From Prauserella marina (GTDB lineage: Bacteria; Actinomycetota; Actinomycetes; Mycobacteriales; Pseudonocardiaceae), in contig NZ_CP016353.1 of NCBI RefSeq assembly GCF_002240355.1, positions 4,937,001 to 5,001,000 of the forward strand: a stretch of 64,000 nt of DNA, given 5' to 3'. Below the pieces are notes generated by a model that was not told the DNA's origin, made no database searches, and was given only the letters and a program-made list of their open reading frames with translations. The position numbers were made by a program, and so were the translations under genes. Positions 1 through 64,000 of this stretch are shown in pieces. Positions within the stretch are counted from its first letter, which is position 1. The number at the start of each line of letters is the position of its first letter.

Positions 1-1
1 T

Positions 2-3000
2 CCGCTCGCCGAAGGAGACACGTTCGGTATCGCCGAACTGAGCGGAGTGCTCCCGAAGTACGACAGGGCGGTGGCCCGTTTCCTCGACGTGCTCGTCGAG
101 GACGGGGTGCTGGGCGAGCGGGACGACCGGTATGTGGTGTACCGGGTTCCCGAGGTCGAGCCGGAACGGTTGTGGGCACAGGCGCTGCGCGGACACCCCG
201 CCGCGATCTGGGAACTGTCCCTGTTGCGCCGCACGGGAAACGCGCTGGCAGATGTGCTGACCGGGGCTGCCGATCCGCTGACGTTGCTGTTCCCCGACGG
301 CTCCGGCGAGCAGACGGAGCCCGTCTACCAGACCTCACCGATCGCCCGGATCCACAACAGACTGGCCGTCGCGGCGGTGGACAAGCTCATCCGGTCCAGG
401 ATTCCGGGAAGGACGGTACGCATTCTGGAAGTGGGCGGCGGAACCGGCGGGCTCACCTCGGCACTGCTGCCGTCACTGCCGCCAGAAGGTTGCGAGTACG
501 TCTTCACGGATGTGTCGCCCGCGTTCCTTGCCACGGCGAGAGAACGATTCGCTGACTACTCCTTTGTGGACTACCGGATTCTCGATCTGGAGCACGACCC
601 CGAGGATCAAGGGTTCACTCCCGGCGCGTTCGATCTGATCGTGGCCGCCGACGTCGTTCATGCCACGAGTGACCTGAAACGCACGCTGCTGCACCTCGGC
701 GACCTGCTGGCGCCCGGCGGCGTGCTCGCGCTCATCGAGGCGGTACCAGGCAACCGCTGGCTGGATCTGACCTTCGGCCTCACCGAAGGCTGGTGGTCGT
801 TTCGCGATCTCGAACTCCGCGCGGACGGGCCGCTGCTTCCCAGGTCGTCGTGGAAACACCTGTTGGCCTCGGCCGGCTACACCGAACCGACCGTGCTCAA
901 CGGTACCGACGGTGCCGAGCTGCCAGGCGGGCAAACCGTTCTGCTCGCCGCCGCTCCGGACGGGATCGAGTCCGGCTTCCCTTCGCCGGAATGTTCGCAA
1001 CCGGATTGTCTACAAGGCGAGTGGCTGATCGTCTGCGACAGGGACAACGACGAATTCGGTGCCCTGCTCGCCGGCGGCATCGCCGACCGGGGCGGAACCC
1101 CCGTTCGCGTCACGCCGGAGGCTCTGCCGGACTATGCCGGACCGGCGCCATCCTCGATCGTGCACCTCGTACCCGCGGGCCCCGCCTTCCGCGATTTCTC
1201 GGCGGAGACCCTCACGGGAGCGGGCGCCGACGTCGCGGTGACGGCCCAACTGGCCGCACTGATCGCCCGGCGCGCCGACGGGTCGCCGCCGAGGATGTTC
1301 GCACTGACGAGAGGTGTCCACGGAACAGCAGCGCCAGGCAGGTTGCGGGGAGCGGCCGCGTGGGGCGCCGCCGCCGTGGCCGAACTCGAACTGTCCGGAA
1401 CCGGATACACGATCATCGACCTCGACGAGGAACCTTCACCGGAAGAACTCGACACCGTACTCGCCGCACTCACCGCCGACGACGGGGAACACCAGCAGCT
1501 ACTCCGGGGCGGAGAACGGTTCGTGCGCAGGCTGGACCGGGTACCGCCGAAGGACACCCGGACCTTCGACGCCCGTGAACTGCCGGAAAGCAGCGGCTTC
1601 TCACTGGGCATGACCGACTCGGGTTCGCTGGACGACCTGCGCTTCACGGCCAGGACGCGATCGATCCCCGACGCCGGGCAGGTCGAGGTCAAAGTCTTCG
1701 CCGCCGGACTGAACTTCCTCGACGTGATGATCGCCCTCGGTCAGGTTCCCCCGCTCGCCGGTACCGGTGGCTACCGCTTCGGCGCCGAATGCGCCGGTGT
1801 GGTCACCCGCGTCGGGCCCGGAGTCCGCGACGTGGCCGTGGGAGACGAGGTCATCGCCGTCAAGGCCACGCAGGGAACGCTTGCCTCACACGTGATCGTC
1901 GACGCCGACGGTGTCGTCGGCAAACCGGCCGCGCTTGGCTTCGACGAGGCGGCGACCGTACCGATCGTCTTCCTCACCGCCTGGTACGCGCTGCGCAAGC
2001 TGGCCAGGATCGCCGAGGGCGAACGGGTGCTGATTCACGCGGCCGCCGGTGGCACCGGCCTCGCGGCGGTACAGCTCGCGATGCTCAGCGGTGCGGAGGT
2101 CTTCGCGACCGCGGGCACACCGGAGAAACGGGACCTGTTGCGGGCGCTCGGAGTGCGCCACGTCATGGACTCACGATCGCTCGACTTCGCCGACGAGATA
2201 CGCGCCGCGACCGGCGGGGCAGGGGTCGACGTCGTCGTCAACTCCATCGCAGGGCCCGCCGTCGCGCGCAGCCTCGCGTGCCTCGCGCCCTACGGCAGAT
2301 TCGTCGAACTCGGAAAACGGGACCTGCAAGCCGACAACCACCTCGGGCTGCGCCCTTTCCTGAACAACCTCGCCTACTTCGCCTTCGATCTGAGGCAGTG
2401 GCTGACCGACCGCCCCGACGAGGTGCGCGCCGACCTCGTGACGCTGCTGTCGCTGTTCGAGGAGCGAAAGCTGCACGCACTGCCGTTCAGGGTGTTTCCT
2501 CCAGCCGAGATCGAGACGGCGTTTCGCCACCTCGCCGCCGCGAAACACGTCGGCAAGATCGTCGTGGCGATGGACGAACATGAAGTGCCTGTACGCCAAC
2601 GGAAAATCCCGCACATGTCCGGGACGTGGCTGGTCACCGGCGGCCTCGGCGGCGCGGGCCTCGCGATGGCGGAACGGCTCGCCGCATCGGGAGTCCGCGA
2701 CCTGGTGCTGGTCAGCCGGGCCGGACACCCCGGCGAAGCCGCTCAGGCCGCGATCGACAAGTTGCGCGCGAACGGGGTTGGCGTCGACGTCGCCGCCGTG
2801 GACGTCACCTCACGGGATCAGCTCTCGCGCCTGCTCGACCGCATCGGAAGGGAACTTCCCCCGCTGCGGGGCGTGATGCATTGCGCGATGGTGCTCGACG
2901 ATGCCCTGCTCACGGATCTCGACGGCGAACGAATCGCGAAGGTGCTGGCTCCCAAGGCCCTCGGAGCGTGGCACCTGCACGAACTCACCTCCCACCTGCC

Positions 3001-3685
3001 GCTGGAGGCGTTCGTGCTGTTCTCCTCTGCGGCCTCGATGGTCGGCAACGTCGGCCAAGCGAGCTACGCGGCGGCGAACGCGATGCTCGACCAGCTCGCC
3101 GAGGCGCGCGTGGCCGCGGGGTTGCCCGCGCTCGCGGTCAACTGGGGCGCGCTCTCCGACGCCGGCTACGTCGCGCGGCACACGCGGATCGCGAAACAGG
3201 TGGAGGCCGTTGGAATGCGCGGCTTCCCCGTCGACTCCGCGTTCCACGCGCTGACCCGGCTGCTCGGCGACCACTGGCCACGCGTCGGCGTGCTCCCGAT
3301 GAACTGGGACCGCTTCGTCGGCGAGCACGACGCGGGCCGCGCCCGCTACGAGCATCTGCTCGACGGCGGGCAAGGTGACCTCGTGGACGCCTCGCAAGAT
3401 CCACTGCGGAACCGGCTGCGCTCCGGCGACGCCGCGCGGGGCGAGGTGCTGCGCGAGGCGCTCACCAACCGGATCGCGACGGTGCTGGGAATGCCGCCGG
3501 CCGAACTGGACGAGCAGCTGCCCCTGATGGACTACCTGGATTCGCTGCTGGCCGTGGAGATCAGCTCGTGGATCGAGCGGGAGCTGGGCACGAAGGTGAC
3601 CATCATGGAACTGATGAAAGGCCCGAGCATCGTCCAGCTCGCCGACCGGCTGCTCGACGGGATACCGGAGAGGGAGGCGACGTAG
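2..3685 (+). CDS. Type I polyketide synthase, C-terminal part (MT-ER-KR-ACP); 5' end outside the window
   Basis: The window opens inside this gene: the frame is already open at base 2, so the KS, AT and DH domains expected of such a synthase lie upstream and are not seen. Residues are counted from the GTG at 47. A C-methyltransferase domain with the SAM loop LEVGGGTGG lies near residue 127. A long region follows, then an enoylreductase with the NADPH loop AAAGGTG near 665. A ketoreductase has TGGLGGAG near 860 and the catalytic SSAAS and YAAAN near 992-1010. The carrier domain has its phosphopantetheine serine in LDSLL (about 1166). This domain order is that of a fully reducing synthase that alpha-methylates its chain. 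No thioesterase is fused; the next gene begins at the base after the stop codon. Whether the enzyme is iterative or one module of an assembly line cannot be told from this piece. Confidence 0.93.
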   Translation, partial: PLAEGDTFGIAELSGVLPKYDRAVARFLDVLVEDGVLGERDDRYVVYRVPEVEPERLWAQALRGHPAAIWELSLLRRTGNALADVLTGAADPLTLLFPDGSGEQTEPVYQTSPIARIHNRLAVAAVDKLIRSRIPGRTVRILEVGGGTGGLTSALLPSLPPEGCEYVFTDVSPAFLATARERFADYSFVDYRILDLEHDPEDQGFTPGAFDLIVAADVVHATSDLKRTLLHLGDLLAPGGVLALIEAVPGNRWLDLTFGLTEGWWSFRDLELRADGPLLPRSSWKHLLASAGYTEPTVLNGTDGAELPGGQTVLLAAAPDGIESGFPSPECSQPDCLQGEWLIVCDRDNDEFGALLAGGIADRGGTPVRVTPEALPDYAGPAPSSIVHLVPAGPAFRDFSAETLTGAGADVAVTAQLAALIARRADGSPPRMFALTRGVHGTAAPGRLRGAAAWGAAAVAELELSGTGYTIIDLDEEPSPEELDTVLAALTADDGEHQQLLRGGERFVRRLDRVPPKDTRTFDARELPESSGFSLGMTDSGSLDDLRFTARTRSIPDAGQVEVKVFAAGLNFLDVMIALGQVPPLAGTGGYRFGAECAGVVTRVGPGVRDVAVGDEVIAVKATQGTLASHVIVDADGVVGKPAALGFDEAATVPIVFLTAWYALRKLARIAEGERVLIHAAAGGTGLAAVQLAMLSGAEVFATAGTPEKRDLLRALGVRHVMDSRSLDFADEIRAATGGAGVDVVVNSIAGPAVARSLACLAPYGRFVELGKRDLQADNHLGLRPFLNNLAYFAFDLRQWLTDRPDEVRADLVTLLSLFEERKLHALPFRVFPPAEIETAFRHLAAAKHVGKIVVAMDEHEVPVRQRKIPHMSGTWLVTGGLGGAGLAMAERLAASGVRDLVLVSRAGHPGEAAQAAIDKLRANGVGVDVAAVDVTSRDQLSRLLDRIGRELPPLRGVMHCAMVLDDALLTDLDGERIAKVLAPKALGAWHLHELTSHLPLEAFVLFSSAASMVGNVGQASYAAANAMLDQLAEARVAAGLPALAVNWGALSDAGYVARHTRIAKQVEAVGMRGFPVDSAFHALTRLLGDHWPRVGVLPMNWDRFVGEHDAGRARYEHLLDGGQGDLVDASQDPLRNRLRSGDAARGEVLREALTNRIATVLGMPPAELDEQLPLMDYLDSLLAVEISSWIERELGTKVTIMELMKGPSIVQLADRLLDGIPEREAT

Positions 3686-4537
3686 GTGGGCGCCGAGGAG
3701 TTCGCGGTCCGCTTGCCACGCGGCGGGATGACGTTGCGTGGCAAGCGGACCGGCGACCCCGAAGGCGCACCCGTGTTGTGCCTGCACGGCTGGCTGGACA
3801 ATTGCGCGAGCTTCGACGCGCTCGCCGACCGGTTGCCCGAAACGGATCTGCTCGCGATCGACCTGCCGGGGCACGGCTTCTCCGACCCGATCACCTCGGC
3901 GACCTGCCAGTACGCCGACTACGTGGCCGCCGTGCTCGAACTGGCTCACACCCTTGGCTGGCAACGGTTCCGGCTGATCGGCCACTCACTCGGCGGCGCG
4001 CTCGCCTCGCTGATCGCCGGAACTCACCCCGGCGCGGTGGAGCGGCTCGTGCTCATCGACGCGATCGGGCCATTGCCGGCTCGGCCGGAAGACAGTGTCG
4101 CCGCGCTGGCCGGATACCTCACCGAATACCTGAAAGGTCACCGGTCCCCCGTCTACCGCACCCGCGCCCAGGCGGTGAAGGCCAGGGTGAAGCTGGCCGA
4201 CATCCTGCTCAGTACCGCCGAGGTGCTGGTGGAGCGCGACCTGCGCGAGGTCGAAGGCGGCTACACGTGGCGGCACGATCCCCGGCTCAAGAAGTCGTTG
4301 CCACGCGGTTTCACCGAGGAGCAGGTGCTGGCGTTCCTATCCGCGATCACCGCGCCCTCTCTGCTGGTGCGCGCGGAGCGGACGGCGTTGCGGGAGGATT
4401 TCTATCCGCGCCGGTTCGAGACCGTGCCCGGCCTGCGCGTGGTGACCCTGCCGGGAGGGCACCACCTGCACGTCGAGAATCCGGACCAGGTCGCCGGGGT
4501 GATCCGCGACTTCCTCGGGTTCAGTCCCGGATGGTGA
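3686..4537 (+). CDS. Alpha/beta hydrolase, candidate trans-acting release enzyme of the polyketide synthase
   Basis: A 283-residue alpha/beta-fold hydrolase. The oxyanion region LCLHGWLDN is near residue 31, DLPGHGFSD near 59, the nucleophile elbow GHSLGG places Ser at about 101, and GGHHLHVE near 258-263 supplies the catalytic His. There is no signal peptide or membrane segment. The GTG start immediately follows the TAG of the polyketide synthase (zero spacing), so the two are co-translated and a role in product release or editing is likely by context. Sequence alone does not give the substrate; serine-hydrolase-like esterases and epoxide hydrolases share this fold. The last 17 bases overlap the 3' end of the convergent hydratase gene. 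Confidence 0.85.
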   Translation: MGAEEFAVRLPRGGMTLRGKRTGDPEGAPVLCLHGWLDNCASFDALADRLPETDLLAIDLPGHGFSDPITSATCQYADYVAAVLELAHTLGWQRFRLIGHSLGGALASLIAGTHPGAVERLVLIDAIGPLPARPEDSVAALAGYLTEYLKGHRSPVYRTRAQAVKARVKLADILLSTAEVLVERDLREVEGGYTWRHDPRLKKSLPRGFTEEQVLAFLSAITAPSLLVRAERTALREDFYPRRFETVPGLRVVTLPGGHHLHVENPDQVAGVIRDFLGFSPGW

Positions 4538-5405
4538 GCGCCGCCGTGAGTACCCTGCCCCGCTCACCGTCCTTGACCGAGGTGGCGAGCAGCAGTTGAC
4601 CTGTCGTCCGCCACACCTCGGTGTGCAGCGTCTGACCAGGAAACACGACCCCGTCGAACCGGGCCGTGTAGTCGGCGATCCGGTCGAGATCGCCGTGCAG
4701 CACGGCGTCGGCGACCGATTTGGCGACCATTCCGTAGGTGCACGCACCCTGCAAGATCGGCCTTTCGAATCCGGCGGCGGCCGCGACCTCGGGATCGACG
4801 TGCATCGGATTTCGCTCCCCGCACAATCGGTACAGCAGGGCCTGCTGCGGCAATGTCGGGGTTTCCAGCACGAGATCCGGGGCACGAACGGGCAGGTCCG
4901 GTAGCGGCTGCGTACGGTCGCGGTCGCCGACACCGCCGGCGCCGCGGACATGGATTCCCGAGAACGCGGTCACCAGCGGAGCCCCGTCGGACAAGGTGAC
5001 GTCGGTGCGCTGCAGCAGGACAGCCGCCCTGCCGGTGTCCTCGACACCGGTCACCTCGGTGCGGACGGTCGCCGTGCCGTGCACCGGCACCGGGCGGTGC
5101 GGCACGATGCGCTGCCAGGCGTGCAGCAGGTCGCGCAGGTTCAGCTCAAGACCGGGGAACCGGATTTCGGGAGGCGAGGAACGATAGTGCTGGGGTGCCG
5201 CGACCCCGAAAATCGAGGGCATCGTCATGACGAACGTCGGCAGCACCCTCAACCGGGGTTCGTAGACGTAACGCAATTCGTTGTCATCGATCGGATCCGC
5301 ACCAGCGCCGAGGGCGAGGTGATAGGACACGACGTCGTGCTCTCCCCAGGAAAACTCGCACTCCGGCAAGCCGAGCCCCGTGGCGAGGGTGGTGTCGATG
5401 AGCAT
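4521..5405 (-). CDS. MaoC/hydratase-2 family enoyl-CoA hydratase-like protein with altered catalytic motif
   Basis: A 294-residue double hot-dog protein of the R-specific enoyl-CoA hydratase 2 family (eukaryotic MFE-2 and mycobacterial Htd-type enzymes). The N-terminal half has DVVSYHLALGAG and ELRYVYEP followed by LPTF. The C-terminal half has the hydratase-2 block RLCGERNPMHVDP and GFERPILQG. In known enzymes this block reads GDxNPLHxDP with the Asp catalytic and ILHG after it. Here Asp is Glu and the later His is Gln, while the HxDP histidine is kept. I chose the ATG at 5405 because AGGGGAGA precedes it; a longer reading to 5453 lacks such a site. The gene is convergent with the polyketide block, so a role in the same pathway is only a possibility. 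Confidence 0.85.
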   Translation of the reverse strand: MLIDTTLATGLGLPECEFSWGEHDVVSYHLALGAGADPIDDNELRYVYEPRLRVLPTFVMTMPSIFGVAAPQHYRSSPPEIRFPGLELNLRDLLHAWQRIVPHRPVPVHGTATVRTEVTGVEDTGRAAVLLQRTDVTLSDGAPLVTAFSGIHVRGAGGVGDRDRTQPLPDLPVRAPDLVLETPTLPQQALLYRLCGERNPMHVDPEVAAAAGFERPILQGACTYGMVAKSVADAVLHGDLDRIADYTARFDGVVFPGQTLHTEVWRTTGQLLLATSVKDGERGRVLTAALTIRD

Positions 5406-5562
5406 GGTCTCCCCTTGTCGTTCCGGCACGTACTCGCGCCACAGGCGACACAACGGACCTTACCGAAGCCGTTTACCGTCACCCGGTCGACAGGCACATC
5501 ACAATGCGTTGCCGCAGCCTGTGTCCACCCGCAACACCGCCGCACGACAGTAGTCAGACAGA

Positions 5563-7806
5563 TCACTCACCAGATATCCGACGCTCGATGTCGGCGGTGT
5601 CAAGCCTCCCGGCCCCCACCGTCAGCCTCGCGGCCGTGATGGTTCCGTTGAAAGGGAAAGGTGGCCGATACTCTTCACACACCGGAAGGCCAAAGTCGCG
5701 CGCCAGAAGAAGGCGTCCCCCCAGCCCGCCTGCGATACTCGCGGCCGGGTCCACCGCCACCTTCCGCTGCGCAACAGCGACACCGTCGATACTGAGCTTC
5801 GTCATCGCGGTCCCGCCATGTGCCCGGTATTCCATCCGCAACGCGTGTGGTCCCGAGAGATCTACTGCCTCAGTACGCACTAACTGTTCAGCTCGGCCGT
5901 CGTTCACAGCGAGCACGAGGCTTCCGAATCGGAAATAAAGAGCCCAGCCGCCATGCCAATCACCGTGAGCACAGAGGACACCGGTTGGCATCTCGCCCTG
6001 CCCGCAATCTACCTCCACGGACAACGTGAACTCGCCGTCCAGCGACAAGTCGGGCGCCGCGTAGAGGACGTCGGGCAACAACTCGGCACTGTGACCCGAC
6101 CAGCACGCTCGAATGGACTCGGATAACGGCCGATCCAACCCGTCCATCAGCGGAAGCACATTCCTGCCCTGGGTTTCCAGAGTCCAGCGATCCACCATTT
6201 TCCGCAGCAGATCAGGCTCCCTAGCCGACAGGTCAAAGGTTTCAGCGAAATCCTCTTCAAGGTTGAAAAGAAGCCACGAGTCTTCGGAAAAGTTACGGCT
6301 TCCCTCGATCAACTTACGCTCGGCAGCCAAACTACTGTCCACATGATCGGTCGTGGCCTTCCATCCCTGCCAATATATCGACCGAGAACCCATAACCTCG
6401 AAATACTGGGCATCCCTCGACGTCGGCGCGCTCGCGTCGTTGAGAGCGGAGCCAAAACTTCGACCTTCAATCGGTAACTGGTCAACATTATCCACATCTT
6501 TCGGCGGCGAGACTCTTGCGAGCTCCAGAAGCGTCGGCATGATGTCGATCGCATGACAGAATTGACTCCGCACGCCCCCGCTCTTACTTGCATCGATTCC
6601 ATCCGCCCAATGAATTATCAGCGGCGTGCGGGTACCACCAAGCCAGGCATACCGCTTCCACAGTTTGAACGGTGTATTACCCGCCCAAGCCCAACCCCAG
6701 GCATAATGGTTATTAGCCCTAATTCCACCCAATTCGTCAACGCGACTGGACATGACGTCGAAATCCGATCCGCGCCCGGAACCCGAGAGGTCGCCCCACG
6801 AAGGCTTATTGAAGTGACCGAGTGGCCCGCCACCGGAACACGCGCCATTGTCGGACAGAATCAAGAAGACAGTATTGTCAAATTTATCGACACGGCGGAG
6901 AAAGTCCAGAATTTTGCCGATCTGCTGATCCGTATGAGTCAAGAAGCCGCCGAAGACCTCCATCTGGCGCGCGAATACATGTTTCACACCAGGCGACAAG
7001 TCTCGCCACGACGAAACCCAAGGCGGGCGACGATGAAGGCGGGTTCCATCCGGCACCACACCGAGTTCCAGTTGTCGGTGAAAGAGGTTATTTCGCCACT
7101 CCTCCCAGCCCGCGTCGAAATTTCCTCGGTATTCCAATGACCACTTGGTATCGACCTGATGTGGCCAATGGACGGCACCAGTAGCCAGATAAAGAAAGAA
7201 AGGAGACTGATTCTTAGATTCGACATGTCTGCCCAGCATTCGAATGGTCTCGGCGGCGAGATCCTCAGTCAAATGATAACCCTCATCAGGATTACTGTCC
7301 GGCTCTACAAAATCGGTACCACGCACGAGATCCGGCGCCCAATGATTTGTCCCACCACCGAGGAAACCATAGAATTCATCGAATCCCATCCCCAGGGGCC
7401 ATCTGTCGAATGGGCCGTTCTGCCCCTCTTCCGAGCCCGGTGTCATATGCCACTTTCCCACCGCATACGAGGAGTACCCGCCCTCAACGAGAAGTCGCGG
7501 AAGAGTAGCCGCAGACAACGGAATACGGCCGGTATAGCCCGGCAAATCCATCGGAACTTCCGGAAGAAACCCCATCCCCACACTATGATGATTTCGACCA
7601 GTGAGGAGACATGCCCGCGTCGGAGCACAGAGCGCGGTCACATGAAACCTGTTGAAACGAGTTCCTCCATAGGCCAGGGAATCCATGTTTGGCGTACATA
7701 AATCCGACCCGAAGCAACCTAATTGACCGAAGCCAAGGTCGTCGAGCACAACCATGACGATGTTCGGGCGCCCTCGCGAGATACCCCCCTCTACCGGTCC
7801 TGCCAT
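5563..7806 (-). CDS. Arylsulfatase (type I, Cys-type) with C-terminal lectin-like domain
   Basis: A 747-residue sulfatase that would hydrolyse a sulfate ester. The metal-binding start RPNIVMVVLDDLG has Asp22-Asp23. The sulfatase signature CAPTRACLLTGRN holds Cys60, the residue converted to formylglycine by formylglycine-generating enzyme, which is not encoded in this window. The metal-site motif LSDNGA lies in the middle of the protein. The core ends near residue 560. The last 180 residues are beta-rich (GEFTLSVEVD, GWALYFRFGS) and resemble a concanavalin/laminin-G module, as in the long actinobacterial sulfatases of the AtsD type. No signal peptide is visible, so it is probably cytoplasmic. 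The catalytic part is clearly richer in A+T and in rare codons than the flanking genes, a sign of transfer. It is followed on the same strand by nothing close; the sulfotransferase gene lies 230 bp upstream. Confidence 0.93.
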   Translation of the reverse strand: MAGPVEGGISRGRPNIVMVVLDDLGFGQLGCFGSDLCTPNMDSLAYGGTRFNRFHVTALCAPTRACLLTGRNHHSVGMGFLPEVPMDLPGYTGRIPLSAATLPRLLVEGGYSSYAVGKWHMTPGSEEGQNGPFDRWPLGMGFDEFYGFLGGGTNHWAPDLVRGTDFVEPDSNPDEGYHLTEDLAAETIRMLGRHVESKNQSPFFLYLATGAVHWPHQVDTKWSLEYRGNFDAGWEEWRNNLFHRQLELGVVPDGTRLHRRPPWVSSWRDLSPGVKHVFARQMEVFGGFLTHTDQQIGKILDFLRRVDKFDNTVFLILSDNGACSGGGPLGHFNKPSWGDLSGSGRGSDFDVMSSRVDELGGIRANNHYAWGWAWAGNTPFKLWKRYAWLGGTRTPLIIHWADGIDASKSGGVRSQFCHAIDIMPTLLELARVSPPKDVDNVDQLPIEGRSFGSALNDASAPTSRDAQYFEVMGSRSIYWQGWKATTDHVDSSLAAERKLIEGSRNFSEDSWLLFNLEEDFAETFDLSAREPDLLRKMVDRWTLETQGRNVLPLMDGLDRPLSESIRACWSGHSAELLPDVLYAAPDLSLDGEFTLSVEVDCGQGEMPTGVLCAHGDWHGGWALYFRFGSLVLAVNDGRAEQLVRTEAVDLSGPHALRMEYRAHGGTAMTKLSIDGVAVAQRKVAVDPAASIAGGLGGRLLLARDFGLPVCEEYRPPFPFNGTITAARLTVGAGRLDTADIERRISGE

Positions 7807-8036
7807 CCACGCCCCTTCGTCACCGTCAGCACCCCGACCGAAGCAACCGAAGTCATCGACGGCGCCTCACATGCCTCAAGCAGGCTAGCATACACGAAAC
7901 ATCTATTTCATCTAGCAAGATAAGGCACAGCGGCCGGGAAGGGATCGTCCAGGAGCGCTCTCGCCAGTCGCCACACGAGCGCACCGGCCGCACCCGAGGA
8001 ACGGCGGCTGGATGGCAGTACACACGGTCGCAGCGA

Positions 8037-9188
8037 TCAAACGTTTACGCCGGGATAGCGTTCATAGTAATAAGAGAAGCGTTCTCGTAAATCGACCGGT
8101 GCGATATTGAAGTCCCTGGCCAGATCGTAAACGATCTGGCCATCTTTTTTCCGAGGATGCCCAGAGAGGTAACTATTCATTCGTTCAAGTTGGGTCAAAT
8201 GGATCTCCAAGTCAGCTGATTCATACACTTTGCGCACGACGTCAAGTTTATGAATCATGAAATCTTGAAAATCAACTTCCACGAGCTGGCGCTCCGGCAC
8301 GAACCGAGCACCGTTCATGCCACCACGCAGAAGGCGATCGATGCGATCCATCCAGTATTCTCCCAGCACCTCCAGATCGACAGCGCGATACTCAAGACGA
8401 GACAAATAAGCCGCGAGCGTCGCAACTGAGCTCACAATTGCCAGCGGGTCGCGGTATGTGACAACCACCGTCGCATCTGGAAATACTTTCATTAAAACAT
8501 CCAGATGTTCGGCATGGTGAGGGGCCTTCAATACCCAGCGACGTGGCCCGCGCTGCCATTGCAGAGCCTTCAACATGTCTCTCATGAAGATGTAATGAGG
8601 GAGCTGATCCGCATGACTCATCGAGACGTCCGGCCAAGGCCGGACGATCGCGAGCGTTTCCCACCGCAGCAGGCCAAAATCAGGTCCGAAGAGTTCGACA
8701 TCCTCGTGAACATGATCGGGCTCCACTGGCCGCATCGCTCGTAACATAGGAAGCATCTCATGCAGTTCATGCCAGGCCCTCGCGCCAGTTTCCCGGCGGA
8801 TACGCATGTCCTCATCGACCTGGAGGTTCGATGCACGAATCGGTTCGTAGCTCTCCCAGAGGGGAAGAGAACGCAACCTCGAGTCGGCCGCGAGCAAGTT
8901 GACGAGGTGCGTAGTTCCGGACCGAAAAGGTCCGACTATGACTATCGGAGCTTCTATCGTTTCGTCAAGAATTTGCGGGTTTCGACTGATCAAATCCGTA
9001 AATCGGAGCCGCGTGGAAACAAAACGTACACAAAGCTGTCGGATCATCGCGCGCCCGAGTTCCGTACGATCATCTTCGGCGTCCGCAATTTCAAGCCACG
9101 CTCGCAAACGTCCTTGAAATTGTTGTTCTCCCACATTCTCCAGACGTGTCACTCTGGATGCATCTCGCAGAACCGATTCGCTTGTCAT
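8037..9188 (-). CDS. Sulfotransferase family protein
   Basis: With the ATG at 9188 the protein has 383 residues, the usual size for this bacterial family. It has a 5'-phosphosulfate loop GPFRSGTTHL near residue 86 and a 3'-phosphate region WVLKAPHHAEHLD followed by VVTYRDPLAIVSS. These are the PAPS-binding elements of enzymes that move a sulfuryl group onto an alcohol or phenol. The reading frame stays open to 9527, and an ATG also occurs at 9218, but the extra N-terminal residues do not look like the family, whose members begin close to the LRDASRVT helix seen here. The gene is AT-rich like the sulfatase and on the same strand, so both probably arrived together. The acceptor is unknown; the polyketide encoded at the left end is one candidate by proximity only. 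Confidence 0.88.
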   Translation of the reverse strand: MTSESVLRDASRVTRLENVGEQQFQGRLRAWLEIADAEDDRTELGRAMIRQLCVRFVSTRLRFTDLISRNPQILDETIEAPIVIVGPFRSGTTHLVNLLAADSRLRSLPLWESYEPIRASNLQVDEDMRIRRETGARAWHELHEMLPMLRAMRPVEPDHVHEDVELFGPDFGLLRWETLAIVRPWPDVSMSHADQLPHYIFMRDMLKALQWQRGPRRWVLKAPHHAEHLDVLMKVFPDATVVVTYRDPLAIVSSVATLAAYLSRLEYRAVDLEVLGEYWMDRIDRLLRGGMNGARFVPERQLVEVDFQDFMIHKLDVVRKVYESADLEIHLTQLERMNSYLSGHPRKKDGQIVYDLARDFNIAPVDLRERFSYYYERYPGVNV

Positions 9189-9553
9189 AGACACCGGGTT
9201 ATCTTCGAAAAACTCCATTTTGCGCGACTGAGCTAAAGTGGGATCCGGAAGCGCCAGATCGGAGATTCTGCCACTTGCGAATTGAGACAACGCAATCACC
9301 TCTGTTGGGTCAACATGATCAACGACTCTGAACCGAGGAATTGGTAGTATCACAGCGAGGAGCGCCCAAGCAGGTGGCACGTTACACTGCCAATACTGCT
9401 GGAAACGGGAGATCGCACTGGTAGGTGGCCCATGGTGCTCAGCAGCCGTCCGCGAAATGCTCGTCGTCGTTCCCGGTGACATCGACACGTCAATGAATAA
9501 GGCAGCCGCATAGCAGAATTTGGTCATTTCAAGTTCAACCGACCTTGCCTACC
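9189..9553. other. Gap between the sulfotransferase and DUF574 genes
   Basis: Divergent 5' region of about 365 bases. The sulfotransferase frame stays open through most of it (to 9527), so either the protein has a long N-terminal extension or this is leader sequence. I see no RNA gene or clear palindrome. Base composition changes here from the AT-richer island to the GC-rich background. Confidence 0.5.
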
Positions 9554-10438
9554 ATGCACCGATCAGTGGATCCGGCTCCGCCCAGCCGTCCCCTCCAGCG
9601 GTTGCTGGGTATCGTCGGACTCGTGCCCGACGACGCCCAGCCACCCGCTCTCGACCGGCCCAGCGCCGGCCGGATCTACGACTATCTGCTCGGCGGAACC
9701 AACAACTACGCCATCGACAGGGAGTTCGCCGACAAGCAGCTCGCGGTCGCTCCTGGCATCCGCGAGTCGGCCCGCGCGAACCGCGCCTTCCTCGGCAGGG
9801 CCGTTCGTTACGCGATCGACCTCGGCATCCGGCAGTTCATCGACATTGGCAGTGGCCTTCCGACGCAGGGCAACGTGCACGAGATCGCGGACGAGGCGGC
9901 GCCGGGCGAGGCCAAGGTCGTCTACCTCGACAACGAACCCGTCGCGCTGGCACACGCACAGATCCTGCTGGAGGACACCGCCGACCCCGAGAGGCACCGC
10001 GCGATCGCCGCCGACTACTTCGACGGCCCCGAATTGTGGCGCAAGGTGATGGACGAAGGCATCATCGATCAGCGTCAGCCGATCTGCTTGCTCGCGGTAG
10101 CGCTGCTGCACTTCATGCCGCCCGAACAGCAGCCCGAACGACCGCTGGCCTACTACCGCAGCCGTCTTGTGCCCGGTAGCGCGCTCGTGATCTCGCACGG
10201 CAGCCTCGACTCGGCTGGTCGGGAACGGCAGGACTCGTTCAAGAAGGTGGCCGACAACTACGCGAAGCAAGCGACCCACAGGGGCGCGTTGCGCGACCGC
10301 GGTGAGATCGCCGAACTGTTCGGCGATTTCGAGATCGTCGAGCCCGGGGTCGTGTGGGTCGACGAGTGGCGTCCCAGCTCACCGGTTCAGGGCGACCCTT
10401 CGCTGACCGGGATACTCGGCGCGGTAGGCCGTCACTGA
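9554..10438 (+). CDS. SAM-dependent methyltransferase of the DUF574 (PF04672) family
   Basis: A 294-residue member of the actinobacterial DUF574 family, recognised by PSAGRIYDYLLGGTNNYAIDR near the N-terminus. It continues with IRQFIDIGSGLPTQGNVHE, the SAM-binding region, and PICLLAVALLHFM. Many paralogues occur in streptomycetes and relatives, and the substrates are mostly unknown. I start at ATG 9554; a TTG three codons earlier is also possible and neither has a strong ribosome-binding site. The stop lies 3 bases before the end of the convergent phosphodiesterase gene. Confidence 0.9.
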   Translation: MHRSVDPAPPSRPLQRLLGIVGLVPDDAQPPALDRPSAGRIYDYLLGGTNNYAIDREFADKQLAVAPGIRESARANRAFLGRAVRYAIDLGIRQFIDIGSGLPTQGNVHEIADEAAPGEAKVVYLDNEPVALAHAQILLEDTADPERHRAIAADYFDGPELWRKVMDEGIIDQRQPICLLAVALLHFMPPEQQPERPLAYYRSRLVPGSALVISHGSLDSAGRERQDSFKKVADNYAKQATHRGALRDRGEIAELFGDFEIVEPGVVWVDEWRPSSPVQGDPSLTGILGAVGRH

Positions 10439-10441
10439 TAC

Positions 10442-11293
10442 TCAACGCTGGGTGAGTGACTGAGGGTAGTCGGTGATGATGCCGTCAACACCGAGCTCCA
10501 GCATCTCGCGCATGCTGCCCGGTTCGTCGACGGTCCACACGTTGACTCCCATTCCCAGCTCGTGAATGCGTTCGACGAGGTCCGCGTCGGTCACCGTGTA
10601 TCGCGGGTTCACGTCGTCGGCCCATTCGCTGAGCTCGGTCAGCTCGGCGTCGGTCGGCCGCTCCGCGTCGAGCACACCGATCGACACCTCGGGCAGCAGC
10701 TCGTGGAATCGCTTCGCGTCCTCCACCTCGAAGGACTGGACCCCCAGACCACCGCTGGCGAGCGCCTGACGAAGGTAGCCCGGCGCCGCCCTGAGTTCGG
10801 CGGCCAGATCGTCGGGAAGGCCCGTGTAGTGATCGCACGGACTGATCTCCGCCAGCAGCCCGATCTTGCCGCGCACCTGATTGATCACCTGCTCGACCGA
10901 GGGAATCGGCTCACCGGCGTACGTGTCGTGGAACCATGAGCCCGCGTCGAGCGCCCGCAGCTCCCGCCAGGTGAAATCGGAGACCCGGTAGGAAGGGCGG
11001 CCCGGATAACGCTGTTCGACGTCGGTGGTCCGCTCCAGCGTGCAGTCGTGAAAGTTCACCAGCTTGCCGTCCCTGGTGCGCTGAACGTCGATCTCGACGA
11101 AGTCGGCGCCCTGCTCGATGGCCTTGCCGATCGCGGCCTCGGTGTTCTCCGGTGCGACTCCGGAAGAGCCGCGATGGGCGATGACATCTGCCCCTTGAGT
11201 CTCGTGCGCGACAGCGGGCAACCCCGCCACCGCCATCATCGGCACGCACAGCACCGCGGCGAAAACCGTCCTGCGGAAAGTGGGCAGTCGCAT
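10442..11293 (-). CDS. Secreted glycerophosphodiester phosphodiesterase
   Basis: A 283-residue protein of the GDPD family, which cleaves glycerophosphodiesters to glycerol-3-phosphate and an alcohol. The start at 11293 follows GGAAAGG and gives a signal peptide of about 29 residues (positive MRLPTFRRT, hydrophobic AAVLCVPMMAVAG, then AVA-HE). The catalytic block VIAHRGSSGVAPENT comes just after it, with the metal-binding EIDV and the acid-base histidine in NFHDCTLERTTD. Near the C-terminus, GMGVNVWTVDEP matches the usual barrel end. The frame is open further upstream to 11500, but that extension would hide the signal peptide. It acts outside the membrane and may recycle lipid headgroups or teichoic acid fragments. 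Confidence 0.92.
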   Translation of the reverse strand: MRLPTFRRTVFAAVLCVPMMAVAGLPAVAHETQGADVIAHRGSSGVAPENTEAAIGKAIEQGADFVEIDVQRTRDGKLVNFHDCTLERTTDVEQRYPGRPSYRVSDFTWRELRALDAGSWFHDTYAGEPIPSVEQVINQVRGKIGLLAEISPCDHYTGLPDDLAAELRAAPGYLRQALASGGLGVQSFEVEDAKRFHELLPEVSIGVLDAERPTDAELTELSEWADDVNPRYTVTDADLVERIHELGMGVNVWTVDEPGSMREMLELGVDGIITDYPQSLTQR

Positions 11294-11683
11294 GAGAACC
11301 TTTCCATTTTCGCCAGGCTTCACACCCGGCCTGATTTTTCGAGCCGTCGCCATCCTGTCCTGTCCCGGTGACCTCTGAACGAACACGAGCCAAACCCGGG
11401 CTTTCCACGACGAGACGGAGCACGCACCAACCCACCACAGTGGATGGTCCGGCTTGCCTTCGCTTGTTGATCGCCTCCGCATCAGCTGTGAGAAAACCAC
11501 GCTTTCCCGTTCCGTGCAACGATTCCGTGGCCTACCGGTCGAGACCTGGGCGGGGGTCGCCGTTGACTTCGGCTCCTTGCTCGACCTTTCGAAACACGTT
11601 AGATTGAATGGGCCTGCCTGCCCTGGTCCCTGGCATCAACCCGACAACGCGGTTGCTGTCGAGATCATTTGAGGCGAAAACAC
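11294..11683. other. Divergent promoter region between the phosphodiesterase and the decayed kinase
   Basis: About 390 bases without a credible gene; short frames on both strands lack family features. It contains a partial copy (CCACAGTGG, 11436-11444) of the 11-bp palindrome seen at three other places. GAGG at 11671-11674 is the likely ribosome-binding site of the kinase gene. Confidence 0.5.
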
Positions 11684-13153
11684 ATGAATCCGGAACCCGC
11701 TCCCCCACATCGGCGGGATACCGAACGAAAGCAGGCCGGCCGGGAACTCGACCGGCACGCGCTCGACGAACTACTCACCGATGTGCGGCATCGACTGGCG
11801 GACCTGACTCGCAGTCGTGACCAGCTCCAAGGCCTGCTCGACGCCGTACTCGCCACGAGCGACAACCTCGACCTGCGCCCGACTCTGCAACGGATCGTGC
11901 AAGTCGCGACCAAACTCGCCGACGCCCGCTGCGGGACCCTCGAAATACCGGATCAGACGCGGCTCGCCGAGCCCTCCGTGTTCACCTACGACAACCACGA
12001 CCTTCCACGCACGGAACCAGGGAGTCCTGGCGCGAGGTTGCCGTGTGTTTTGCCGCCGACCTTGACCGGAATATCGAGAACCGAGATCGTCGTGGGCGCG
12101 CTTGCCGCGGTCGCGAGTGTGACGGTCGCGAATGCCAAGCTCTTCGAGCGGTCACGACTACGAGAGCGCTGGCTCACCGCCATGGCCAAAGTCAACGCGA
12201 CCCTGTTCGCGGGCGCCCCCACCGAGGACACGTTGCGAGTCGTCGCCATGTCCGCGCAGGAACTGGCCGCGGCTTCGGCGGTACTCGTGCTGCTCGGCGA
12301 GCGGCACGGCACGGACTTGCTGGTCAGTGCGGCAGCGGGCGAGGGAGTGGAGGAACTGGTCGGTCACCGGTTCGACGAGACCCGCCCCCGCCATCGGCGA
12401 TGTCGCCCGCACCGGCAACGCCAGCTCGCGTTGCTCGGCGAACGAGACCGCATCGCGCAGGAATTGCACGACCATGTCATCCAACGGCTGTTCGCCACCG
12501 GGATGGGACTACAAGGAACGCTGCGCCACATCACGGACGACAACGCCCGTCGGCGAATCGTGACCGCCGTGGACCGACTGGATCAGGTGGTGAAGGAAAT
12601 CCGGGTCTCCGTCTTCGACCTGCACGAAGACCTGGGGTACGGCAAGACCAGTATGCGGCAGCGAATACTGGACGCCGTCGCCGAGTTGACCGGCGATACG
12701 CGCGTATCGCCGACGATCCACGTGGACGGCACGATCGACACCGCCGTCGGCGACGAACTCGGTGCCCATGCCGAAGCGGTCGTACGGGAAGGAGTGAGCA
12801 ACGCGCCGCGGCACTCGGGCGCGACCGAGTTGGCGGTCGATGTCAGGGTCACCGGGCAACTTCGCGTGGTCATCACCGACAACGGCAGCGGTATCCACCT
12901 CACGACCCGGCGTAGCGGCCTTCGTAACGTACGGGCGCGGGCAGCGAGGCTCGGCGGCGCGGCAACGCTCACCAGGTCCGAAGCCGGAGGTACCACGTTG
13001 ACCGGACCGTCCCGCTCCCGCGGTGAGCACCACCACCGGTCACGGCCCGGCAGGCAAGTACGCTGGTCCACATTGGACTATGAAGGCTCGTCGAAGGCCG
13101 GCACGGAAGCGCTTGCCCACGAGGCACGGCGTGCAGCATCCTTGGACGGTTGA
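11684..13153 (+). pseudogene. DevS/DosT-like GAF histidine kinase, decayed (collapsed GAF domains, frameshifted C-terminus)
   Basis: The catalytic half is recognisable as a NarL/DevS-type sensor kinase. The H-box [19 protein letters not shown] has His at about 262, the N-box REGVSNAPRHSGA is followed by the G1 box DNGSGI and the G2 box GLRNVRARAARLGG. Against the related kinase at 38961-40691, about 75 residues of GAF 1 are missing between about 11985 and 12085. Most of GAF 2 is missing around 12380-12420, where the expected PAIGDVARTGNA reads in the neighbouring frame. At about 13003 one missing base destroys the normal LTWTVPL ending; in the shifted frame a stop follows at 13024-13026, where the family ends. 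The open frame instead runs on into 50 meaningless residues. The frame is still 489 codons long, so a product could be made, but signal sensing is probably lost. The start is ATG 11684 with GAGG upstream. Confidence 0.75.
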
Positions 13154-13198
13154 TCCATCCACCGGCCCGCCAGCGGGCCGAGGCGCCGAGGAGGCCAT

Positions 13199-13958
13199 AT
13201 GGACATCGCGGGCGCGGCCGCACTCGTCACGGGAGGCGCTTCCGGGCTGGGCCTCGCCACGGTGCGCGAGCTGCACCGAATGGGCGCCTCGGTGGCGATC
13301 GTCGACCTGCCTTCCTCGGACGGAGCCGACATCGCGGCGGAACTCGGCGAGCGTGCCGTGTTCGCGCCCGCGGACGTGACCAGCGAAGACGCGGTCTCCG
13401 GCGCCCTCGACGCCGCTCAACGGCTCGGCAACCTGCGCGTCGCGGTGAACTGCGCGGGCATCTCGACCGCGAACAAGACCGTCGGCAAGAACGGTGCTTT
13501 CCCGCTGGCCGACTTCACCAGGGTGGTCACGGTGAACCTCATCGGCACGTTCAACGTCATCCGGCTGGCCGCCGAACGCATGTCCGCGCTCCAACCGCTC
13601 GGCGAGGAACGCGGAGTCATCGTCAACACGGCGTCGGTCGCCGCGTTCGAGGGACAGATCGCAGGCGGCCTACTCGGCCTCGAAGGGCGGCATCGTCGGC
13701 ATGACGTTGTCGATCGCGCGCGACCTCGCGGGTCTGCGGATCAGGGTGGTGACCATCGCGCCCGGTCTGTTCAACACTCCCCTTTTCGGCACGCTGCCCG
13801 AGGAGGCCGTCGCCTCGCTCGGAGCGCAGGTCCCGCACCCTTCGCGGCTCGGTGAGCCCGCGGAGTTCGCCGCGCTGGCGAGCCACATCGTGGCGAACCC
13901 GATGCTCAACGGCGAGACCATCCGTCTCGACGGCGCCATCCGCATGACCCCGCGCTGA
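13199..13958 (+). pseudogene. Short-chain dehydrogenase (3-hydroxyacyl-CoA dehydrogenase type II-like), frameshifted
   Basis: The first 154 codons encode an SDR: the NAD-binding TGGASGLG, NCAGIS, and the catalytic serine in [12 protein letters not shown]. At about 13658-13668 the frame breaks. The segment encoding [13 protein letters not shown], which carries the catalytic Tyr and Lys, lies in another frame, as does the rest of the protein to the stop at 13958 ([34 protein letters not shown]). Comparison with the usual [12 protein letters not shown] suggests that two bases are missing after GGACAGATC. Joined, the product would be about 253 residues and closest to the HSD10-type 3-hydroxyacyl-CoA dehydrogenases. 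As it stands, the translated product stops without a Tyr-x-x-x-Lys motif. It could be real decay or an assembly error; the gene next to it is also broken. Confidence 0.8.
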
Positions 13959-13973
13959 ATCCCGGCTTCAATG

Positions 13974-13984
13974 TCCACTGTGGA
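13974..13984. repeat. 11-bp palindrome TCCACTGTGGA, copy 1
   Basis: Perfect inverted repeat TCCAC-T-GTGGA between the ends of two convergent genes (SDR at 13958, folP2-like gene at 13985). Copies with the same arms occur at 14977 and 20126, each just past a gene end. Confidence 0.55.
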
Positions 13985-14866
13985 TCAGGCGAATCCTCTC
14001 AGTACCTTCGCCGGAGCGCGCTGCCCGAGGATCACCGCGACCATGTCGAGCGTCTGACAGGTTTCGGCGACGTTGTGGGCACGGAAGACCGCCGCACCCT
14101 GCCACGCGCAGATCGCGGTGGCGGCCAGCGTTCCCACCAGCCGATCCCGCACGTCCGCACCGAGTGACTCGCCGACGAAATCTTTGTTGGAAAGGGCGAC
14201 GAGCACCGGCCATCCTGTCGCGGTGAGCTGGTCGAGCCGCCTTGTCAACTCCAGCGAATGCCAGGTGTTCTTGCCGAAGTCGTGTGTGGGGTCGATCAGG
14301 ATTCCGTCCCTGGGGACGCCGAGCGCGGCCAGCGCCTCAGCCCGGCGCGTGACCTCCGCGATGACGTCGGCCACGATGTCGTCGTAGGCGACCCTGTGCG
14401 GCCGGGTTCGCGGCGTCGCGCCGCCGGTGTGGGAACACACGTATCCCGCGCCGAACTCCGCCGCCACCTCGGCAAGCCTCGGGTCCGCGCCCGCCCAGGT
14501 GTCGTTGAGCAGGTCGGCTCCCTCGGCGACAGCGCTTCGCCCCACCTCGTGCCTCCAGGTGTCGACGCTGATGGCGAGACCGGGAAAGCGCTGCCGCACC
14601 TCGGCGACGAACGGCACCACCCTGCGAATCTCCTCGGTCACGTCGACCGTGGCGCCGGGGCCCGCCTTGACACCCCCGATGTCGATGATGTCGGCTCCCT
14701 CGGCGACGGCCGTCTCAACGGCTGCGAGTGCCTCGGCGGTGCCGTAGGTGGAGCCACGGTCGTAGAACGAGTCGGGCGTCCTGTTGATGATGGCCATCAC
14801 CAACGGCCGGTCGGTCCGCATCGTCCGCCCCCGAAACCGGATCTCCCGTTGTCCACCGCGCTCCAT
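13985..14866 (-). CDS. folP2: Dihydropteroate synthase paralogue (FolP2 type)
   Basis: A 293-residue TIM-barrel protein of the dihydropteroate synthase family. MAIINRTPDSFYDRG is the pterin-site start and DIGGVKAGPG replaces the usual DIGGESTRPG. SVDTW and NDTWAGADP follow, and DPTHDFGKNT stands where true DHPS has DPGxGFxK. These differences are those of the actinobacterial FolP2 group (M. tuberculosis Rv1207), whose members do not replace the folate enzyme and whose role is unclear. GGAGGA directly abuts the ATG at 14875, so I prefer the second in-frame ATG at 14866, 9 bases further on. No other folate gene is near. Confidence 0.85.
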   Translation of the reverse strand: MERGGQREIRFRGRTMRTDRPLVMAIINRTPDSFYDRGSTYGTAEALAAVETAVAEGADIIDIGGVKAGPGATVDVTEEIRRVVPFVAEVRQRFPGLAISVDTWRHEVGRSAVAEGADLLNDTWAGADPRLAEVAAEFGAGYVCSHTGGATPRTRPHRVAYDDIVADVIAEVTRRAEALAALGVPRDGILIDPTHDFGKNTWHSLELTRRLDQLTATGWPVLVALSNKDFVGESLGADVRDRLVGTLAATAICAWQGAAVFRAHNVAETCQTLDMVAVILGQRAPAKVLRGFA

Positions 14867-14976
14867 CAGGGCCATTCCTCCGCACAGGTTCCTGTCGGCA
14901 CGATCCTGCCGACCAGGTCAAAAGTAGCCGATCCTGACCTCCGGCCGCCGGTGGCGCGGACCGGCCCCTCGTTTGG

Positions 14977-14987
14977 TCCACAGTGGA
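14977..14987. repeat. 11-bp palindrome TCCACAGTGGA, copy 2
   Basis: Same arms as the copy at 13974 with the central base changed; both are followed by TCA. It lies between the end of the MarR gene and the start of the folP2-like gene. Confidence 0.55.
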
Positions 14988-15055
14988 TCAGGAAGCATCC
15001 CGATCACGGCGACGCGGATCTTTTCTCGCGCTCTGCCGGATCATCACCTCCCAGC

Positions 15056-15529
15056 TCACGGCTGTCCCACCGGCTGGTCGGCCGCGCCGAGCAACCCGCT
15101 TAGTTCCCGCAGCATGGTGATCGTCTCCGTCAATTCCGGCAGGGACACGTGGCCGCCGATCCGGTTCGCCCAATCCGCCTGCCGTCGCTCCACCTCGGCC
15201 AGCGCCGCCCTGCCCCGCGCGGTCGGCTCCAGCAGTTTGGCCCTCCGGTGCCGGGGATTCGGCTGGAACGCGATCAGCCCGGCGCCTGCGAGCGCGTCGG
15301 CGGTCTGCCGCACGCTCTGCCGGGTCAGCCCCATGGTGCGGGCAACCTCGGCGACGGTGGCCGGCCGGTGGTCGATCACACCCAGCACCTGCCAGCGGGC
15401 GCTGGTCAACCCCGCCGGCTTGGCGAGTTCGTCACCCGCCGCCAACAGCAGGCCGTTGAGCCGGAACACCTCGATCGCCAGCTCAGAGTAGGCAAGCCCG
15501 CGAGGGGTGAGCGTTTCCTGGGGCGTCAT
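15056..15529 (-). CDS. MarR-family transcriptional regulator
   Basis: A 157-residue winged-helix regulator. Residues 40-70 form the recognition region (LTSARWQVLGVIDHRPATV, then VARTMGLTRQSVRQTADAL). The wing follows with FQPNPRHRRAKLLEPTARGRA, typical of MarR, and the C-terminal helix would make the dimer. The ATG at 15529 lies only 14 bases from a perfect 26-bp palindrome and has no clear ribosome-binding site. The transcript is probably very short-leadered, and the protein almost certainly represses itself there. No efflux pump or enzyme gene is attached, so the effector is unknown. Confidence 0.92.
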   Translation of the reverse strand: MTPQETLTPRGLAYSELAIEVFRLNGLLLAAGDELAKPAGLTSARWQVLGVIDHRPATVAEVARTMGLTRQSVRQTADALAGAGLIAFQPNPRHRRAKLLEPTARGRAALAEVERRQADWANRIGGHVSLPELTETITMLRELSGLLGAADQPVGQP

Positions 15530-15542
15530 GGGCCCATCTCAC

Positions 15543-15568
15543 CAAGTTGACAGGTGCCTGTCAACTTG
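15543..15568. promoter_or_regulatory. Perfect 26-bp inverted repeat, probable MarR operator
   Basis: Two exact 12-bp arms (CAAGTTGACAGG and its inverse complement) separated by TG. It sits 14 bp upstream of the marR start codon and 2 bp after the stop of the preceding regulator gene. Both arms contain a TTGACA-like hexamer, so a bound dimer would cover the -35 region. Size and symmetry fit MarR sites. Confidence 0.8.
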
Positions 15569-15570
15569 TT

Positions 15571-16116
15571 TCAGGCCGGCTCGATCCGCACCCTGCCGTC
15601 GTTCTCAAGCCGGTAACCGACGCCACGGACCGTCGTGATCAACGACGAACCGGCTCCCAGCTTCGTCCGCAGCTTCCGGATGTGTACGTCCAGCGTGCGC
15701 CCTCGCCCGGTACCCCTCTTGACGTCGGGAAGCCCCCACACCTCGTTGATCAGCTCCTCACGTCCGCACACCCTGCCCGCCCGCCTGGTCAGGAAACAGA
15801 GCAGATCGAATTCGAGCCTCGTCAGCTCAACCGGCGAACGTCCAGCCCACACTCTGCGTGAGGCGACGTCGATTCTGACGGAACGGCCCTGCCCGTAACG
15901 GGTGTGAGGAACCGCGACCCGCAGCACCCGTTCCGACGTACCGTGACGCACCATCACGCTCCGCGTCCCCACTGGCGCCGGAAACTCCGAGCTGATCGCG
16001 GCGGCGAGCACCGCCGCCGCTTCCGACACCTGTCCGGCGTCGCCGCTGCCCCTGATCACGACGTCGAGAACGACATCGACGTCGAAGGGGCCGGGCGGAG
16101 CTGGTGAATTCACCAT
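15571..16116 (-). CDS. Winged-helix (OmpR/PhoB-type) DNA-binding protein without receiver domain
   Basis: A 181-residue protein. The first 80 residues match no domain I know and include VDVVLDVVIRGSGDA. The last 100 form an OmpR/PhoB effector domain: SPVELTRLEFDLLCFLTRRAGRV, EELINEVWG, GRGRTLDVHIRKLRTKLG, and the closing TVRGVGYRLE. No phospho-acceptor receiver domain is present, so it is not a standard response regulator. Such orphan forms are common in Pseudonocardiaceae. It is transcribed toward marR and divergently from the molybdoenzyme gene; either could be a target, but nothing in the sequence decides this. Confidence 0.85.
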   Translation of the reverse strand: MVNSPAPPGPFDVDVVLDVVIRGSGDAGQVSEAAAVLAAAISSEFPAPVGTRSVMVRHGTSERVLRVAVPHTRYGQGRSVRIDVASRRVWAGRSPVELTRLEFDLLCFLTRRAGRVCGREELINEVWGLPDVKRGTGRGRTLDVHIRKLRTKLGAGSSLITTVRGVGYRLENDGRVRIEPA

Positions 16117-16243
16117 GTTCTCCCTCCTCGCTGTTCCACGTCACCAGCACCGGCCAAGCAGGTCAAAGCCGTTTCGAGGGGTGGACAAGGTTGACGTGGA
16201 CGCGAGTTGACCGGACGTCTCGGCTGCTCCTAACTTCGATCAG

Positions 16244-18613
16244 ATGCGCTCCGACGAGACGAACTGGTCGACCACGACGTCACACTGGGGCGCCTATCGC
16301 GTTCGCGCCGTCGGCGACACCGTCGAAGTCGCGGCGCATCCACTCGACAAGGCGCCCTCTCCGCTGCTCGGCAACGTGGCCGCCGGCTCACGGCACCCCA
16401 CCCGGATCAGCGCACCCGCCATCCGGCGCGGCTGGCTCGATCACGGCCCCGGCCCCAGCTCACGCCGGGGGCGCGACGAATTCGTCGAGGTCACCTGGGA
16501 CACCGCACTGGACCTGCTCGCCGAGCGACTCGACGCGACCCGCAGGACGCACGGCAACTCCGCGATCTTCGGCGGCTCCTACGGCTGGGCGAGCGCGGGC
16601 CGGTTCCACCACGCGCAGAGCCAGCTACACCGCTTCCTCAACGTGATCGGCGGCTACACCTCCTCACGCAACACCTACAGCACGGGATCGTCGTCGGTCC
16701 TGCTTCCACATCTCGTCGGCGACGCCGACACGCTGCTCAGGAACGCGGACACCTGGCCGACGATCGCCGAGCACACCGATCTCCTGGTCGCCTTCGGCGG
16801 GCTACCTGAGAAGAACGTGTCCGTGACGCCGGGTGGCGTCACCGAGCACGCCACCAGCACGGCGCTGCGCCAACTCGGGAACTCCGGTGTCGAGGTCGTC
16901 TCGATCAGCCCGCTCGCCGACGACGCACCCGGCACACCGGGGGCTCGTTGGGTGCCCATCGCACCGGCCACCGACGTCGCACTGATGCTCGGGCTCGCCC
17001 ATACGGTGCTGACCGACAATCTCCACGACCCCGTTTTCCTCGACCGCTACTGCGTCGGTTTCGACGACGTGGCCGACTACCTGCTCGGCCGTCGCGACGG
17101 CGTCCCCAAGAACGCCGAGTGGGCCGCGAGTTGGTGCGACGTCACCGCCACCGACATCCGTGCGCTCGCCCGAAAGATGGCCTCGAAAAGGACATTGATC
17201 ACCGTCTCCTGGTCGCTGCAACGCATCGAGCACGGTGAGCAGCCGGTGTGGGCCGGTCTGACTCTCGCCGCGATGCTGGGGCAGATCGGCCTGCCCGGCG
17301 GTGGCTTCGGGCACGGGTACGGGTCGATGGGCGATGTCGGCGAGACCGGAGCCGCTCTCCCATTGCCGTTCCTTCCGAGGGGACACAACGCGGTCAGGTC
17401 ATTCATTCCGGTCGCGAGGATCGCCGACATGCTGCTGAGCCCCGGCTCGCGCTTCGACTACGACGGCGGCACATACCACTATCCCGACATCCGACTCGTC
17501 TACTGGGCGGGAGGGAACCCGTTTCACCACCATCAGGACCTCAACCGGCTCAGGCAGGCCTTCGGCAAACCCGACACCGTCGTCGTGCACGAACCACATT
17601 GGACGGCCACGGCCCGGCACGCCGACATCGTGCTACCCGTGACGACGACACTCGAACGCGAGGATATCGGCGCGGGCAGGAGGGACACGCACCTCTTCGC
17701 CATGCCACGGGTACTCGAACCGCACGGACAGGCGCGCGACGACTACCGCATCCTCGCCGACGTCGCCCGCAGGCTCGGGGTCGGCGACGAGTTCACCGAG
17801 GGACGCACGCCCGCACAATGGCTCAAGCATCTCTACGGCGGCTGGCGCGAGCGGCTCCGCCGCGAGCGCCATGACATCCCTTCCTTCGCCGAATTCTGGG
17901 AGCAAGGTTCCCTGCCGCTACCGGCCGGGCACCGTCACCCGACCCCGCTCGCGGCGTTCCGCGCCGACCCCGACGGCAATGGGCTCGCCACGCCGAGCGG
18001 CAGGATCGAACTGGCCTCGGCGACGATCGCGGGGTTCGGCTACGCGGACTGCCCTGGACAGGCGACCTGGTTCGCGCCGAGGCGGGACGCGACGTATCCG
18101 CTCCACCTCATCGCCAATCAGCCGCGAACCCGGTTGCACGGTCAGGGTGACATCGGAGAAACCAGCCAGAACTCCAAGATTTCCGGCAGGGAACCCATCA
18201 CGATGCACCCGCGTGACGCCGCGACTCACGGCGTGGGCGAAGGCGACGTCGTACGAGTCTTCAACCGCAGGGGCGCATGCCTCGCGGGCGTCGTTCTGTC
18301 CGACCGTGTCCGTCCCGGTGTCGTCGTGCTGGCGACGGGCGCATGGTTCGACCCGGTCGATCTTCCCGACGACGGCGCCGGTGCTTTTAGCGGGTCCGTC
18401 GTCGCGGACAAGGCACTGTGCGCGCACGGAAACCCGAATGTGCTCACCTCGGACATCCCGACATCCGCACTGGCCCAGGGCTGCGCTGGTCAACACACCA
18501 GGGTTGACATCGAGCTTTTTCCACATCCACTTCCCGCACCGCGCACTCTCCTCCCGCCTGCCATCGAAGCCGCGTCATCCGGTGAATTGAATACAGAACA
18601 CGTGCCGAACTGA
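16244..18613 (+). CDS. Molybdopterin S/N-oxide reductase (BisC/TorA/DMSO reductase family)
   Basis: A 789-residue enzyme with bis-molybdopterin guanine dinucleotide. It starts with THWGAYRV, as in BisC and TorA, and lacks the Cys-rich 4Fe-4S motif of the nitrate reductase and formate dehydrogenase branches. The molybdenum ligand is Ser146 in NTYSTG, the position used by DMSO and TMAO reductases. GQIGLPGGGFGHGYGS, VYWAGGNPFHHHQDLN and IANQPRTRLHGQGD are the cofactor-binding segments. There is no twin-arginine signal peptide and no membrane subunit, so it is most like cytoplasmic biotin or methionine sulfoxide reductase (BisC). Typical size is 740-830 residues. The exact substrate cannot be read from the sequence. 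Confidence 0.9.
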   Translation: MRSDETNWSTTTSHWGAYRVRAVGDTVEVAAHPLDKAPSPLLGNVAAGSRHPTRISAPAIRRGWLDHGPGPSSRRGRDEFVEVTWDTALDLLAERLDATRRTHGNSAIFGGSYGWASAGRFHHAQSQLHRFLNVIGGYTSSRNTYSTGSSSVLLPHLVGDADTLLRNADTWPTIAEHTDLLVAFGGLPEKNVSVTPGGVTEHATSTALRQLGNSGVEVVSISPLADDAPGTPGARWVPIAPATDVALMLGLAHTVLTDNLHDPVFLDRYCVGFDDVADYLLGRRDGVPKNAEWAASWCDVTATDIRALARKMASKRTLITVSWSLQRIEHGEQPVWAGLTLAAMLGQIGLPGGGFGHGYGSMGDVGETGAALPLPFLPRGHNAVRSFIPVARIADMLLSPGSRFDYDGGTYHYPDIRLVYWAGGNPFHHHQDLNRLRQAFGKPDTVVVHEPHWTATARHADIVLPVTTTLEREDIGAGRRDTHLFAMPRVLEPHGQARDDYRILADVARRLGVGDEFTEGRTPAQWLKHLYGGWRERLRRERHDIPSFAEFWEQGSLPLPAGHRHPTPLAAFRADPDGNGLATPSGRIELASATIAGFGYADCPGQATWFAPRRDATYPLHLIANQPRTRLHGQGDIGETSQNSKISGREPITMHPRDAATHGVGEGDVVRVFNRRGACLAGVVLSDRVRPGVVVLATGAWFDPVDLPDDGAGAFSGSVVADKALCAHGNPNVLTSDIPTSALAQGCAGQHTRVDIELFPHPLPAPRTLLPPAIEAASSGELNTEHVPN

Positions 18614-18676
18614 TGCATTTTGTCGACCGAGAATAGCCGACAGGGCTCCGGCGCCAATCTGGTATGAATTTTCACC

Positions 18677-20080
18677 ATGTTCGGTAGAGGGAGCGCGAAT
18701 CAACCAACGCGACTCGACAAGGTTCGCGACAAAGCCGAAGAAATGGACCTCGGAGCCGAACTGAGAGCATTCGTCCAGGAAGAAGGAGCATCAAAAAGTT
18801 TCGCCATCGCCTTCTACGAACGTGGTTTCGTGAGCGCGCTCAACCGCATCGCCCCTGAATGCTGGCACTGGGACGACGTCGTCAAAACCGACCAGGTTTT
18901 CGAGACCGGCCCCCGCGGCGACCGCACGCTCACCAAGGTTTCCGTCCACGGCGACACCGTCGGCAGGGCCGCCCACTACAAGGCATCGACGTTCCGAAAG
19001 TGGCCCGGCGTCGATCCGCAGGAAGTCCTGCGGCTGCTTTCGGCCAAACTGGACGCCACGCACGAGGCTTCCCGCCGCTTCGTCGACGATGTCGTCACCA
19101 CACTCGCGCAGGGACGGCAGCATTTCTGGCGGGACTCCTTCGTCCTGGGCCCCGACGGTGTCCACGCCGGCGCCCGCACCGTCCGCTGGGACGAGTTGAG
19201 CAGAGTCGACCGGCGCGACTACCATCTCGCGCTGTTCGACAACAGCGACCACCCGCAACCCGTCTTCGTCGCGGCATTGCGCGCACGCGACGAGTACGCA
19301 CACTTCTCCGAGGTCGCACAACGGATGTTCGACCGAAGTGGGGCAAGCCACCAACTCTTCGTCGCTCCCACGTCAGGGCCTGCCAAGCGGCGGCGCCGGT
19401 GGCTGGACGCCACTGAATACCTCATGTTCCCCGAGATAGGAGAACCGGAACCACCCGCCGATCTCGACGATCTCGCCGACCGGATGCGGGTGGAGGGAAT
19501 GCGGCACGGGCTCGGCGACGACGCCCGCTGGTTCGGTACCGACATCATCCGGGGTGCCGGCCGACGCCTCGCGCTGTACGAGGACGGCATCGTCGTCGGC
19601 AACCACACCGAGGTCATCGCCGTCACCTGGGGCGATCTTTACTACGTGTGCCTTTTCGATCGTCCAGGGGCAACTGGCCTTCAGGAACTGCGCGCCATTC
19701 GCCGCGACGGCGAGACCGTTCTCGGCGGAACCCTGGTCTCGGCCGGGATGGGCGACGTTGTCGGCCTGACGATTCTCCAACTCCACGCCGACCACCTGAT
19801 CCGGAACTGGTTGTCGGCCCATCAACAGGGAGATTCGTTTTCGTGCGGCCCGAAGACCACCGTGAGTCCGGCGGGTCTGCGCCACAAGAACCGCGACATC
19901 GCGTGGGACCGGGTACGCGATATCGACTTCTCCTGGACCGCGACCGACCCGCTCGCCACCGTGCGCTCGGACGGGCGGCGCACGCTGCGCATCCCGCTGA
20001 CCGAGCTGCGTAATGCCGCCGCGTTCGCCAAGATCAGCGGACTACTCACCACTCGCGGTCCGGAGCGAGTCGCCCCCTGA
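18677..20080 (+). CDS. Unknown protein with repeated PH-like modules
   Basis: A 467-residue cytoplasmic protein with no signal peptide or membrane helix; I do not recognise a named family. It contains a repeated pattern of a Gly-centred strand followed by a W-x-D/E motif: ERGFVSALNR with WHWDDV near residue 45-68, GPDGVHAGAR with VRWDEL near 158-174, YEDGIVVGNH with VTWGDL near 297-317, and SPAGLRHKNR with IAWDRV near 397-412. Each module ends in strands and a basic helix (HKASTFRKW-like, RIPLTELRNAAAFAKI). This is the look of tandem pleckstrin-homology-like (YcxB/DUF6585-type) domains. The gene stands alone behind the molybdoenzyme gene, and the same strand might make them a unit. Confidence 0.75.
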   Translation: MFGRGSANQPTRLDKVRDKAEEMDLGAELRAFVQEEGASKSFAIAFYERGFVSALNRIAPECWHWDDVVKTDQVFETGPRGDRTLTKVSVHGDTVGRAAHYKASTFRKWPGVDPQEVLRLLSAKLDATHEASRRFVDDVVTTLAQGRQHFWRDSFVLGPDGVHAGARTVRWDELSRVDRRDYHLALFDNSDHPQPVFVAALRARDEYAHFSEVAQRMFDRSGASHQLFVAPTSGPAKRRRRWLDATEYLMFPEIGEPEPPADLDDLADRMRVEGMRHGLGDDARWFGTDIIRGAGRRLALYEDGIVVGNHTEVIAVTWGDLYYVCLFDRPGATGLQELRAIRRDGETVLGGTLVSAGMGDVVGLTILQLHADHLIRNWLSAHQQGDSFSCGPKTTVSPAGLRHKNRDIAWDRVRDIDFSWTATDPLATVRSDGRRTLRIPLTELRNAAAFAKISGLLTTRGPERVAP

Positions 20081-20125
20081 CCGCACGCCGCACTGTTCCG
20101 TGACCACCCCGGAGACATCCGACGG

Positions 20126-20136
20126 TCCACTGTGGA
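20126..20136. repeat. 11-bp palindrome TCCACTGTGGA, copy 3
   Basis: Identical to the copy at 13974, again between two convergent gene ends (20080 and 20170). Confidence 0.55.
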
Positions 20137-20169
20137 TGTCGTCAGCCCGGCCGCGCCGCCGGAACGACG

Positions 20170-20634
20170 TCAGCCGTCGGCAAGCCGCGAAGGAAAGCCC
20201 CCGGTCGCGATGGGCCCCCATCGTTCGATGCCGATCCTGATCAACGACTTGTTCTGCCTGACCATCGCTTCCCTGTACTCGGCCCAGTCAGGGTGCTCCC
20301 CGGAAATACAACGGAAGTACTCGACGAGACCCTCGACGGCATCCGGCATGTCCAGTACCTCGGCGATGCCGTCGACCTGGACGTAAGGTCCGTTCCACTC
20401 ATCTGAGAGCACACACATCGACACGCGCGGATCGCGGCGCGCGTTGTGTGTCTTGGCCCGCTCCGGATAGGTCGAAACGACGAGCCTGCCCTCGCCGTCC
20501 ACACCGCAGGTGACCGGAGACATCTGTGGCCCGCCGTCAGCTCTGCTGGTCAACAGCACCCCGCGATGGCGAGGCTTGAGGAACTTCACGAGTTCGGCTC
20601 GGTCGACACGGTCGGCCGCGGCCACGGATGCCAT
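20170..20634 (-). CDS. PPOX-class F420-dependent oxidoreductase-like protein
   Basis: A 154-residue split-barrel protein of the flavin/F420-binding PPOX class. FLKPRHRGVLLTSRADGGPQMSPV is the first barrel strand pair with the cofactor-binding Arg/Ser region. VSTYPERAKTHNARRDPRVSM gives the phosphate-binding segment and GPYVQVDGIAEVLD a later barrel strand. Members reduce small molecules with F420H2 in actinobacteria; the substrate is unknown. It is convergent with the PH-like gene and lies 42 bp downstream of ilvA on the same strand. Confidence 0.85.
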   Translation of the reverse strand: MASVAAADRVDRAELVKFLKPRHRGVLLTSRADGGPQMSPVTCGVDGEGRLVVSTYPERAKTHNARRDPRVSMCVLSDEWNGPYVQVDGIAEVLDMPDAVEGLVEYFRCISGEHPDWAEYREAMVRQNKSLIRIGIERWGPIATGGFPSRLADG

Positions 20635-20676
20635 GCGTCGCCATCCCTTCAGTCGGTTACCGCCGTCAGCGCTCGC

Positions 20677-21948
20677 TCACACGAGGAAACTGAACAGCGG
20701 ACTGTCCGGTGAGACCTGTTCGATGCGATGCGGAGCGGCGTCCATCCGCTTCAACATGGGTTCCAGATCCTCGGGCGCGCCCAGTTCGACGCCGACCAGC
20801 GCGGGCCCGGTCTCCCTGTTGTTGCGTTTGACGTACTCGAACAACGTGATGTCGTCGTCGGGGCCGAGCACGTCGTCGAGAAACCGGCGCAGTGCTCCCG
20901 GCTCCTGAGGGAACTCCACCAGGAAGTAGTGCTTGCGCCCCTCGAACACGAGCGCCCGCTCGACGATCTCGGCGTAGCGGCTGACGTCGTTGTTTCCGCC
21001 GGAGAGAATGCACACCACCGTCGCGCCGGGTGCGAGCCCGAGATCCAGGTTCAACGCGGAAGCGGCCAGCGCGCCCGCCGGCTCACTGATGATGCCGTCC
21101 GACTGGTAGAGGTCGAGCATTTCGACACAGATCTGACCTTCGGGCACCGCGACGAGTTTCGGGTTCCGCTCCGCCGCGATCGCGTAGGTGAACTGCCCGA
21201 CCTGCTTCACCGCCGCACCGTCGACGAAGGGATCGACCTCATCCAAAGGCGCGGGTCCGCCTTCGGCCAGTGCCAGCGCCATGCTCGCTCCGCCTGCCGG
21301 CTCGGCGCCGATGACCGTGACGCCGGGGTGAGTCTCCCTCAGCCAGGTCAGAGTTCCCGCGAGCAGTCCACCACCGCCGACCGGCACGACGATCGCGTCA
21401 GGTGCCTTACCGAGTTGCTCGATGATCTCCTTGACCACCGTGCCCTGCCCCGCGATCGTGCGGGGGTGATCGAACGCGGGGATCAACGTCATGCCCGTGC
21501 TCTCGGCGTGGTCACGAGCCGCCGCGGCGGCATCGTCGTAGGTCTCGCCCTCGACGACGATCTGCACGTGAGCGCCGCCGAGCCTCGCGACCCTGTCACG
21601 TTTCTGCCTCGGCGTGGTCCGCGGGAGGTACACCCGCGCGGTGACGCCGATGGAGGCGCAGGCGAAGGCGACCCCCTGGCCGTGGTTGCCCGCGCTCGCG
21701 CAGACGACACCACGCTCCCGCTGCTCGGCGCTCAGCCCGCTGATCAGGTTGTAGGCACCGCGTCCCTTGTAGGAACGGACGGTGTTCAGATCCTCCCTTT
21801 TGATCCAGACGTCGAGATCGTGGCGAATGGAGAGCCGTTCGTTGCGCTGTAGCGGGCTTGCCGGAATCACGCCGGTAAACCGTTCGGCCGCGGCAAGTAC
21901 GTCGGCCATGGTCACCACATCCGCTTGACGCGGGGCGTTCTCAGACAA
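20677..21948 (-). CDS. ilvA: Threonine dehydratase, biosynthetic
   Basis: A 423-residue PLP enzyme that turns threonine into 2-oxobutanoate, the first step to isoleucine. Lys61 in RSYKGRGA binds PLP, ASAGNHGQGVAFA holds the substrate, VPVGGGGLLAGTL cradles the phosphate, and CILSGGNND closes the catalytic domain. A single C-terminal ACT-like regulatory domain begins near residue 335 (HYFLVEFPQEPGALRRFLDD), as in short bacterial IlvA. The start is a TTG at 21948 with AGGAGG just upstream. The divergent IclR gene begins 30 bases away, so the two promoters must overlap. Confidence 0.93.
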   Translation of the reverse strand: MSENAPRQADVVTMADVLAAAERFTGVIPASPLQRNERLSIRHDLDVWIKREDLNTVRSYKGRGAYNLISGLSAEQRERGVVCASAGNHGQGVAFACASIGVTARVYLPRTTPRQKRDRVARLGGAHVQIVVEGETYDDAAAAARDHAESTGMTLIPAFDHPRTIAGQGTVVKEIIEQLGKAPDAIVVPVGGGGLLAGTLTWLRETHPGVTVIGAEPAGGASMALALAEGGPAPLDEVDPFVDGAAVKQVGQFTYAIAAERNPKLVAVPEGQICVEMLDLYQSDGIISEPAGALAASALNLDLGLAPGATVVCILSGGNNDVSRYAEIVERALVFEGRKHYFLVEFPQEPGALRRFLDDVLGPDDDITLFEYVKRNNRETGPALVGVELGAPEDLEPMLKRMDAAPHRIEQVSPDSPLFSFLV

Positions 21949-21977
21949 CGCCGTCCTCCTGTCGTATCTTCGACGCC

Positions 21978-22790
21978 ATGAGTAGCCGCGACGAGCATGG
22001 CCGGGATCCCGCGGCCAAAGCGACCGAAGGGGCCACGCACACGCCGCTGCTCGTGTTGGGCAAGATCACGGAGATTCTCAACGCGTTTACGCTGAAGCGG
22101 CCGTCATTGACCTTGCGCGAGATCCAGCAGTCTACCGGCCTCCCGACCTCGACCGTACAACGGCTCGTAACCAACCTGGTCGCGAACGGTTTTCTCGACC
22201 GCAGCGAAGAGGGATTCCGCATCGGCGTCCGCATGGCCTACTGGGCGGCGGCCGCCGCGAAGGACCTCGACGTGCTGGCCGTGGTCAATCCTGTGCTCAA
22301 GGACCTGCGCGACCTCACGGGAGAGACCGCCTGCTTCTTCCGCGCCGAAGGTGACTACCGCGTGTGCATCGCCGTCGCCGAAACCCACCACGCCCTGCGC
22401 AGGGACATGGCGGTCGGCCGGATCGCGCCCATCACGGTCGGTTCCTCAGGGCGGGTCCTGCTCGCCTGGACCCCTCAGCTGGCGGAGGAAGTACTCCAGC
22501 ACGAGCTTCCCCAGCTCACCGAGAGCACCATCACCGACAAGGACGAGCTCAGACGTCTCATCAAACAGACAGCCGCCGACGGTTACGCCATCACCGTCGG
22601 CGAACGTGTCGACGGCGCGTCAGGTCTCGCCTCGCCGGTGTTCGATTCGGCTGCCGACCTGGTGGGCGCGCTCGTCATCCAGGGGCCGACGCTGCGCATG
22701 CCGCACGAGAAATGCGTCGAGTGGATCGACGTGCTCGTGGAGCACGCGGAGCGCATCACCCGCGCGCTGGGTGGCCGGTTTCCGGGCTGA
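21978..22790 (+). CDS. IclR-family transcriptional regulator
   Basis: A 270-residue regulator. The N-terminal winged helix covers residues 25-90 (LTLREIQQSTGLPTSTVQRL is the helix-turn-helix). The C-terminal effector domain has GETACFFRAEGDYRVCIAV and IAPITVGSSGRVLLAW, then SGLASPVFDSAADLVGALVI. No ribosome-binding site precedes the ATG and the leader is short. Its 3' end overlaps the convergent 2-hydroxyacid dehydrogenase gene by 35 bp. That gene is the last of the catabolic operon starting at 27416, so this protein probably controls that operon with a small organic acid as effector. IclR proteins often do this; the binding site is not obvious. Confidence 0.92.
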   Translation: MSSRDEHGRDPAAKATEGATHTPLLVLGKITEILNAFTLKRPSLTLREIQQSTGLPTSTVQRLVTNLVANGFLDRSEEGFRIGVRMAYWAAAAAKDLDVLAVVNPVLKDLRDLTGETACFFRAEGDYRVCIAVAETHHALRRDMAVGRIAPITVGSSGRVLLAWTPQLAEEVLQHELPQLTESTITDKDELRRLIKQTAADGYAITVGERVDGASGLASPVFDSAADLVGALVIQGPTLRMPHEKCVEWIDVLVEHAERITRALGGRFPG

Positions 22791-23772
22791 TCCCGGGTTC
22801 ACCGGCGTTGACCGGATGGCGGGGCGGCTCACCCACCGCCATCGCGACGGCGTTGTCCGCGCACAACTCGGCCATCCTCGCCCGCACCGACCTGGTCGCG
22901 CTGCCGACATGCGGCAACAGCGTCGTGTTCGGCAACCCGGCCAGCCCGCTCGCCAGTCGCGGCTCGCATTCGTAGACGTCGAGGCCCGCGCCGCCGATCT
23001 CTCCCGACCGGAGTGCGTCCACCAGCGCCTTCTCGTCGATAATTGGACCGCGCGCGGTGTTGATCAGAAACGCCGTCGGTTTCATCGACCGCAGGGTGGC
23101 GGCGTCGATCAGATGCAAGGTGTCCTCGGTCAAGGGCACGTGCAGCGACAAGAAGTCGCTTGTGCGCACGAGTTCGGTCCACGGTAGATAGCGCACCCTG
23201 CCGGCGAGCTCGCCGAGTTCGCCGTCCGGAATCGGACCGCGACGCACCGTGTACCGAACGTCCATGCCGAAGCCCAGTGCCCGCTTCGCCGTCGCGCGTG
23301 CGATCCGGCCGAATCCGGCGAGCCCCAGCGCCGCACCGCTCACGTCCGCGCCGAGCAACAACTCGGGACGCCAGCCCTCGAACCTTCCCGATCGCGTGAA
23401 CTCGTCCGCCTCGACACAACGCCGGGCCGTCGCCAGTATCAACAGCATCGCCAGGTCCGCCGTCGCCTCTGTCAGCACGCCGGGCGTGTTGCACACGAGA
23501 ACGCCGTTGGCGGTCGCGGCTGCGACGTCGACGTTGTCGAAACCGACCGCGTAGTTCGCGATGCCCTTGATCGAAGCCCGCGCCAGCAACGCGGCGTCAA
23601 ACCGGTCGGTGAGCTGAGCGACGACGACGTCGTAATCACCCGAGGCGCACGCGATGTCCAGTTCGGACGCTGAAAGCGGCCTGCTGGGGAGCACGACCTC
23701 ACCCGCGGACCGCAGCATGGTCATTCCCGGCTCCGGGAGCGGAGCCGTCACCAAGAACACCGGTGCGGTCAC
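22756..23772 (-). CDS. D-2-hydroxyacid dehydrogenase
   Basis: A 338-residue NAD(P)-dependent dehydrogenase of the glyoxylate/hydroxypyruvate reductase and phosphoglycerate dehydrogenase group. The nucleotide-binding turn is GLAGFGRIARATAKRA near residue 155, with catalytic Arg in NTARGPIIDE, Glu in DVYECEP and His in LLPHVGSAT. The GTG start at 23772 overlaps the stop of the lyase gene in a GTGA, so translation is coupled; a longer reading to 23916 would run back inside the lyase gene and is rejected. As the last gene of the permease/CoA-transferase/lyase operon, it may oxidise or reduce a 2-hydroxy or 2-oxo acid made in the pathway. Confidence 0.9.
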   Translation of the reverse strand: MTAPVFLVTAPLPEPGMTMLRSAGEVVLPSRPLSASELDIACASGDYDVVVAQLTDRFDAALLARASIKGIANYAVGFDNVDVAAATANGVLVCNTPGVLTEATADLAMLLILATARRCVEADEFTRSGRFEGWRPELLLGADVSGAALGLAGFGRIARATAKRALGFGMDVRYTVRRGPIPDGELGELAGRVRYLPWTELVRTSDFLSLHVPLTEDTLHLIDAATLRSMKPTAFLINTARGPIIDEKALVDALRSGEIGGAGLDVYECEPRLASGLAGLPNTTLLPHVGSATRSVRARMAELCADNAVAMAVGEPPRHPVNAGEPGISPETGHPARG

Positions 23773-24710
23773 CGCGCGTCCCCGACCGCCCAGGAAAAAG
23801 CAGTGGCGCTGGCGCGAGCGCCCTGAACGGCACGCGACCGGTTGGGCTCGCCGAGTTCGTCGAGCAATTCGCCGGTCAGTCCGACGAGGACAGCGAACGA
23901 TTCCGGAGTCAGCCACGAAGGACGCAAGGCGAACAGCAGGTCCTCCGTCGCGGCGTTACCGCTCGCCCCCGGTGCGAACGGGCAGCCGCCGAGGCCGCCG
24001 AGTGAACCGTCCACCTCGGACGCGCCCGCGCGCGCCGCGGCCAGTGAATTGGCCACACCCAGCCCCCAGGTGTCGTGGCCGTGAAAACCGATCCGGCGTG
24101 GTGGCGTGCGTTCGGCGACATGTCGGACGAGCTGTTCGACCTGCGCCGGAACCGCCTGCCCGAGCGTGTCGCACACGATCACGTCGGCTGCGCCGTCGGT
24201 GCGTGGATCGTTGACAATCTCCAATACTCGCGCCTCGGGTACCTGGCCGTCGAAAGGACACGTGAGCGCCGTCGCGAGACAGAGCTGGATCCGGCCGCCC
24301 ACCGCGTGCGCGAGATCAATTGCCTTCGGCATCGCTTCGATGCTCGCTTCGGTCGGCCGGCCGATATTCGCCTCGTTGTGCTTATCCGAAACGGAAAGGC
24401 AGTACTGGAAGTTCACCGCGCCCGCGGCGGCGGCCTTCTCCACGTGCCGAGGTGTCGCCACCCACACCCAGCACCTCTTGAGTTCTTCTGGCGTGAGCCG
24501 CGCGAGCACGTCGAGAGTGTTGGCCATGGGCGGCACCAGGTCTGGTCGGGCCAGCGAACCGACTTCGACACTCGGCACGCCCATCCGTAGCAATTCGCGA
24601 ACCACGGCGACCTTGCGGTCGGTGTCCAAAGTCTTGCCGGTGAGCTGTAAACCGTCCCGCAACGTGACGTCCCTGACGGTCACGGCGGGCTCGAACCGGT
24701 AGCCGGTCAT
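23769..24710 (-). CDS. HMG-CoA lyase-like (DRE-TIM) acyl-CoA lyase
   Basis: A 313-residue TIM-barrel metallolyase. TLRDGLQ near residue 16 gives the catalytic Arg-Asp, GFHGHDTWG holds the two metal-binding His, and GSLGGLGGCPFAPGASGN matches the HMG-CoA lyase signature with its catalytic Cys. Such enzymes split 3-hydroxy-3-methylglutaryl-CoA, or related 3-hydroxy-3-methyl acyl-CoAs such as citramalyl-CoA, into a 2-oxo or 3-oxo acid and acetyl-CoA. It overlaps the upstream CoA-transferase gene in an ATGA and the next gene in a GTGA. The pairing with a CoA-transferase suggests a free acid is first activated and then cleaved. Confidence 0.9.
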   Translation of the reverse strand: MTGYRFEPAVTVRDVTLRDGLQLTGKTLDTDRKVAVVRELLRMGVPSVEVGSLARPDLVPPMANTLDVLARLTPEELKRCWVWVATPRHVEKAAAAGAVNFQYCLSVSDKHNEANIGRPTEASIEAMPKAIDLAHAVGGRIQLCLATALTCPFDGQVPEARVLEIVNDPRTDGAADVIVCDTLGQAVPAQVEQLVRHVAERTPPRRIGFHGHDTWGLGVANSLAAARAGASEVDGSLGGLGGCPFAPGASGNAATEDLLFALRPSWLTPESFAVLVGLTGELLDELGEPNRSRAVQGARASATAFSWAVGDAR

Positions 24711-25948
24711 GCACGTTGCTCCATTTCCCCGATGAGCTTGTCGATGTCCTGTTCGCCGTGTCCGAGTACGTCGCCGAGTACCTCCCTCGTGTGCTCGCCC
24801 AGGTCGGGGCCGACCTGCCTCACCGGAAGCGAAGTCTCACCGAGCACGGGAACGATGCCGGGAAAGCCGACCTCGGCCGGAGTACCGGCACCGACGTCGA
24901 CCGGAAGGTGCTGGATCATCCGGCGCGACCGATACTGTTCGTCGGCGCAGATGTCGGCGGCGGTGTAAATCGGTCCCGCCGGGACACCGGCTTCGTCGAG
25001 CACCCTCAGCACCTCCGCCCTCGGCAGGCAACGCGTCCACGCGCCGATGGCCCCGTCCAGCTCATCCCTGCGCTCCCACCGCCCCGCGTTGGTTCGCAGC
25101 GCGGGATCTTCCGCGAGATCAGGTCTGCCGATGGCCACCATGTAGCGCTGGAAGATCGAATCGCCGTTGCCCGCGATGACGACGCTGGAACCGTCGGCGC
25201 ACGGATAGGCGTTGCTCGGCGCGATGCCCTCCATACGACCGCCGACACGCTGCCGCTCGACACCGTAGGCGGTGTAGTCGGGCACCAGTGACTCCATCAT
25301 GGAGAACACAGCCTCGTGCAGGGCTACATCGACCACCCTCCCCGACAGTGGCCCTGCCTGACCGCCGTCCTTCTCCCGTTGCAGCAACGACACGAGCACT
25401 CCGAACGCGGTGTAGAGCCCGGCGATCGAATCACCGATGGAAACGCCGACCCGCGACGGCGGACGGTCGGCCTCCCCGACCAATTGCCGCAAACCGCCCA
25501 TCGCCTCGGCGACAGCGGCGAAGCCGGGGCGCTCGGCGAGCGGCCCGGTCTGGCCGAACGCCGAGATGCGCGCGAGAACGACGGCGGGGTTGGCGGCTTC
25601 GAGTTCGTCCGGCCCGAGTCCCCAGCTCTCCAGCGTTCCGGGGCGGAAGTTCTCGATCACCACGTCGCAATGGCCGACCAGCTCGAGCACCAGTTCCCGG
25701 CCCCGCTCCGACTTCAGGTCGATGACAACCGACTTCTTGTTCCGGTTGATGGTGCGAAACAGCATCGAAACGTCGCCCGCGTACAACCGCCAGTTCCGCA
25801 GCTCATCGCCCCTGCCGGGACGTTCGACCTTGATGACCTCGGCACCGAAATCCGCGAGCAGGCGACCAGCCGTCGGACCGGCGATGTAGTTGCCGAGTTC
25901 CAGTACCCGCACGCCCTCCAGCGGCAACCGCGTCCCACCGTTGTGCAT
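24707..25948 (-). CDS. Class III CoA-transferase (CaiB/BaiF family)
   Basis: A 413-residue CoA-transferase. The N-terminal LEGVRVLELGNYIAGPTAGR and ADFGAEVIKVERP are the family start. The catalytic Asp is about residue 173 in SIGDSIAG, corresponding to Asp169 of formyl-CoA transferase. Class III enzymes move CoA between carboxylic acids, for example succinyl-CoA to glutarate or HMG. Here it would charge the imported acid for the lyase encoded next, with which it overlaps by ATGA. The permease gene ends 31 bp upstream. Confidence 0.93.
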   Translation of the reverse strand: MHNGGTRLPLEGVRVLELGNYIAGPTAGRLLADFGAEVIKVERPGRGDELRNWRLYAGDVSMLFRTINRNKKSVVIDLKSERGRELVLELVGHCDVVIENFRPGTLESWGLGPDELEAANPAVVLARISAFGQTGPLAERPGFAAVAEAMGGLRQLVGEADRPPSRVGVSIGDSIAGLYTAFGVLVSLLQREKDGGQAGPLSGRVVDVALHEAVFSMMESLVPDYTAYGVERQRVGGRMEGIAPSNAYPCADGSSVVIAGNGDSIFQRYMVAIGRPDLAEDPALRTNAGRWERRDELDGAIGAWTRCLPRAEVLRVLDEAGVPAGPIYTAADICADEQYRSRRMIQHLPVDVGAGTPAEVGFPGIVPVLGETSLPVRQVGPDLGEHTREVLGDVLGHGEQDIDKLIGEMEQRA

Positions 25949-25979
25949 GTTCTCCCTTCCCGATTCGACGTGGTCACGC

Positions 25980-27416
25980 TCAGAGGAACACGCTCAGCAG
26001 GAGGATCGGGCCCATCGCGATGACGGACGCGACGGAAACTCCGACCGAGCAGGTCTTGAGCGTGCCGCGCGTCGTCTGTCCCATCAGCGATTGCAGCAGC
26101 CAGAAGGTGTTGCTTGTCAGGTGGACCATGAACAGCGAGCCCGCGCCCGCCGCCAATGCGATCAGGACGGGGTCGAGGCCGAGACTCGGCGCCACCGGCG
26201 CGAGGAGACCGGCCGCTGTGATGGCGGAGATCGTCACGGAACCGACAGCGACATGCAGTACCGCCGCGATCAACCACACCACGAGCAACGGCGCCCAGGT
26301 CGCCGCCGAGAGGTACTTACCGAGGATGTCGCCAAGCCCCGCGGCGTCGATGACGGCGGCGAGTGAACCACCGACACCGGAAAGCAGGAGGATCTGTCCA
26401 CTTTGCCGGAGCCCGGAGGCCAGCGATTCCTCCACCGCGGGCTGACCCATGACGTATCGCCCGATGACGCAGGTACCGACGAGCCCGATCAGCAAAGCGA
26501 CGGTCGGTGTCGAAAGGAACGCCACGACCGGGTTGCTCCAGTTGGCGACCTCGGTGATCGCGCCGGTCGCGACCAACAGCAACGCGAGCGCCAGCGGCGC
26601 GAAGAGCAGCGCCAGGCTCGGCTGTTTCCTCGTTCGCGGTTCGGCCATCGTGCTCACGCCACCTGACGCGGAGACAGTCGTTCGCTCCTCGGCGGTGGTG
26701 TCCGGCTCACTGGCATCGGGCCGCTCGGCGGAGGGCGCCGCCGTGGCTCCCGCCGGTGTGTCCGGTCCGGCCGCCTGCTCGTCGAGTTCAGGCTTCCACC
26801 AGCCGCGGGTCAACACGAATGTCATGACCGTGATGGCGATCGCGACGGTGGGAATGACGACCAGCAAACCGAACAAAAGGTACTTCCCGAGCGACACTTC
26901 CAGCAGCCCGGCCAGCGCGAGCGCCCCCACGCCAGGGATCGTGAAGACAATGCCGCATTCGAGTCCGATCGCGAGTGCTGTCGCCATCCGGGCGGTCCCG
27001 TACTTGCCGAGCCTCGGCGCGATACCTCTGGCCAGCGGCGCCGAGATCACGAGCAGCACGTCAAGATAGATCGACTGCAAGAAGGTCGTGATGGTGAGCG
27101 CCATGCCGTGGGGAACTCCCCTCGGGCCCAGCGCATGGAGCAATTTGTCCACCAGTCGCTCGATCGCGCCGAGATCGCGCAGGACTGCGCCCATCAGCAC
27201 ACCGAACGCGATGAGCAGGCCGATTTCCGCCATGATGTCGCCGAAACCGGCGCTCACGGTGTCGACCGTTCCGCCGGCTCCGAGGCCCGTCGCCAGCCCC
27301 AAGTAGCAGGCTCCCATGACCAGCGCGATCAGCGGGTTGAGCTTGAACCGAACGATAAGCACCACGATGGCCACGATCGCGACCGCCGTGTTGATCAATA
27401 TCGCCGTATCTGACAT
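25980..27416 (-). CDS. GntP-family organic acid/proton permease
   Basis: A 478-residue integral membrane protein with about 12-14 hydrophobic segments in two halves. A hydrophilic Ala/Pro/Thr/Glu-rich loop lies between them at about residues 210-265. The family is the GntP gluconate/citrate-type permeases; conserved parts include FGVLMGAVLRDLGAIERL, TFLQSIYLDVLLV and GSVTISAITAAGLLAP. It is the first gene of the operon and presumably imports the hydroxy-acid that the CoA-transferase and lyase consume. Family members carry gluconate, lactate or other sugar and hydroxy acids, so the real substrate is open. Confidence 0.88.
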   Translation of the reverse strand: MSDTAILINTAVAIVAIVVLIVRFKLNPLIALVMGACYLGLATGLGAGGTVDTVSAGFGDIMAEIGLLIAFGVLMGAVLRDLGAIERLVDKLLHALGPRGVPHGMALTITTFLQSIYLDVLLVISAPLARGIAPRLGKYGTARMATALAIGLECGIVFTIPGVGALALAGLLEVSLGKYLLFGLLVVIPTVAIAITVMTFVLTRGWWKPELDEQAAGPDTPAGATAAPSAERPDASEPDTTAEERTTVSASGGVSTMAEPRTRKQPSLALLFAPLALALLLVATGAITEVANWSNPVVAFLSTPTVALLIGLVGTCVIGRYVMGQPAVEESLASGLRQSGQILLLSGVGGSLAAVIDAAGLGDILGKYLSAATWAPLLVVWLIAAVLHVAVGSVTISAITAAGLLAPVAPSLGLDPVLIALAAGAGSLFMVHLTSNTFWLLQSLMGQTTRGTLKTCSVGVSVASVIAMGPILLLSVFL

Positions 27417-27613
27417 TCCACCGTTCCATTCTCGTGCGACGTTGCACTGACCACGCGGCTACACCGCTGGCTGCTCACATTATGAACACATGCCCACAAT
27501 GCGGGTCAATAGCTTGTCGCCTCATCCGTCCAGGACGACACGTGATCCGTCAGCCGATCACGGAGAGTGCACCCACGAACGCAAGACCCGCGTCGACTCC
27601 TCGGCCGGATACT

Positions 27614-27650
27614 AAGAAGGGCGCCAGGTCATCGACCTGGCGCCCTTCTT
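27614..27650 (-). terminator. Strong hairpin terminator after the conservon/MHYT genes
   Basis: A perfect 17-bp stem with a 3-base loop, 47 bases after the MHYT stop. The stem ends in AAGAAGGG/CCCTTCTT, giving a short T run in either direction. It separates the conservon transcript from the permease operon. Confidence 0.8.
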
Positions 27651-27696
27651 CAAGAGCCGAGTGCCGGGGCCACCGCCCGGCAACATCGGGTAGCGG

Positions 27697-28560
27697 CTAG
27701 CTCGGCGGTCGTGTCGACGGACCCGCGGGAACCGCACGATGAGCGCGATCGTCCCCGCCGGCATTCCCGCTGTCGGCGACGTCGTGAACGACGGTCTTGC
27801 CCGCCGAAGGTCGGCCAGGCGTTCCATCGACGACCACGGCGGGCACGAGCAACACGGCGGCGATCGGCACTGCCAGCGCCAATGCCGCCAGCACGAAAAC
27901 CGGGAACAAGAACGAAAAGACCTCGGTGCCCGCCGGGTCGGGCGCGGCCATGTCCAACCGCACCCGCACCGCGGCCATGCCGGTGTAGTGCATGCCGGTC
28001 ACGGCGACACCCATCACCAGACCCGCCACCGCGCGATGGCCAGGTTTGTTCAAGCTGGCGGTGAACCACAGCGCCGCGGTCGCCGCGACGACCGCGATGA
28101 CCACGGACAGCGCAACCAGGCCCGCGTGGTAGCCGATGCTGCCCTTGACCTGTACCGCCCACATGCCCGTGTAATGCATGAGGTTGACCGCGAGCCCGGT
28201 GATGACACCCGCGACCACCAGCCGCCACCACGCGAACCGAGCCCGCACACCGAACACGAGCAGGCCGAGGAAGACCGACACGATCGCGAGCAATGCCGAC
28301 AACACCGTACGACCGATGTCATAGCGCACAGGAAAACCAGGAGTCGCGAACCCGAGCATCGCGATGAAGTGCATGACCCAGATACCGACACCACCGATCG
28401 ACACCGAGGCCAGGGCAAGCCACATCAACCTGCCCCTCGGCGTCAGCGAACCACGCGCCTGCAACGTACAGGCGAGCCCGAGCGTGCAGCCGACAGCGGA
28501 GGTCACGTACGCGAGGACAAGCAGCCACTGCCCCATCTCGAAATGCTGCATGTGGTCCAT
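27697..28560 (-). CDS. MHYT-domain integral membrane sensor
   Basis: A 287-residue protein with seven predicted membrane helices and three MHYT motifs: VMHFIAM, LMHYTGM and GMHYTGM. The MHYT domain is thought to bind a metal, probably copper, through these His and Met residues and to sense a diatomic gas. Here it carries no GGDEF, EAL or kinase output, only a soluble Ala/Pro-rich tail of about 50 residues. The ATG at 28560 has GGAGG 8 bases upstream; the longer reading to 28599 would run into the cvnD gene. It begins 25 bp after the cvnD stop, so it is probably the last gene of the conservon operon. Confidence 0.88.
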   Translation of the reverse strand: MDHMQHFEMGQWLLVLAYVTSAVGCTLGLACTLQARGSLTPRGRLMWLALASVSIGGVGIWVMHFIAMLGFATPGFPVRYDIGRTVLSALLAIVSVFLGLLVFGVRARFAWWRLVVAGVITGLAVNLMHYTGMWAVQVKGSIGYHAGLVALSVVIAVVAATAALWFTASLNKPGHRAVAGLVMGVAVTGMHYTGMAAVRVRLDMAAPDPAGTEVFSFLFPVFVLAALALAVPIAAVLLVPAVVVDGTPGRPSAGKTVVHDVADSGNAGGDDRAHRAVPAGPSTRPPS

Positions 28561-28585
28561 TGAGGACACCTCCATCGATAGCCTG

Positions 28586-29179
28586 TTAGTCGCCGACATG
28601 CCGGGAAACCGGACGTCGCACCGCGATAGCGTGTTCGCTCGCCGTGATCAGCGCCTGCTTGATCGACTCGGCGGACCGGGCATCACATCTGATCACCGGA
28701 ACACCGGCCCCGACCGACACCGCCTCACGTACCTCAGCGGATGTGTGCGGCCGGGCCCCGGGAAACTGGTTGACGGCGACGACGAACGGAAGTTCCTTCG
28801 ACTCGAAGAAGTCGATGGCGGGAAAACTGTCCGCGAGCCTGCGAGTGTCGGCGAGCACGATCGCACCGACCGCGCCACGCGCCAGGTCATCCCACATGGA
28901 CCAGAACCGGTGCTGCCCCGGTGTTCCGAACAAATGGAGAACCACGTCGCCGGCAAGTGTGATGCGCCCGAAGTCCATCGCGACGGTCGTTGACGTCTTG
29001 CCGGGCACGTCCGGGTTTTCGTCAACGCCAACGCCCGCGGACGTCAACTCGGCCTCGGTACGCACGGGAACGATTTCCGAAATGGTGTCGACGAACGTTG
29101 TCTTCCCGGAACCGAATCCCCCTGCCACGAGTAGCTTGGCCGAGACGGCCCGCTTCGGGTCAGAGCGTGCGAAGTCCAC
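28586..29179 (-). CDS. cvnD: Conservon GTPase CvnD
   Basis: A 197-residue small Ras-like GTPase of the actinobacterial conservon group. The P-loop GGFGSGKTT is near residue 20, the effector Thr is in KTSTTVAMDFG, the G3 motif appears as HLFGTPGQHRFW (Gly-Thr-Pro in place of Asp-x-x-Gly), and the base-specificity motif is AVNQFPG. Conservon GTPases bind the membrane through partners and work downstream of the CvnA kinase-like protein. Its start overlaps the end of cvnC by 20 bases. Confidence 0.93.
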   Translation of the reverse strand: MDFARSDPKRAVSAKLLVAGGFGSGKTTFVDTISEIVPVRTEAELTSAGVGVDENPDVPGKTSTTVAMDFGRITLAGDVVLHLFGTPGQHRFWSMWDDLARGAVGAIVLADTRRLADSFPAIDFFESKELPFVVAVNQFPGARPHTSAEVREAVSVGAGVPVIRCDARSAESIKQALITASEHAIAVRRPVSRHVGD

Positions 29180-29549
29180 TCAGAACCCTTTCCAGCAACT
29201 CGTGACGTTCTTCCCACGTCGCGTCCTCACCGAGCGTGTCCCTGACCAACACGAGCCCGGCCCCCAGCAGATCGGCAACCAGCACTCGCGCGACCCCGAG
29301 CGGTAACGACAGATATGCCGCGACCTCTGCGATCGAGCGTGGCTGCAAGCACAATTGGGTGACCGTCGACATCGCGCTTGCCCTGTTGTAAGGGACAGCT
29401 CGGCCCTCCGGTGTGGTCTGCACAAGGGCTTCGACCGCGAGTTCGACGGTGGGCAGGGTCCGGCCTTCCGTCCAGGCGTACGGACGTGCCAAGGCTGGAG
29501 CGGGACGAGCTTCCTCGTCCCAATGTTCAGTTCGTTCCCCGGCACTCAC
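29160..29549 (-). CDS. cvnC: Conservon protein CvnC (DUF742)
   Basis: A 129-residue DUF742 protein, recognised by [10 protein letters not shown], then [21 protein letters not shown] and [18 protein letters not shown]. The fold is winged-helix-like and its job in the conservon complex is not settled. The frame is open far upstream, to 30527, but the GTG at 29549 overlaps the cvnB stop (GTGA). It gives the family's usual length, so the upstream part is a shadow of cvnB and cvnA. Confidence 0.9.
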
Positions 29550-30019
29550 GGCCTGCCCTGTGGCATGGGCACTTGACGAACCGGGGTGTCGACCATCTTC
29601 CCGACTCTGTCGACAAGCAATGTCATCTCGTAACCCACCAGGCCGATGTCGCACCCGACGCTGGCGAGTACGACGAGATTCGAACCATCGCCGACGCTCA
29701 TCAGCAGGAGGAAGCCTTCCTCCATCTCGATGACGGACTGCACAACCCTGCCGGCTGCGAACAACTCCGCGGTGCCCACGGCGAGACTGGAAAGTCCCGA
29801 CGCGATGGCCGACAGTTGGTCGGCACGGTCTTTCGGCAGTCCACTGTCGGCAGCCACCAGAAGGCCGTCCGCAGACACGAGAGCGGCATGGGCGACCCCG
29901 GAAACCTCCTCGGTGAACGCGGACACGAGCCAACCGGGGCCCTGTTCGGACGCGCTCGTCCCCCTGTTCGGGTGACCGGTGCCCGCAGGCGCGTACACCC
30001 GAGTCTGATCGTTCGTCAT
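29546..30019 (-). CDS. cvnB: Conservon roadblock/LC7 protein CvnB
   Basis: A 157-residue roadblock/LC7 protein. [24 protein letters not shown] is the characteristic start of the domain, followed by [11 protein letters not shown] and an acidic helix region. Such proteins act as partners or regulators of Ras-like GTPases, here CvnD. The start codon overlaps the cvnA stop (ATGA) and its stop overlaps the cvnC start (GTGA), so the three are translated in a coupled way. Confidence 0.93.
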
Positions 30020-32382
30020 GGATCCGCCTTTCCCTCCCGATTCGGCGCAGGCTCTTCGGCGGCCTGCCGCCGGGCCGCCTGCATGCCCTGGTAGTGCCGT
30101 GCCAGGTTGCTGCGCACCGCGGCCGGATCCCGGAACGAGGCCGGTTGGGCCGGCGTTCTGCGCCGTGGCAGTGCCGCGCCCGGCGAGAGTTGCGCCCCGG
30201 GTTTGCGGGTGGGCAGACCGGCGGCGGTGACGGCGGACTGAGGCAGCTCGGCCGACGGCCGTGCGGCTTCCGACGGCTCCGCCACACGTTCGCCGGGCGC
30301 ATCGGCGAACCAGTTCGACACCACGCCGTCGAAGATGGGAGTACGGCCGGGCCTCGCGACAGGCCGCACTCGGCCAAGGCGCATCGCGGTCGAGGTACCC
30401 GAAAGCTGGTTCCGGTCCCCAACGACGCCGCGAACCGCAACACCGTTGACCGGCCGTGGAGCGCCTTGTCGCACGGTTCCGTCGGCGATGATGAGATCGC
30501 CGGGCACGTGAACGCTGGCCGTGACACCAGGACGGTCCTTACGCGCGTTGGTGGATCGCAGCCGGACTGTCACTCCATGCAGCGCTGCCAGCCTGCCGAC
30601 CACGAACAAGCCCATACGCCGCGTGGTTTCCGGGCTTACCGCGTCGCCTGCGGCGAGTCGTCCGTTCGCCGCGGCCAGGTCCTCCGGCGCCATACCAAGG
30701 CCGTTGTCGACGACCTCGATCAGCAAGCCATTCTCGGCCCCACGATCGGCAGTCAGCACGACCCGCTCCTGAGGCGGTGAGAACCGGATCGCGTTCTCCA
30801 GGAGTTCCGCGAGGACGTGGACGATGTCCGCGGCGGCTTGAGAACGAACCGAGCCGTTGGGCGCGTTGACAAGCATGACCCGGCGGTAGTCCTTGACCTC
30901 CGAAGTAGCCCCCCGCAACAATTCGGCCGACGACACGGGGCCCGTGTTGCGGCGGGCTGGACTTCCCCCCGCGAGCACTTGCAGGTTTTCGCCGTTACGG
31001 CGCAGCCGCGTCGCGAGATGGTCCAGCCGGAACAGTTCAGCCAGCCGCTGCGGATCACGCTCTTCCGCCTCAAGTTCCTCGATCACCGAAAGCTGGAGCT
31101 CGACAAGCGACTGGCTGCGCCGCGACAGGGTCGTGAACATCTCACTGACCTGGGTTCGCAGTTCCGCCTGTTCCCCAGCAAGCCGCACGGCCTGACGGTG
31201 CATGTCGTCAAAGGCACGAGCGAGCTGTCCGATCTCCTCGTCCTCGTCGACGTCGACTCGCGCTGACCGCGGATCGGGAACTTTGCCACCGGACCTGACA
31301 AGTCCGATGGTCTCGGGCAATTGACGGTGAGCCACGTCGAGAGCCGCCGCGTGCAACCGGCGAACGGGACCGATCAGCGAACGCGCGACAAGTAAGGCAA
31401 CCGCGAACGCGCCAAGCAGCGCGGCGATCACGAGAGCCGTGTCACGCAACGCCTCTGATCTCGCCTGGTTCGTCCATTCACCTACCTTTGTGGACAGCTC
31501 GTCGATCCGGTTCGCCAGCAGGGTGTTCAATGTCGCCAACTCGTCGCCGAGGTCCGGCAGCAATGCTCCCGGCTCGGTCAGCCGGTTGGCGACGAGTGCG
31601 TTGTGCAGTATGTCCTGCCTGCTGCCGGAAAAACCTGCCACCTCGGCGAACTGACGCAGTTCGTTCTCGGGAAGGCCACGGTCTATCTGTCCGCTGATGA
31701 CCTCCTGCTCAGCGGCGGCGCGGCTTGCGAGAGCGAGTGCGGGACCCTCAACCGGGTCCGTGCCCGCTCGCCGGAGTAGTGCCTCGGTGACAGCCAGACT
31801 GCTACGCAGCTGCATCACCGCGCGAACGGTCCCGGCGATACCGTCGAGATCGCTGCTACCGGCGACCGCGATGATTCCCGATGGCGTCTCACTGAGCCCG
31901 AACGCCGTCGCGCGATACGCCTCGATCATGTCGAGCCGGTCGGACCCTCCGTCGTTGGTGCGCAGCCCACCGAGCCAGCCAAGGGCAGTGTTCAAATCTC
32001 GCTCGGCCTGCTGCCCGAGATCAGCCACGGCCACATCACGTTGCAGATCAAGCGCCTTGACGTCGACAGCTGAGGCGCGCTCCCGCGTGGTTGCGCTGTC
32101 CGTGGGCGCTACCGCCGCGACCAACTCGGCGTCGACCAGTCCAGCCAATTCGACGACGGTCCGCAAGACTGAAAGTTGATCACGAACGGAGCTGAGTTTG
32201 CTGGCCTCAGCCAGTTCCGCACGTACGCGTAGACCCCCGAGGATGAGCGCCACCAGAACCGGCAACAGCAACACGACCGCGATCTTGGCTCGAAGGTTCC
32301 ATCGTCGCGGATGCCAGCGGGCGTCGACCTTGCGTCTTCGGGTCGATACTTCTTCCATTTCTCCGGCATCCTGGTTTGCCAC
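30016..32382 (-). CDS. cvnA: Conservon sensor kinase-like protein CvnA
   Basis: A 788-residue membrane sensor. A first membrane helix near residues 30-50 ([17 protein letters not shown]) is followed by an extracytoplasmic nitrate-sensor-like helical region to about 310. A second helix ([19 protein letters not shown]), a HAMP segment and the catalytic part follow: a dimerisation region near 420-450, then ENAIRFSPP as N-box, VDNGLGM as G1 and GLFVVGRLA as G2. The usual phospho-His is not conserved in this group. The last 150 residues are Pro/Arg-rich and disordered. Start codon: GTG at 32382; an ATG 24 bases inside (32358) is also possible. Confidence 0.92.
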
Positions 32383-32719
32383 TACACGGAGTGCTACTCC
32401 GATTGACAGTCAAACGGATCGTGTTCGGTACCAACGTTCATGACCCAACACCTCCCAGGACGCCCGTCGGCAACCAGAACAGTATTGAGAGGTCCCCATG
32501 TGATCAATAATGAGGAGACAACCGCAGAAGACTCCCTTTGTCAAGGCCGGAAAATCTACCAGAACAGTCAATAAAAGGTGATCTAACGGGCGCTCGGCCA
32601 AATGCAGTAGCCCGCCGCAGACAAACGCTCTATCCGGTCATGACAACAACATCAGCGAGATGCAACTCTCGTTATCAATTCTCATCCGACAACAATTGGT
32701 GATTAATTTTCATTCCAGG
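32383..32719. other. Non-coding gap upstream of the conservon
   Basis: About 340 AT-richer bases between cvnA and the nuclease gene, both on the minus strand. It should hold the conservon promoter. A 63-codon minus-strand frame (32410-32601) has no recognisable features or ribosome-binding site and I do not call it. Confidence 0.5.
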
Positions 32720-33397
32720 TCAGCAGTGCGAAAGTACGGCGTCAAGTGCCCGATACTCATCCCTGTCCACGCTGAGCTGATAACTGGTCTTGACCTGTAT
32801 CCATCGAGTCACATAATCACAACGCCCTAACTCTGGCAGCCAACTCGCCGGATCCTGATCTCCCTTCTGCCGATTGGAGGTCGCTGTCACCACGATCAGA
32901 TGATCGAGATCGTTGGCGAACTCCCGTCGCTGTTCACGCGTCCAGCTTCTCGCGCCACTGCGCGCAGCCTCTGCCAACGGAACGAGGTGGTCCAGGTCGG
33001 CGTCACCTGCGTCACGAACGACGATCCCGTCGTAGTCACTGTGCCAATTTCCCTCGACAGCACGGCACTCGTCATCGACGCGAACATTTTGCCCCTGCTC
33101 GCGCAGTGCGACCTCACGTGTGTTGCACCCTTGCCCTTGACTGACCCAATGCGGCCAATCATCTCGGTCATAGCGGTAGCCGGTGTCCTCCTCGGCGACA
33201 ACGAGTTGCCCCAGTAGCACACGCGCATCAGCGAGATCTGCGCCGTCAACGGCTTCCCGGCCACCCTGGCCGGCATCGGAGACCGGACCGGAGGCCCCGT
33301 CTTGCTGAGTCCACCACGCCCCGACTCCGACCAACAGCGCAAGCAACAACGACGCCGCGCTGTACCTGGTTCGACGACGACCTGCCTTGGAACCCAT
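32720..33397 (-). CDS. Secreted or membrane-anchored HNH-type nuclease (DUF1524 family)
   Basis: A 225-residue protein. An N-terminal hydrophobic segment (RYSAASLLLALLVGVGAWW) follows a basic start, so it is a signal peptide or anchor. The C-terminal domain has the beta-beta-alpha metal nuclease motifs: DADLDHLVPLAEA, with the His general base, and NDLDHLIVVTATSNRQKGD with WLP. Similar secreted proteins are widespread in actinomycetes. The ATG at 33397 has GAGAGG upstream; the TTG at 33415 is less likely. It may scavenge extracellular DNA or act against other cells; no immunity gene is seen. Confidence 0.85.
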   Translation of the reverse strand: MGSKAGRRRTRYSAASLLLALLVGVGAWWTQQDGASGPVSDAGQGGREAVDGADLADARVLLGQLVVAEEDTGYRYDRDDWPHWVSQGQGCNTREVALREQGQNVRVDDECRAVEGNWHSDYDGIVVRDAGDADLDHLVPLAEAARSGARSWTREQRREFANDLDHLIVVTATSNRQKGDQDPASWLPELGRCDYVTRWIQVKTSYQLSVDRDEYRALDAVLSHC

Positions 33398-34036
33398 GTC
33401 CAACCTCTCATCCAACCCACACCAAACCTAAGTTGATCATCGCGGACCCGTCTCCATCTCTCAAGCCAGACTTGGGGTGCCGATCGCGACAACGTTTCTT
33501 CGCGCTCACACCACTCGGAGCAACCACGCAATGTGGCCTCCGCTATCGAGGACAACACCCTGACGACACCGATGCACTGTCAACAGCTGTCCTTCGCAAC
33601 GTGAGGAAGCCGACCGCGGAAAAGCGAGAAGTAGAGGCATCAATATGAACTGACGCAGTTAGTCAGTCGAATCCTTCAGGTTCGGACCTCGAAGTTCGCC
33701 AGCACAGCCACCTGCGGGCAAGATGATCGGACCAACCATCTTGGTATTGAACCCGCCTGAATTAACCAAACTGCTTAGACACAAAAAATATGTCCAAACC
33801 AGACGGTTCCGTACAGCCATCCGTATGCCAGCCTTGCTGACATTTGAGCAACACTCGCTCTACAATCTCACTCTGTACGACCCGTATTGCGCCCAATGTT
33901 CGCGGACTTCGCATCGCAGCACCGATATCACGCCACCGTTTGGCTTGTCGAGGCATTTGGCACCCCAGTTAAATACACCAATATTCTAGGCGGACATCAA
34001 TCACTACTCAAGAGCATCAAGGACCACTGGTAACCG
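33398..34036. other. AT-rich gap with possible gene debris
   Basis: About 640 bases with no confident gene and lower GC than the surroundings. One stretch looks like the tail of a lost gene: an open frame from 33848 to the TAA at 34031, with an ATG at 33896, whose product includes YHATVWLVEAFGTPVKYTN. It has no ribosome-binding site and no family I recognise. Confidence 0.45.
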
Positions 34037-34222
34037 ATGAACAAAGAAGAATTGCTAAAATTGATGGACATACCCGTCGGAAAAGAACTGCCTGAACATC
34101 AGAAGCTACGACAGACGGTCATGCACTATTTCGAATGGGGAACGGCCATAACCAAAGATGCCTCCCAGGCGCCTCCAGGAACGGACCTGGGCGAACCGAG
34201 TCCAACTCCACGCCGGGGCTGA
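34037..34222 (+). CDS. Hypothetical small protein (doubtful)
   Basis: A 61-codon frame starting ATGAACAAAGAAGAA three bases after the stop of the preceding fragment. The first 40 residues are charged and plausible (KEELLKLMDIPVGKELPEHQ); the end is low-complexity (EPSPTPRRG). No ribosome-binding site is visible. It overlaps the opposite-strand tail of the broken DUF222 gene, so at least one of the two is not real. It could be the N-terminus of a gene cut by the same rearrangement. Confidence 0.25.
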   Translation: MNKEELLKLMDIPVGKELPEHQKLRQTVMHYFEWGTAITKDASQAPPGTDLGEPSPTPRRG

Positions 34223-35255
34223 TCTGGACATGCCCAGCATGACCAGATTCAAAGCCATCCCTGCTCCGAGTACCTCTCCCACGACCACGCGATCTTCGCC
34301 TTTTTCCAGAACGCCGACGGGAGCCTTGTTCACTCTCGTTGAGTATCGTCTGCCGCGGAGAGACACCTACACCAAGAAGACAATTCCGAGCATCACGAAC
34401 AGGAGACTCCTTCACACCGGACCCATCACACATCGCACCTGAGCGGGCACTTACTGCCTGCGACTCCGGGTGGCCAACCCGCCCCGCCACCACCGATGAA
34501 CTCAACGCCACCGACCCCTTCCGTTCACAGCCGACAGACGCGGGCGAGCCCCTACCGGCACCTTTTGTGACACCGACAGGTTTCAACAACGGATCGATTC
34601 GAGCAGAGAAGTCGTCAGCACCGCGTCTCAGCAGCAGATCCGCGAACACGTCCGCACGAATCTGATCCAGTGTTCGATCTTCATCGTCCCTTGTGGATTT
34701 TCTTCTCGCGATACAGTCGATGCGATCAAATGCCTCATGAGCGGTCTCAGCGGAAAGCTCCGCACCGATCGTTGCCGTATCCGGGCCGCCGCGAACAATC
34801 ATGGCCCGCCGCTTCGAGTTCCTCGCGGACGAACGAAGGGCTGCCCCTATGGGATCAACCTTCCGCACCACGTCGTTGACTCGCCGCCGTAATCGCGCCG
34901 ACTCGACATCCAGCCTGCCGATCAACATGACATCAACACTTCGAGCGCTCATGTCGTCGATCGGCGCCGTCGGTTCAACCACTTTCGCTGCTTGAGTGGC
35001 ACCGATGACGCCTTCTCGTAGAGCTGCCATGGTATGAGGCAACCTTCTGACGAGCGCGTCAGCACACTTAATCTCACGTCGTGCCCTCTGTTCACTGATC
35101 GACAACGCGACAGCAAGTTGGCTGACCGCATCGGAGCATCTTCCCGCACCAGACCAGAATGCATCGATCTCCTTGTACAACAGCCCTTGCAAGCGCCCGA
35201 TCCTTTTTCTCAGCAATCGAATGCGACCAAGGCTCGACGTGCACTGTGTATCCAT
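34119..35255 (-). pseudogene. DUF222/13E12-type HNH endonuclease gene, C-terminus lost
   Basis: The first 215 residues are a DUF222 domain as in the REP13E12 family: LGRIRLLRKRIGRLQG, AVALSISEQRARREIKCAD, LPHTMAALREGVIGATQAAKVVE, and DQIRADVFADLLLRRGADD. After that (about base 34610) similarity ends and the frame continues into 160 low-complexity, Arg/Ser/Gly-rich residues. The HNH domain (the CxxPGC and LDHxxPxxxGGxTxxxNL region) is absent. So the gene is truncated, probably by recombination, or the rest is frameshifted away. Its codons are AT-richer than those of the neighbours. A perfect SOS box lies 34 bp upstream of the start, as known for mycobacterial 13E12 genes. Confidence 0.75.
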
Positions 35256-35288
35256 GTTCCTCCCCCAACTTGCCGTTGACCTACGCTA

Positions 35289-35304
35289 TCGAACTAATGT
35301 TCGA
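35289..35304. promoter_or_regulatory. LexA (SOS) box
   Basis: TCGAAC-TAAT-GTTCGA, an exact match to the mycobacterial/actinobacterial SOS consensus TCGAAC-N4-GTTCGA. It lies 34 bp upstream of the DUF222 start (35255) and 135 bp upstream of the LGFP gene on the other side. Confidence 0.85.
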
Positions 35305-35438
35305 TTAGTGACTACACGATTGAGTGAAGGGGGTGGTTCAATCCAGACCCCCGAAACACGGGCCCGGGCAACCTTCATCGTCGCGCGAACGTGGACTTTG
35401 CGGCGAGGGCGCCAACACACAGGTACTAGGGGAATCTG

Positions 35439-36284
35439 ATGTCACTACGCAGAAGCGCAGTTGCCGGAGCGGCCGTCGCCTCGACCGCAGCAGTGTTGCT
35501 CACCATCCTCGGCGGTACAGGGTCAGCCGGGCAGGGACTTCAAACACCGCTGGCGGCAAAATGCGCGTACACGCCTACTGGTGCGTCCAGCGGCTCATCC
35601 GGCACTGAGCAGGAATCACCCATTGACGAGCGCTACAACACCGAACCAGACTTACGCGAGCTACTCGGAGCACCCACGGGGGAGGAAGTCGGTGACGGCA
35701 TCCGGTTCCGGCCATATGAAAACGGCAGAATGTACTGGTCCGAGAGCACCGGACCGCGGGAGACCCACGGTGACATCCTGACGAAATACCTGGCCAACGG
35801 AGGACACGAAGCTTTCGGTGCGCCGATCACCGACGAATGCCCCGCTGTGGGCAACGGCAAGTACAACCATTTCACCGGCACCTCGGCGACCGGCGTCACT
35901 TCGATCTATTGGCGGCTCGACCTTGGCGCGCACATCCTTTACGGGCCGGTCCGGGAGCATTGGGAGCAGGCGTCCTGGGAGGGAGGTCTTTACGGGTACC
36001 CGACAAGTGATACGTCCGCGACACGTGATGGGGCTGGGCTGTTCAATGACTTCGCCGGGGGCGACAATGCCGGCGCGTCGATCTATTGGTCACCGGATAG
36101 TGGTGGTCATGGTGTCAAGGGTGCGATCAGGGATCGCTGGTTAGCCTTGGACGCCGAGCAATCCTTCCTTGGCTACCCCACGTCGGACGAGTACGACATC
36201 CCGACGGGCAAGCGCAGCGACTTCCAAGGCGGTTACATCACCTGGAATGCCTCGACAGGTGAAGTCGTTGTGTTCACCCATTAA
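35439..36284 (+). CDS. Secreted LGFP-repeat protein
   Basis: A 281-residue exported protein. The signal peptide covers about residues 1-31 (SLRRSAVAGAAVASTAAVLLTIL). Four to five LGFP repeats follow from residue 65, each with the pattern LG-x-P-x-S/T-x-E followed by a W-aromatic strand: LLGAPTGEE, FGAPITDE, YGYPTSDT, LGYPTSDE, with YWSESTG, IYWRLDLG, IYWSPDSGG between them. LGFP repeats are cell-wall binding modules in mycolate-related and other actinobacteria. No catalytic domain is attached, so it is likely a wall-associated structural or binding protein. Codon use within the repeats around 36000-36140 differs from the rest of the gene, which may reflect repeat recombination. Confidence 0.88.
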   Translation: MSLRRSAVAGAAVASTAAVLLTILGGTGSAGQGLQTPLAAKCAYTPTGASSGSSGTEQESPIDERYNTEPDLRELLGAPTGEEVGDGIRFRPYENGRMYWSESTGPRETHGDILTKYLANGGHEAFGAPITDECPAVGNGKYNHFTGTSATGVTSIYWRLDLGAHILYGPVREHWEQASWEGGLYGYPTSDTSATRDGAGLFNDFAGGDNAGASIYWSPDSGGHGVKGAIRDRWLALDAEQSFLGYPTSDEYDIPTGKRSDFQGGYITWNASTGEVVVFTH

Positions 36285-36299
36285 TTGACAGAGAAGGCA

Positions 36300-36337
36300 C
36301 ACCGATCGTCGGCGACCACGTTTCACGACGATCGGTG
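36300..36337 (+). terminator. Hairpin after the LGFP gene
   Basis: An 11-bp perfect stem (CACCGATCGTC and its complement) with a 16-base loop, 15 bases after the stop codon. There is no long T run, as is common in this GC-rich group. Confidence 0.65.
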
Positions 36338-36460
36338 TTGCCTGCCCCAGCCCGGCTTTCGGTAGCAGACAAGCCAGTTATGTCCTATGTAGATAGCATC
36401 GTTACTGGGTCGCGGCCACTGAGCGTTCGCACATGTTATCGACTGGTGTCGACACTCGGC

Positions 36461-37279
36461 TCAGCGCACAAGTGGACCGGTGGCCCTGCTTAACAATCGC
36501 TCGGCTCGCAGCAGGACTGGCCGATCGACCATCTCTCCTCCGTAGACGGCCACCGACTCTCGCGCGGCAGCTTTGAGCACGCCCCGCGCCCATTCGACCT
36601 CCGCCTCATCCGGCGCAAGTGCAGTATGGGCAGGGCTGATCTGGCTGGGGTGCACACATAGTTTGCCGGTGAAGCCCAGTTCGACCGCATGCGCGATGTC
36701 GCCGAGTAGTTGCGTCTCGTCCCGCAACGCCGTTGTCACGCCGTCGATCGGAGGTGCGCAACCTGCTGCCGTGGCAGCGAGAACCAGCGCGGACCGAGAC
36801 GTGAGAAGCGCGGTCCGGGAACCGGGATCGACCCCAAGCTGAGCGGCCAGGTCGATGCTGCCGAAAGCGGGGCGGAGAGTTGCTTCGGCAGCGCAGACCG
36901 CGCCGGCCTCGATGACTCCCCTCGCGGTTTCAACCAGTGGAATCACCTGGGCGCCACTGTCCGCGGCGACGCGATCGACATCACCGGCACGTTCAGCTTT
37001 AGGCAACATGACCACAGTCGCGAGACCGGCGCATGCCGCCACATCAGCCTCATACCATTCCGTGTCAGCACCGTTGATCCGCACGACAGCAGAGTTTCCA
37101 CCGGCCAGCCAATGCCGAACATGTTCGCGCGCTACCGCTTTGTCAGCGGGCCCCACCGCGTCCTCAAGATCCAGCACCACTCCGTCAGCCCCGGAAGCGA
37201 CCGCCTTGTCGAACCGGTCAGGGCGGTGACCCGGCACGAACAGCAGTGTGCGCGCGGCTGCGACGTCATCGATATGCAT
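36461..37279 (-). CDS. CitE-like HpcH/HpaI-family lyase
   Basis: A 272-residue TIM-barrel protein similar to the citrate lyase beta subunit. RTLLFVPGHRPDRFDKA starts the domain, DGVVLDLEDAVGPADK binds metal and substrate, VVRINGADTEWYEAD carries the key Arg, IPLVETARGV the Glu, and GFTGKLCVHPSQI ends the barrel. Stand-alone members in actinobacteria cleave malyl-CoA, citramalyl-CoA or related CoA esters, or act as malyl-CoA thioesterases. No citrate lyase alpha or gamma subunit is nearby. It lies 46 bp downstream of two GAF-ANTAR genes on the same strand and may be their co-transcribed partner. Confidence 0.88.
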   Translation of the reverse strand: MHIDDVAAARTLLFVPGHRPDRFDKAVASGADGVVLDLEDAVGPADKAVAREHVRHWLAGGNSAVVRINGADTEWYEADVAACAGLATVVMLPKAERAGDVDRVAADSGAQVIPLVETARGVIEAGAVCAAEATLRPAFGSIDLAAQLGVDPGSRTALLTSRSALVLAATAAGCAPPIDGVTTALRDETQLLGDIAHAVELGFTGKLCVHPSQISPAHTALAPDEAEVEWARGVLKAAARESVAVYGGEMVDRPVLLRAERLLSRATGPLVR

Positions 37280-37324
37280 AGCGGTCCCTCCGCGATACCT
37301 TCTGGCTCTTGGAAGAATACGTGT

Positions 37325-38059
37325 TCAGGGCCGGAAGCCCGCCATGATGTCGCCGAATGCGGGATCATTGTCGACAACACCTCGCGACACATCATGCAGC
37401 CGCAGGCTGTGACTTCGCGCGTAGGCCCTGAGCGCGCCGAAGGCAGTGTCGACATCCGTGTCGTAACGTTCGGCGAGCACTCCCTTCGCTTGCTCGATGA
37501 GGATGCGACTGTTGAGTGCTGACTGAAGCTGCGAAGCAAGCGTCTCGCGATCTCTGGCCGTTCGTTCATGCAGGATCCCGATGGTCGCGATGTCGGCAAG
37601 CGCCTGCCCGATGCCCAGCAGCTCAGGATCGATACTGCCGGTTTCGGTGCCGAACAGGTTCAATGCGCCGATGACGTCGTTCCGCAATCGCAGCGGCAGC
37701 GCGTGGCTGGCCAGAAATCCTTCTGTTCGGGCGACGCTGACGAAACGAGGCCACCGTGAACTCAGGGACGCGAGGTCAGGTGCCTCGACCGGAAGACCGG
37801 TGCGGTAACAGTCGAGACTGGGGCCCTCGGAATTCTGCAGTTGAAACAGCTCCATCAACCGCGCTTGTTCGTTGGAAGCCGCGACCGTGTTGAGAGAGCC
37901 GTTGTGGTCTGCCAGTAACAGGCCGACCTCACCCACGCGCAAGGTCTCCTTACACCGCGAGGTCAGCATCTGCAGGAACGCGATCAGATCGAAGTCGTCG
38001 ACAAGCGTATCTGCCAACTCGACGAACGTACGAGCCACGCGTGCTTGCGGCAAAGTCAT
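37325..38059 (-). CDS. GAF-ANTAR RNA-binding antiterminator 1
   Basis: A 244-residue regulator. Residues 20-165 form a GAF domain (LTSRCKETLRVGEVGLLLAD, GPSLDCYRTGLPVEAPDL, ALPLRLRNDVIGALNLFG). Residues 185-240 form an ANTAR domain with the canonical LIEQAKGVLAERYDTDVDTAFGA-type helix and LRLHDVSRGVV. ANTAR proteins bind two-hairpin RNA motifs in leaders and prevent termination. The start overlaps the stop of the second GAF-ANTAR gene (ATGA), so both are made together and may form a heterodimer. Confidence 0.92.
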   Translation of the reverse strand: MTLPQARVARTFVELADTLVDDFDLIAFLQMLTSRCKETLRVGEVGLLLADHNGSLNTVAASNEQARLMELFQLQNSEGPSLDCYRTGLPVEAPDLASLSSRWPRFVSVARTEGFLASHALPLRLRNDVIGALNLFGTETGSIDPELLGIGQALADIATIGILHERTARDRETLASQLQSALNSRILIEQAKGVLAERYDTDVDTAFGALRAYARSHSLRLHDVSRGVVDNDPAFGDIMAGFRP

Positions 38060-38811
38060 TGGTCGCTCTCCGGCTCAGGCTCCGAGATGTGCTCGTCGTT
38101 GCTGGCGAACCGCAGTTTCCGCTGCACCACTGCCCGCGCCAGGTCAGTCAACCGGACGTTGTCGGCAAACGCGTGGGCACGCAGCCGAAGCAGAGCTTCC
38201 ACGACAGGTATTCCCAGTTGCACGGAGACCATGCCCGCTGCCTGGTGTACCTCGACGTTGCGCAGTACCGCGTCGTTGTCGGCCCCACCGACGCCGGAGC
38301 CGACCGTGATTCCGCCCCGGTGATCGAGAACGAGCAGGAGCGCCAGATCCGCCAGTGCGTACGCGTCGTTGAGTTCCCCTGCGGTGAGCTCACCCGTCGT
38401 AGCTCGGTACACGTTGAGAACACCGACCTGTGCGGCACCGACACCCACCGGGAAGCTGAACATGGCGCTAGTCCCGTGCTGGGCCGCAGCGGGTGCGAAC
38501 ACCGGCCACTTCGATACGCTCCGAAGGGAGCCGAGGTCAGGTGCGAAGACGGGCTGTCTCAACGACAAAACATCACAACCCGGCCCTTCGCCCACGGTCG
38601 CCTGCAACTCCTCTATCTCGTCGGCAGGTGAACCTGAGACCCATATCGGTTCGAAAATTCCCACCGTACCCGCCAACGCAAGACCTGCTCCACGGGCCGA
38701 CAGCGTTTCAACGCACGCGAGGCAGACGTGACGTGGGGATACCACTTCCCCCGCACGCTCGGCCTGCGCAGCGACAGTCCCCCACATTCTTGAGGCACGG
38801 TCACTGTCCAC
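38056..38811 (-). CDS. GAF-ANTAR RNA-binding antiterminator 2
   Basis: A 251-residue protein with the same build as its downstream neighbour. The GAF domain covers about 25-165 (CLACVETLSARGAGLALAG, GEGPGCDVLSLRQPVFAPDL, FSFPVGVGAAQVGVLNVYR). The C-terminal ANTAR domain is EVHQAAGMVSVQLGIPVVEA and LTDLARAVVQRKL. The GAF domain carries a Cys cluster (CLAC) at its start; whether it binds a cofactor is unknown. It is the first gene of the pair. Confidence 0.9.
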   Translation of the reverse strand: MDSDRASRMWGTVAAQAERAGEVVSPRHVCLACVETLSARGAGLALAGTVGIFEPIWVSGSPADEIEELQATVGEGPGCDVLSLRQPVFAPDLGSLRSVSKWPVFAPAAAQHGTSAMFSFPVGVGAAQVGVLNVYRATTGELTAGELNDAYALADLALLLVLDHRGGITVGSGVGGADNDAVLRNVEVHQAAGMVSVQLGIPVVEALLRLRAHAFADNVRLTDLARAVVQRKLRFASNDEHISEPEPESDQ

Positions 38812-38960
38812 GACTCACCCGCCCCGCCAGAAGACCAGGCGCATGTGACCCTGAGCAGTGACCACTACCTGAAGTACGCAAGCTACCACTCCGCGCACCA
38901 TGGGCACGTGCTGACACTCCAGTCCCTCCACCCAACCGCTTCCCGTCCAACGGAAGAAGA

Positions 38961-40996
<2,036 letters not shown>

Positions 40997-42112
40997 ATGA
41001 CCGGAGTACGCGTCCTGGTCGGCACTCGCAAGGGCGCCTTCATATTGACCGCCGATGGCAAACGCCGACAGTGGGAGGTCAGCGGTCCGCATTTCGCGGG
41101 CTGGGAGATCTACCATCTGAAGGGGTCACCGGCCGCCCCGAACCGACTCTTCGCCTCCCAGTCAGGCGGCTGGTTCGGTCAGGTCATCCAACGTTCCGAC
41201 GATGGCGGCAAGAGCTGGAACCCAGTCGGCAATCAGTTCACCTACGAGGGTGAAACCGGAACGCATCAGTGGTATGACGGAACGCAACATCCCTGGGAGT
41301 TCGAGCGCGTCTGGCATCTTGAGCCTGCGATCGACGATCCGGACACGGTGTACGCGGGTGTCGAGGACGCGGCATTGTTCAAGACGGTCGACGGAGGCGC
41401 GACCTGGAACGAACTGCCCGGCCTGCGCCGCCATGAATCCGGACCGTCATGGCAGCCTGGCGCGGGCGGAATGTGCCTGCACACCATCATTCACGACCCC
41501 CGGAACACCGGGCGGATCTACGTCGCGATCTCGGCGGCGGGCGCGTTCCGGTCCGACGACGCAGGCACCACCTGGCGGCCGATCAACCGGGGCTTGCGCT
41601 CCGAGGGAATTCCCGACGAGGACGCCGAGGTCGGACACTGCGTGCACAACCTAGCGATCCACCCGACCCGCCCCGACGTCCTTTTCATGCAGAAACACTG
41701 GGATGTGATGCGCAGCGACGACGGTGGCGAGTCATGGCACGACATCGGCGGCAACCTGCCAACGGATTTCGGCTTCCCCATCGACGTGCACGCGCACGAG
41801 CCGGAAACCGTATACGTCGTGCCGATCAAGAGTGATTCCGAGCATTTCCCTCTCGACGGCAGGCTGCGAGTGTTTCGCAGCAAAGTGGGAGGAAACGAGT
41901 GGGAGCCGTTGACCGACGGCCTGCCCCAGCGCGACTGTTATGTGAACGTTCTACGGGACGCGATGGCGGTTGATTCGCTCGACGAATGCGGTGTGTATTT
42001 CGGTACGACCGGCGGCCAGGTGTACGCCTCGGCCGACGCCGGTGACACCTGGGCGCCCATCGTGCGGGACCTGCCAGCCGTCCTCTCGGTCGAAGTCCAG
42101 ACGGTCCCGTGA
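40997..42112 (+). CDS. BNR/sialidase-like beta-propeller protein
   Basis: A 371-residue cytoplasmic protein with no signal peptide. It has several Asp-box (BNR) repeats: [32 protein letters not shown] and SADAGDTW, each on a propeller blade. Catalytic residues of true sialidases (Arg triad with the FRIP motif) are not visible, so it is unlikely to be a sialidase despite the usual annotation. The start at ATG 40997 has a good GGGGAGA site; the longer reading to 40943 does not. Its stop overlaps the start of the MoaD-like gene (GTGA), which implies joint function. Confidence 0.88.
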
Positions 42113-42429
42113 GCCGCACGATCAAGGTGGCGTTGCCGACGCACCTGCGCACGTTGGCCCATATCTCCGATCGGCAGATCGAGCTCGATGTCGCGGGCGG
42201 GCCGACCGGCAAGGTCACCATGGCCGCCGTACTCGACGCGCTGGAAACCCGTTACCCAGCGCTGCGAGGCACCATCAGAGACCAGGTCACCCTCAAACGG
42301 AGAGCGTTCGTCCGTTTCTTCGCCTGCGAGGAAGACCTGTCACATGACCCGGCCGATCAGCCCCTTCCTGAGCCGGTGGCGGCCGGTACCGAACCACTTC
42401 TGATCGTCGGCGCGATGGCAGGCGGCTGA
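42109..42429 (+). CDS. MoaD/ThiS-like ubiquitin-fold protein with C-terminal Gly-Gly
   Basis: A 106-residue beta-grasp protein. It starts with [14 protein letters not shown], has an insertion with [14 protein letters not shown] as the main helix, and ends in [10 protein letters not shown]. The terminal Gly-Gly is what E1-like enzymes adenylate in MoaD, ThiS and SAMP-type proteins, for sulfur transfer or protein conjugation. No moaE, thiG or E1-like gene lies in the window. Translation is coupled by GTGA to the BNR-propeller gene, a pairing I believe recurs in actinobacteria. That makes a partner or target relation likely. Confidence 0.85.
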
Positions 42430-42437
42430 CCCGGCGC

Positions 42438-43784
42438 TCAGGACAATGTCACGGGCAGGTTCTCCACGCCGTAGACAATCGACACCTTCCGGAACGTCAG
42501 TTCGTCGGGGCTGACGTTCAGCCGCATCTCCGGGAAGCGCCGGACCAGCGCGGGGTAAGCGGCGCGCAGCTCCATGCGAGCGAGTTCCGCCCCGATACAG
42601 CGGTGGGCACCGTAACCGAAGGCGACGTGCGAGGTGGGGGTTCGCGAACCGTCGAACGTTTCGATGTCGGCTCCGAGCGAGTCGTCCCGGTTGGCTCCGC
42701 TCAGCGAAACGACGACCATGTCGCCCTGCTTGATGGTCTTGCCCGCGACGGTGACGTCCTCACGTGCGAAGCGGGGGAAAGCGACCTGGACGACCGTGAG
42801 ATAGCGCAGAAGCTCCTCGACGAAGGGGCCGACGGAATCGTCGTCGTCGCGCACGTTGACGAACGACTCGTGGTCCTGCAGCAACACCAGGGCACCGAGC
42901 GCGAGCATGCTCGCCGTCGTCTCGAAACCGCCGGTGAGAACGCCATCAGCGAGGCCGGCCAACTCCCGGTCGTCGACCTGGTCGCCGTGTTCCTTGATAA
43001 TCATGCCGAGCAAACCGTCGCCGGGGTTCTCACGTTGCTTGCGCACGACCCCGAGCAGGTAATCCAGCGACTCCGAGATCGCACCAAGCGAGGCGTCGGC
43101 TCCGCCGAAGAGGTCGAAACGCGCGACGGCGAGGTGCTGGAACGCGTCTCGCTCCTCGTAGGGGACGCCGAGTAGCTCGCAGATCACCAGTGAGGGAATC
43201 GGAAGGGCGAACTCCTCGACGAGGTCGACCGGCCCATCGATCTTCGCCATGGCATCGAGTCGCTCGTTGACGATGGCTTCGATCCCGGGCTTGAGGCGGC
43301 CCAGCCTGCGCATCGTGAATTCAGGGGTCAACAACTTGCGGAGTCGCGTGTGCACGGGAGGATCGGCGAAGCCGAGGCCACCCGGGTTGTCGTCGGCGGC
43401 TGCACCCGTCTTGCCGACGAGGTTGCCGAAATCGTTACTGAACGATTTCACGTCACCGAGCACGGTCTTCGCTTCTTCGTGACCGGACACCAGCCAGAGG
43501 TTGAGCCCGAAGGGCACAGGAAGCTTACTGACGGGCTCCTCAACCCGCTTGCGGCCCAGTTCCGGCACCGGGTCGAGGCCTTCGCGGCGCAACGGCATGA
43601 GTACCGCGTCGGGCAGGATGGCCATCTTCGACAGGTCGAGGCCCTTTTTCTGGGCGCGAGCCAGGTACCTGCGTGTTACCCAGGAAACGATACGTGAACG
43701 GAGATTCCCCACGAATACGACGCTACCAACCAGGGACGAAGCACCGGACAGCGATCCGGCGACCAGCGTAGCGGGACGACGCAC
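42438..43784 (-). CDS. Cytochrome P450
   Basis: A 448-residue P450 monooxygenase. The heme-thiolate loop FGYGAHRCIGAELARME contains the Cys ligand, the I-helix motif is GGFETTAS (the acid-Thr pair for oxygen activation) and the K-helix ExxR is in VEELLRYL. The first 50 residues precede the usual bacterial start and contain a mildly hydrophobic stretch (LVAGSLSGASSLVGSVVFVG). The GTG start at 43784 lacks a clear ribosome-binding site, so a start at the ATG of MAILPDAV, near residue 54, is possible. No ferredoxin or reductase gene is nearby. The stop is 8 bases from the convergent MoaD-like gene. Confidence 0.92.
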   Translation of the reverse strand: MRRPATLVAGSLSGASSLVGSVVFVGNLRSRIVSWVTRRYLARAQKKGLDLSKMAILPDAVLMPLRREGLDPVPELGRKRVEEPVSKLPVPFGLNLWLVSGHEEAKTVLGDVKSFSNDFGNLVGKTGAAADDNPGGLGFADPPVHTRLRKLLTPEFTMRRLGRLKPGIEAIVNERLDAMAKIDGPVDLVEEFALPIPSLVICELLGVPYEERDAFQHLAVARFDLFGGADASLGAISESLDYLLGVVRKQRENPGDGLLGMIIKEHGDQVDDRELAGLADGVLTGGFETTASMLALGALVLLQDHESFVNVRDDDDSVGPFVEELLRYLTVVQVAFPRFAREDVTVAGKTIKQGDMVVVSLSGANRDDSLGADIETFDGSRTPTSHVAFGYGAHRCIGAELARMELRAAYPALVRRFPEMRLNVSPDELTFRKVSIVYGVENLPVTLS

Positions 43785-44567
43785 AGTACTTGGTCATGCA
43801 CTCAACGTCAACATCAGGTTTGGTCGTCTGTAGGCCTGCTCAGCAGCCCGGGAATGTCGGACCCTCTCCGTATCGTGGGCACGGCCATGACGGCCACGTG
43901 AGACAGGAGCGCCGATGCCAAGATCTTCGCTTTGAATGCGACTTCGCGTCGCGGGAACCCCGGTCAGCGTCCACAACGGACCTCAGGGCGCACGCGCGAC
44001 CGCATGTCGGCCGTGGCTCGCTGCCGTGCCCTGCCCGCTGTGCCGGGGCAGGAAAGCGGCAGACGACTCACGGCTCCGCGCGGACCGGTTTCCCGGCGGT
44101 ACATCGAGTAGATGCTGATCAGATCGCGACGCGGGCCATCCGGCACGGACCGCGACCAACGCGCGGCTCACCGCCTGGAATCGAATGACGCGGTATCGAG
44201 GTCGACCGCGCGGCGATCGTGGTATAGGCAGCATCGCGACATTCGCCACGGTGCGCCGCTCGCTCACGAGTCGATCCGGAGACACGGCGGGCGCTCACCC
44301 CATGACCATGGCGTCGTTCCCGCGGGCGACGGCTTCGGTGACGAAGCCGTGGCGCGCCGCACGCCACGGTTTTGTCAACGTCGGTTTTGCCAACGTCGCC
44401 CCTCTACCCTTCATCGGCGGTTTCATGCGGGACGCCGGATCCACGGCTCCCGATTTCGGGCGATCGTGGCCCTCACAGCAGGGCTGTCGCCGGGAGGGCC
44501 GCTCGCGCCGCTGACAGTGCGAACAGCCCTCCGCCTGACGACCGCGACAACCGTCGGTTTCGCTGAC
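43785..44567. other. Long gap between P450 and betaine-binding protein genes
   Basis: About 780 bases without a gene I can support; short frames on both strands overlap one another and have no family features. It contains the P450 promoter side, an imperfect tandem repeat of 15 bases (44370-44384 and 44385-44399, one difference) and a long-range 8-bp inverted repeat (AGGGCTGT at 44480 and its complement at 44523) downstream of proX. It may be an eroded gene. Confidence 0.45.
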
Positions 44568-45488
44568 TCAGGCACCTGCGAAGAGTTTGTCGACAACTTC
44601 CTTGTTCTGCGAGGCCCAGTCCTGCGCCGCCTGCAACTCGTTGCCGCTACCCGCCTTCTGGATCTCGTCCTCAAGTGCTCCGAGCTGCTCATCGGTCACC
44701 TTGAACGACTTGATCATATTGGTCAGCGCGGGGAAGTCCTCGCTGAATCCCTTGCGGCCGAGCATGTGCAACTCCTCGCCCTCACCCATCGCACCCTTCG
44801 GGTCCTCAAGATCCTTCAGGTCGTATCGCGAGTACGCCCAGTGGGGATGCCACAGGGTGACCACGATCGGATCCTGGTTCTTGATCGCCTTGTCGAGCGA
44901 CGTCAGCATCGCGGTGCTGGACGAACTTTGCAGCTTCAGCGCGCCGTCGAGTTCGTACTGCGGGATGACCTCTTCCTGCACGATGCGCATCTCGCCAGCA
45001 CCGGGATCGATACCGGTGATCGTGCCGCCGAACATATCGGCGTTGTCCTTGAGGTCCGCGATCGAGTTGACGTTCTCGACGTAGGCGGGGACGGCGAGGT
45101 TCAAAGTCGCGTCGCTGTACCAGGAACCGAGATCCTCAAGGTCATCCTTGTACTGCTCCCAGTACTGCTCATGGGTGGTCGGCAGCCAAGCGTCGAGGAA
45201 CAAGTCGATGTCGCCCTTCGCCAGTGCCTGATAGGTCGGAGCCACATCGAGTTGTTGCAGCGTGACCGTGTAGCCCTTTTCCTCAAGCTGCGCTTTGAAC
45301 AGGTTGGACAGCGCGATGTCCTCGTCCCAGGCGATGTAACCGATGGTCAGCTCCTTGCTACCGCCACCGCCGTTCCCCGAGTCGCTCGCGTCACCGGAAT
45401 CACCGCCGCCGCAAGCCGTCGCGACCATGGCCGTCGCCATGAGGGCGGCCATGGCAGGCAGCAGCCGGCCGAACCTCTTTCGTTTCAT
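44568..45488 (-). CDS. proX: Glycine betaine/choline-type ABC transporter, substrate-binding lipoprotein
   Basis: A 306-residue lipoprotein. The signal peptide ends in the lipobox VATAC with Cys at about 26, followed by a Gly/Ser linker. The mature part is an OpuAC/ProX-type fold. The Trp residues in IGYIAWDEDIA, FLDAWLPTTHEQYW and LWHPHWAY are placed to form the aromatic cage that binds a quaternary ammonium group. It is the last gene of the proVWX order, 39 bases after the permease gene. It should bind glycine betaine or a relative outside the membrane. Confidence 0.93.
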   Translation of the reverse strand: MKRKRFGRLLPAMAALMATAMVATACGGGDSGDASDSGNGGGGSKELTIGYIAWDEDIALSNLFKAQLEEKGYTVTLQQLDVAPTYQALAKGDIDLFLDAWLPTTHEQYWEQYKDDLEDLGSWYSDATLNLAVPAYVENVNSIADLKDNADMFGGTITGIDPGAGEMRIVQEEVIPQYELDGALKLQSSSSTAMLTSLDKAIKNQDPIVVTLWHPHWAYSRYDLKDLEDPKGAMGEGEELHMLGRKGFSEDFPALTNMIKSFKVTDEQLGALEDEIQKAGSGNELQAAQDWASQNKEVVDKLFAGA

Positions 45489-45527
45489 CCTCTTTCTCCT
45501 TCCTGAAGACCACGTACCGGAGTCCGA

Positions 45528-46421
45528 TCACGCCGTACCCGCGAGGCGGCGTGCACGGTTGACCGCGGAGCGCGCCGCGAGCGCGGAAGTGAACCGGTCG
45601 AGGTAGATCGCGAGAATCACGACACCGAGGCCGTATTCGAAACCCGCACCGAGTTGGAGACGCGTCACGGCTTCGAACACGGAGGCACCGAGGCCCGGCG
45701 CTCCTACCATGCCTCCGATGACCACCATGGACAGCGACAGCATGATGATCTGGTTCACGCCGGCCATGATCGACGGCATCGCGAGCGGAATCTGGATTCC
45801 GGTGAGGATCTTGCGCGGTGGTGAACCGAATGCCTCACCCGCTTCGACCATTTCCTTGTCGACCTGGCGGATGCCCAGCTCGGTCAACCGGACCCCCGGA
45901 GGGATGGAGAACGCCACCGTCGCCACGAGCCCGGCTCCAGCGCCGACGGAGAACAAGGAGACCGCCGGAATCAGGTAGATGAACTGTGGCAGGGTCTGCA
46001 TGAAGTCCATGACCGGCTTGATGATCCGGCTGGCCACCTGACTTCGGGCGGCAAGTATGCCGATGGGGATGGCGATCAGAATCGCGACGATCCCGGCGAT
46101 CAGCACGATCGACAGGGTCTCCATCGCGCCATCGAAGGCGTTGAGGCCATCGATGACGGCGAACCCGATGAGCGTCGCGAGCCCGAATTTCCAGCCCCGC
46201 ACCCACAGCGCGAGCAGCGCGAACACGATGAACATGACCCACGACGGGGGCCATTGGAGCAGCTCGGAAAGCCACGCGACGCTTTCCTTGATCGCCGTGT
46301 CGAGACCGTCGAAAACGTCGCCAAGCGTGGTTTCAAGCCAGTCGAGCACGGCCTCGAACCACTCACCGACCGGAATCCGCGGTACTTGCCAGCCTTCGGC
46401 GGCGGAGAAGAGTTCACGCAT
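45528..46421 (-). CDS. proW: Glycine betaine ABC transporter permease
   Basis: A 297-residue ProW/OpuAB-type permease with six or so membrane helices from residue 58 on. A long amphipathic N-terminal part (residues 1-55) precedes them, as in ProW. The coupling loop that contacts the ATPase is near EAGEAFGSPPRKILTGIQIPL. Its start overlaps the end of the ATPase gene by 8 bases, so the two are translationally coupled. Confidence 0.93.
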   Translation of the reverse strand: MRELFSAAEGWQVPRIPVGEWFEAVLDWLETTLGDVFDGLDTAIKESVAWLSELLQWPPSWVMFIVFALLALWVRGWKFGLATLIGFAVIDGLNAFDGAMETLSIVLIAGIVAILIAIPIGILAARSQVASRIIKPVMDFMQTLPQFIYLIPAVSLFSVGAGAGLVATVAFSIPPGVRLTELGIRQVDKEMVEAGEAFGSPPRKILTGIQIPLAMPSIMAGVNQIIMLSLSMVVIGGMVGAPGLGASVFEAVTRLQLGAGFEYGLGVVILAIYLDRFTSALAARSAVNRARRLAGTA

Positions 46422-47634
46422 CCGCTACCACCTCTTTCACCGCGCCTTCCACTCGCCGGTCGATCTCTCCCAGAGCTCCCAGCAGCGTCGCTGTGGGAAC
46501 GACTCCGAGCAGGATGTTCCGCTTGTCGACAACCGGCAGCGGCAACGCGCTTGCGGCAGCTGGAGTGAACAGCTCGTGGACCGGGGTGTCGGGGTGCACG
46601 ACCGGATGCTCACCAGTGAGCGCTTCGTGTAGCCCTTTCGAGCCGCGTTCGGTGGCGTCGGCCACGGTGGTGTCGGTGACAACGCCGACCAGTTTCCCCT
46701 CCCTGTCGAGCACATGAAGGCCCGGATACCTGCTCTCCCGCAGGGCCGCCCTCGCGGCGGAGGGCGAGGAGTCGACGGTGATGGTCTCGACGGCAGGCTC
46801 CATCACGGAGCTGGCCGTCAACACCCTCGTCCGGTCGACATCCCGCACGAACTGCGCGACGTAGTCGTTGGCCGGATGAGCGAGGATGTCCTCCGCGGTG
46901 CCGATCTGCTCGATCCTTCCCTGCCGCATCATCGCGATGCGGTCGCCGAGCCGCATGGCCTCGTTCAGGTCGTGGGTGATGAAGATGATCGTCTTTCCGA
47001 GCTGGGCCTGTAGTGACAGGAGCTGGTCCTGCATCTCCCTTCGGATCAGCGGGTCAAGCGCGCTGAACGCCTCGTCCATGAGCAGGATGTCGGTGTCCGC
47101 GGCCAACGCGCGTGCGAGACCAACTCGCTGACGCATCCCACCGGAGAGCTGTTCAGGCAGGTGGTTTTCCCAGCCGCCGAGGCCCACCAAGTCGAGCGAC
47201 TCCTGTGCTTTGGTCAGGCGCTCCTCGCGCTCCATACCTTTGATCTGGAGGCCGTAGGCGGCGTTCTGCAACACGGTGCGGTGCGGGAACAACGCGAAAT
47301 GCTGGAACACCATGCTCATGGTGCTCCGTCGCATCTCGCGGATCTCCTTGCGTGACATGGCGGTGATGTCCTCGCCATCCACACACACTCTTCCCGCCGT
47401 CGCGGGCAGTAAGCCGTTCAGCATTCGGATCAAGGTGGATTTACCGGATCCGGAGAGCCCCATGACGACGAAAGTCTCGCCACCGTGCACCTCGAAGGAT
47501 GCGTCGATCACCGCGGGAGTGACTCCTGGAATGTCCAATTCGGACACTGAGGTTCCGCTCTCAAGATCACGTACCGCCTCTAGTGCACGGCGCCCGAACA
47601 CCTTATAGAGATTTTCAGCACGAACAGTCGGCAA
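46414..47634 (-). CDS. proV: Glycine betaine ABC transporter ATPase with CBS domains
   Basis: About 406 residues. The ATPase has Walker A GLSGSGKST, Q-loop near FQHFALFPHRT, signature LSGGMRQRVGLARAL, Walker B ILLMDEAFSALD and the switch His in FITHDLNEA. The C-terminal 130 residues hold two CBS domains, which in OpuA sense ionic strength and control transport. That matches use as an osmoregulated importer. I prefer the TTG at 47634, with AGGGA upstream, over the TTG at 47670. It is the first gene of the operon. Confidence 0.92.
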   Translation of the reverse strand: MPTVRAENLYKVFGRRALEAVRDLESGTSVSELDIPGVTPAVIDASFEVHGGETFVVMGLSGSGKSTLIRMLNGLLPATAGRVCVDGEDITAMSRKEIREMRRSTMSMVFQHFALFPHRTVLQNAAYGLQIKGMEREERLTKAQESLDLVGLGGWENHLPEQLSGGMRQRVGLARALAADTDILLMDEAFSALDPLIRREMQDQLLSLQAQLGKTIIFITHDLNEAMRLGDRIAMMRQGRIEQIGTAEDILAHPANDYVAQFVRDVDRTRVLTASSVMEPAVETITVDSSPSAARAALRESRYPGLHVLDREGKLVGVVTDTTVADATERGSKGLHEALTGEHPVVHPDTPVHELFTPAAASALPLPVVDKRNILLGVVPTATLLGALGEIDRRVEGAVKEVVADA

Positions 47635-47938
47635 TGTATCAGGGTCCCTTCGCGACGGTCGCGTGGACAACGGCTACCCAATATTCATTGCTAGCACCAT
47701 ATTCCAGTTGCCGACAGAAACAACACTTCGGCCGAAAAGTAGACACGTGCGTTATGCATCCATTTTTCAGTCGACCAGATAATCACGAACTGACGACCAA
47801 AGGGCCACGAAACGACTGTCGATCGGCCGCCGAAGCGGACATAAGGCCGAAATCTTCTTGACTACGGCGATTATTTTCGACTTGTCGCCACACTGCGGAT
47901 TCGCGCGACAATTCGGATGCCCTCGCGTCGACGTGAAA
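47635..47938. other. AT-rich promoter region of the betaine importer
   Basis: About 300 bases before the terminator at 47939, with no gene. It is clearly AT-richer than the flanks and should carry the proVWX promoter. I see no convincing operator. Confidence 0.5.
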
Positions 47939-47969
47939 GGGGCCCCGCCGGATGGTCCGGCAGGGCCCC
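47939..47969 (-). terminator. Hairpin terminator after the SCO5389-like gene
   Basis: A 14-bp stem with one mismatch and a 3-base loop (GGGGCCC... at both ends), 20 bases past the stop at 47990, followed on the minus strand by TTT. Confidence 0.75.
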
Positions 47970-47989
47970 AGGATTCGACCGAATGGCTG

Positions 47990-48382
47990 CTAGCAATCTC
48001 GCAATTCTGGACTCTGATTCAGCAACTGCCCTCGCACGGAGACGAAGTCGCGGTACTCGTCGCCGTCAACGGCGACCGGCCGGAAAACGGCGACCCGGTG
48101 ACAATTCTGGAAGGCGAGCTTGACCCCGAAGTGACGTTCGAGCCCGCCTCTGATCGCGTCGGAGGCCAGTGCCCGCAAGAGCTGTCCACGTTCACTCTCA
48201 CTCGGTGGCGGCGTCGTGTTGTCGGCGAACTCGGCGTTGCCGGTCTCCAGGTCGGCCACCACGTCGCTGATCACCTGCCACGCGTAAGGCAGGGACTCCC
48301 GCACGCACGCGACGAACTCGGCATCCTCCACCGCGCCTCGTTCGGCGCGCTCCAGCAACTCGGTAGGCACGTGCAACGACAT
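47990..48382 (-). CDS. SCO5389-family conserved small protein
   Basis: A 130-residue actinobacterial protein of the SCO5389 type. It is recognised by LLERAERGAVEDAEFVACVRESLPYAWQ, FADNTTPPP, GQLLRALASDAIRGGLERHFGVKLAFQNCHRVAVF. No catalytic motif is obvious and the function is unknown; the composition suggests a soluble helical protein. It stands alone between two terminator-like regions. Confidence 0.85.
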   Translation of the reverse strand: MSLHVPTELLERAERGAVEDAEFVACVRESLPYAWQVISDVVADLETGNAEFADNTTPPPSESERGQLLRALASDAIRGGLERHFGVKLAFQNCHRVAVFRPVAVDGDEYRDFVSVRGQLLNQSPELRDC

Positions 48383-48507
48383 CGGTCGCCTCCAGCGTGA
48401 TCATCGATCGGTCAACCAGCCCTACCAGTGCTACTGGTATTGAACTTCATGTGCAAGAGAGTTGCTCATCTGCCACCGATACGGAGGAGTGCCGCAATCG
48501 ATGCCGG

Positions 48508-48996
48508 TCACGGATGCATGGTCGCACCTTTGAGCACTTTGTCGACGGCGTTGCGCGGCCCGTGCACGGCAAGCCCGACCAGATCGAGCCCGGTCGCGGG
48601 CACCGAACGCACCGCGGCGCGATTGTCGACGTCATTACCGGTGCCGAAGAGGTCGGCAGTGAACACGGCGATCGGCATTCCTCGCCGAAGTGCTCTGGCA
48701 TGCGCACTGGTCAGCACATCTTTCGACGCGGCAAGCACCAGCACCGGTTGCCGGAACATCGCCAGGTAGGCATTGCCGTCGGCGTCGGCGTAGGGCTCCC
48801 CTACCCGGTCGGGTTCGGCGGCCGCGATGCCACCGCTGAGGAACGCGCATACGTTGAGCCGCTGCCACGCCTCCAGGTCGTCTCGCAGCACCACCGCGAT
48901 CTTGGTGGCGAAGCGAACGGGCGCCACGCCCTCGGCGTCGTTCGAAACTTCCACGGTCGCCGCTGCTCGTCCCGGCACGCCGCACCCCCTCGCCAT
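48508..48996 (-). CDS. DUF2000 family protein
   Basis: About 162 residues. KIAVVLRDDLEAWQRLNVCAFLSGGIA is the family hallmark, with PVLVLAASKDVL and RGMPIAVFTADLF later. The fold is thought to be like peptidyl-tRNA hydrolase 2, with no proven activity. The ATG at 48996 follows GAGGGGACAGCG; the ORF to 49044 has no such site. It is divergent from an AraC regulator gene, a frequent pairing, so the regulator probably controls it. Confidence 0.85.
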   Translation of the reverse strand: MARGCGVPGRAAATVEVSNDAEGVAPVRFATKIAVVLRDDLEAWQRLNVCAFLSGGIAAAEPDRVGEPYADADGNAYLAMFRQPVLVLAASKDVLTSAHARALRRGMPIAVFTADLFGTGNDVDNRAAVRSVPATGLDLVGLAVHGPRNAVDKVLKGATMHP

Positions 48997-49144
48997 CGCT
49001 GTCCCCTCGTGCACGTCCGCGTCCTTCCCGAGCGGCCTCGACACCTCGGAACATCGACGTTCCCGGGGAGCACCACCGTGGTGAGAGCCACTCCGTCACC
49101 GAATCTGCCCGACCACCGCGCGTCTCGTCTTGTACGTTGTGAAC

Positions 49145-49945
49145 ATGGTCGGCCAAGCTGACGTCACGGCGTGGCGGCCGACGGTGCCCGGCCTCCGCGA
49201 GGTTTTTCACGCCAGATTCGGCGATCACGCCTACCCTCGGCACACGCACGACGCGTGGACCCTGTTGATCGTCGACGAGGGCGCCGTCCGCTACGACCTC
49301 GACCGCCACGAGCACGGCGCCCTCGGCACCATGGTGACGCTGCTGCCGCCAGACGTCGCACACGACGGCAGGTCCGTCCGCCCGCGCGGCTTTCGCAAAC
49401 GGGTGCTCTACCTGGACCGCGAGCTGATCGGCGACGAACTCATCGGCAGGGCCGTCGATCATCCCGACCACGCCGATCCGATGCTGCGCGACCGGATCGA
49501 CCTGCTGCACACCACGCTGGCGACGCGCGGCGAGCCGCTTGAGGCCGAAAGCAGGCTCGCCCTCATCGTCGATCGGCTGCAAGGTCGGCTCGTCCTCGGC
49601 TCAGGACCCAACAGACCTCCAGCGCCGCGTCCTGGCCTCGCCGGCACGCTGAGGGACCTGCTCGACGCGCGACTTCCCGACGACATCGGCCTCGCCGAGG
49701 CAGCGGCCCGGCTACATGCCCATCCGGTTCACCTGGTCAGGGCATTTACTCGCGAAATCGGCATGCCACCCCACCGGTATCTGATCGGCCGCCGAATCGA
49801 CCTGGCACGCGGGTACCTGCTGGCCGGGCATGGCCCCGCCGAGGCAGCCGCCCTTTCCGGTTTCTACGACCAGTCGCACCTGGCACGGCACCTGCGGCGA
49901 ATGATCGGTGTCCCACCAAGGCGTTACGCCAGAGGGCCAGCCTGA
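49145..49945 (+). CDS. AraC-family regulator
   Basis: A 266-residue regulator. The N-terminal half is a cupin-like ligand domain (HARFGDHAYPRHTHDAWTLLIVDEGAVRYDL with the two His). The C-terminal half has the double helix-turn-helix: IGLAEAAARLHAHPVHLVRAF, then GMPPHRYLIGRRIDLARGYL, and YDQSHLARHLRRMIGVPPRRYA. It likely regulates the divergent DUF2000 gene and itself. The 3' end overlaps the convergent thiI gene by 22 bases. Confidence 0.92.
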   Translation: MVGQADVTAWRPTVPGLREVFHARFGDHAYPRHTHDAWTLLIVDEGAVRYDLDRHEHGALGTMVTLLPPDVAHDGRSVRPRGFRKRVLYLDRELIGDELIGRAVDHPDHADPMLRDRIDLLHTTLATRGEPLEAESRLALIVDRLQGRLVLGSGPNRPPAPRPGLAGTLRDLLDARLPDDIGLAEAAARLHAHPVHLVRAFTREIGMPPHRYLIGRRIDLARGYLLAGHGPAEAAALSGFYDQSHLARHLRRMIGVPPRRYARGPA

Positions 49946-51141
49946 CTCCGGGTCCCGCCCACGGTCAGCACCTGGGCGTCGGCCAGCAGCTTCGGCACGA
50001 GCTCGGCCAGTTCGACCCTGCCCTCGATACCTTCGAATTCGCCGGGACCAGTCCTCGTCGCGACCCGAGGCGGCGCCAGCAGCGCGCAACAGTCCTCGTC
50101 GGGCAACGCCGAGATATCGGCCGTCCCGATCCGCTCCGCCTCGGCGATGATCTCGCTCTTGTCCCAGGTCAGCAGCGGCCGCAACACCGGAACGGACGAC
50201 GCTTGTTCGACGGTGGCGAGATTGCTCAGGGTCTGGCTGGCGACCTGGCCGATGCTGTCACCGGTGACAAGAGCCTGTGCGTTCAGTTCCCTCGCCAGCT
50301 CGGAGGCGAGCCGCACCATCAGCCTGCGCTGCGCGATGACCTGGAGCTTGCCCGCTCCCGCGGTCGCCAACGCACGTTGGGCCTTGCCGATCGCGACGAC
50401 ATGCAGCCGGGACCGTCCCTGGTAGCGGTCGAGTTCGCGCAACAGCGCGTAAGCCTTGTACGTCGAGGAGGGATCGGTGTAGGGGGCGCCGCTGAAATGG
50501 ACGAACTCACAGCGCAAACCTCGGCGCATGGCTCTGTGCGCCGCGACGGGCGAGTCGTAGCCCCCCGAAAGCAGCACCAGCGCCCTGCCACTGGCCCCGG
50601 CCGGAAGTCCGCCCTGGCCCCGGTGGCGCTCCAGCGAGACGAACACTTCTCGCTTGTCGGCCTCGACGACGACCTCGACGTCGGGCTGCCCGAGGTCGAC
50701 TCGCCAGCCGTGTACGTCACGCACCCGCTCGCCGATGTGGGCGGCCAGCTCATGCGACGTCATCGGGAAGGTCTTGTTCCTCCTTCTCGCCCTGATCGCG
50801 AACGTCCGGGCGCCGCGATCGTGGTCGCCGTACTTCCCGGCCAGCGCGAGCAGGACGGCCTCGGTCGCCGCGCCGACATCGCAGGCGGTACGCAGCGCGG
50901 GCTGCACGACGCTGACGCCGAAGACGTGCACCGCCCGCTCCATCAGTTCGTGTCGCGGCAGTCCGTGCGACAGCACCAGCACGCCTTCTCGCCGGCTGAT
51001 CCTCACTTGCTCGCCGTCGGTGCGCATGGCGTGCTCGACGGCCTGGAGAAGGTGCCGCTCGAACAGTCCCCTGTTCCGGCCCTTCAGCGCGAGCTCACCG
51101 TACTTGAGCAGGACACACTCCTGAGGTTCCTGCCGGGTCAT
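49924..51141 (-). CDS. thiI: tRNA 4-thiouridine synthase ThiI (no rhodanese domain)
   Basis: A 405-residue protein. It has an N-terminal ferredoxin-like and THUMP RNA-binding region (about 1-165, with ELAAHIGERVRDVHGWRV), then the PP-loop ATP pyrophosphatase VLLSGGYDSPVA near 190. The C-terminal rhodanese domain that carries the persulfide Cys in the E. coli enzyme is absent, as in many bacteria; here ThiI would rely on a separate cysteine desulfurase. It acts on U8 of tRNA and may also feed thiamine synthesis. The start overlaps the stop of the coiled-coil gene (ATGA). Confidence 0.92.
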   Translation of the reverse strand: MTRQEPQECVLLKYGELALKGRNRGLFERHLLQAVEHAMRTDGEQVRISRREGVLVLSHGLPRHELMERAVHVFGVSVVQPALRTACDVGAATEAVLLALAGKYGDHDRGARTFAIRARRRNKTFPMTSHELAAHIGERVRDVHGWRVDLGQPDVEVVVEADKREVFVSLERHRGQGGLPAGASGRALVLLSGGYDSPVAAHRAMRRGLRCEFVHFSGAPYTDPSSTYKAYALLRELDRYQGRSRLHVVAIGKAQRALATAGAGKLQVIAQRRLMVRLASELARELNAQALVTGDSIGQVASQTLSNLATVEQASSVPVLRPLLTWDKSEIIAEAERIGTADISALPDEDCCALLAPPRVATRTGPGEFEGIEGRVELAELVPKLLADAQVLTVGGTRSQAGPLA

Positions 51142-52046
51142 CCCGCGCCGGCCGGTTCGGGGTGAGCATGAGCTCGTTGCCGGGGTAACGAAGGACGGGC
51201 CAGTTCGTCCTCCTCCGGCAGTGGCTCCGTCAACGACACCATCTTCGCCAGCACCTCACGAGCCGACCGCAGCTCACCGGAAATCCGCCCGCGCACCTCG
51301 CGCAGTCGTCGTACTTCGGCCTCGGCCTCGGCCACCTGTCGTCGCGCCGTTTCCCGTGCCTCGCTCACCAGCGTGTCGGCTTCCGCCCTCGCGGCGTCGG
51401 CTCGCTCGTCGATGGCCCGCTGGGCTTCGTCCCTGCGCGCCGCCATGCTCGTCGCGAAATCGCGGTCGAGCTCTTGCCTGCGCCTCGTGGCCTGCTCGTC
51501 GAGTTCCCTTCGCCGCCGCTCGGCTTCGCGCGCATCGCGGGCCTCGGCCTCCGCTCGCTCCTCGGCTTCCTGCCTGACCTGACGCAACAGCTCCTGGTGT
51601 TCGGCTTCCCGCTGCTTTGCCTGCTCGGCCAGTTCGACGAGTTGCTGCTCGTGGCGAGCGCGCAGGCGGGTAGCGGCCCTGCTCGCCGCCGCGGCAGTCC
51701 GGTCGGCGCCCTCTTGGGCACGTTCGACGATCTCGTCGGCTTCCTCGTGCGCGAGTTCGACCATGTGCAGCAGACGCTCGGAAAGGCCGTCGCTCTCGAT
51801 CGGCTCGGCACAAACCCTGTCGAGCTTGGCGCGCAATTCGTCGTTCTCGTTGCGCAGCTGTTCGAGCTGTCTGGCCAATCGCTCCGCACAGTCGGCCGCC
51901 GCGTCCCTGTCGGCGGTCACCAGGCGCAGCTCTTCCTCCACCCGCTCCGAATACCGCCGCACGTCGGCGCGGTGATAGCCGAGCCACGCCGTGCGGAACA
52001 CGGTGGGCAACGGCCGCACGCCTTCGCGGCTGTCAGTGATCGTCAT
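51138..52046 (-). CDS. DivIVA-like coiled-coil protein
   Basis: A 302-residue protein. The first 60 residues resemble a DivIVA N-terminal membrane-binding domain (FRTAWLGYHRADVRRYSERVEEEL). Residues 60-275 are a nearly unbroken coiled coil rich in Glu, Arg and Ala (REAEHQELLRQVRQEAEERA). The short tail is Pro/His-rich. Such proteins sit at curved membranes and organise polar growth in actinomycetes. The stop overlaps the thiI start (ATGA), an unexpected pairing. Confidence 0.82.
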   Translation of the reverse strand: MTITDSREGVRPLPTVFRTAWLGYHRADVRRYSERVEEELRLVTADRDAAADCAERLARQLEQLRNENDELRAKLDRVCAEPIESDGLSERLLHMVELAHEEADEIVERAQEGADRTAAAASRAATRLRARHEQQLVELAEQAKQREAEHQELLRQVRQEAEERAEAEARDAREAERRRRELDEQATRRRQELDRDFATSMAARRDEAQRAIDERADAARAEADTLVSEARETARRQVAEAEAEVRRLREVRGRISGELRSAREVLAKMVSLTEPLPEEDELARPSLPRQRAHAHPEPAGAG

Positions 52047-52603
52047 GCGCGTCCTACTTCCCGCCTGTACCCGACAGGGTATGCACGTCCTGCGCTCAGC
52101 CGGCCGACGATCGACCGTCGCGCCCGGCGAATGGTTTCGTCAGGCATCACAAGGAATTGTGCAACGCCCAGGGCTCGCGGTGAACCCTATGGCAAGGTTT
52201 CGCCGCGATTCCGGCTGGGTGGTCTCCGCGAGTTTCTTTCGCGAAAGCCTTGCTGCGCAAAGGTTTCCTCAGTCGCAACGGGTCCGAGCATCGTTGGCCG
52301 CTCAGCAGAAAGTCGTCGCCCGCCCTGTCACCGGGCGCGACCGGATGTTCATTCTCTTGGCGCAAGACTACCCAAAAGATCGATCGTCAGACACCCGCGC
52401 AGCGGGTACTCCAATGTAGGAGGGACGTTGGCACGCCTGGCGGGAACGTCCACTCCCAACCAAGACCGACACGACGAACCAGACAGAGGTCACGACCATC
52501 GCCTTACAGCTTCGACGTTGGAACGTGATCGGCGGGTAGTCGGCAACGGCCGGTGTACGGGGCGATTCACCCTTCGCTCGCCGACGCGAGAGAAGGAGCG
52601 AAC
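52047..52603. other. Gap between the DivIVA-like and flavin-barrel genes
   Basis: About 555 bases. Open frames on both strands here have no family features or ribosome-binding sites. It contains both divergent promoters. AGAAGGAG at 52590-52597 is the ribosome-binding site of the next gene. I see no RNA gene. Confidence 0.5.
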
Positions 52604-53068
52604 GTGGACGCTCTCAGCCTCACCCATCGGGACTGCCTTGATCTTGTCAATGAACGGGGCGGAAGCCGAACTGCCCTCGTTGCCGTCGACGGGCGGGAAC
52701 CGGTGTTGCTGGCCTGCTTCGTCAGAAGAAGCGGCGACATACTGGTGCCAACCGGCAACGACTCTTCACTCACCCGCAACGCGATCGGCAGACCGGTGAC
52801 GATCGAATTCGCCGACGACGAATCGGCATGGACCGTCGTCGGTGTCGGCCTCGCGATACCGCTGGAGCACACCGACCGGCCTGCCGGTTCCCACACTGAC
52901 ACGCTGACGATGCGATACGCCTTCGACAACGGGATCCTCGTCCGCATCGCACGGCTGACCGGTCAACGAGTCGCCGAAACCCACATCCCGAGCCAGCGCG
53001 CCGACACCGTCGAGGAAACGGCTCCCCCGCTGGAGGTGGAAGCGGAGCCCAGCCAGGCCACCGCGTAG
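52604..53068 (+). CDS. Pyridoxamine 5'-phosphate oxidase-like flavin-barrel protein (tentative)
   Basis: A 154-residue protein starting at GTG 52604 behind AGAAGGAG. The pattern LVAVDGREPVLLACFVRRSGDILVPTG and PVTIEFADDE suggests a split beta-barrel like pyridoxamine phosphate oxidase, ending in an acidic tail. Key cofactor residues cannot be named with certainty, so function is open. The convergent neighbour is a CBS-BON protein, an arrangement typical of stress or dormancy gene clusters in actinobacteria. Confidence 0.65.
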   Translation: MDALSLTHRDCLDLVNERGGSRTALVAVDGREPVLLACFVRRSGDILVPTGNDSSLTRNAIGRPVTIEFADDESAWTVVGVGLAIPLEHTDRPAGSHTDTLTMRYAFDNGILVRIARLTGQRVAETHIPSQRADTVEETAPPLEVEAEPSQATA

Positions 53069-53088
53069 CGGGACAGCGGGATATGGAG

Positions 53089-53120
53089 CGGGGCGGCCAC
53101 CGCGTCCGGTCGCCGCCCCG
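53089..53120. terminator. Bidirectional hairpin between convergent genes
   Basis: A 13-bp stem with one mismatch (CGGGGCGGC...GCCGCCCCG), loop 6, midway between the stops at 53068 and 53133. Confidence 0.75.
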
Positions 53121-53132
53121 TCCCCTCCCCAG

Positions 53133-53792
53133 TCACCGGCGAGCCAGATCCGGCGTCTCGTTCCTGCGACAACGCAGCTCGTTGACCACATAGACCACGC
53201 CGATGACGTGCGCGGCCAGCCGGGAAACCAGCTCGGTGTCTTCTCGGCACTCCAGTTCACCGCTCAAGGTCACCACACCGCGGTCGACGGTCACGTCGAC
53301 CGCGGCCGTCTCGCCGCATGCCTCCCGCAGGACGTCGGCTTTGATGACCGCGTCGGGTCTGACGAATGCCTTGAGGAGGTCACCCCTCGACAGGACGCCG
53401 ACGAGTTTCCCGCCTCCCGTGATGTACAGCCTGTGGACGCCAGATCTGCCGAACTCCCTGGCCGCCGCGCTGAGCGGGTCACCGGCGTCGAGTGTGAGCA
53501 CCGGCGTCACCATGAGGTCGAAGGCCCTGCTCGCCCACGCCATGTTCCAGCGCTCCCTCGCGCGCCTTCTCGCGTAGGCGGGAGGAAGCCCCTCACCCTC
53601 CGGCATTCCCTCGTGGCCCCGCATCAGATCGGCCTCCGATACGACACCGATCAGCGCACCGCTGCGCGTGACGACCGGAACGGAACTGACGTCGTGGCTG
53701 AGCAGGACTTCGATGATGGTCTTGAGATCCGCTTCCGGTCCGACGGAGATGGGATCCGGCGTCATCACCGCTCCCACCGTGACCTGATACAT
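53133..53792 (-). CDS. CBS-pair and BON-domain protein
   Basis: A 219-residue protein. Two CBS domains (VGAVMTPDPISVGPEADLKT with SSVPVVTRSGALIGVVSEADLM, and LMVTPVLTLDAGDPL with VHRLYITGGGKLVGVLSRGDLL) make up residues 1-145. A BON domain follows near 150-210 (VDVTVDRGVVTLSGELECREDTELV). CBS pairs bind adenine nucleotides; BON domains contact membranes or phospholipids. The ATG at 53792 has GAGGAG upstream and is preferred over 53816. Similar proteins belong to the hypoxia/dormancy sets of mycobacteria; no such link is proven here. Confidence 0.9.
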   Translation of the reverse strand: MYQVTVGAVMTPDPISVGPEADLKTIIEVLLSHDVSSVPVVTRSGALIGVVSEADLMRGHEGMPEGEGLPPAYARRRARERWNMAWASRAFDLMVTPVLTLDAGDPLSAAAREFGRSGVHRLYITGGGKLVGVLSRGDLLKAFVRPDAVIKADVLREACGETAAVDVTVDRGVVTLSGELECREDTELVSRLAAHVIGVVYVVNELRCRRNETPDLARR

Positions 53793-53993
53793 AGCAGGCT
53801 CCTCACCCAGACCCATGCCGCTGGTGAACCACGGTCGCCCGATTCGTCCCTCACCGCTAGGGGCTTAGTACCCTCCCTCAGCCCCGCCACACCCCACCGT
53901 GACGACCGGGGGGCCACCACGAGTCCCGAGGTCACCCGACCGGATCAATACCGGTGACAGGACGGCGATCACCGGCGGAACTCGCCGACGAGG

Positions 53994-54479
53994 TCACCGG
54001 ACGAGCAGCCCCGCGACGAAGCAGGCAGCCGCCACGAGCGAGGCCAGCGTCCGCACGTGGTTCCACGCCGTCCAGACCGGAACGAAGCTCCGCCACAGGC
54101 GAGCTCCCTCGGCTCCGGCGGGATCTACCCGTCCCAGTGCCTCGTTCCTCGGGATGTGCGCCATTCTGGTGAGCACGAAGGAGCCGGCCAGATAACCGAC
54201 GCCACCGGCGAACGACCACCACCCACCCGCGGCGTCGCCGACGAGCGGGCCAACGACCACGAGCAAGGCCGACAACACCGCCGTCAGCGCGAAGACCAGC
54301 AGGAACGCCGACCGGAGCACCGTGACGTTGATGGCCTGCATCACCGCGATTCCCTGCTCGGCCGGCAGTCGCCGCAGCGCCGCCACCACGAAGGTGGAGA
54401 AAGCGAAGAAAACCCCCGCGACGAGCGCGGCGCCAAGGGCCGCCGCGGCGAGAACGATGAAATACACCCCGTCTGACAT
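53994..54479 (-). CDS. DUF1772/anthrone oxygenase-like membrane protein
   Basis: A 161-residue protein with four membrane helices. FFAFSTFVVAALRRLPAEQGIAVMQAINVTV is the DUF1772 hallmark, with WNHVRTLASL near the end. The name comes from fungal anthrone oxygenases; bacterial members are mostly untested. It lies 125 bases downstream of metF but a strong hairpin separates them, so it is probably a separate unit. Confidence 0.85.
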   Translation of the reverse strand: MSDGVYFIVLAAAALGAALVAGVFFAFSTFVVAALRRLPAEQGIAVMQAINVTVLRSAFLLVFALTAVLSALLVVVGPLVGDAAGGWWSFAGGVGYLAGSFVLTRMAHIPRNEALGRVDPAGAEGARLWRSFVPVWTAWNHVRTLASLVAAACFVAGLLVR

Positions 54480-54567
54480 ACCGGAAAGTCAACAGGCGAG
54501 ACCGCCGCCACACCATCGGCGAGACGCTCTCCGGCATACGCGACCGGCTCAGCCTCACCGGGCCAGA

Positions 54568-54601
54568 GGTGGTGGCCGTTCTCCGTTGAACGGCCACCAC
54601 C
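54568..54601 (-). terminator. Terminator of the methyl-cycle operon
   Basis: A perfect 13-bp stem (GGTGGTGGCCGTT and its complement) with an 8-base loop, starting 3 bases past the metF stop on the minus strand. Confidence 0.8.
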
Positions 54602-54604
54602 AGT

Positions 54605-55516
54605 TCATGACGGCGCCGAAACGGCGAGTGGCGGGGCCGGCGACCGCAACCCGAGCCGGTCGACGAGTTCCCTCGTCGCCTTCGACCTGTTGAACGTGTA
54701 GAAGTGCAGTTCGGGCACGCCCTCGTCGAGCAGTCGCTCGCACAGCTCCGTGACCACGTCGAGCCCGGCCGCCCTGAACGCCTTCGCGTCGCCGGAAAGG
54801 GGTTCGAGCCGGTCGGTCAGCCAACGGGGCGGCGTCGCACCGGACAGCTCGATGGTCTTGCGCAGGGTCTTCGGCGTCGTCAGCGGCATGATGCCGGGCA
54901 GCAGCAGCGCATCGCTGCCAGCCGAGGCGACCCGGTCGCGAAGCCGCAGGAAGTCCTCCGCTTCGAAGAACAACTGGGCGATCGCGAAATCGGCGCCTGC
55001 CCTGAGCTTGCGCACAAGGTAGGTGGTGTCGATGTCGAGGTCGGCCGACCGGGGGTGACCGTAGGGAAAGGCGGAAACACCGACACAGAAGTCGCCGAGT
55101 TCCCTGATCAGCCGAACCAGTTCCTCGGCGTAGTTCAGCCCCTGCGGGTGGGCGACCCAGTCGCCCATCGGGTCACCGGGAGGGTCACCGCGCAGCGCCA
55201 ATATGTTGTGCACGCCGACGGCGGCGAAGTGGCCGATGACGTTGCGTAACTCGGCGACCGAATGATCGACGGCGGTGAGATGGGCCATCGGCACGAGTGT
55301 CGTGTCGGTCGCCACCCTCGCGATGTTGCGGATGGTGCCTTCCCTGCTCGACCCTCCCGCGCCGTATGTGATGGACATGTAGGCCGGATCCAGCGGCTCC
55401 AGTTCCCGGATCGACCGCCACAGCACAGCCTCGTCCTGCTCGTCCCGTGGCGGGAAGAACTCGACGGAGAAGGTCGGACGATGTGCATTGCCGAGCCGGT
55501 CGACGACCCTACGCAC
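54605..55516 (-). CDS. metF: 5,10-Methylenetetrahydrofolate reductase
   Basis: A 303-residue FAD-dependent TIM-barrel enzyme that makes 5-methyl-THF for MetH. FSVEFFPPRDEQDE near the start holds the catalytic Glu, AYMSITYGAGGSSR and ILALRGDPPGDP are substrate and FAD loops, and AIAQLFFEAEDFLRL and GIMPLTT complete the barrel. Length is usual. The GTG start has GGGAG upstream. It is the last gene of the block; an 11-bp hairpin lies between ahcY and it, so its level may differ. Confidence 0.95.
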   Translation of the reverse strand: MRRVVDRLGNAHRPTFSVEFFPPRDEQDEAVLWRSIRELEPLDPAYMSITYGAGGSSREGTIRNIARVATDTTLVPMAHLTAVDHSVAELRNVIGHFAAVGVHNILALRGDPPGDPMGDWVAHPQGLNYAEELVRLIRELGDFCVGVSAFPYGHPRSADLDIDTTYLVRKLRAGADFAIAQLFFEAEDFLRLRDRVASAGSDALLLPGIMPLTTPKTLRKTIELSGATPPRWLTDRLEPLSGDAKAFRAAGLDVVTELCERLLDEGVPELHFYTFNRSKATRELVDRLGLRSPAPPLAVSAPS

Positions 55517-55557
55517 AATTGGCTCCCGTCAACATGTCGTCAGGTGATGGGTCGCGG

Positions 55558-55582
55558 GGGCGGGCCGGTGACCGGCCCGCCC
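55558..55582 (-). terminator. GC-rich hairpin between ahcY and metF
   Basis: A perfect 11-bp stem (GGGCGGGCCGG and its complement) with a 3-base loop, 10 bases past the ahcY stop. There is no T run. It probably attenuates read-through into metF rather than stopping it fully. Confidence 0.65.
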
Positions 55583-55591
55583 GGACACGAC

Positions 55592-57049
55592 CTAGTACCG
55601 GTAGTGGTCCGGCTTGTAGGGACCCTCCACGTCGACACCGATGTAAGCTGCCTGCTCCTTGGTCAGCTTGGTCAGCTTCACGCCGAGCGCGTCGAGGTGC
55701 AGCCTCGCCACCTTCTCGTCGAGGTGTTTGGGCAGCACGTAGACCTGCTTCTCGTACTCTCCCGGCTTCGTGAACAGCTCGATCTGCGCCATCGTCTGGT
55801 TGGTGAAGCTGTTCGACATGACGAAGCTCGGGTGACCCGTCGCGTTTCCGAGGTTGAGCAGCCTCCCTTCCGACAACACGATGATCGAGTGGCCGTCGGC
55901 GAAGGTGTACTCGTGCACCTGCGGCTTGATCTCGGTCTTCTTGATGCCGGGGGTCTTCTCAAGACCCGCCATGTCGATTTCGTTGTCGAAATGGCCGATG
56001 TTGCCGACGATCGCCTGGTGCTTCATCTTCGCCATGTGCTCGGCGGTGATGATGTTGAAGTTGCCGGTGGTCGTCACGAAGATGTCGGCCGTTTCGACGA
56101 CGTCGTCCAGTGTCGTCACCTGGAAACCGTCCATCGCGGCCTGTAGCGCGCAGATGGGGTCGACCTCGGTGATGATGACGCGCGCGCCCTGCCCTCGCAG
56201 CGACTCGGCGCTGCCCTTGCCGACGTCGCCGTATCCGGCGACGAGCGCGACCTTGCCACCGATGAGCGTGTCGGTCGCCCTGTTGATTCCGTCCACAAGC
56301 GAGTGACGGCAACCGTACTTGTTGTCGAATTTGGACTTGGTGACCGAGTCGTTGACGTTGATGGCGGGAAACAGCAGCTCGCCGGTCTTGGCGAATTCGT
56401 AGAGCCGGTGGACCCCGGTCGTGGTCTCCTCGGTGACGCCCTTGATGTCCTCCGCGATCCTGGTGAACCGCTTGCCGTCGGCGGTGAGGCTGGCCCGTAG
56501 CGTCGACAGGATGACCTGATACTCGTGCGGGTCGTCCTCGCCTGCCTCCGGCACGACGCCGGTCTTCTCGAATTCGACGCCCTTGTGCACGAGCAGGGTC
56601 GCGTCCCCGCCGTCGTCGAGGATCATGTTCGGCCCGTTGTCACCGAACTGGAAGAGCTGTTCGGTGCACCACCAGTAGTCTTCGAGCGTTTCGCCCTTCC
56701 ACGCGAACACCGGGACACCCTTCGGCTGTTCCGGCGTGCCGCCGGGGCCGACGACGACGGCCGCGGCGGCCTCGTCCTGCGTCGAGAAGATGTTGCAGGA
56801 CACCCAGCGAACTTCGGCGCCGAGCGCTACCAGCGTCTCGATCAGCACGGCCGTCTGCACGGTCATGTGCAGTGACCCGGCCACCCTCGCACCCCGCAGC
56901 GGCTTGGTGTCCGCGTATTCCCTGCGAGTCGCCATCAGGCCCGGCATCTCGTGCTCAGCCAGCCGGATCTGGTGCCGACCGGCCTCGGCCAGCCTCAGGT
57001 CGGCGACGGCGAACTCAAGGCCGTTCACCTTCTGCAACTTCGCGCTCAT
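55592..57049 (-). CDS. ahcY: Adenosylhomocysteinase
   Basis: A 485-residue NAD-dependent enzyme that splits S-adenosylhomocysteine into homocysteine and adenosine, relieving inhibition of methyltransferases. [20 protein letters not shown] is the substrate-binding segment, [20 protein letters not shown] the NAD-binding turn, and the C-terminal KPDHYRY closes the NAD site of the neighbouring subunit. A 40-residue insertion typical of bacterial and plant forms is present ([19 protein letters not shown]). The start has GGAAAGGAAGAC upstream. It lies 53 bp after metH. Confidence 0.96.
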
Positions 57050-57102
57050 GTCTTCCTTTCCATACCTAGCAACACATCGCGGGTTTTCCGGGTGCTTTTT
57101 CG

Positions 57103-60100
57103 TCAGGTGTTGAAGTACTTGGCTTCCGGGTGATGCAGGACGATCGCGTCCGTCGACTGTTCCGGATGCAACTGGAACTCCTCGGAAAGCTCGACGCCGA
57201 TTCGTTCGGCTCCGAGCAGTTCCACGATCTTCGCGCGATCCTCAAGGTCGGGGCAGGCGCCGTAACCGAGCGAGAACCGCGCGCCCCGGTAGCCGAGTTT
57301 GAAATACTGCCGCACGTCGTCGGGGTCCTCCGCCGCGACCGAATCCCCGCCGGTGAACAGCAGTTCCTGCCGCACCCTCCGGTGCCAGTACTCAGCGAGC
57401 GCTTCGGTGAGCTGCACTCCGAGTCCGTGGATCTCCAGATAGTCGCGGTAGGCGTTCTTGGCGAACAACTCGTTGGCGTGGTCGGCGATGGGCTGCCCCA
57501 TGGTCACCAGCTGGAGGGGAAGCACGTCGACCTCGCCGGTCTTCTCGGCCTTGTCCTTCGAACGGAAGAAGTCGGCGAGGCACAACCTGCGGTCGCGCCG
57601 CTGCCTCGGAAAACTGAACCGCAGCCGTTCCGGAGCGTCCGGTTCGTCCTTGTCGAGTACGACGAGGTCGTTTCCGTCCGAGTAGCAAGGGAAGTAACCG
57701 TACACGACCGCGGCGTTGGCGAGGATTCCGCGAGTGGACAGCTCGTCCATCCACGCCCGCAGCCGTGGCCTTCCCTCCGTCTCGACCAGCTCCTCGTAGG
57801 AGGGGCCCTCTCCCTTCTTGGCCCCGCGAAGGCCCCACTGGCCGAAGAACGTCGCGCGCTCGTCGAGCAGTGAGAGGTATTCGGCGGTCGCGATGCCCTT
57901 CACGACCTTCGAGCCCCAGAACGCGGGCACCGGCACGGGCGCTTCCTCGTCCACATCGGACCGCGTCGTGTCCTCCAGCGACGGTTCCTCGCTCTGTTCG
58001 GCCTTGCGCTTCTCCGCGATGCGCAGCGAGCGTTCCCGCCGTGCCTTGCGTTCGGCCTTCTTCGCCCGCTCGGCCTCGTCCTCCTCGGGGCTCTCTCCCC
58101 TCTTGATCGACATCAGCCGGTCCATGAGGTTCAGCCCCTCGAAGGCGTCCTTGGCGTAGCGGACGTCGCCCTCGTAGACCTCGTCGAGATCGTTCTCGAC
58201 GAACGTACGCGTGAGCGCGGCACCACCGAGCAGAACGGGGTACTTCGCCGCGACTCCCCTCGCGTTCATCTCTTGCAGGTTGTCCTTCATGATCACCGTG
58301 GACTTGACGAGCAGGCCCGACATCCCGATGGCGTCGACCCTGTGCTCCTCCGCGGCGTCGAGGATGGCGTTGATGGGTTGCTTGATGCCGATGTTGACGA
58401 CGTCGTAGCCGTTGTTGGACACGATGATGTCGACAAGGTTCTTGCCGATGTCGTGCACGTCGCCCTTGACGGTGGCCAACAGCAGTTTGCCCTTGCCGCC
58501 GGAGTCGTCCTTCTCCATGTGCGGTTCGAGATAGGCGACGGCTGCCTTCATCACCTCCGCCGATTGCAGCACGAACGGCAACTGCATCTGCCCCGAGCCG
58601 AAAAGCTCACCGACGACCTTCATACCGGCGAGGAGGTTCTCGTTGATGATCCGCAGCGGCTCCTTCTCCGCCATGGCCCCCGCGAGATCCTCGTCGAGAC
58701 CGTTGCGCTCGCCGTCGACGATGCGCCGCTCCAGCCGTTCGAACAGCGGCAGCTTCGCCAGTTCCTGCGCCCTCGACGCTCTTCCCGACGACGCGGTCTT
58801 GCCCTCGAAAAGCTGCATCAGCTTCTGCAACGGGTCGTAGTCGCCGGTTCGCCTGTCGTAGACGAGATCGAGAGCAACCTGCCTCGGCTCCTCCTCGATC
58901 TTGTTCATCGGCAGGATCTTCGACGAGTTCACGATCGCCGAGTCGAGACCGGCTTGCCTGCACTCGTTGAGGAACACCGAGTTCAGCACCTGCCGCGCGG
59001 CCGGGTTGAGGCCGAACGACACGTTGGACAACCCGAGCGTGGTCTGCACCCGGGGGCGCCTGCGCTTGAGCTCGCGGATGGCGTTGATCGTCTCGATGGC
59101 GTCCTTGCGGACCTCCTCCTGCCCCGTGGTGATGGGAAACACCAGGCAGTCGATGATGATCGCGGACTCGTCGAGACCCCAGTTGCCGGTGAGGTCATCG
59201 ATCGCGCGCTCGGCGACCCGCAGCTTCCAGTCGGCGGTTCTGGCCTGGCCCTCCTCGTCGATACAGGTGACGACGACGGTCGCTCCGTGCTCGACCACCA
59301 TCTCCATCACCCGGTGGAAGCGGCCGCCCGGCTCCGCTCCGTCCTCGTAGTTGACCGAGTTGACCGCGCACCGGCCACCAAGGTGTTCCAGACCGGCCTC
59401 GACGACCTCGGCCTCCGTGGAGTCGACCATGATCGGCAACGTCGAGGCCGTCGCGAGGCGCGAGGCCAGTTCGCGCATGTCCCGCGTGCCGTCCCTGCCC
59501 ACGTAGTCGACACAGAGGTCGAGCATGTGCGCACCCTCACGGGTTTGCGACTTCGCGATCTCGACGCAGTCGTCGTAGCGCTCGGCAAGCATGGCCTCCC
59601 TGAACGCCTTCGAACCGTTGGCGTTGGTGCGCTCGCCGACGTTGAGGATCGAGGCATCCTGTTCAAAGGGCACCGACTGGTACACCGACGACACCGAAGG
59701 CACGATCTCCGGGGTGCGCTGCTTCGGCGTCAGGTCCGCGACCGCCTCGGACACCGCCCGAATGTGCTCGCCGGTCGTACCACAGCAACCCCCGACGAGG
59801 CGGGCGCCGAACCGCGTGATGAAACCGGCGAGTGCCTCGGCGAGTTCGTCCGGTCGCAGCGGGTAGACGGCCCCGTTCGGGCCGAGTTCCGGCAGGCCCG
59901 CGTTGGGCATCACCGAGATCGGCACCGTCGCGTGCTGGGCGAGCACCCGCAGGTGCTCGCTCATCTCTGCGGGACCGGTCGCGCAGTTCATGCCGATGAG
60001 GTCGATGCCGAGCGGTTCGAGCGCGGTCAGCGCCGCACCGATCTCGGAACCGACCAGCATCGTGCCCGTCGTCTCCACGGTGACCTGCGCGATGACGGGC

Positions 60101-60657
60101 ACCTGCCTGCCCGTCATCGCCATGGCCCGCTTCGCGGCGACGATCGCCGCCTTCGTCTGCAACAGGTCCTGCGATGTCTCCACCAGTACGGCGTCGGCAC
60201 CGCCGTCGAGCATGCCGAGCACGTTGTCGACGTAGGCATCGCGCAACGCCGCGTACGGCGCGTGACCAAGGGTGGGCAGTTTCGTGCCAGGCCCGACGGA
60301 GCCGAGCACGAACCGCGGCTTGTCCGGAGTGCTGAACTCGTCCGCGCACTGCCTCGCCAGCGCGGTCCCCCGTTCGGCCAGGTCCCTGATCCGGTCGGCG
60401 ATGCCGTATTCACCGAGGTTGGCGAGGTTGGTGCCGAAAGTGTTGCTCTCGATGGCGTCGGAGCCCGCCTCAAGGAAACCGCGGTACACCGCGCTCACCA
60501 CGTCGGGCCGGGTCTCGTTGAGAATCTCGTTACAGCCTTCGAGCTGGGCGAAGTCGTCCAGCGTCAGGTCGTATTCCTGCAACGCGGTGCCCATACCGCC
60601 GTCGGCGACCAGCACCCGCCGGTCCAGTTCGGCGAGAAAACCGCTCTCCATCATCAC
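57103..60657 (-). CDS. metH: Cobalamin-dependent methionine synthase
   Basis: A 1184-residue four-domain enzyme. Domain 1 binds homocysteine via zinc (Cys in NCATGPAEM and [10 protein letters not shown] near 240-310). Domain 2 binds methyl-THF ([16 protein letters not shown] near 342). Domain 3 binds cobalamin with the lower-ligand His in DVHDIGKN near 733. The C-terminal domain is the SAM-binding activation domain ([18 protein letters not shown]). A very charged linker ([15 protein letters not shown]) near 870 joins the cobalamin and activation domains. Its GTG start overlaps the adoK stop in a GTGA. An 842-codon frame on the other strand is a composition artefact. Confidence 0.96.
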
Positions 60658-61631
60658 ACTCGCAGCTTCGACTCGATCTCGGCCGCGGCATCGTTGCCGT
60701 ACGTCTTCGCGACGCGCTTCGAAAAGTCAGCCCGGTCCAATGTGTATTCCTGGGTGCCAACCGTTTCGAGCACGATCGCGGCGAGCGTACACCCCACTTG
60801 AGCCGCGCGTTCCAGGTCCAGTTTCGCATGCACGCCCCACAGGAATCCGGCGCGGAAGGCGTCCCCGACCCCGGTCGGGTCCGCGCTGTCGCCGACGTCG
60901 TGCGCGGGGACCGAAACGGGGGGCGCTTCACTCGACTCGATGCGCACTCCGTCCGGTCCGTGTGTCATGACCCACCGTCCGACCTTTCCGAGCACCTCGG
61001 CCGCCGTCCAGCCGGTGACCTGCAACAACAAGGACGTCTCGTATTCGTTGGTGAACAGGTACGAGGCGCCGTCGACCAGTTTGCGCACCTCGTCGCGCCC
61101 CATCCTGGCCAGCTGCTGGGAAGGGTCGGCCGCGAAGGCGTATCCGCGCTCCCTGCACTCCTCGGTGTGCCGCACCATGGCCGTGGGGTCGTTGGGCGCG
61201 ACCACGACGAGGTCGAGACCACCGAGCCGGTCGGCGACGGCCCTCAACTCGATGTTGCGGGCCTCCTCCATGGCACCCGCGTAGAACGAGGCGATCTGGG
61301 CTTGTGATTCGTCGGTCGTGCACAGGAATCGCGACGTGTGCCTCGTCTGTGACACGTGCACCGACTTCGTGTCCACGCCGTGACGTTCCAGCCACGAACG
61401 GTAGTCCTCGAAGTCGGAGCCGACGGCACCGACGAGGATCGGGGTCATGCCGAGGCTGCCGAGCCCGAACGAGATGTTGGCCGCAACCCCTCCCCTGCGG
61501 ATGTCGAGCTGGTCGACCAGGAACGACAGCGAGACCTTCTCCAGTTGATCCTCGACGAACTGGTCGGCGAACCGACCGGGAAACACCATCAGATGGTCGG
61601 TCGCGATCGAGCCGGTCACCGCTATGCGCAT
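60654..61631 (-). CDS. adoK: Adenosine kinase (PfkB family)
   Basis: A 325-residue ribokinase-fold enzyme close to the mycobacterial adenosine kinase (Rv2202c type). The N-terminal IAVTGSIATDHLMVFPGRF and GGVAANISFGLGSLG bind substrate. The catalytic base is Asp in DPTGVGDAFRAGF (GVGD for the usual GAGD). Between metK and metH its evident job is to phosphorylate the adenosine freed by AhcY, pulling the hydrolysis forward and saving adenine. I start at ATG 61631; GTG 61643 is possible. Other PfkB sugars remain an alternative on sequence alone. Confidence 0.9.
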   Translation of the reverse strand: MRIAVTGSIATDHLMVFPGRFADQFVEDQLEKVSLSFLVDQLDIRRGGVAANISFGLGSLGMTPILVGAVGSDFEDYRSWLERHGVDTKSVHVSQTRHTSRFLCTTDESQAQIASFYAGAMEEARNIELRAVADRLGGLDLVVVAPNDPTAMVRHTEECRERGYAFAADPSQQLARMGRDEVRKLVDGASYLFTNEYETSLLLQVTGWTAAEVLGKVGRWVMTHGPDGVRIESSEAPPVSVPAHDVGDSADPTGVGDAFRAGFLWGVHAKLDLERAAQVGCTLAAIVLETVGTQEYTLDRADFSKRVAKTYGNDAAAEIESKLRV

Positions 61632-61698
61632 GGCAGGACACACTCCTCGGGTCGGGGGAACTGGGGCGAGCTCTTCGACAACGTCGCGGGGAAGGGCC

Positions 61699-62898
61699 TC
61701 ACGCCTTGGCCGCGTCCTTCAGGGCCGGTGCCCTTTCGGTGCGTTCCCACGGCAGGTCGGCGTCCGGCCTGCCGAAATGGCCGTAGGAGGCGGTCTGCGC
61801 GTAGATGGGACGCAGCAGGTCCAGGTCGCGGATGATCGCGGCCGGGCGAAGGTCGAACACCTCGTCGATCGCCGCCTGGATCTTCTCGGGCGCCACCTTT
61901 TCCGTTCCGAAGGTCTCGACGAACAAACCGACCGGAGCCGCCTTGCCGATGGCGTAGGCGACCTGGATCTCCGCCCTGTCGGCCAGTCCGGCGGCGACGA
62001 TGTTCTTGGCGACCCAGCGCATCGCGTAGGCGGCGGACCGGTCAACCTTGGAGGGGTCCTTGCCGGAGAACGCGCCACCACCGTGGCGAGCCATCCCGCC
62101 GTAGGTGTCCACGATGATCTTGCGACCGGTCAGCCCCGCGTCGCCCATCGGACCGCCCACCACGAACCGGCCCGTCGGGTTGATCAGGATCTTGGGCTCC
62201 TCGGCCTGCAAGCCGAGCGACTGGATCTCCGGCTTGATGACCTGCTCGGTCAAGTCGACGGCGAGCATCTTGTCGAGGTCGATGCCCTCGGCGTGCTGGC
62301 TGGAGATCACCACCGTGTCGAGCCGCACCGGCTGGTCGCCCGCGTACTCGATGGTCACCTGAGTCTTGCCGTCGGGACGCAGGTAGGGAATCGTTCCGTT
62401 CTTGCGGACCTCGGTGAGCCGCCTCGACAACCGGTGTGCCAGCGCGATCGGCAACGGCATCAACTCAGGAGTGTCCGAGCACGCATACCCGAACATCAAC
62501 CCCTGATCACCAGCACCCTGCTTGTCCAAATCGTCGAGCGCGTTCTCCAACCGCGACTCATACGCCGTGTCCACACCCTGCGCGATATCCGGCGACTGCG
62601 ACCCGATCGCCACATTCACCCCACACGACGTCCCGTCGAACCCCTTCGCCGACGAGTCGTACCCGATCTCCAGAACCTTCTCCCTCACCAGGTTCGGAAC
62701 GTCGACGTAGGCATCCGTGGTCACCTCGCCGGCCACGTGCACCTGGCCGGTGGTGATCAACGACTCGACGGCGACCCTGCTACGCGGGTCCTTGGCGAGC
62801 ATGGCATCCAGGATGGTGTCACTGATCGCGTCACACATCTTGTCCGGATGGCCTTCGGTGACGGACTCGCTGGTGAACAACCTTCGATTAGCAGTCAC
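61699..62898 (-). CDS. metK: S-adenosylmethionine synthetase
   Basis: A 399-residue enzyme that makes SAM from methionine and [23 protein letters not shown] opens the active site, [19 protein letters not shown] is the P-loop-like region, and [21 protein letters not shown] precedes it. The GTG start follows AAAGGAAA. From about 62430 to 62690 the codons change abruptly to TTG, GTG, GGG, GGT and TAT, against CTC, GTC, GGC and TAC on both sides, although the protein remains normal. This suggests a patch copied from another metK. It is the second gene of the betaine block. Confidence 0.96.
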
Positions 62899-62946
62899 AA
62901 GTGTTTCCTTTGTCTGTCAGAGGCGAAAACACGCCAGGTTTCGTAT

Positions 62947-62969
62947 CCGACGCGTTCGCCGCGCGTCGG
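62947..62969 (-). promoter_or_regulatory. Hairpin between gsmt-sdmt and metK
   Basis: A perfect 8-bp stem (CCGACGCG and its complement) with a 7-base loop, 17 bases after the gsmt-sdmt stop and about 50 bases before metK. There is no T run. It could limit read-through or stabilise the upstream message. Confidence 0.5.
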
Positions 62970-62985
62970 CAAAGCACCCTCAGGC

Positions 62986-64000
62986 TCAGGAACGGATGTG
63001 GAAAATACCCCACGCGAGATTGCCGGCAAGCCCACCGTCGACCCAGTTTTTCAGCCCCACCTTCATGCGTGTCAGATATTCGGTACTAACGCTGCCGGAG
63101 ATGTCGTCGTTACGTCGCTCCGTTTCCGCCAGCACCCTGCCGTAATGCGTGGCCAACTGCGGGGTGTGGTCCTCGAAGTCGATGGACGACATCCCGAGCC
63201 GGTTGAACTCGCGCCGGTAGAATCCCGGAGATCCCATCGTTTCTAGGTGAAGCCGGTCGAGGATTGGCTTCAGCAGCGTCTTGTCACAGTCGTCGGCCGC
63301 CATAGGGTCGGTGAAGAGGAAGTCGCCCTTCGGCTTCAGCACCCTCGCGACCTCACGCAGCACCTGACCACGGTCTCCGCTGTGCAGCATGGCGTCCTGC
63401 GACCACACGACGTCGAATTCGTTGTCGTCGAAGGGCAGATCCTCGAAGGAGCCGTCGACGACGTCGATCAGCTCCGCCAGCCCAAGTTCCGCGTTGAACT
63501 GCCGGTTGCGCTCGTTCTCCACCTCGCTGAGGTTGAGACAAGTCACCTTGCAGCCGAACGTCTTCGCGAGATACCGCGCCGCACCGCCGTATCCCGAGCC
63601 GATGTCGAGCACGTGGCTGCCTGAGGTCAGCGTCAGTTTGCCCGCCATGCGTTCGACCGTGCGCCTGCTCGCAACCGCGATCTCCTCGTTCTCGCTCTCG
63701 TACAGTCCGACGTGGATGTCCTCGCCACCCCAGATGGAGTAGTAGAAATTGTCGGCGTCGCCGGAATTGTAGTAGTCGCGGGCAACGTTCACCGCCGCCG
63801 AATAGGTCGCCGAGTCGTCGGCTGGCTTGATGTAGCTCTTCTCCGCGACGTGGATGAGGAAGTCGGGGTCGTCGGCGCCGAAGGTCTCCTGGAAGTCACC
63901 GAACGTCTCGACCCGCTGGAAGCCGACCTCGCGCAGCAGCCTGCGCACATAGTCTTTCCGCAGCGGGAACATGTTGAGGTGGTACTGCGACTTGTCGGGG
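62986..64000 (-). CDS. Glycine betaine synthase: sarcosine/dimethylglycine methyltransferase half of a GSMT-SDMT fusion; 5' end outside the window
   Basis: The frame stays open through the right edge. The first 50 visible residues (QYHLNMFPLRKDYVRRLLRE, then ETFGDFQETF and DPDFLIHVAEKSY) are the C-terminal end of a glycine/sarcosine methyltransferase. A linker (KPADDSATY) leads into a complete SDMT: FYYSIWGGEDIHVGLYE, the SAM loop VLDIGSGYGGAARYLA, LNLSEVEN, VVWSQDAMLHSGDR, and LATHYGRVLAET. SDMT adds two methyl groups to sarcosine and dimethylglycine to give glycine betaine; GSMT makes the sarcosine from glycine. A fused GSMT-SDMT is known from Actinopolyspora halophila. The ATG at 63972 is internal, not the start. 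The gene heads the metK-adoK-metH-ahcY-metF block. Confidence 0.93.
   Translation of the reverse strand, partial: PDKSQYHLNMFPLRKDYVRRLLREVGFQRVETFGDFQETFGADDPDFLIHVAEKSYIKPADDSATYSAAVNVARDYYNSGDADNFYYSIWGGEDIHVGLYESENEEIAVASRRTVERMAGKLTLTSGSHVLDIGSGYGGAARYLAKTFGCKVTCLNLSEVENERNRQFNAELGLAELIDVVDGSFEDLPFDDNEFDVVWSQDAMLHSGDRGQVLREVARVLKPKGDFLFTDPMAADDCDKTLLKPILDRLHLETMGSPGFYRREFNRLGMSSIDFEDHTPQLATHYGRVLAETERRNDDISGSVSTEYLTRMKVGLKNWVDGGLAGNLAWGIFHIRS

Follow-up and report, generated by a model that had tools for sequence, protein, structure and literature searches.

We find that a seven-bladed BNR-type beta-propeller and a small ubiquitin-like protein (Ubl) are encoded side by side in a widespread, conserved two-gene unit. 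The pair studied here lies in a stretch of 64,000 nucleotides of Prauserella marina (contig NZ_CP016353.1, positions 4,937,001 to 5,001,000), hereafter the window. That the two proteins form one device, as the first-pass annotation of this DNA had proposed, is well supported by linkage across phyla, by the occurrence of the pair in three gene arrangements and by a Gly-Gly motif in 135/136 assessable Ubls.

The understood bacterial carriers of ubiquitin-like fold each have a partner that defines their pathway, be it to thiamin, molybdopterin, cysteine or thiosugars. The propeller is a partner of wholly different fold, found in records from more than 12 phyla and in a well-studied species, where the known annotation reads merely ‘exo-alpha-sialidase’ next to ‘MoaD/ThiS family protein’. 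If the propeller accepts sulfur, pathway maps as they now stand would lack a sulfur-delivery route; should it read a tag, it would be a bacterial Ubl receptor. With the solved structure 3B7F at hand, its putative pocket is testable at once. In databases, the two genes are already annotated next to each other, and no description of the pair was found in the literature searched, outside which most subscription journals fell. Within PMC1949818, PMC1779556 and PMC2948915, the terms BNR, sialidase and WD40 do not occur, and the single ‘propeller’ stands in a figure legend of PMC1949818.

Both open reading frames of the pair are real and lie on the forward strand. The propeller gene (40997..42112; ATG at 40997, stop at 42110-42112) encodes 371 residues, and the Ubl gene (42109..42429; GTG start, stop at 42427-42429) encodes a beta-grasp protein of 106 residues. 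The stop of the first overlaps the start of the second in the four bases GTGA (42109..42112, forward strand), an arrangement through which the two are probably translationally coupled. The Gly-Gly end initially reported for the Ubl is borne out by its translation, which finishes with GAMAGG, the two glycine codons occupying 42421..42426 of the same strand. By eye, a likely ribosome-binding site, AGGGGAG, is recognized 5' of the propeller ATG (40983..40989, forward strand). Since the upstream neighbor, a GAF-domain histidine kinase gene, is divergent and the downstream neighbor, a P450 gene, is convergent, the pair appears free-standing. Beside the kinase gene, we note two adjoining GAF-ANTAR genes (37325-38811), the second of which scores just below the Pfam cut-offs. 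The reported lack of a nearby moaE, thiG or E1 gene holds for the entire window (C1:4937001-5001000), with the E1 gene at 960298, moaE at 6099124 and thiG beside thiS at about 6152164. A phage or defence origin was dropped after PADLOC gave no match for either protein and one scan of viral contigs with the Ubl as query revealed no relative.

Conservation of the linkage was surveyed with a propeller-only scan of 84,980 species genomes, which returned 579 confirmed hits. The best 80 of these 579 (75-84% identity) were taken, and the loci are therefore biased to the window’s own propeller type. In 78 of the best 80 loci the Ubl lies 3' of the propeller on the same strand (the L036 Ubl being cut at the contig end), while the contigs of the other two, L052 and L071, end 11 and 7 bases past the propeller. 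Among the same best 80 of 579, the four-base overlap is seen in 72 of the 77 loci with placeable starts; the rest comprise one 7-base overlap and four gaps of 11, 41, 74 and 699 bases. According to their record titles, the best 80 of 579 loci fall into 16 phylum groups, including Actinomycetota, Acidobacteriota, Planctomycetota, Gemmatimonadota, Verrucomicrobiota, Chloroflexota, Nitrospirota, Bacteroidota and Pseudomonadota, most of the records being metagenome bins, for which the assigned phylum could be mistaken. Named strains occur in two phyla (e.g., Prauserella, Amycolatopsis and Micromonospora; Oscillochloris).

Using the Ubl as query against 41 genomes (the own genome and relatives), we located it at 17 sites in 16 genomes, always preceded by a propeller or the end of one, and 7/17 of these belong to a distant propeller type (39-42% propeller identity). 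Across 149 genomes of the phylum, a census yielded 40 propeller places above 260 bits. One of these runs into a contig end; of the 39 testable propellers, 33 have an adjacent Ubl and six lack one. Seven weaker places (95-119 bits) were excluded from this count. Sixteen of 37 propeller-hit plasmid records were examined, and 11 carry a linked Ubl and four do not (L021, L022, L188, L190); locus L198 was dropped because its propeller scored below 140 bits; its annotated neighbors include no MoaD/ThiS gene. Four loci overall are cut by contig ends (L036, L052, L071, L176), and two Ubls were counted twice (L009/L025 and L007/L097), the same-genus genome G003 (L009) and Prauserella endophytica (L025) having identical Ubls. 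Because the linkage is conserved across genomes, the pairing exceeds chance; this also answers the genomic ground, a missing linkage elsewhere, on which the first-pass proposal would have been refuted. A chance neighborhood devoid of functional meaning, in favor of which nothing was found, is refuted by the 78 linked loci among the best 80 (the other two being cut) together with the 33/39 linked census propellers, and we assign it practically no likelihood.

Clustering the flanks of the best 80 of 579 loci returned, on our reading, the pair itself, open reading frames on the opposite strand or in other frames, and families present in no more than 19 loci at scattered places. No constant extra family emerged, and an obligatory third gene was dropped. 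Two unusual layouts were seen: in L012 (310-1497), an apparent alcohol dehydrogenase coding sequence, recognized by eye, lies between propeller and Ubl, and in L073 (3897-6406) tandem propeller genes are followed by one Ubl, the second propeller having no Ubl of its own.

The pair occurs in three arrangements: propeller-Ubl, Ubl-propeller and a Ubl-propeller fusion. The Ubl lies downstream in the window type and further clades, and precedes the propeller in one actinobacterial clade as well as in those Proteobacteria that carry it, for example Mitsuaria, P. aeruginosa, Burkholderia, Paraburkholderia and Cupriavidus; the Mitsuaria and P. aeruginosa pairs are those annotated ‘MoaD/ThiS family protein’ and ‘exo-alpha-sialidase’. 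Ten propellers adjoin no Ubl, namely L021 (Streptomyces), L022, L188, L190 (Rhodobacterales), L169-L171 (one genus) and L172-L174 (one family). We note that the lone propeller gene of L188 adjoins egtB and egtD of ergothioneine synthesis. The existence of propellers without a Ubl, and the short branches of window-type propellers across phyla (median end branch 0.14), which fit the spread of a block, would agree with a propeller that is a lone small-molecule enzyme, the Ubl merely being co-inherited in a mobile two-gene block. This explanation appears improbable, however, as the linkage is found in three arrangements and in separate propeller clades, and the L012 Ubl has been retained despite the intervening coding sequence.

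Gly-Gly is exactly C-terminal in 122/136 assessable linked Ubls. In total, the 137 linked-Ubl loci comprise these 122 (among them L063 and L154, which end in Gly-Gly-Gly), nine extended Ubls, four fused ones, one cut by a contig end and one that bears no Gly-Gly. The extensions run 1-25 residues past Gly-Gly (L081, L104, L153, L156-L158, L160, L175, L177), consisting of Ser-Gln in both Litorilinea loci (L081, L104) and of 25 residues in L158. A protease may therefore be needed to expose the Gly-Gly of these proteins. The sole linked Ubl without Gly-Gly, in a Nonomuraea plasmid record (L187, about 4080-4395), ends in YVLPALA, reflecting either a natural loss or a sequence error. In four genomes (L149-L152), a single open frame encodes both Ubl and propeller, with a few to about 25 residues after the Gly-Gly joint. 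L152 has no usable start codon between the two, and L149 has none that leaves the first propeller strand whole; a GTG between Ubl and propeller in L150 and L151 makes a separate start possible there, so that fusion is certain for L152 and probably L149 alone. Mapping the fused state onto the propeller tree takes three changes, two of them forced by well-supported branches. Fusions and extensions together suggest either that the Ubl is processed or that its tail does not have to be free.

The BNR repeats recognized at first reading are confirmed by Pfam, with the BNR (45.8 bits) and Sortilin-Vps10 (46.7 bits) models both above cut-off. The propeller also appears to lack the sialidase catalytic residues: it has no RIP motif, and the Pfam search gave no sialidase hit even at E values as high as 0.1. 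Assignment as a sialidase (GH33) or glycosidase was rejected on the absent RIP motif and on BNR and Sortilin-Vps10 being the only Pfam families above cut-off, as was the NCBIfam ‘F510_1955 family glycosylhydrolase’, for which the propeller falls far below cut-off (73.6 vs 175 bits). Instead, the sequence matches that of PDB 3B7F (Reut_B4987, ‘putative glycosyl hydrolase with BNR repeats’) over residues 4-366 (E 5e-67), and the AlphaFold model (pLDDT 90) aligns with this structure at Z 49.6 over 356 residues (2.1 Å, 36% identity; Foldseek TM 0.90). By full-length sequence and fold, the window propeller is a 3B7F-type BNR propeller. Conserved His, Gln-x-His and Arg motifs are readable in the alignment of the two, and inspection by eye revealed no signal peptide on the propeller.

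Sixty-five propellers drawn from all arrangements were aligned. Twelve residues are identical in 65/65 (T10, W74, W106, W152, H162, S179, D188, H217, Q232, H234, W247 and R320 in window numbering), and K12 and R239 show one variant each. In the strand list of the model, W106, H162, H217 and R320 fall on the inner strand of a blade or immediately ahead of it, with K12 and H234 in turns between strands 2 and 3. From this strand order, by which residue proximity was read, we infer that the invariant residues probably gather at one face of the channel. Propeller enzymes tend to hold their active sites at one channel face. All 12 residues are also kept in the ten propellers that have no linked Ubl, and the site is therefore not merely a Ubl contact; its job may not need the Ubl.

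This persistence would suit a non-covalent module in which the Gly-Gly tail only docks on the propeller, itself an enzyme that the Ubl would regulate or stabilise. Foldseek matches to BNR-type propellers solved with bound peptides, YCF48/HCF136 (D1 peptide) and sortilin (neurotensin), point in the same direction, and the in-frame fusions could remain uncut. Nevertheless, we consider docking alone unlikely. A C-terminal Gly-Gly is a requirement for E1 activation, and its exact placement in 122/136 Ubls is more than plain docking would need. Moreover, YCF48/HCF136 and sortilin are distant from the window propeller (query TM 0.3-0.5, 10-17% identity), far below the 0.90 of 3B7F, and neither is known to be linked to a Ubl.

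The first-pass annotation had called the small protein MoaD/ThiS-like, which holds for its fold but is not supported by a family match of the protein itself. The window Ubl matches no Pfam family, the ThiS model included, and reaches 13.9 bits (E 0.06) with the NCBIfam SAMP1 model, against a cut-off of 60. We note that 8/22 linked Ubls of set A4 match Pfam ThiS at E 0.01. The AlphaFold model of the Ubl (pLDDT 91.6) was compared with solved structures by Foldseek and VIA-align, which placed SAMP1 (Z 12.3-12.4, the best with 87 residues aligned at 1.7 Å, and 10.8) and a Thermus MoaD-related protein (Z 12.0) ahead of CysO (Z 11.2-11.3; 11.0 when bound to BexX), Urm1 (Z 7.4-10.9, the highest in complex with Ahp1) and MoaD (Z 8-10). 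On this model, the Ubl has the beta-grasp fold of the MoaD/ThiS branch.

The own genome encodes three Pfam ThiS-family members besides the propeller-linked Ubl. Its CysO, at 5.52 Mb, sits beside a JAB protease and a CysM-like PLP enzyme of cysteine-synthase type, which is the CysO-CysM-Mec arrangement. Its ThiS, near 6152164, adjoins ThiG and a ThiO-like oxidase, and its MoaD follows MoaA, with MoaE 1.6 kb further and 1.1 Mb from the pair. We rejected the Ubl as MoaD (neither moaE nor any further moa gene linked; separate MoaA-MoaD locus), as ThiS (not linked to thiG or thiO; separate ThiS-ThiG locus at 6.15 Mb) and as CysO (not linked to cysM or Mec+; separate CysO-CysM-JAB locus at 5.52 Mb). 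Each of the three thus stands beside its own partner. The propeller-linked Ubl accordingly makes a fourth carrier, for which no partner other than the propeller is evident.

Comparison with known systems reveals likenesses and differences. With CysO-CysM-Mec+ of M. tuberculosis (PDB 3DWG, 3DWM), the pair shares the CysO fold at Z 11.2-11.3, a terminal AGG, a carrier gene beside its partner gene and an E1-rhodanese in the genome; in contrast, the Ubl is only 23% identical to the genome’s own CysO over 73 residues, and its partner is a propeller instead of a PLP enzyme, with CysO at a locus apart. In ThiS-ThiG and MoaD-MoaE, too, a beta-grasp carrier with Gly-Gly has a partner dedicated to it, but neither ThiG nor MoaE is linked to the Ubl, both having their own loci elsewhere; local alignment of the Ubl with the genome’s own MoaD gave no match. 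SAMP1 and Urm1 are among the best fold matches, although the Ubl remains far below the SAMP1 family cut-off. BexX reportedly borrows the known carrier CysO for thiosugar synthesis, and a 2014 Nature paper on BexX is reported to describe a carrier ‘MoaD2’, a possible counterpart of the Ubl. In the BexX/CysO complex (Amycolatopsis orientalis, PDB 4N6E), a carrier of near-equal fold is bound to a further enzyme, whereas the Ubl is a carrier of its own, encoded together with its propeller partner.

One clear E1, bearing a rhodanese domain, is encoded in the own genome, at 0.96 Mb as against 4.98 Mb for the pair. Mycobacterial MoeZR thiocarboxylates MoaD1, MoaD2 and CysO, as described in PMC3227635, and so provides a precedent for one E1 shared among carriers. 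An E1 was found in every pair-bearing genome queried (59/59: 27 + 31 + the own genome, for which the rhodanese domain was confirmed), and also in 11-12/14 control genomes and in 6/6 census genomes with a lone propeller. As E1 is present in most bacteria and in lone-propeller genomes, its presence is not discriminating, and we dropped it as evidence for the function of the pair. Three plasmid records contained no E1 (0/3), which concerns plasmid sequence only and has no bearing on the host genomes. Similarly, a JAB-type protease gene was found in 18/18 genomes, a sample drawn mostly from the extension/fusion clade and therefore providing no contrast, as well as in 8/14 controls; JAB was dropped as evidence for Ubl processing. 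In six genomes of one actinobacterial family, we observed a compact carrier-E1-JAB gene group apart from the propeller pair (G074:C126, G147:C129, G125:C16, G104:C111, G136:C18, G158:C6).

The best-fitting explanation, to which we give slightly less than an even chance, is that propeller and Ubl together make up a sulfur-carrier module of two proteins, in which the partner is of a new kind. It fits best because of the analogy to the partners in ThiS-ThiG, MoaD-MoaE and CysO-CysM, and because an E1-rhodanese could serve in trans; this part of the earlier proposal, in which the propeller partners a sulfur carrier, is retained as the leading one. The Ubl would be a ubiquitin-fold carrier of the CysO/SAMP1 type, whose Gly-Gly end may be adenylated and converted to a thiocarboxylate by a MoeZ-like E1-rhodanese encoded elsewhere. 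A putative conserved pocket at one mouth of the central channel (K12, W106, W152, H162, H217, Q232, H234, R320) could take up the tail of the Ubl, and the propeller, as dedicated partner, might pass the sulfur to a further acceptor. The propeller would in this way take the place held by ThiG, MoaE or CysM in the genome’s three other carrier systems.

Against a sulfur carrier stand the 13 loci in which Gly-Gly is not at the encoded end (nine extensions, four fusions), the two Gly-Gly-Gly ends and the one Ubl lacking the motif. Residues after Gly-Gly, fusions and a Gly-Gly-Gly end are unusual for known sulfur carriers. The nine extensions and four fusions resemble the protease-dependent precursors of ubiquitin, which speaks for protein tagging, the other function first envisaged for the pair: the Ubl would be conjugated to lysines in the manner of SAMP1 or Urm1, and the propeller would be the substrate receptor or main target. 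SAMP1 (Z 12.4) and the Urm1-Ahp1 complex (Z 10.9) being among the nearest folds, and the JAB-type protease gene in 18/18 genomes, are consistent with such tagging; on the other hand, no E1 lies near the pair, flank clustering revealed no third gene in most of the best 80 of 579 loci, and JAB is also found in 8/14 controls, the 18 genomes coming mostly from the extension/fusion clade. We regard tagging as rather unlikely. Somewhat more readily, though still tentatively, we can imagine that the pair stands for a new ubiquitin-fold class, spanning more than 12 phyla and including P. aeruginosa PA1356, in which the Gly-Gly tail is read by a propeller instead of E1, E2, E3 or any known enzyme that accepts sulfur, and in some lineages fused or extended precursors have to be cut after Gly-Gly like eukaryotic ubiquitin.

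The surroundings of some pairs offer a functional hint, as their flanks contain DUF6596 sigma factors, YCII proteins, glyoxalase-fold proteins and DUF899. Using Pfam models, we found 6/28 genomes in which a DUF6596 sigma gene is no more than 10 kb from the pair, where 0.25 would be expected (Poisson P 3e-7). These 6/28 genomes also have a YCII gene no more than 10 kb away (0.26 expected), and the two tests are not mutually independent. The 28 genomes are those of 27 loci among the best 80 of 579, plus the own genome. Flank HMMs matched 11/27 pair flanks as compared with 0/27 E1 flanks and 0/13 flanks of weaker ThiF hits; these models were built from the loci they scored, and we therefore rely on the Pfam-based proximity test. 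DUF6596, supported by TPR matches and a review, is taken here to mark the ECF42 group. YCII genes are found near ECF42 genes according to a review, and passages of PMC6180224 describe a YCII-related gene beside an ECF42 gene and name neither BNR nor MoaD nor sialidase. The P. aeruginosa pair has sigma factor, VOC and YciI genes within 4 kb. The window’s own pair has no ECF42-YCII neighbor, the nearest DUF6596 gene being about 0.88 Mb off. In part of the lineages, the ECF42-YCII neighborhood suggests a module used under stress.

Finally, the P. aeruginosa propeller of locus L024 (3992-5098) corresponds to PA1356, its N-terminus matching the residues printed for PA1356 in PMC6085387. That paper lists these first residues in a table of candidate Tat signals. 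We note that, in the 3B7F-type family, the same residues form the first propeller strand.
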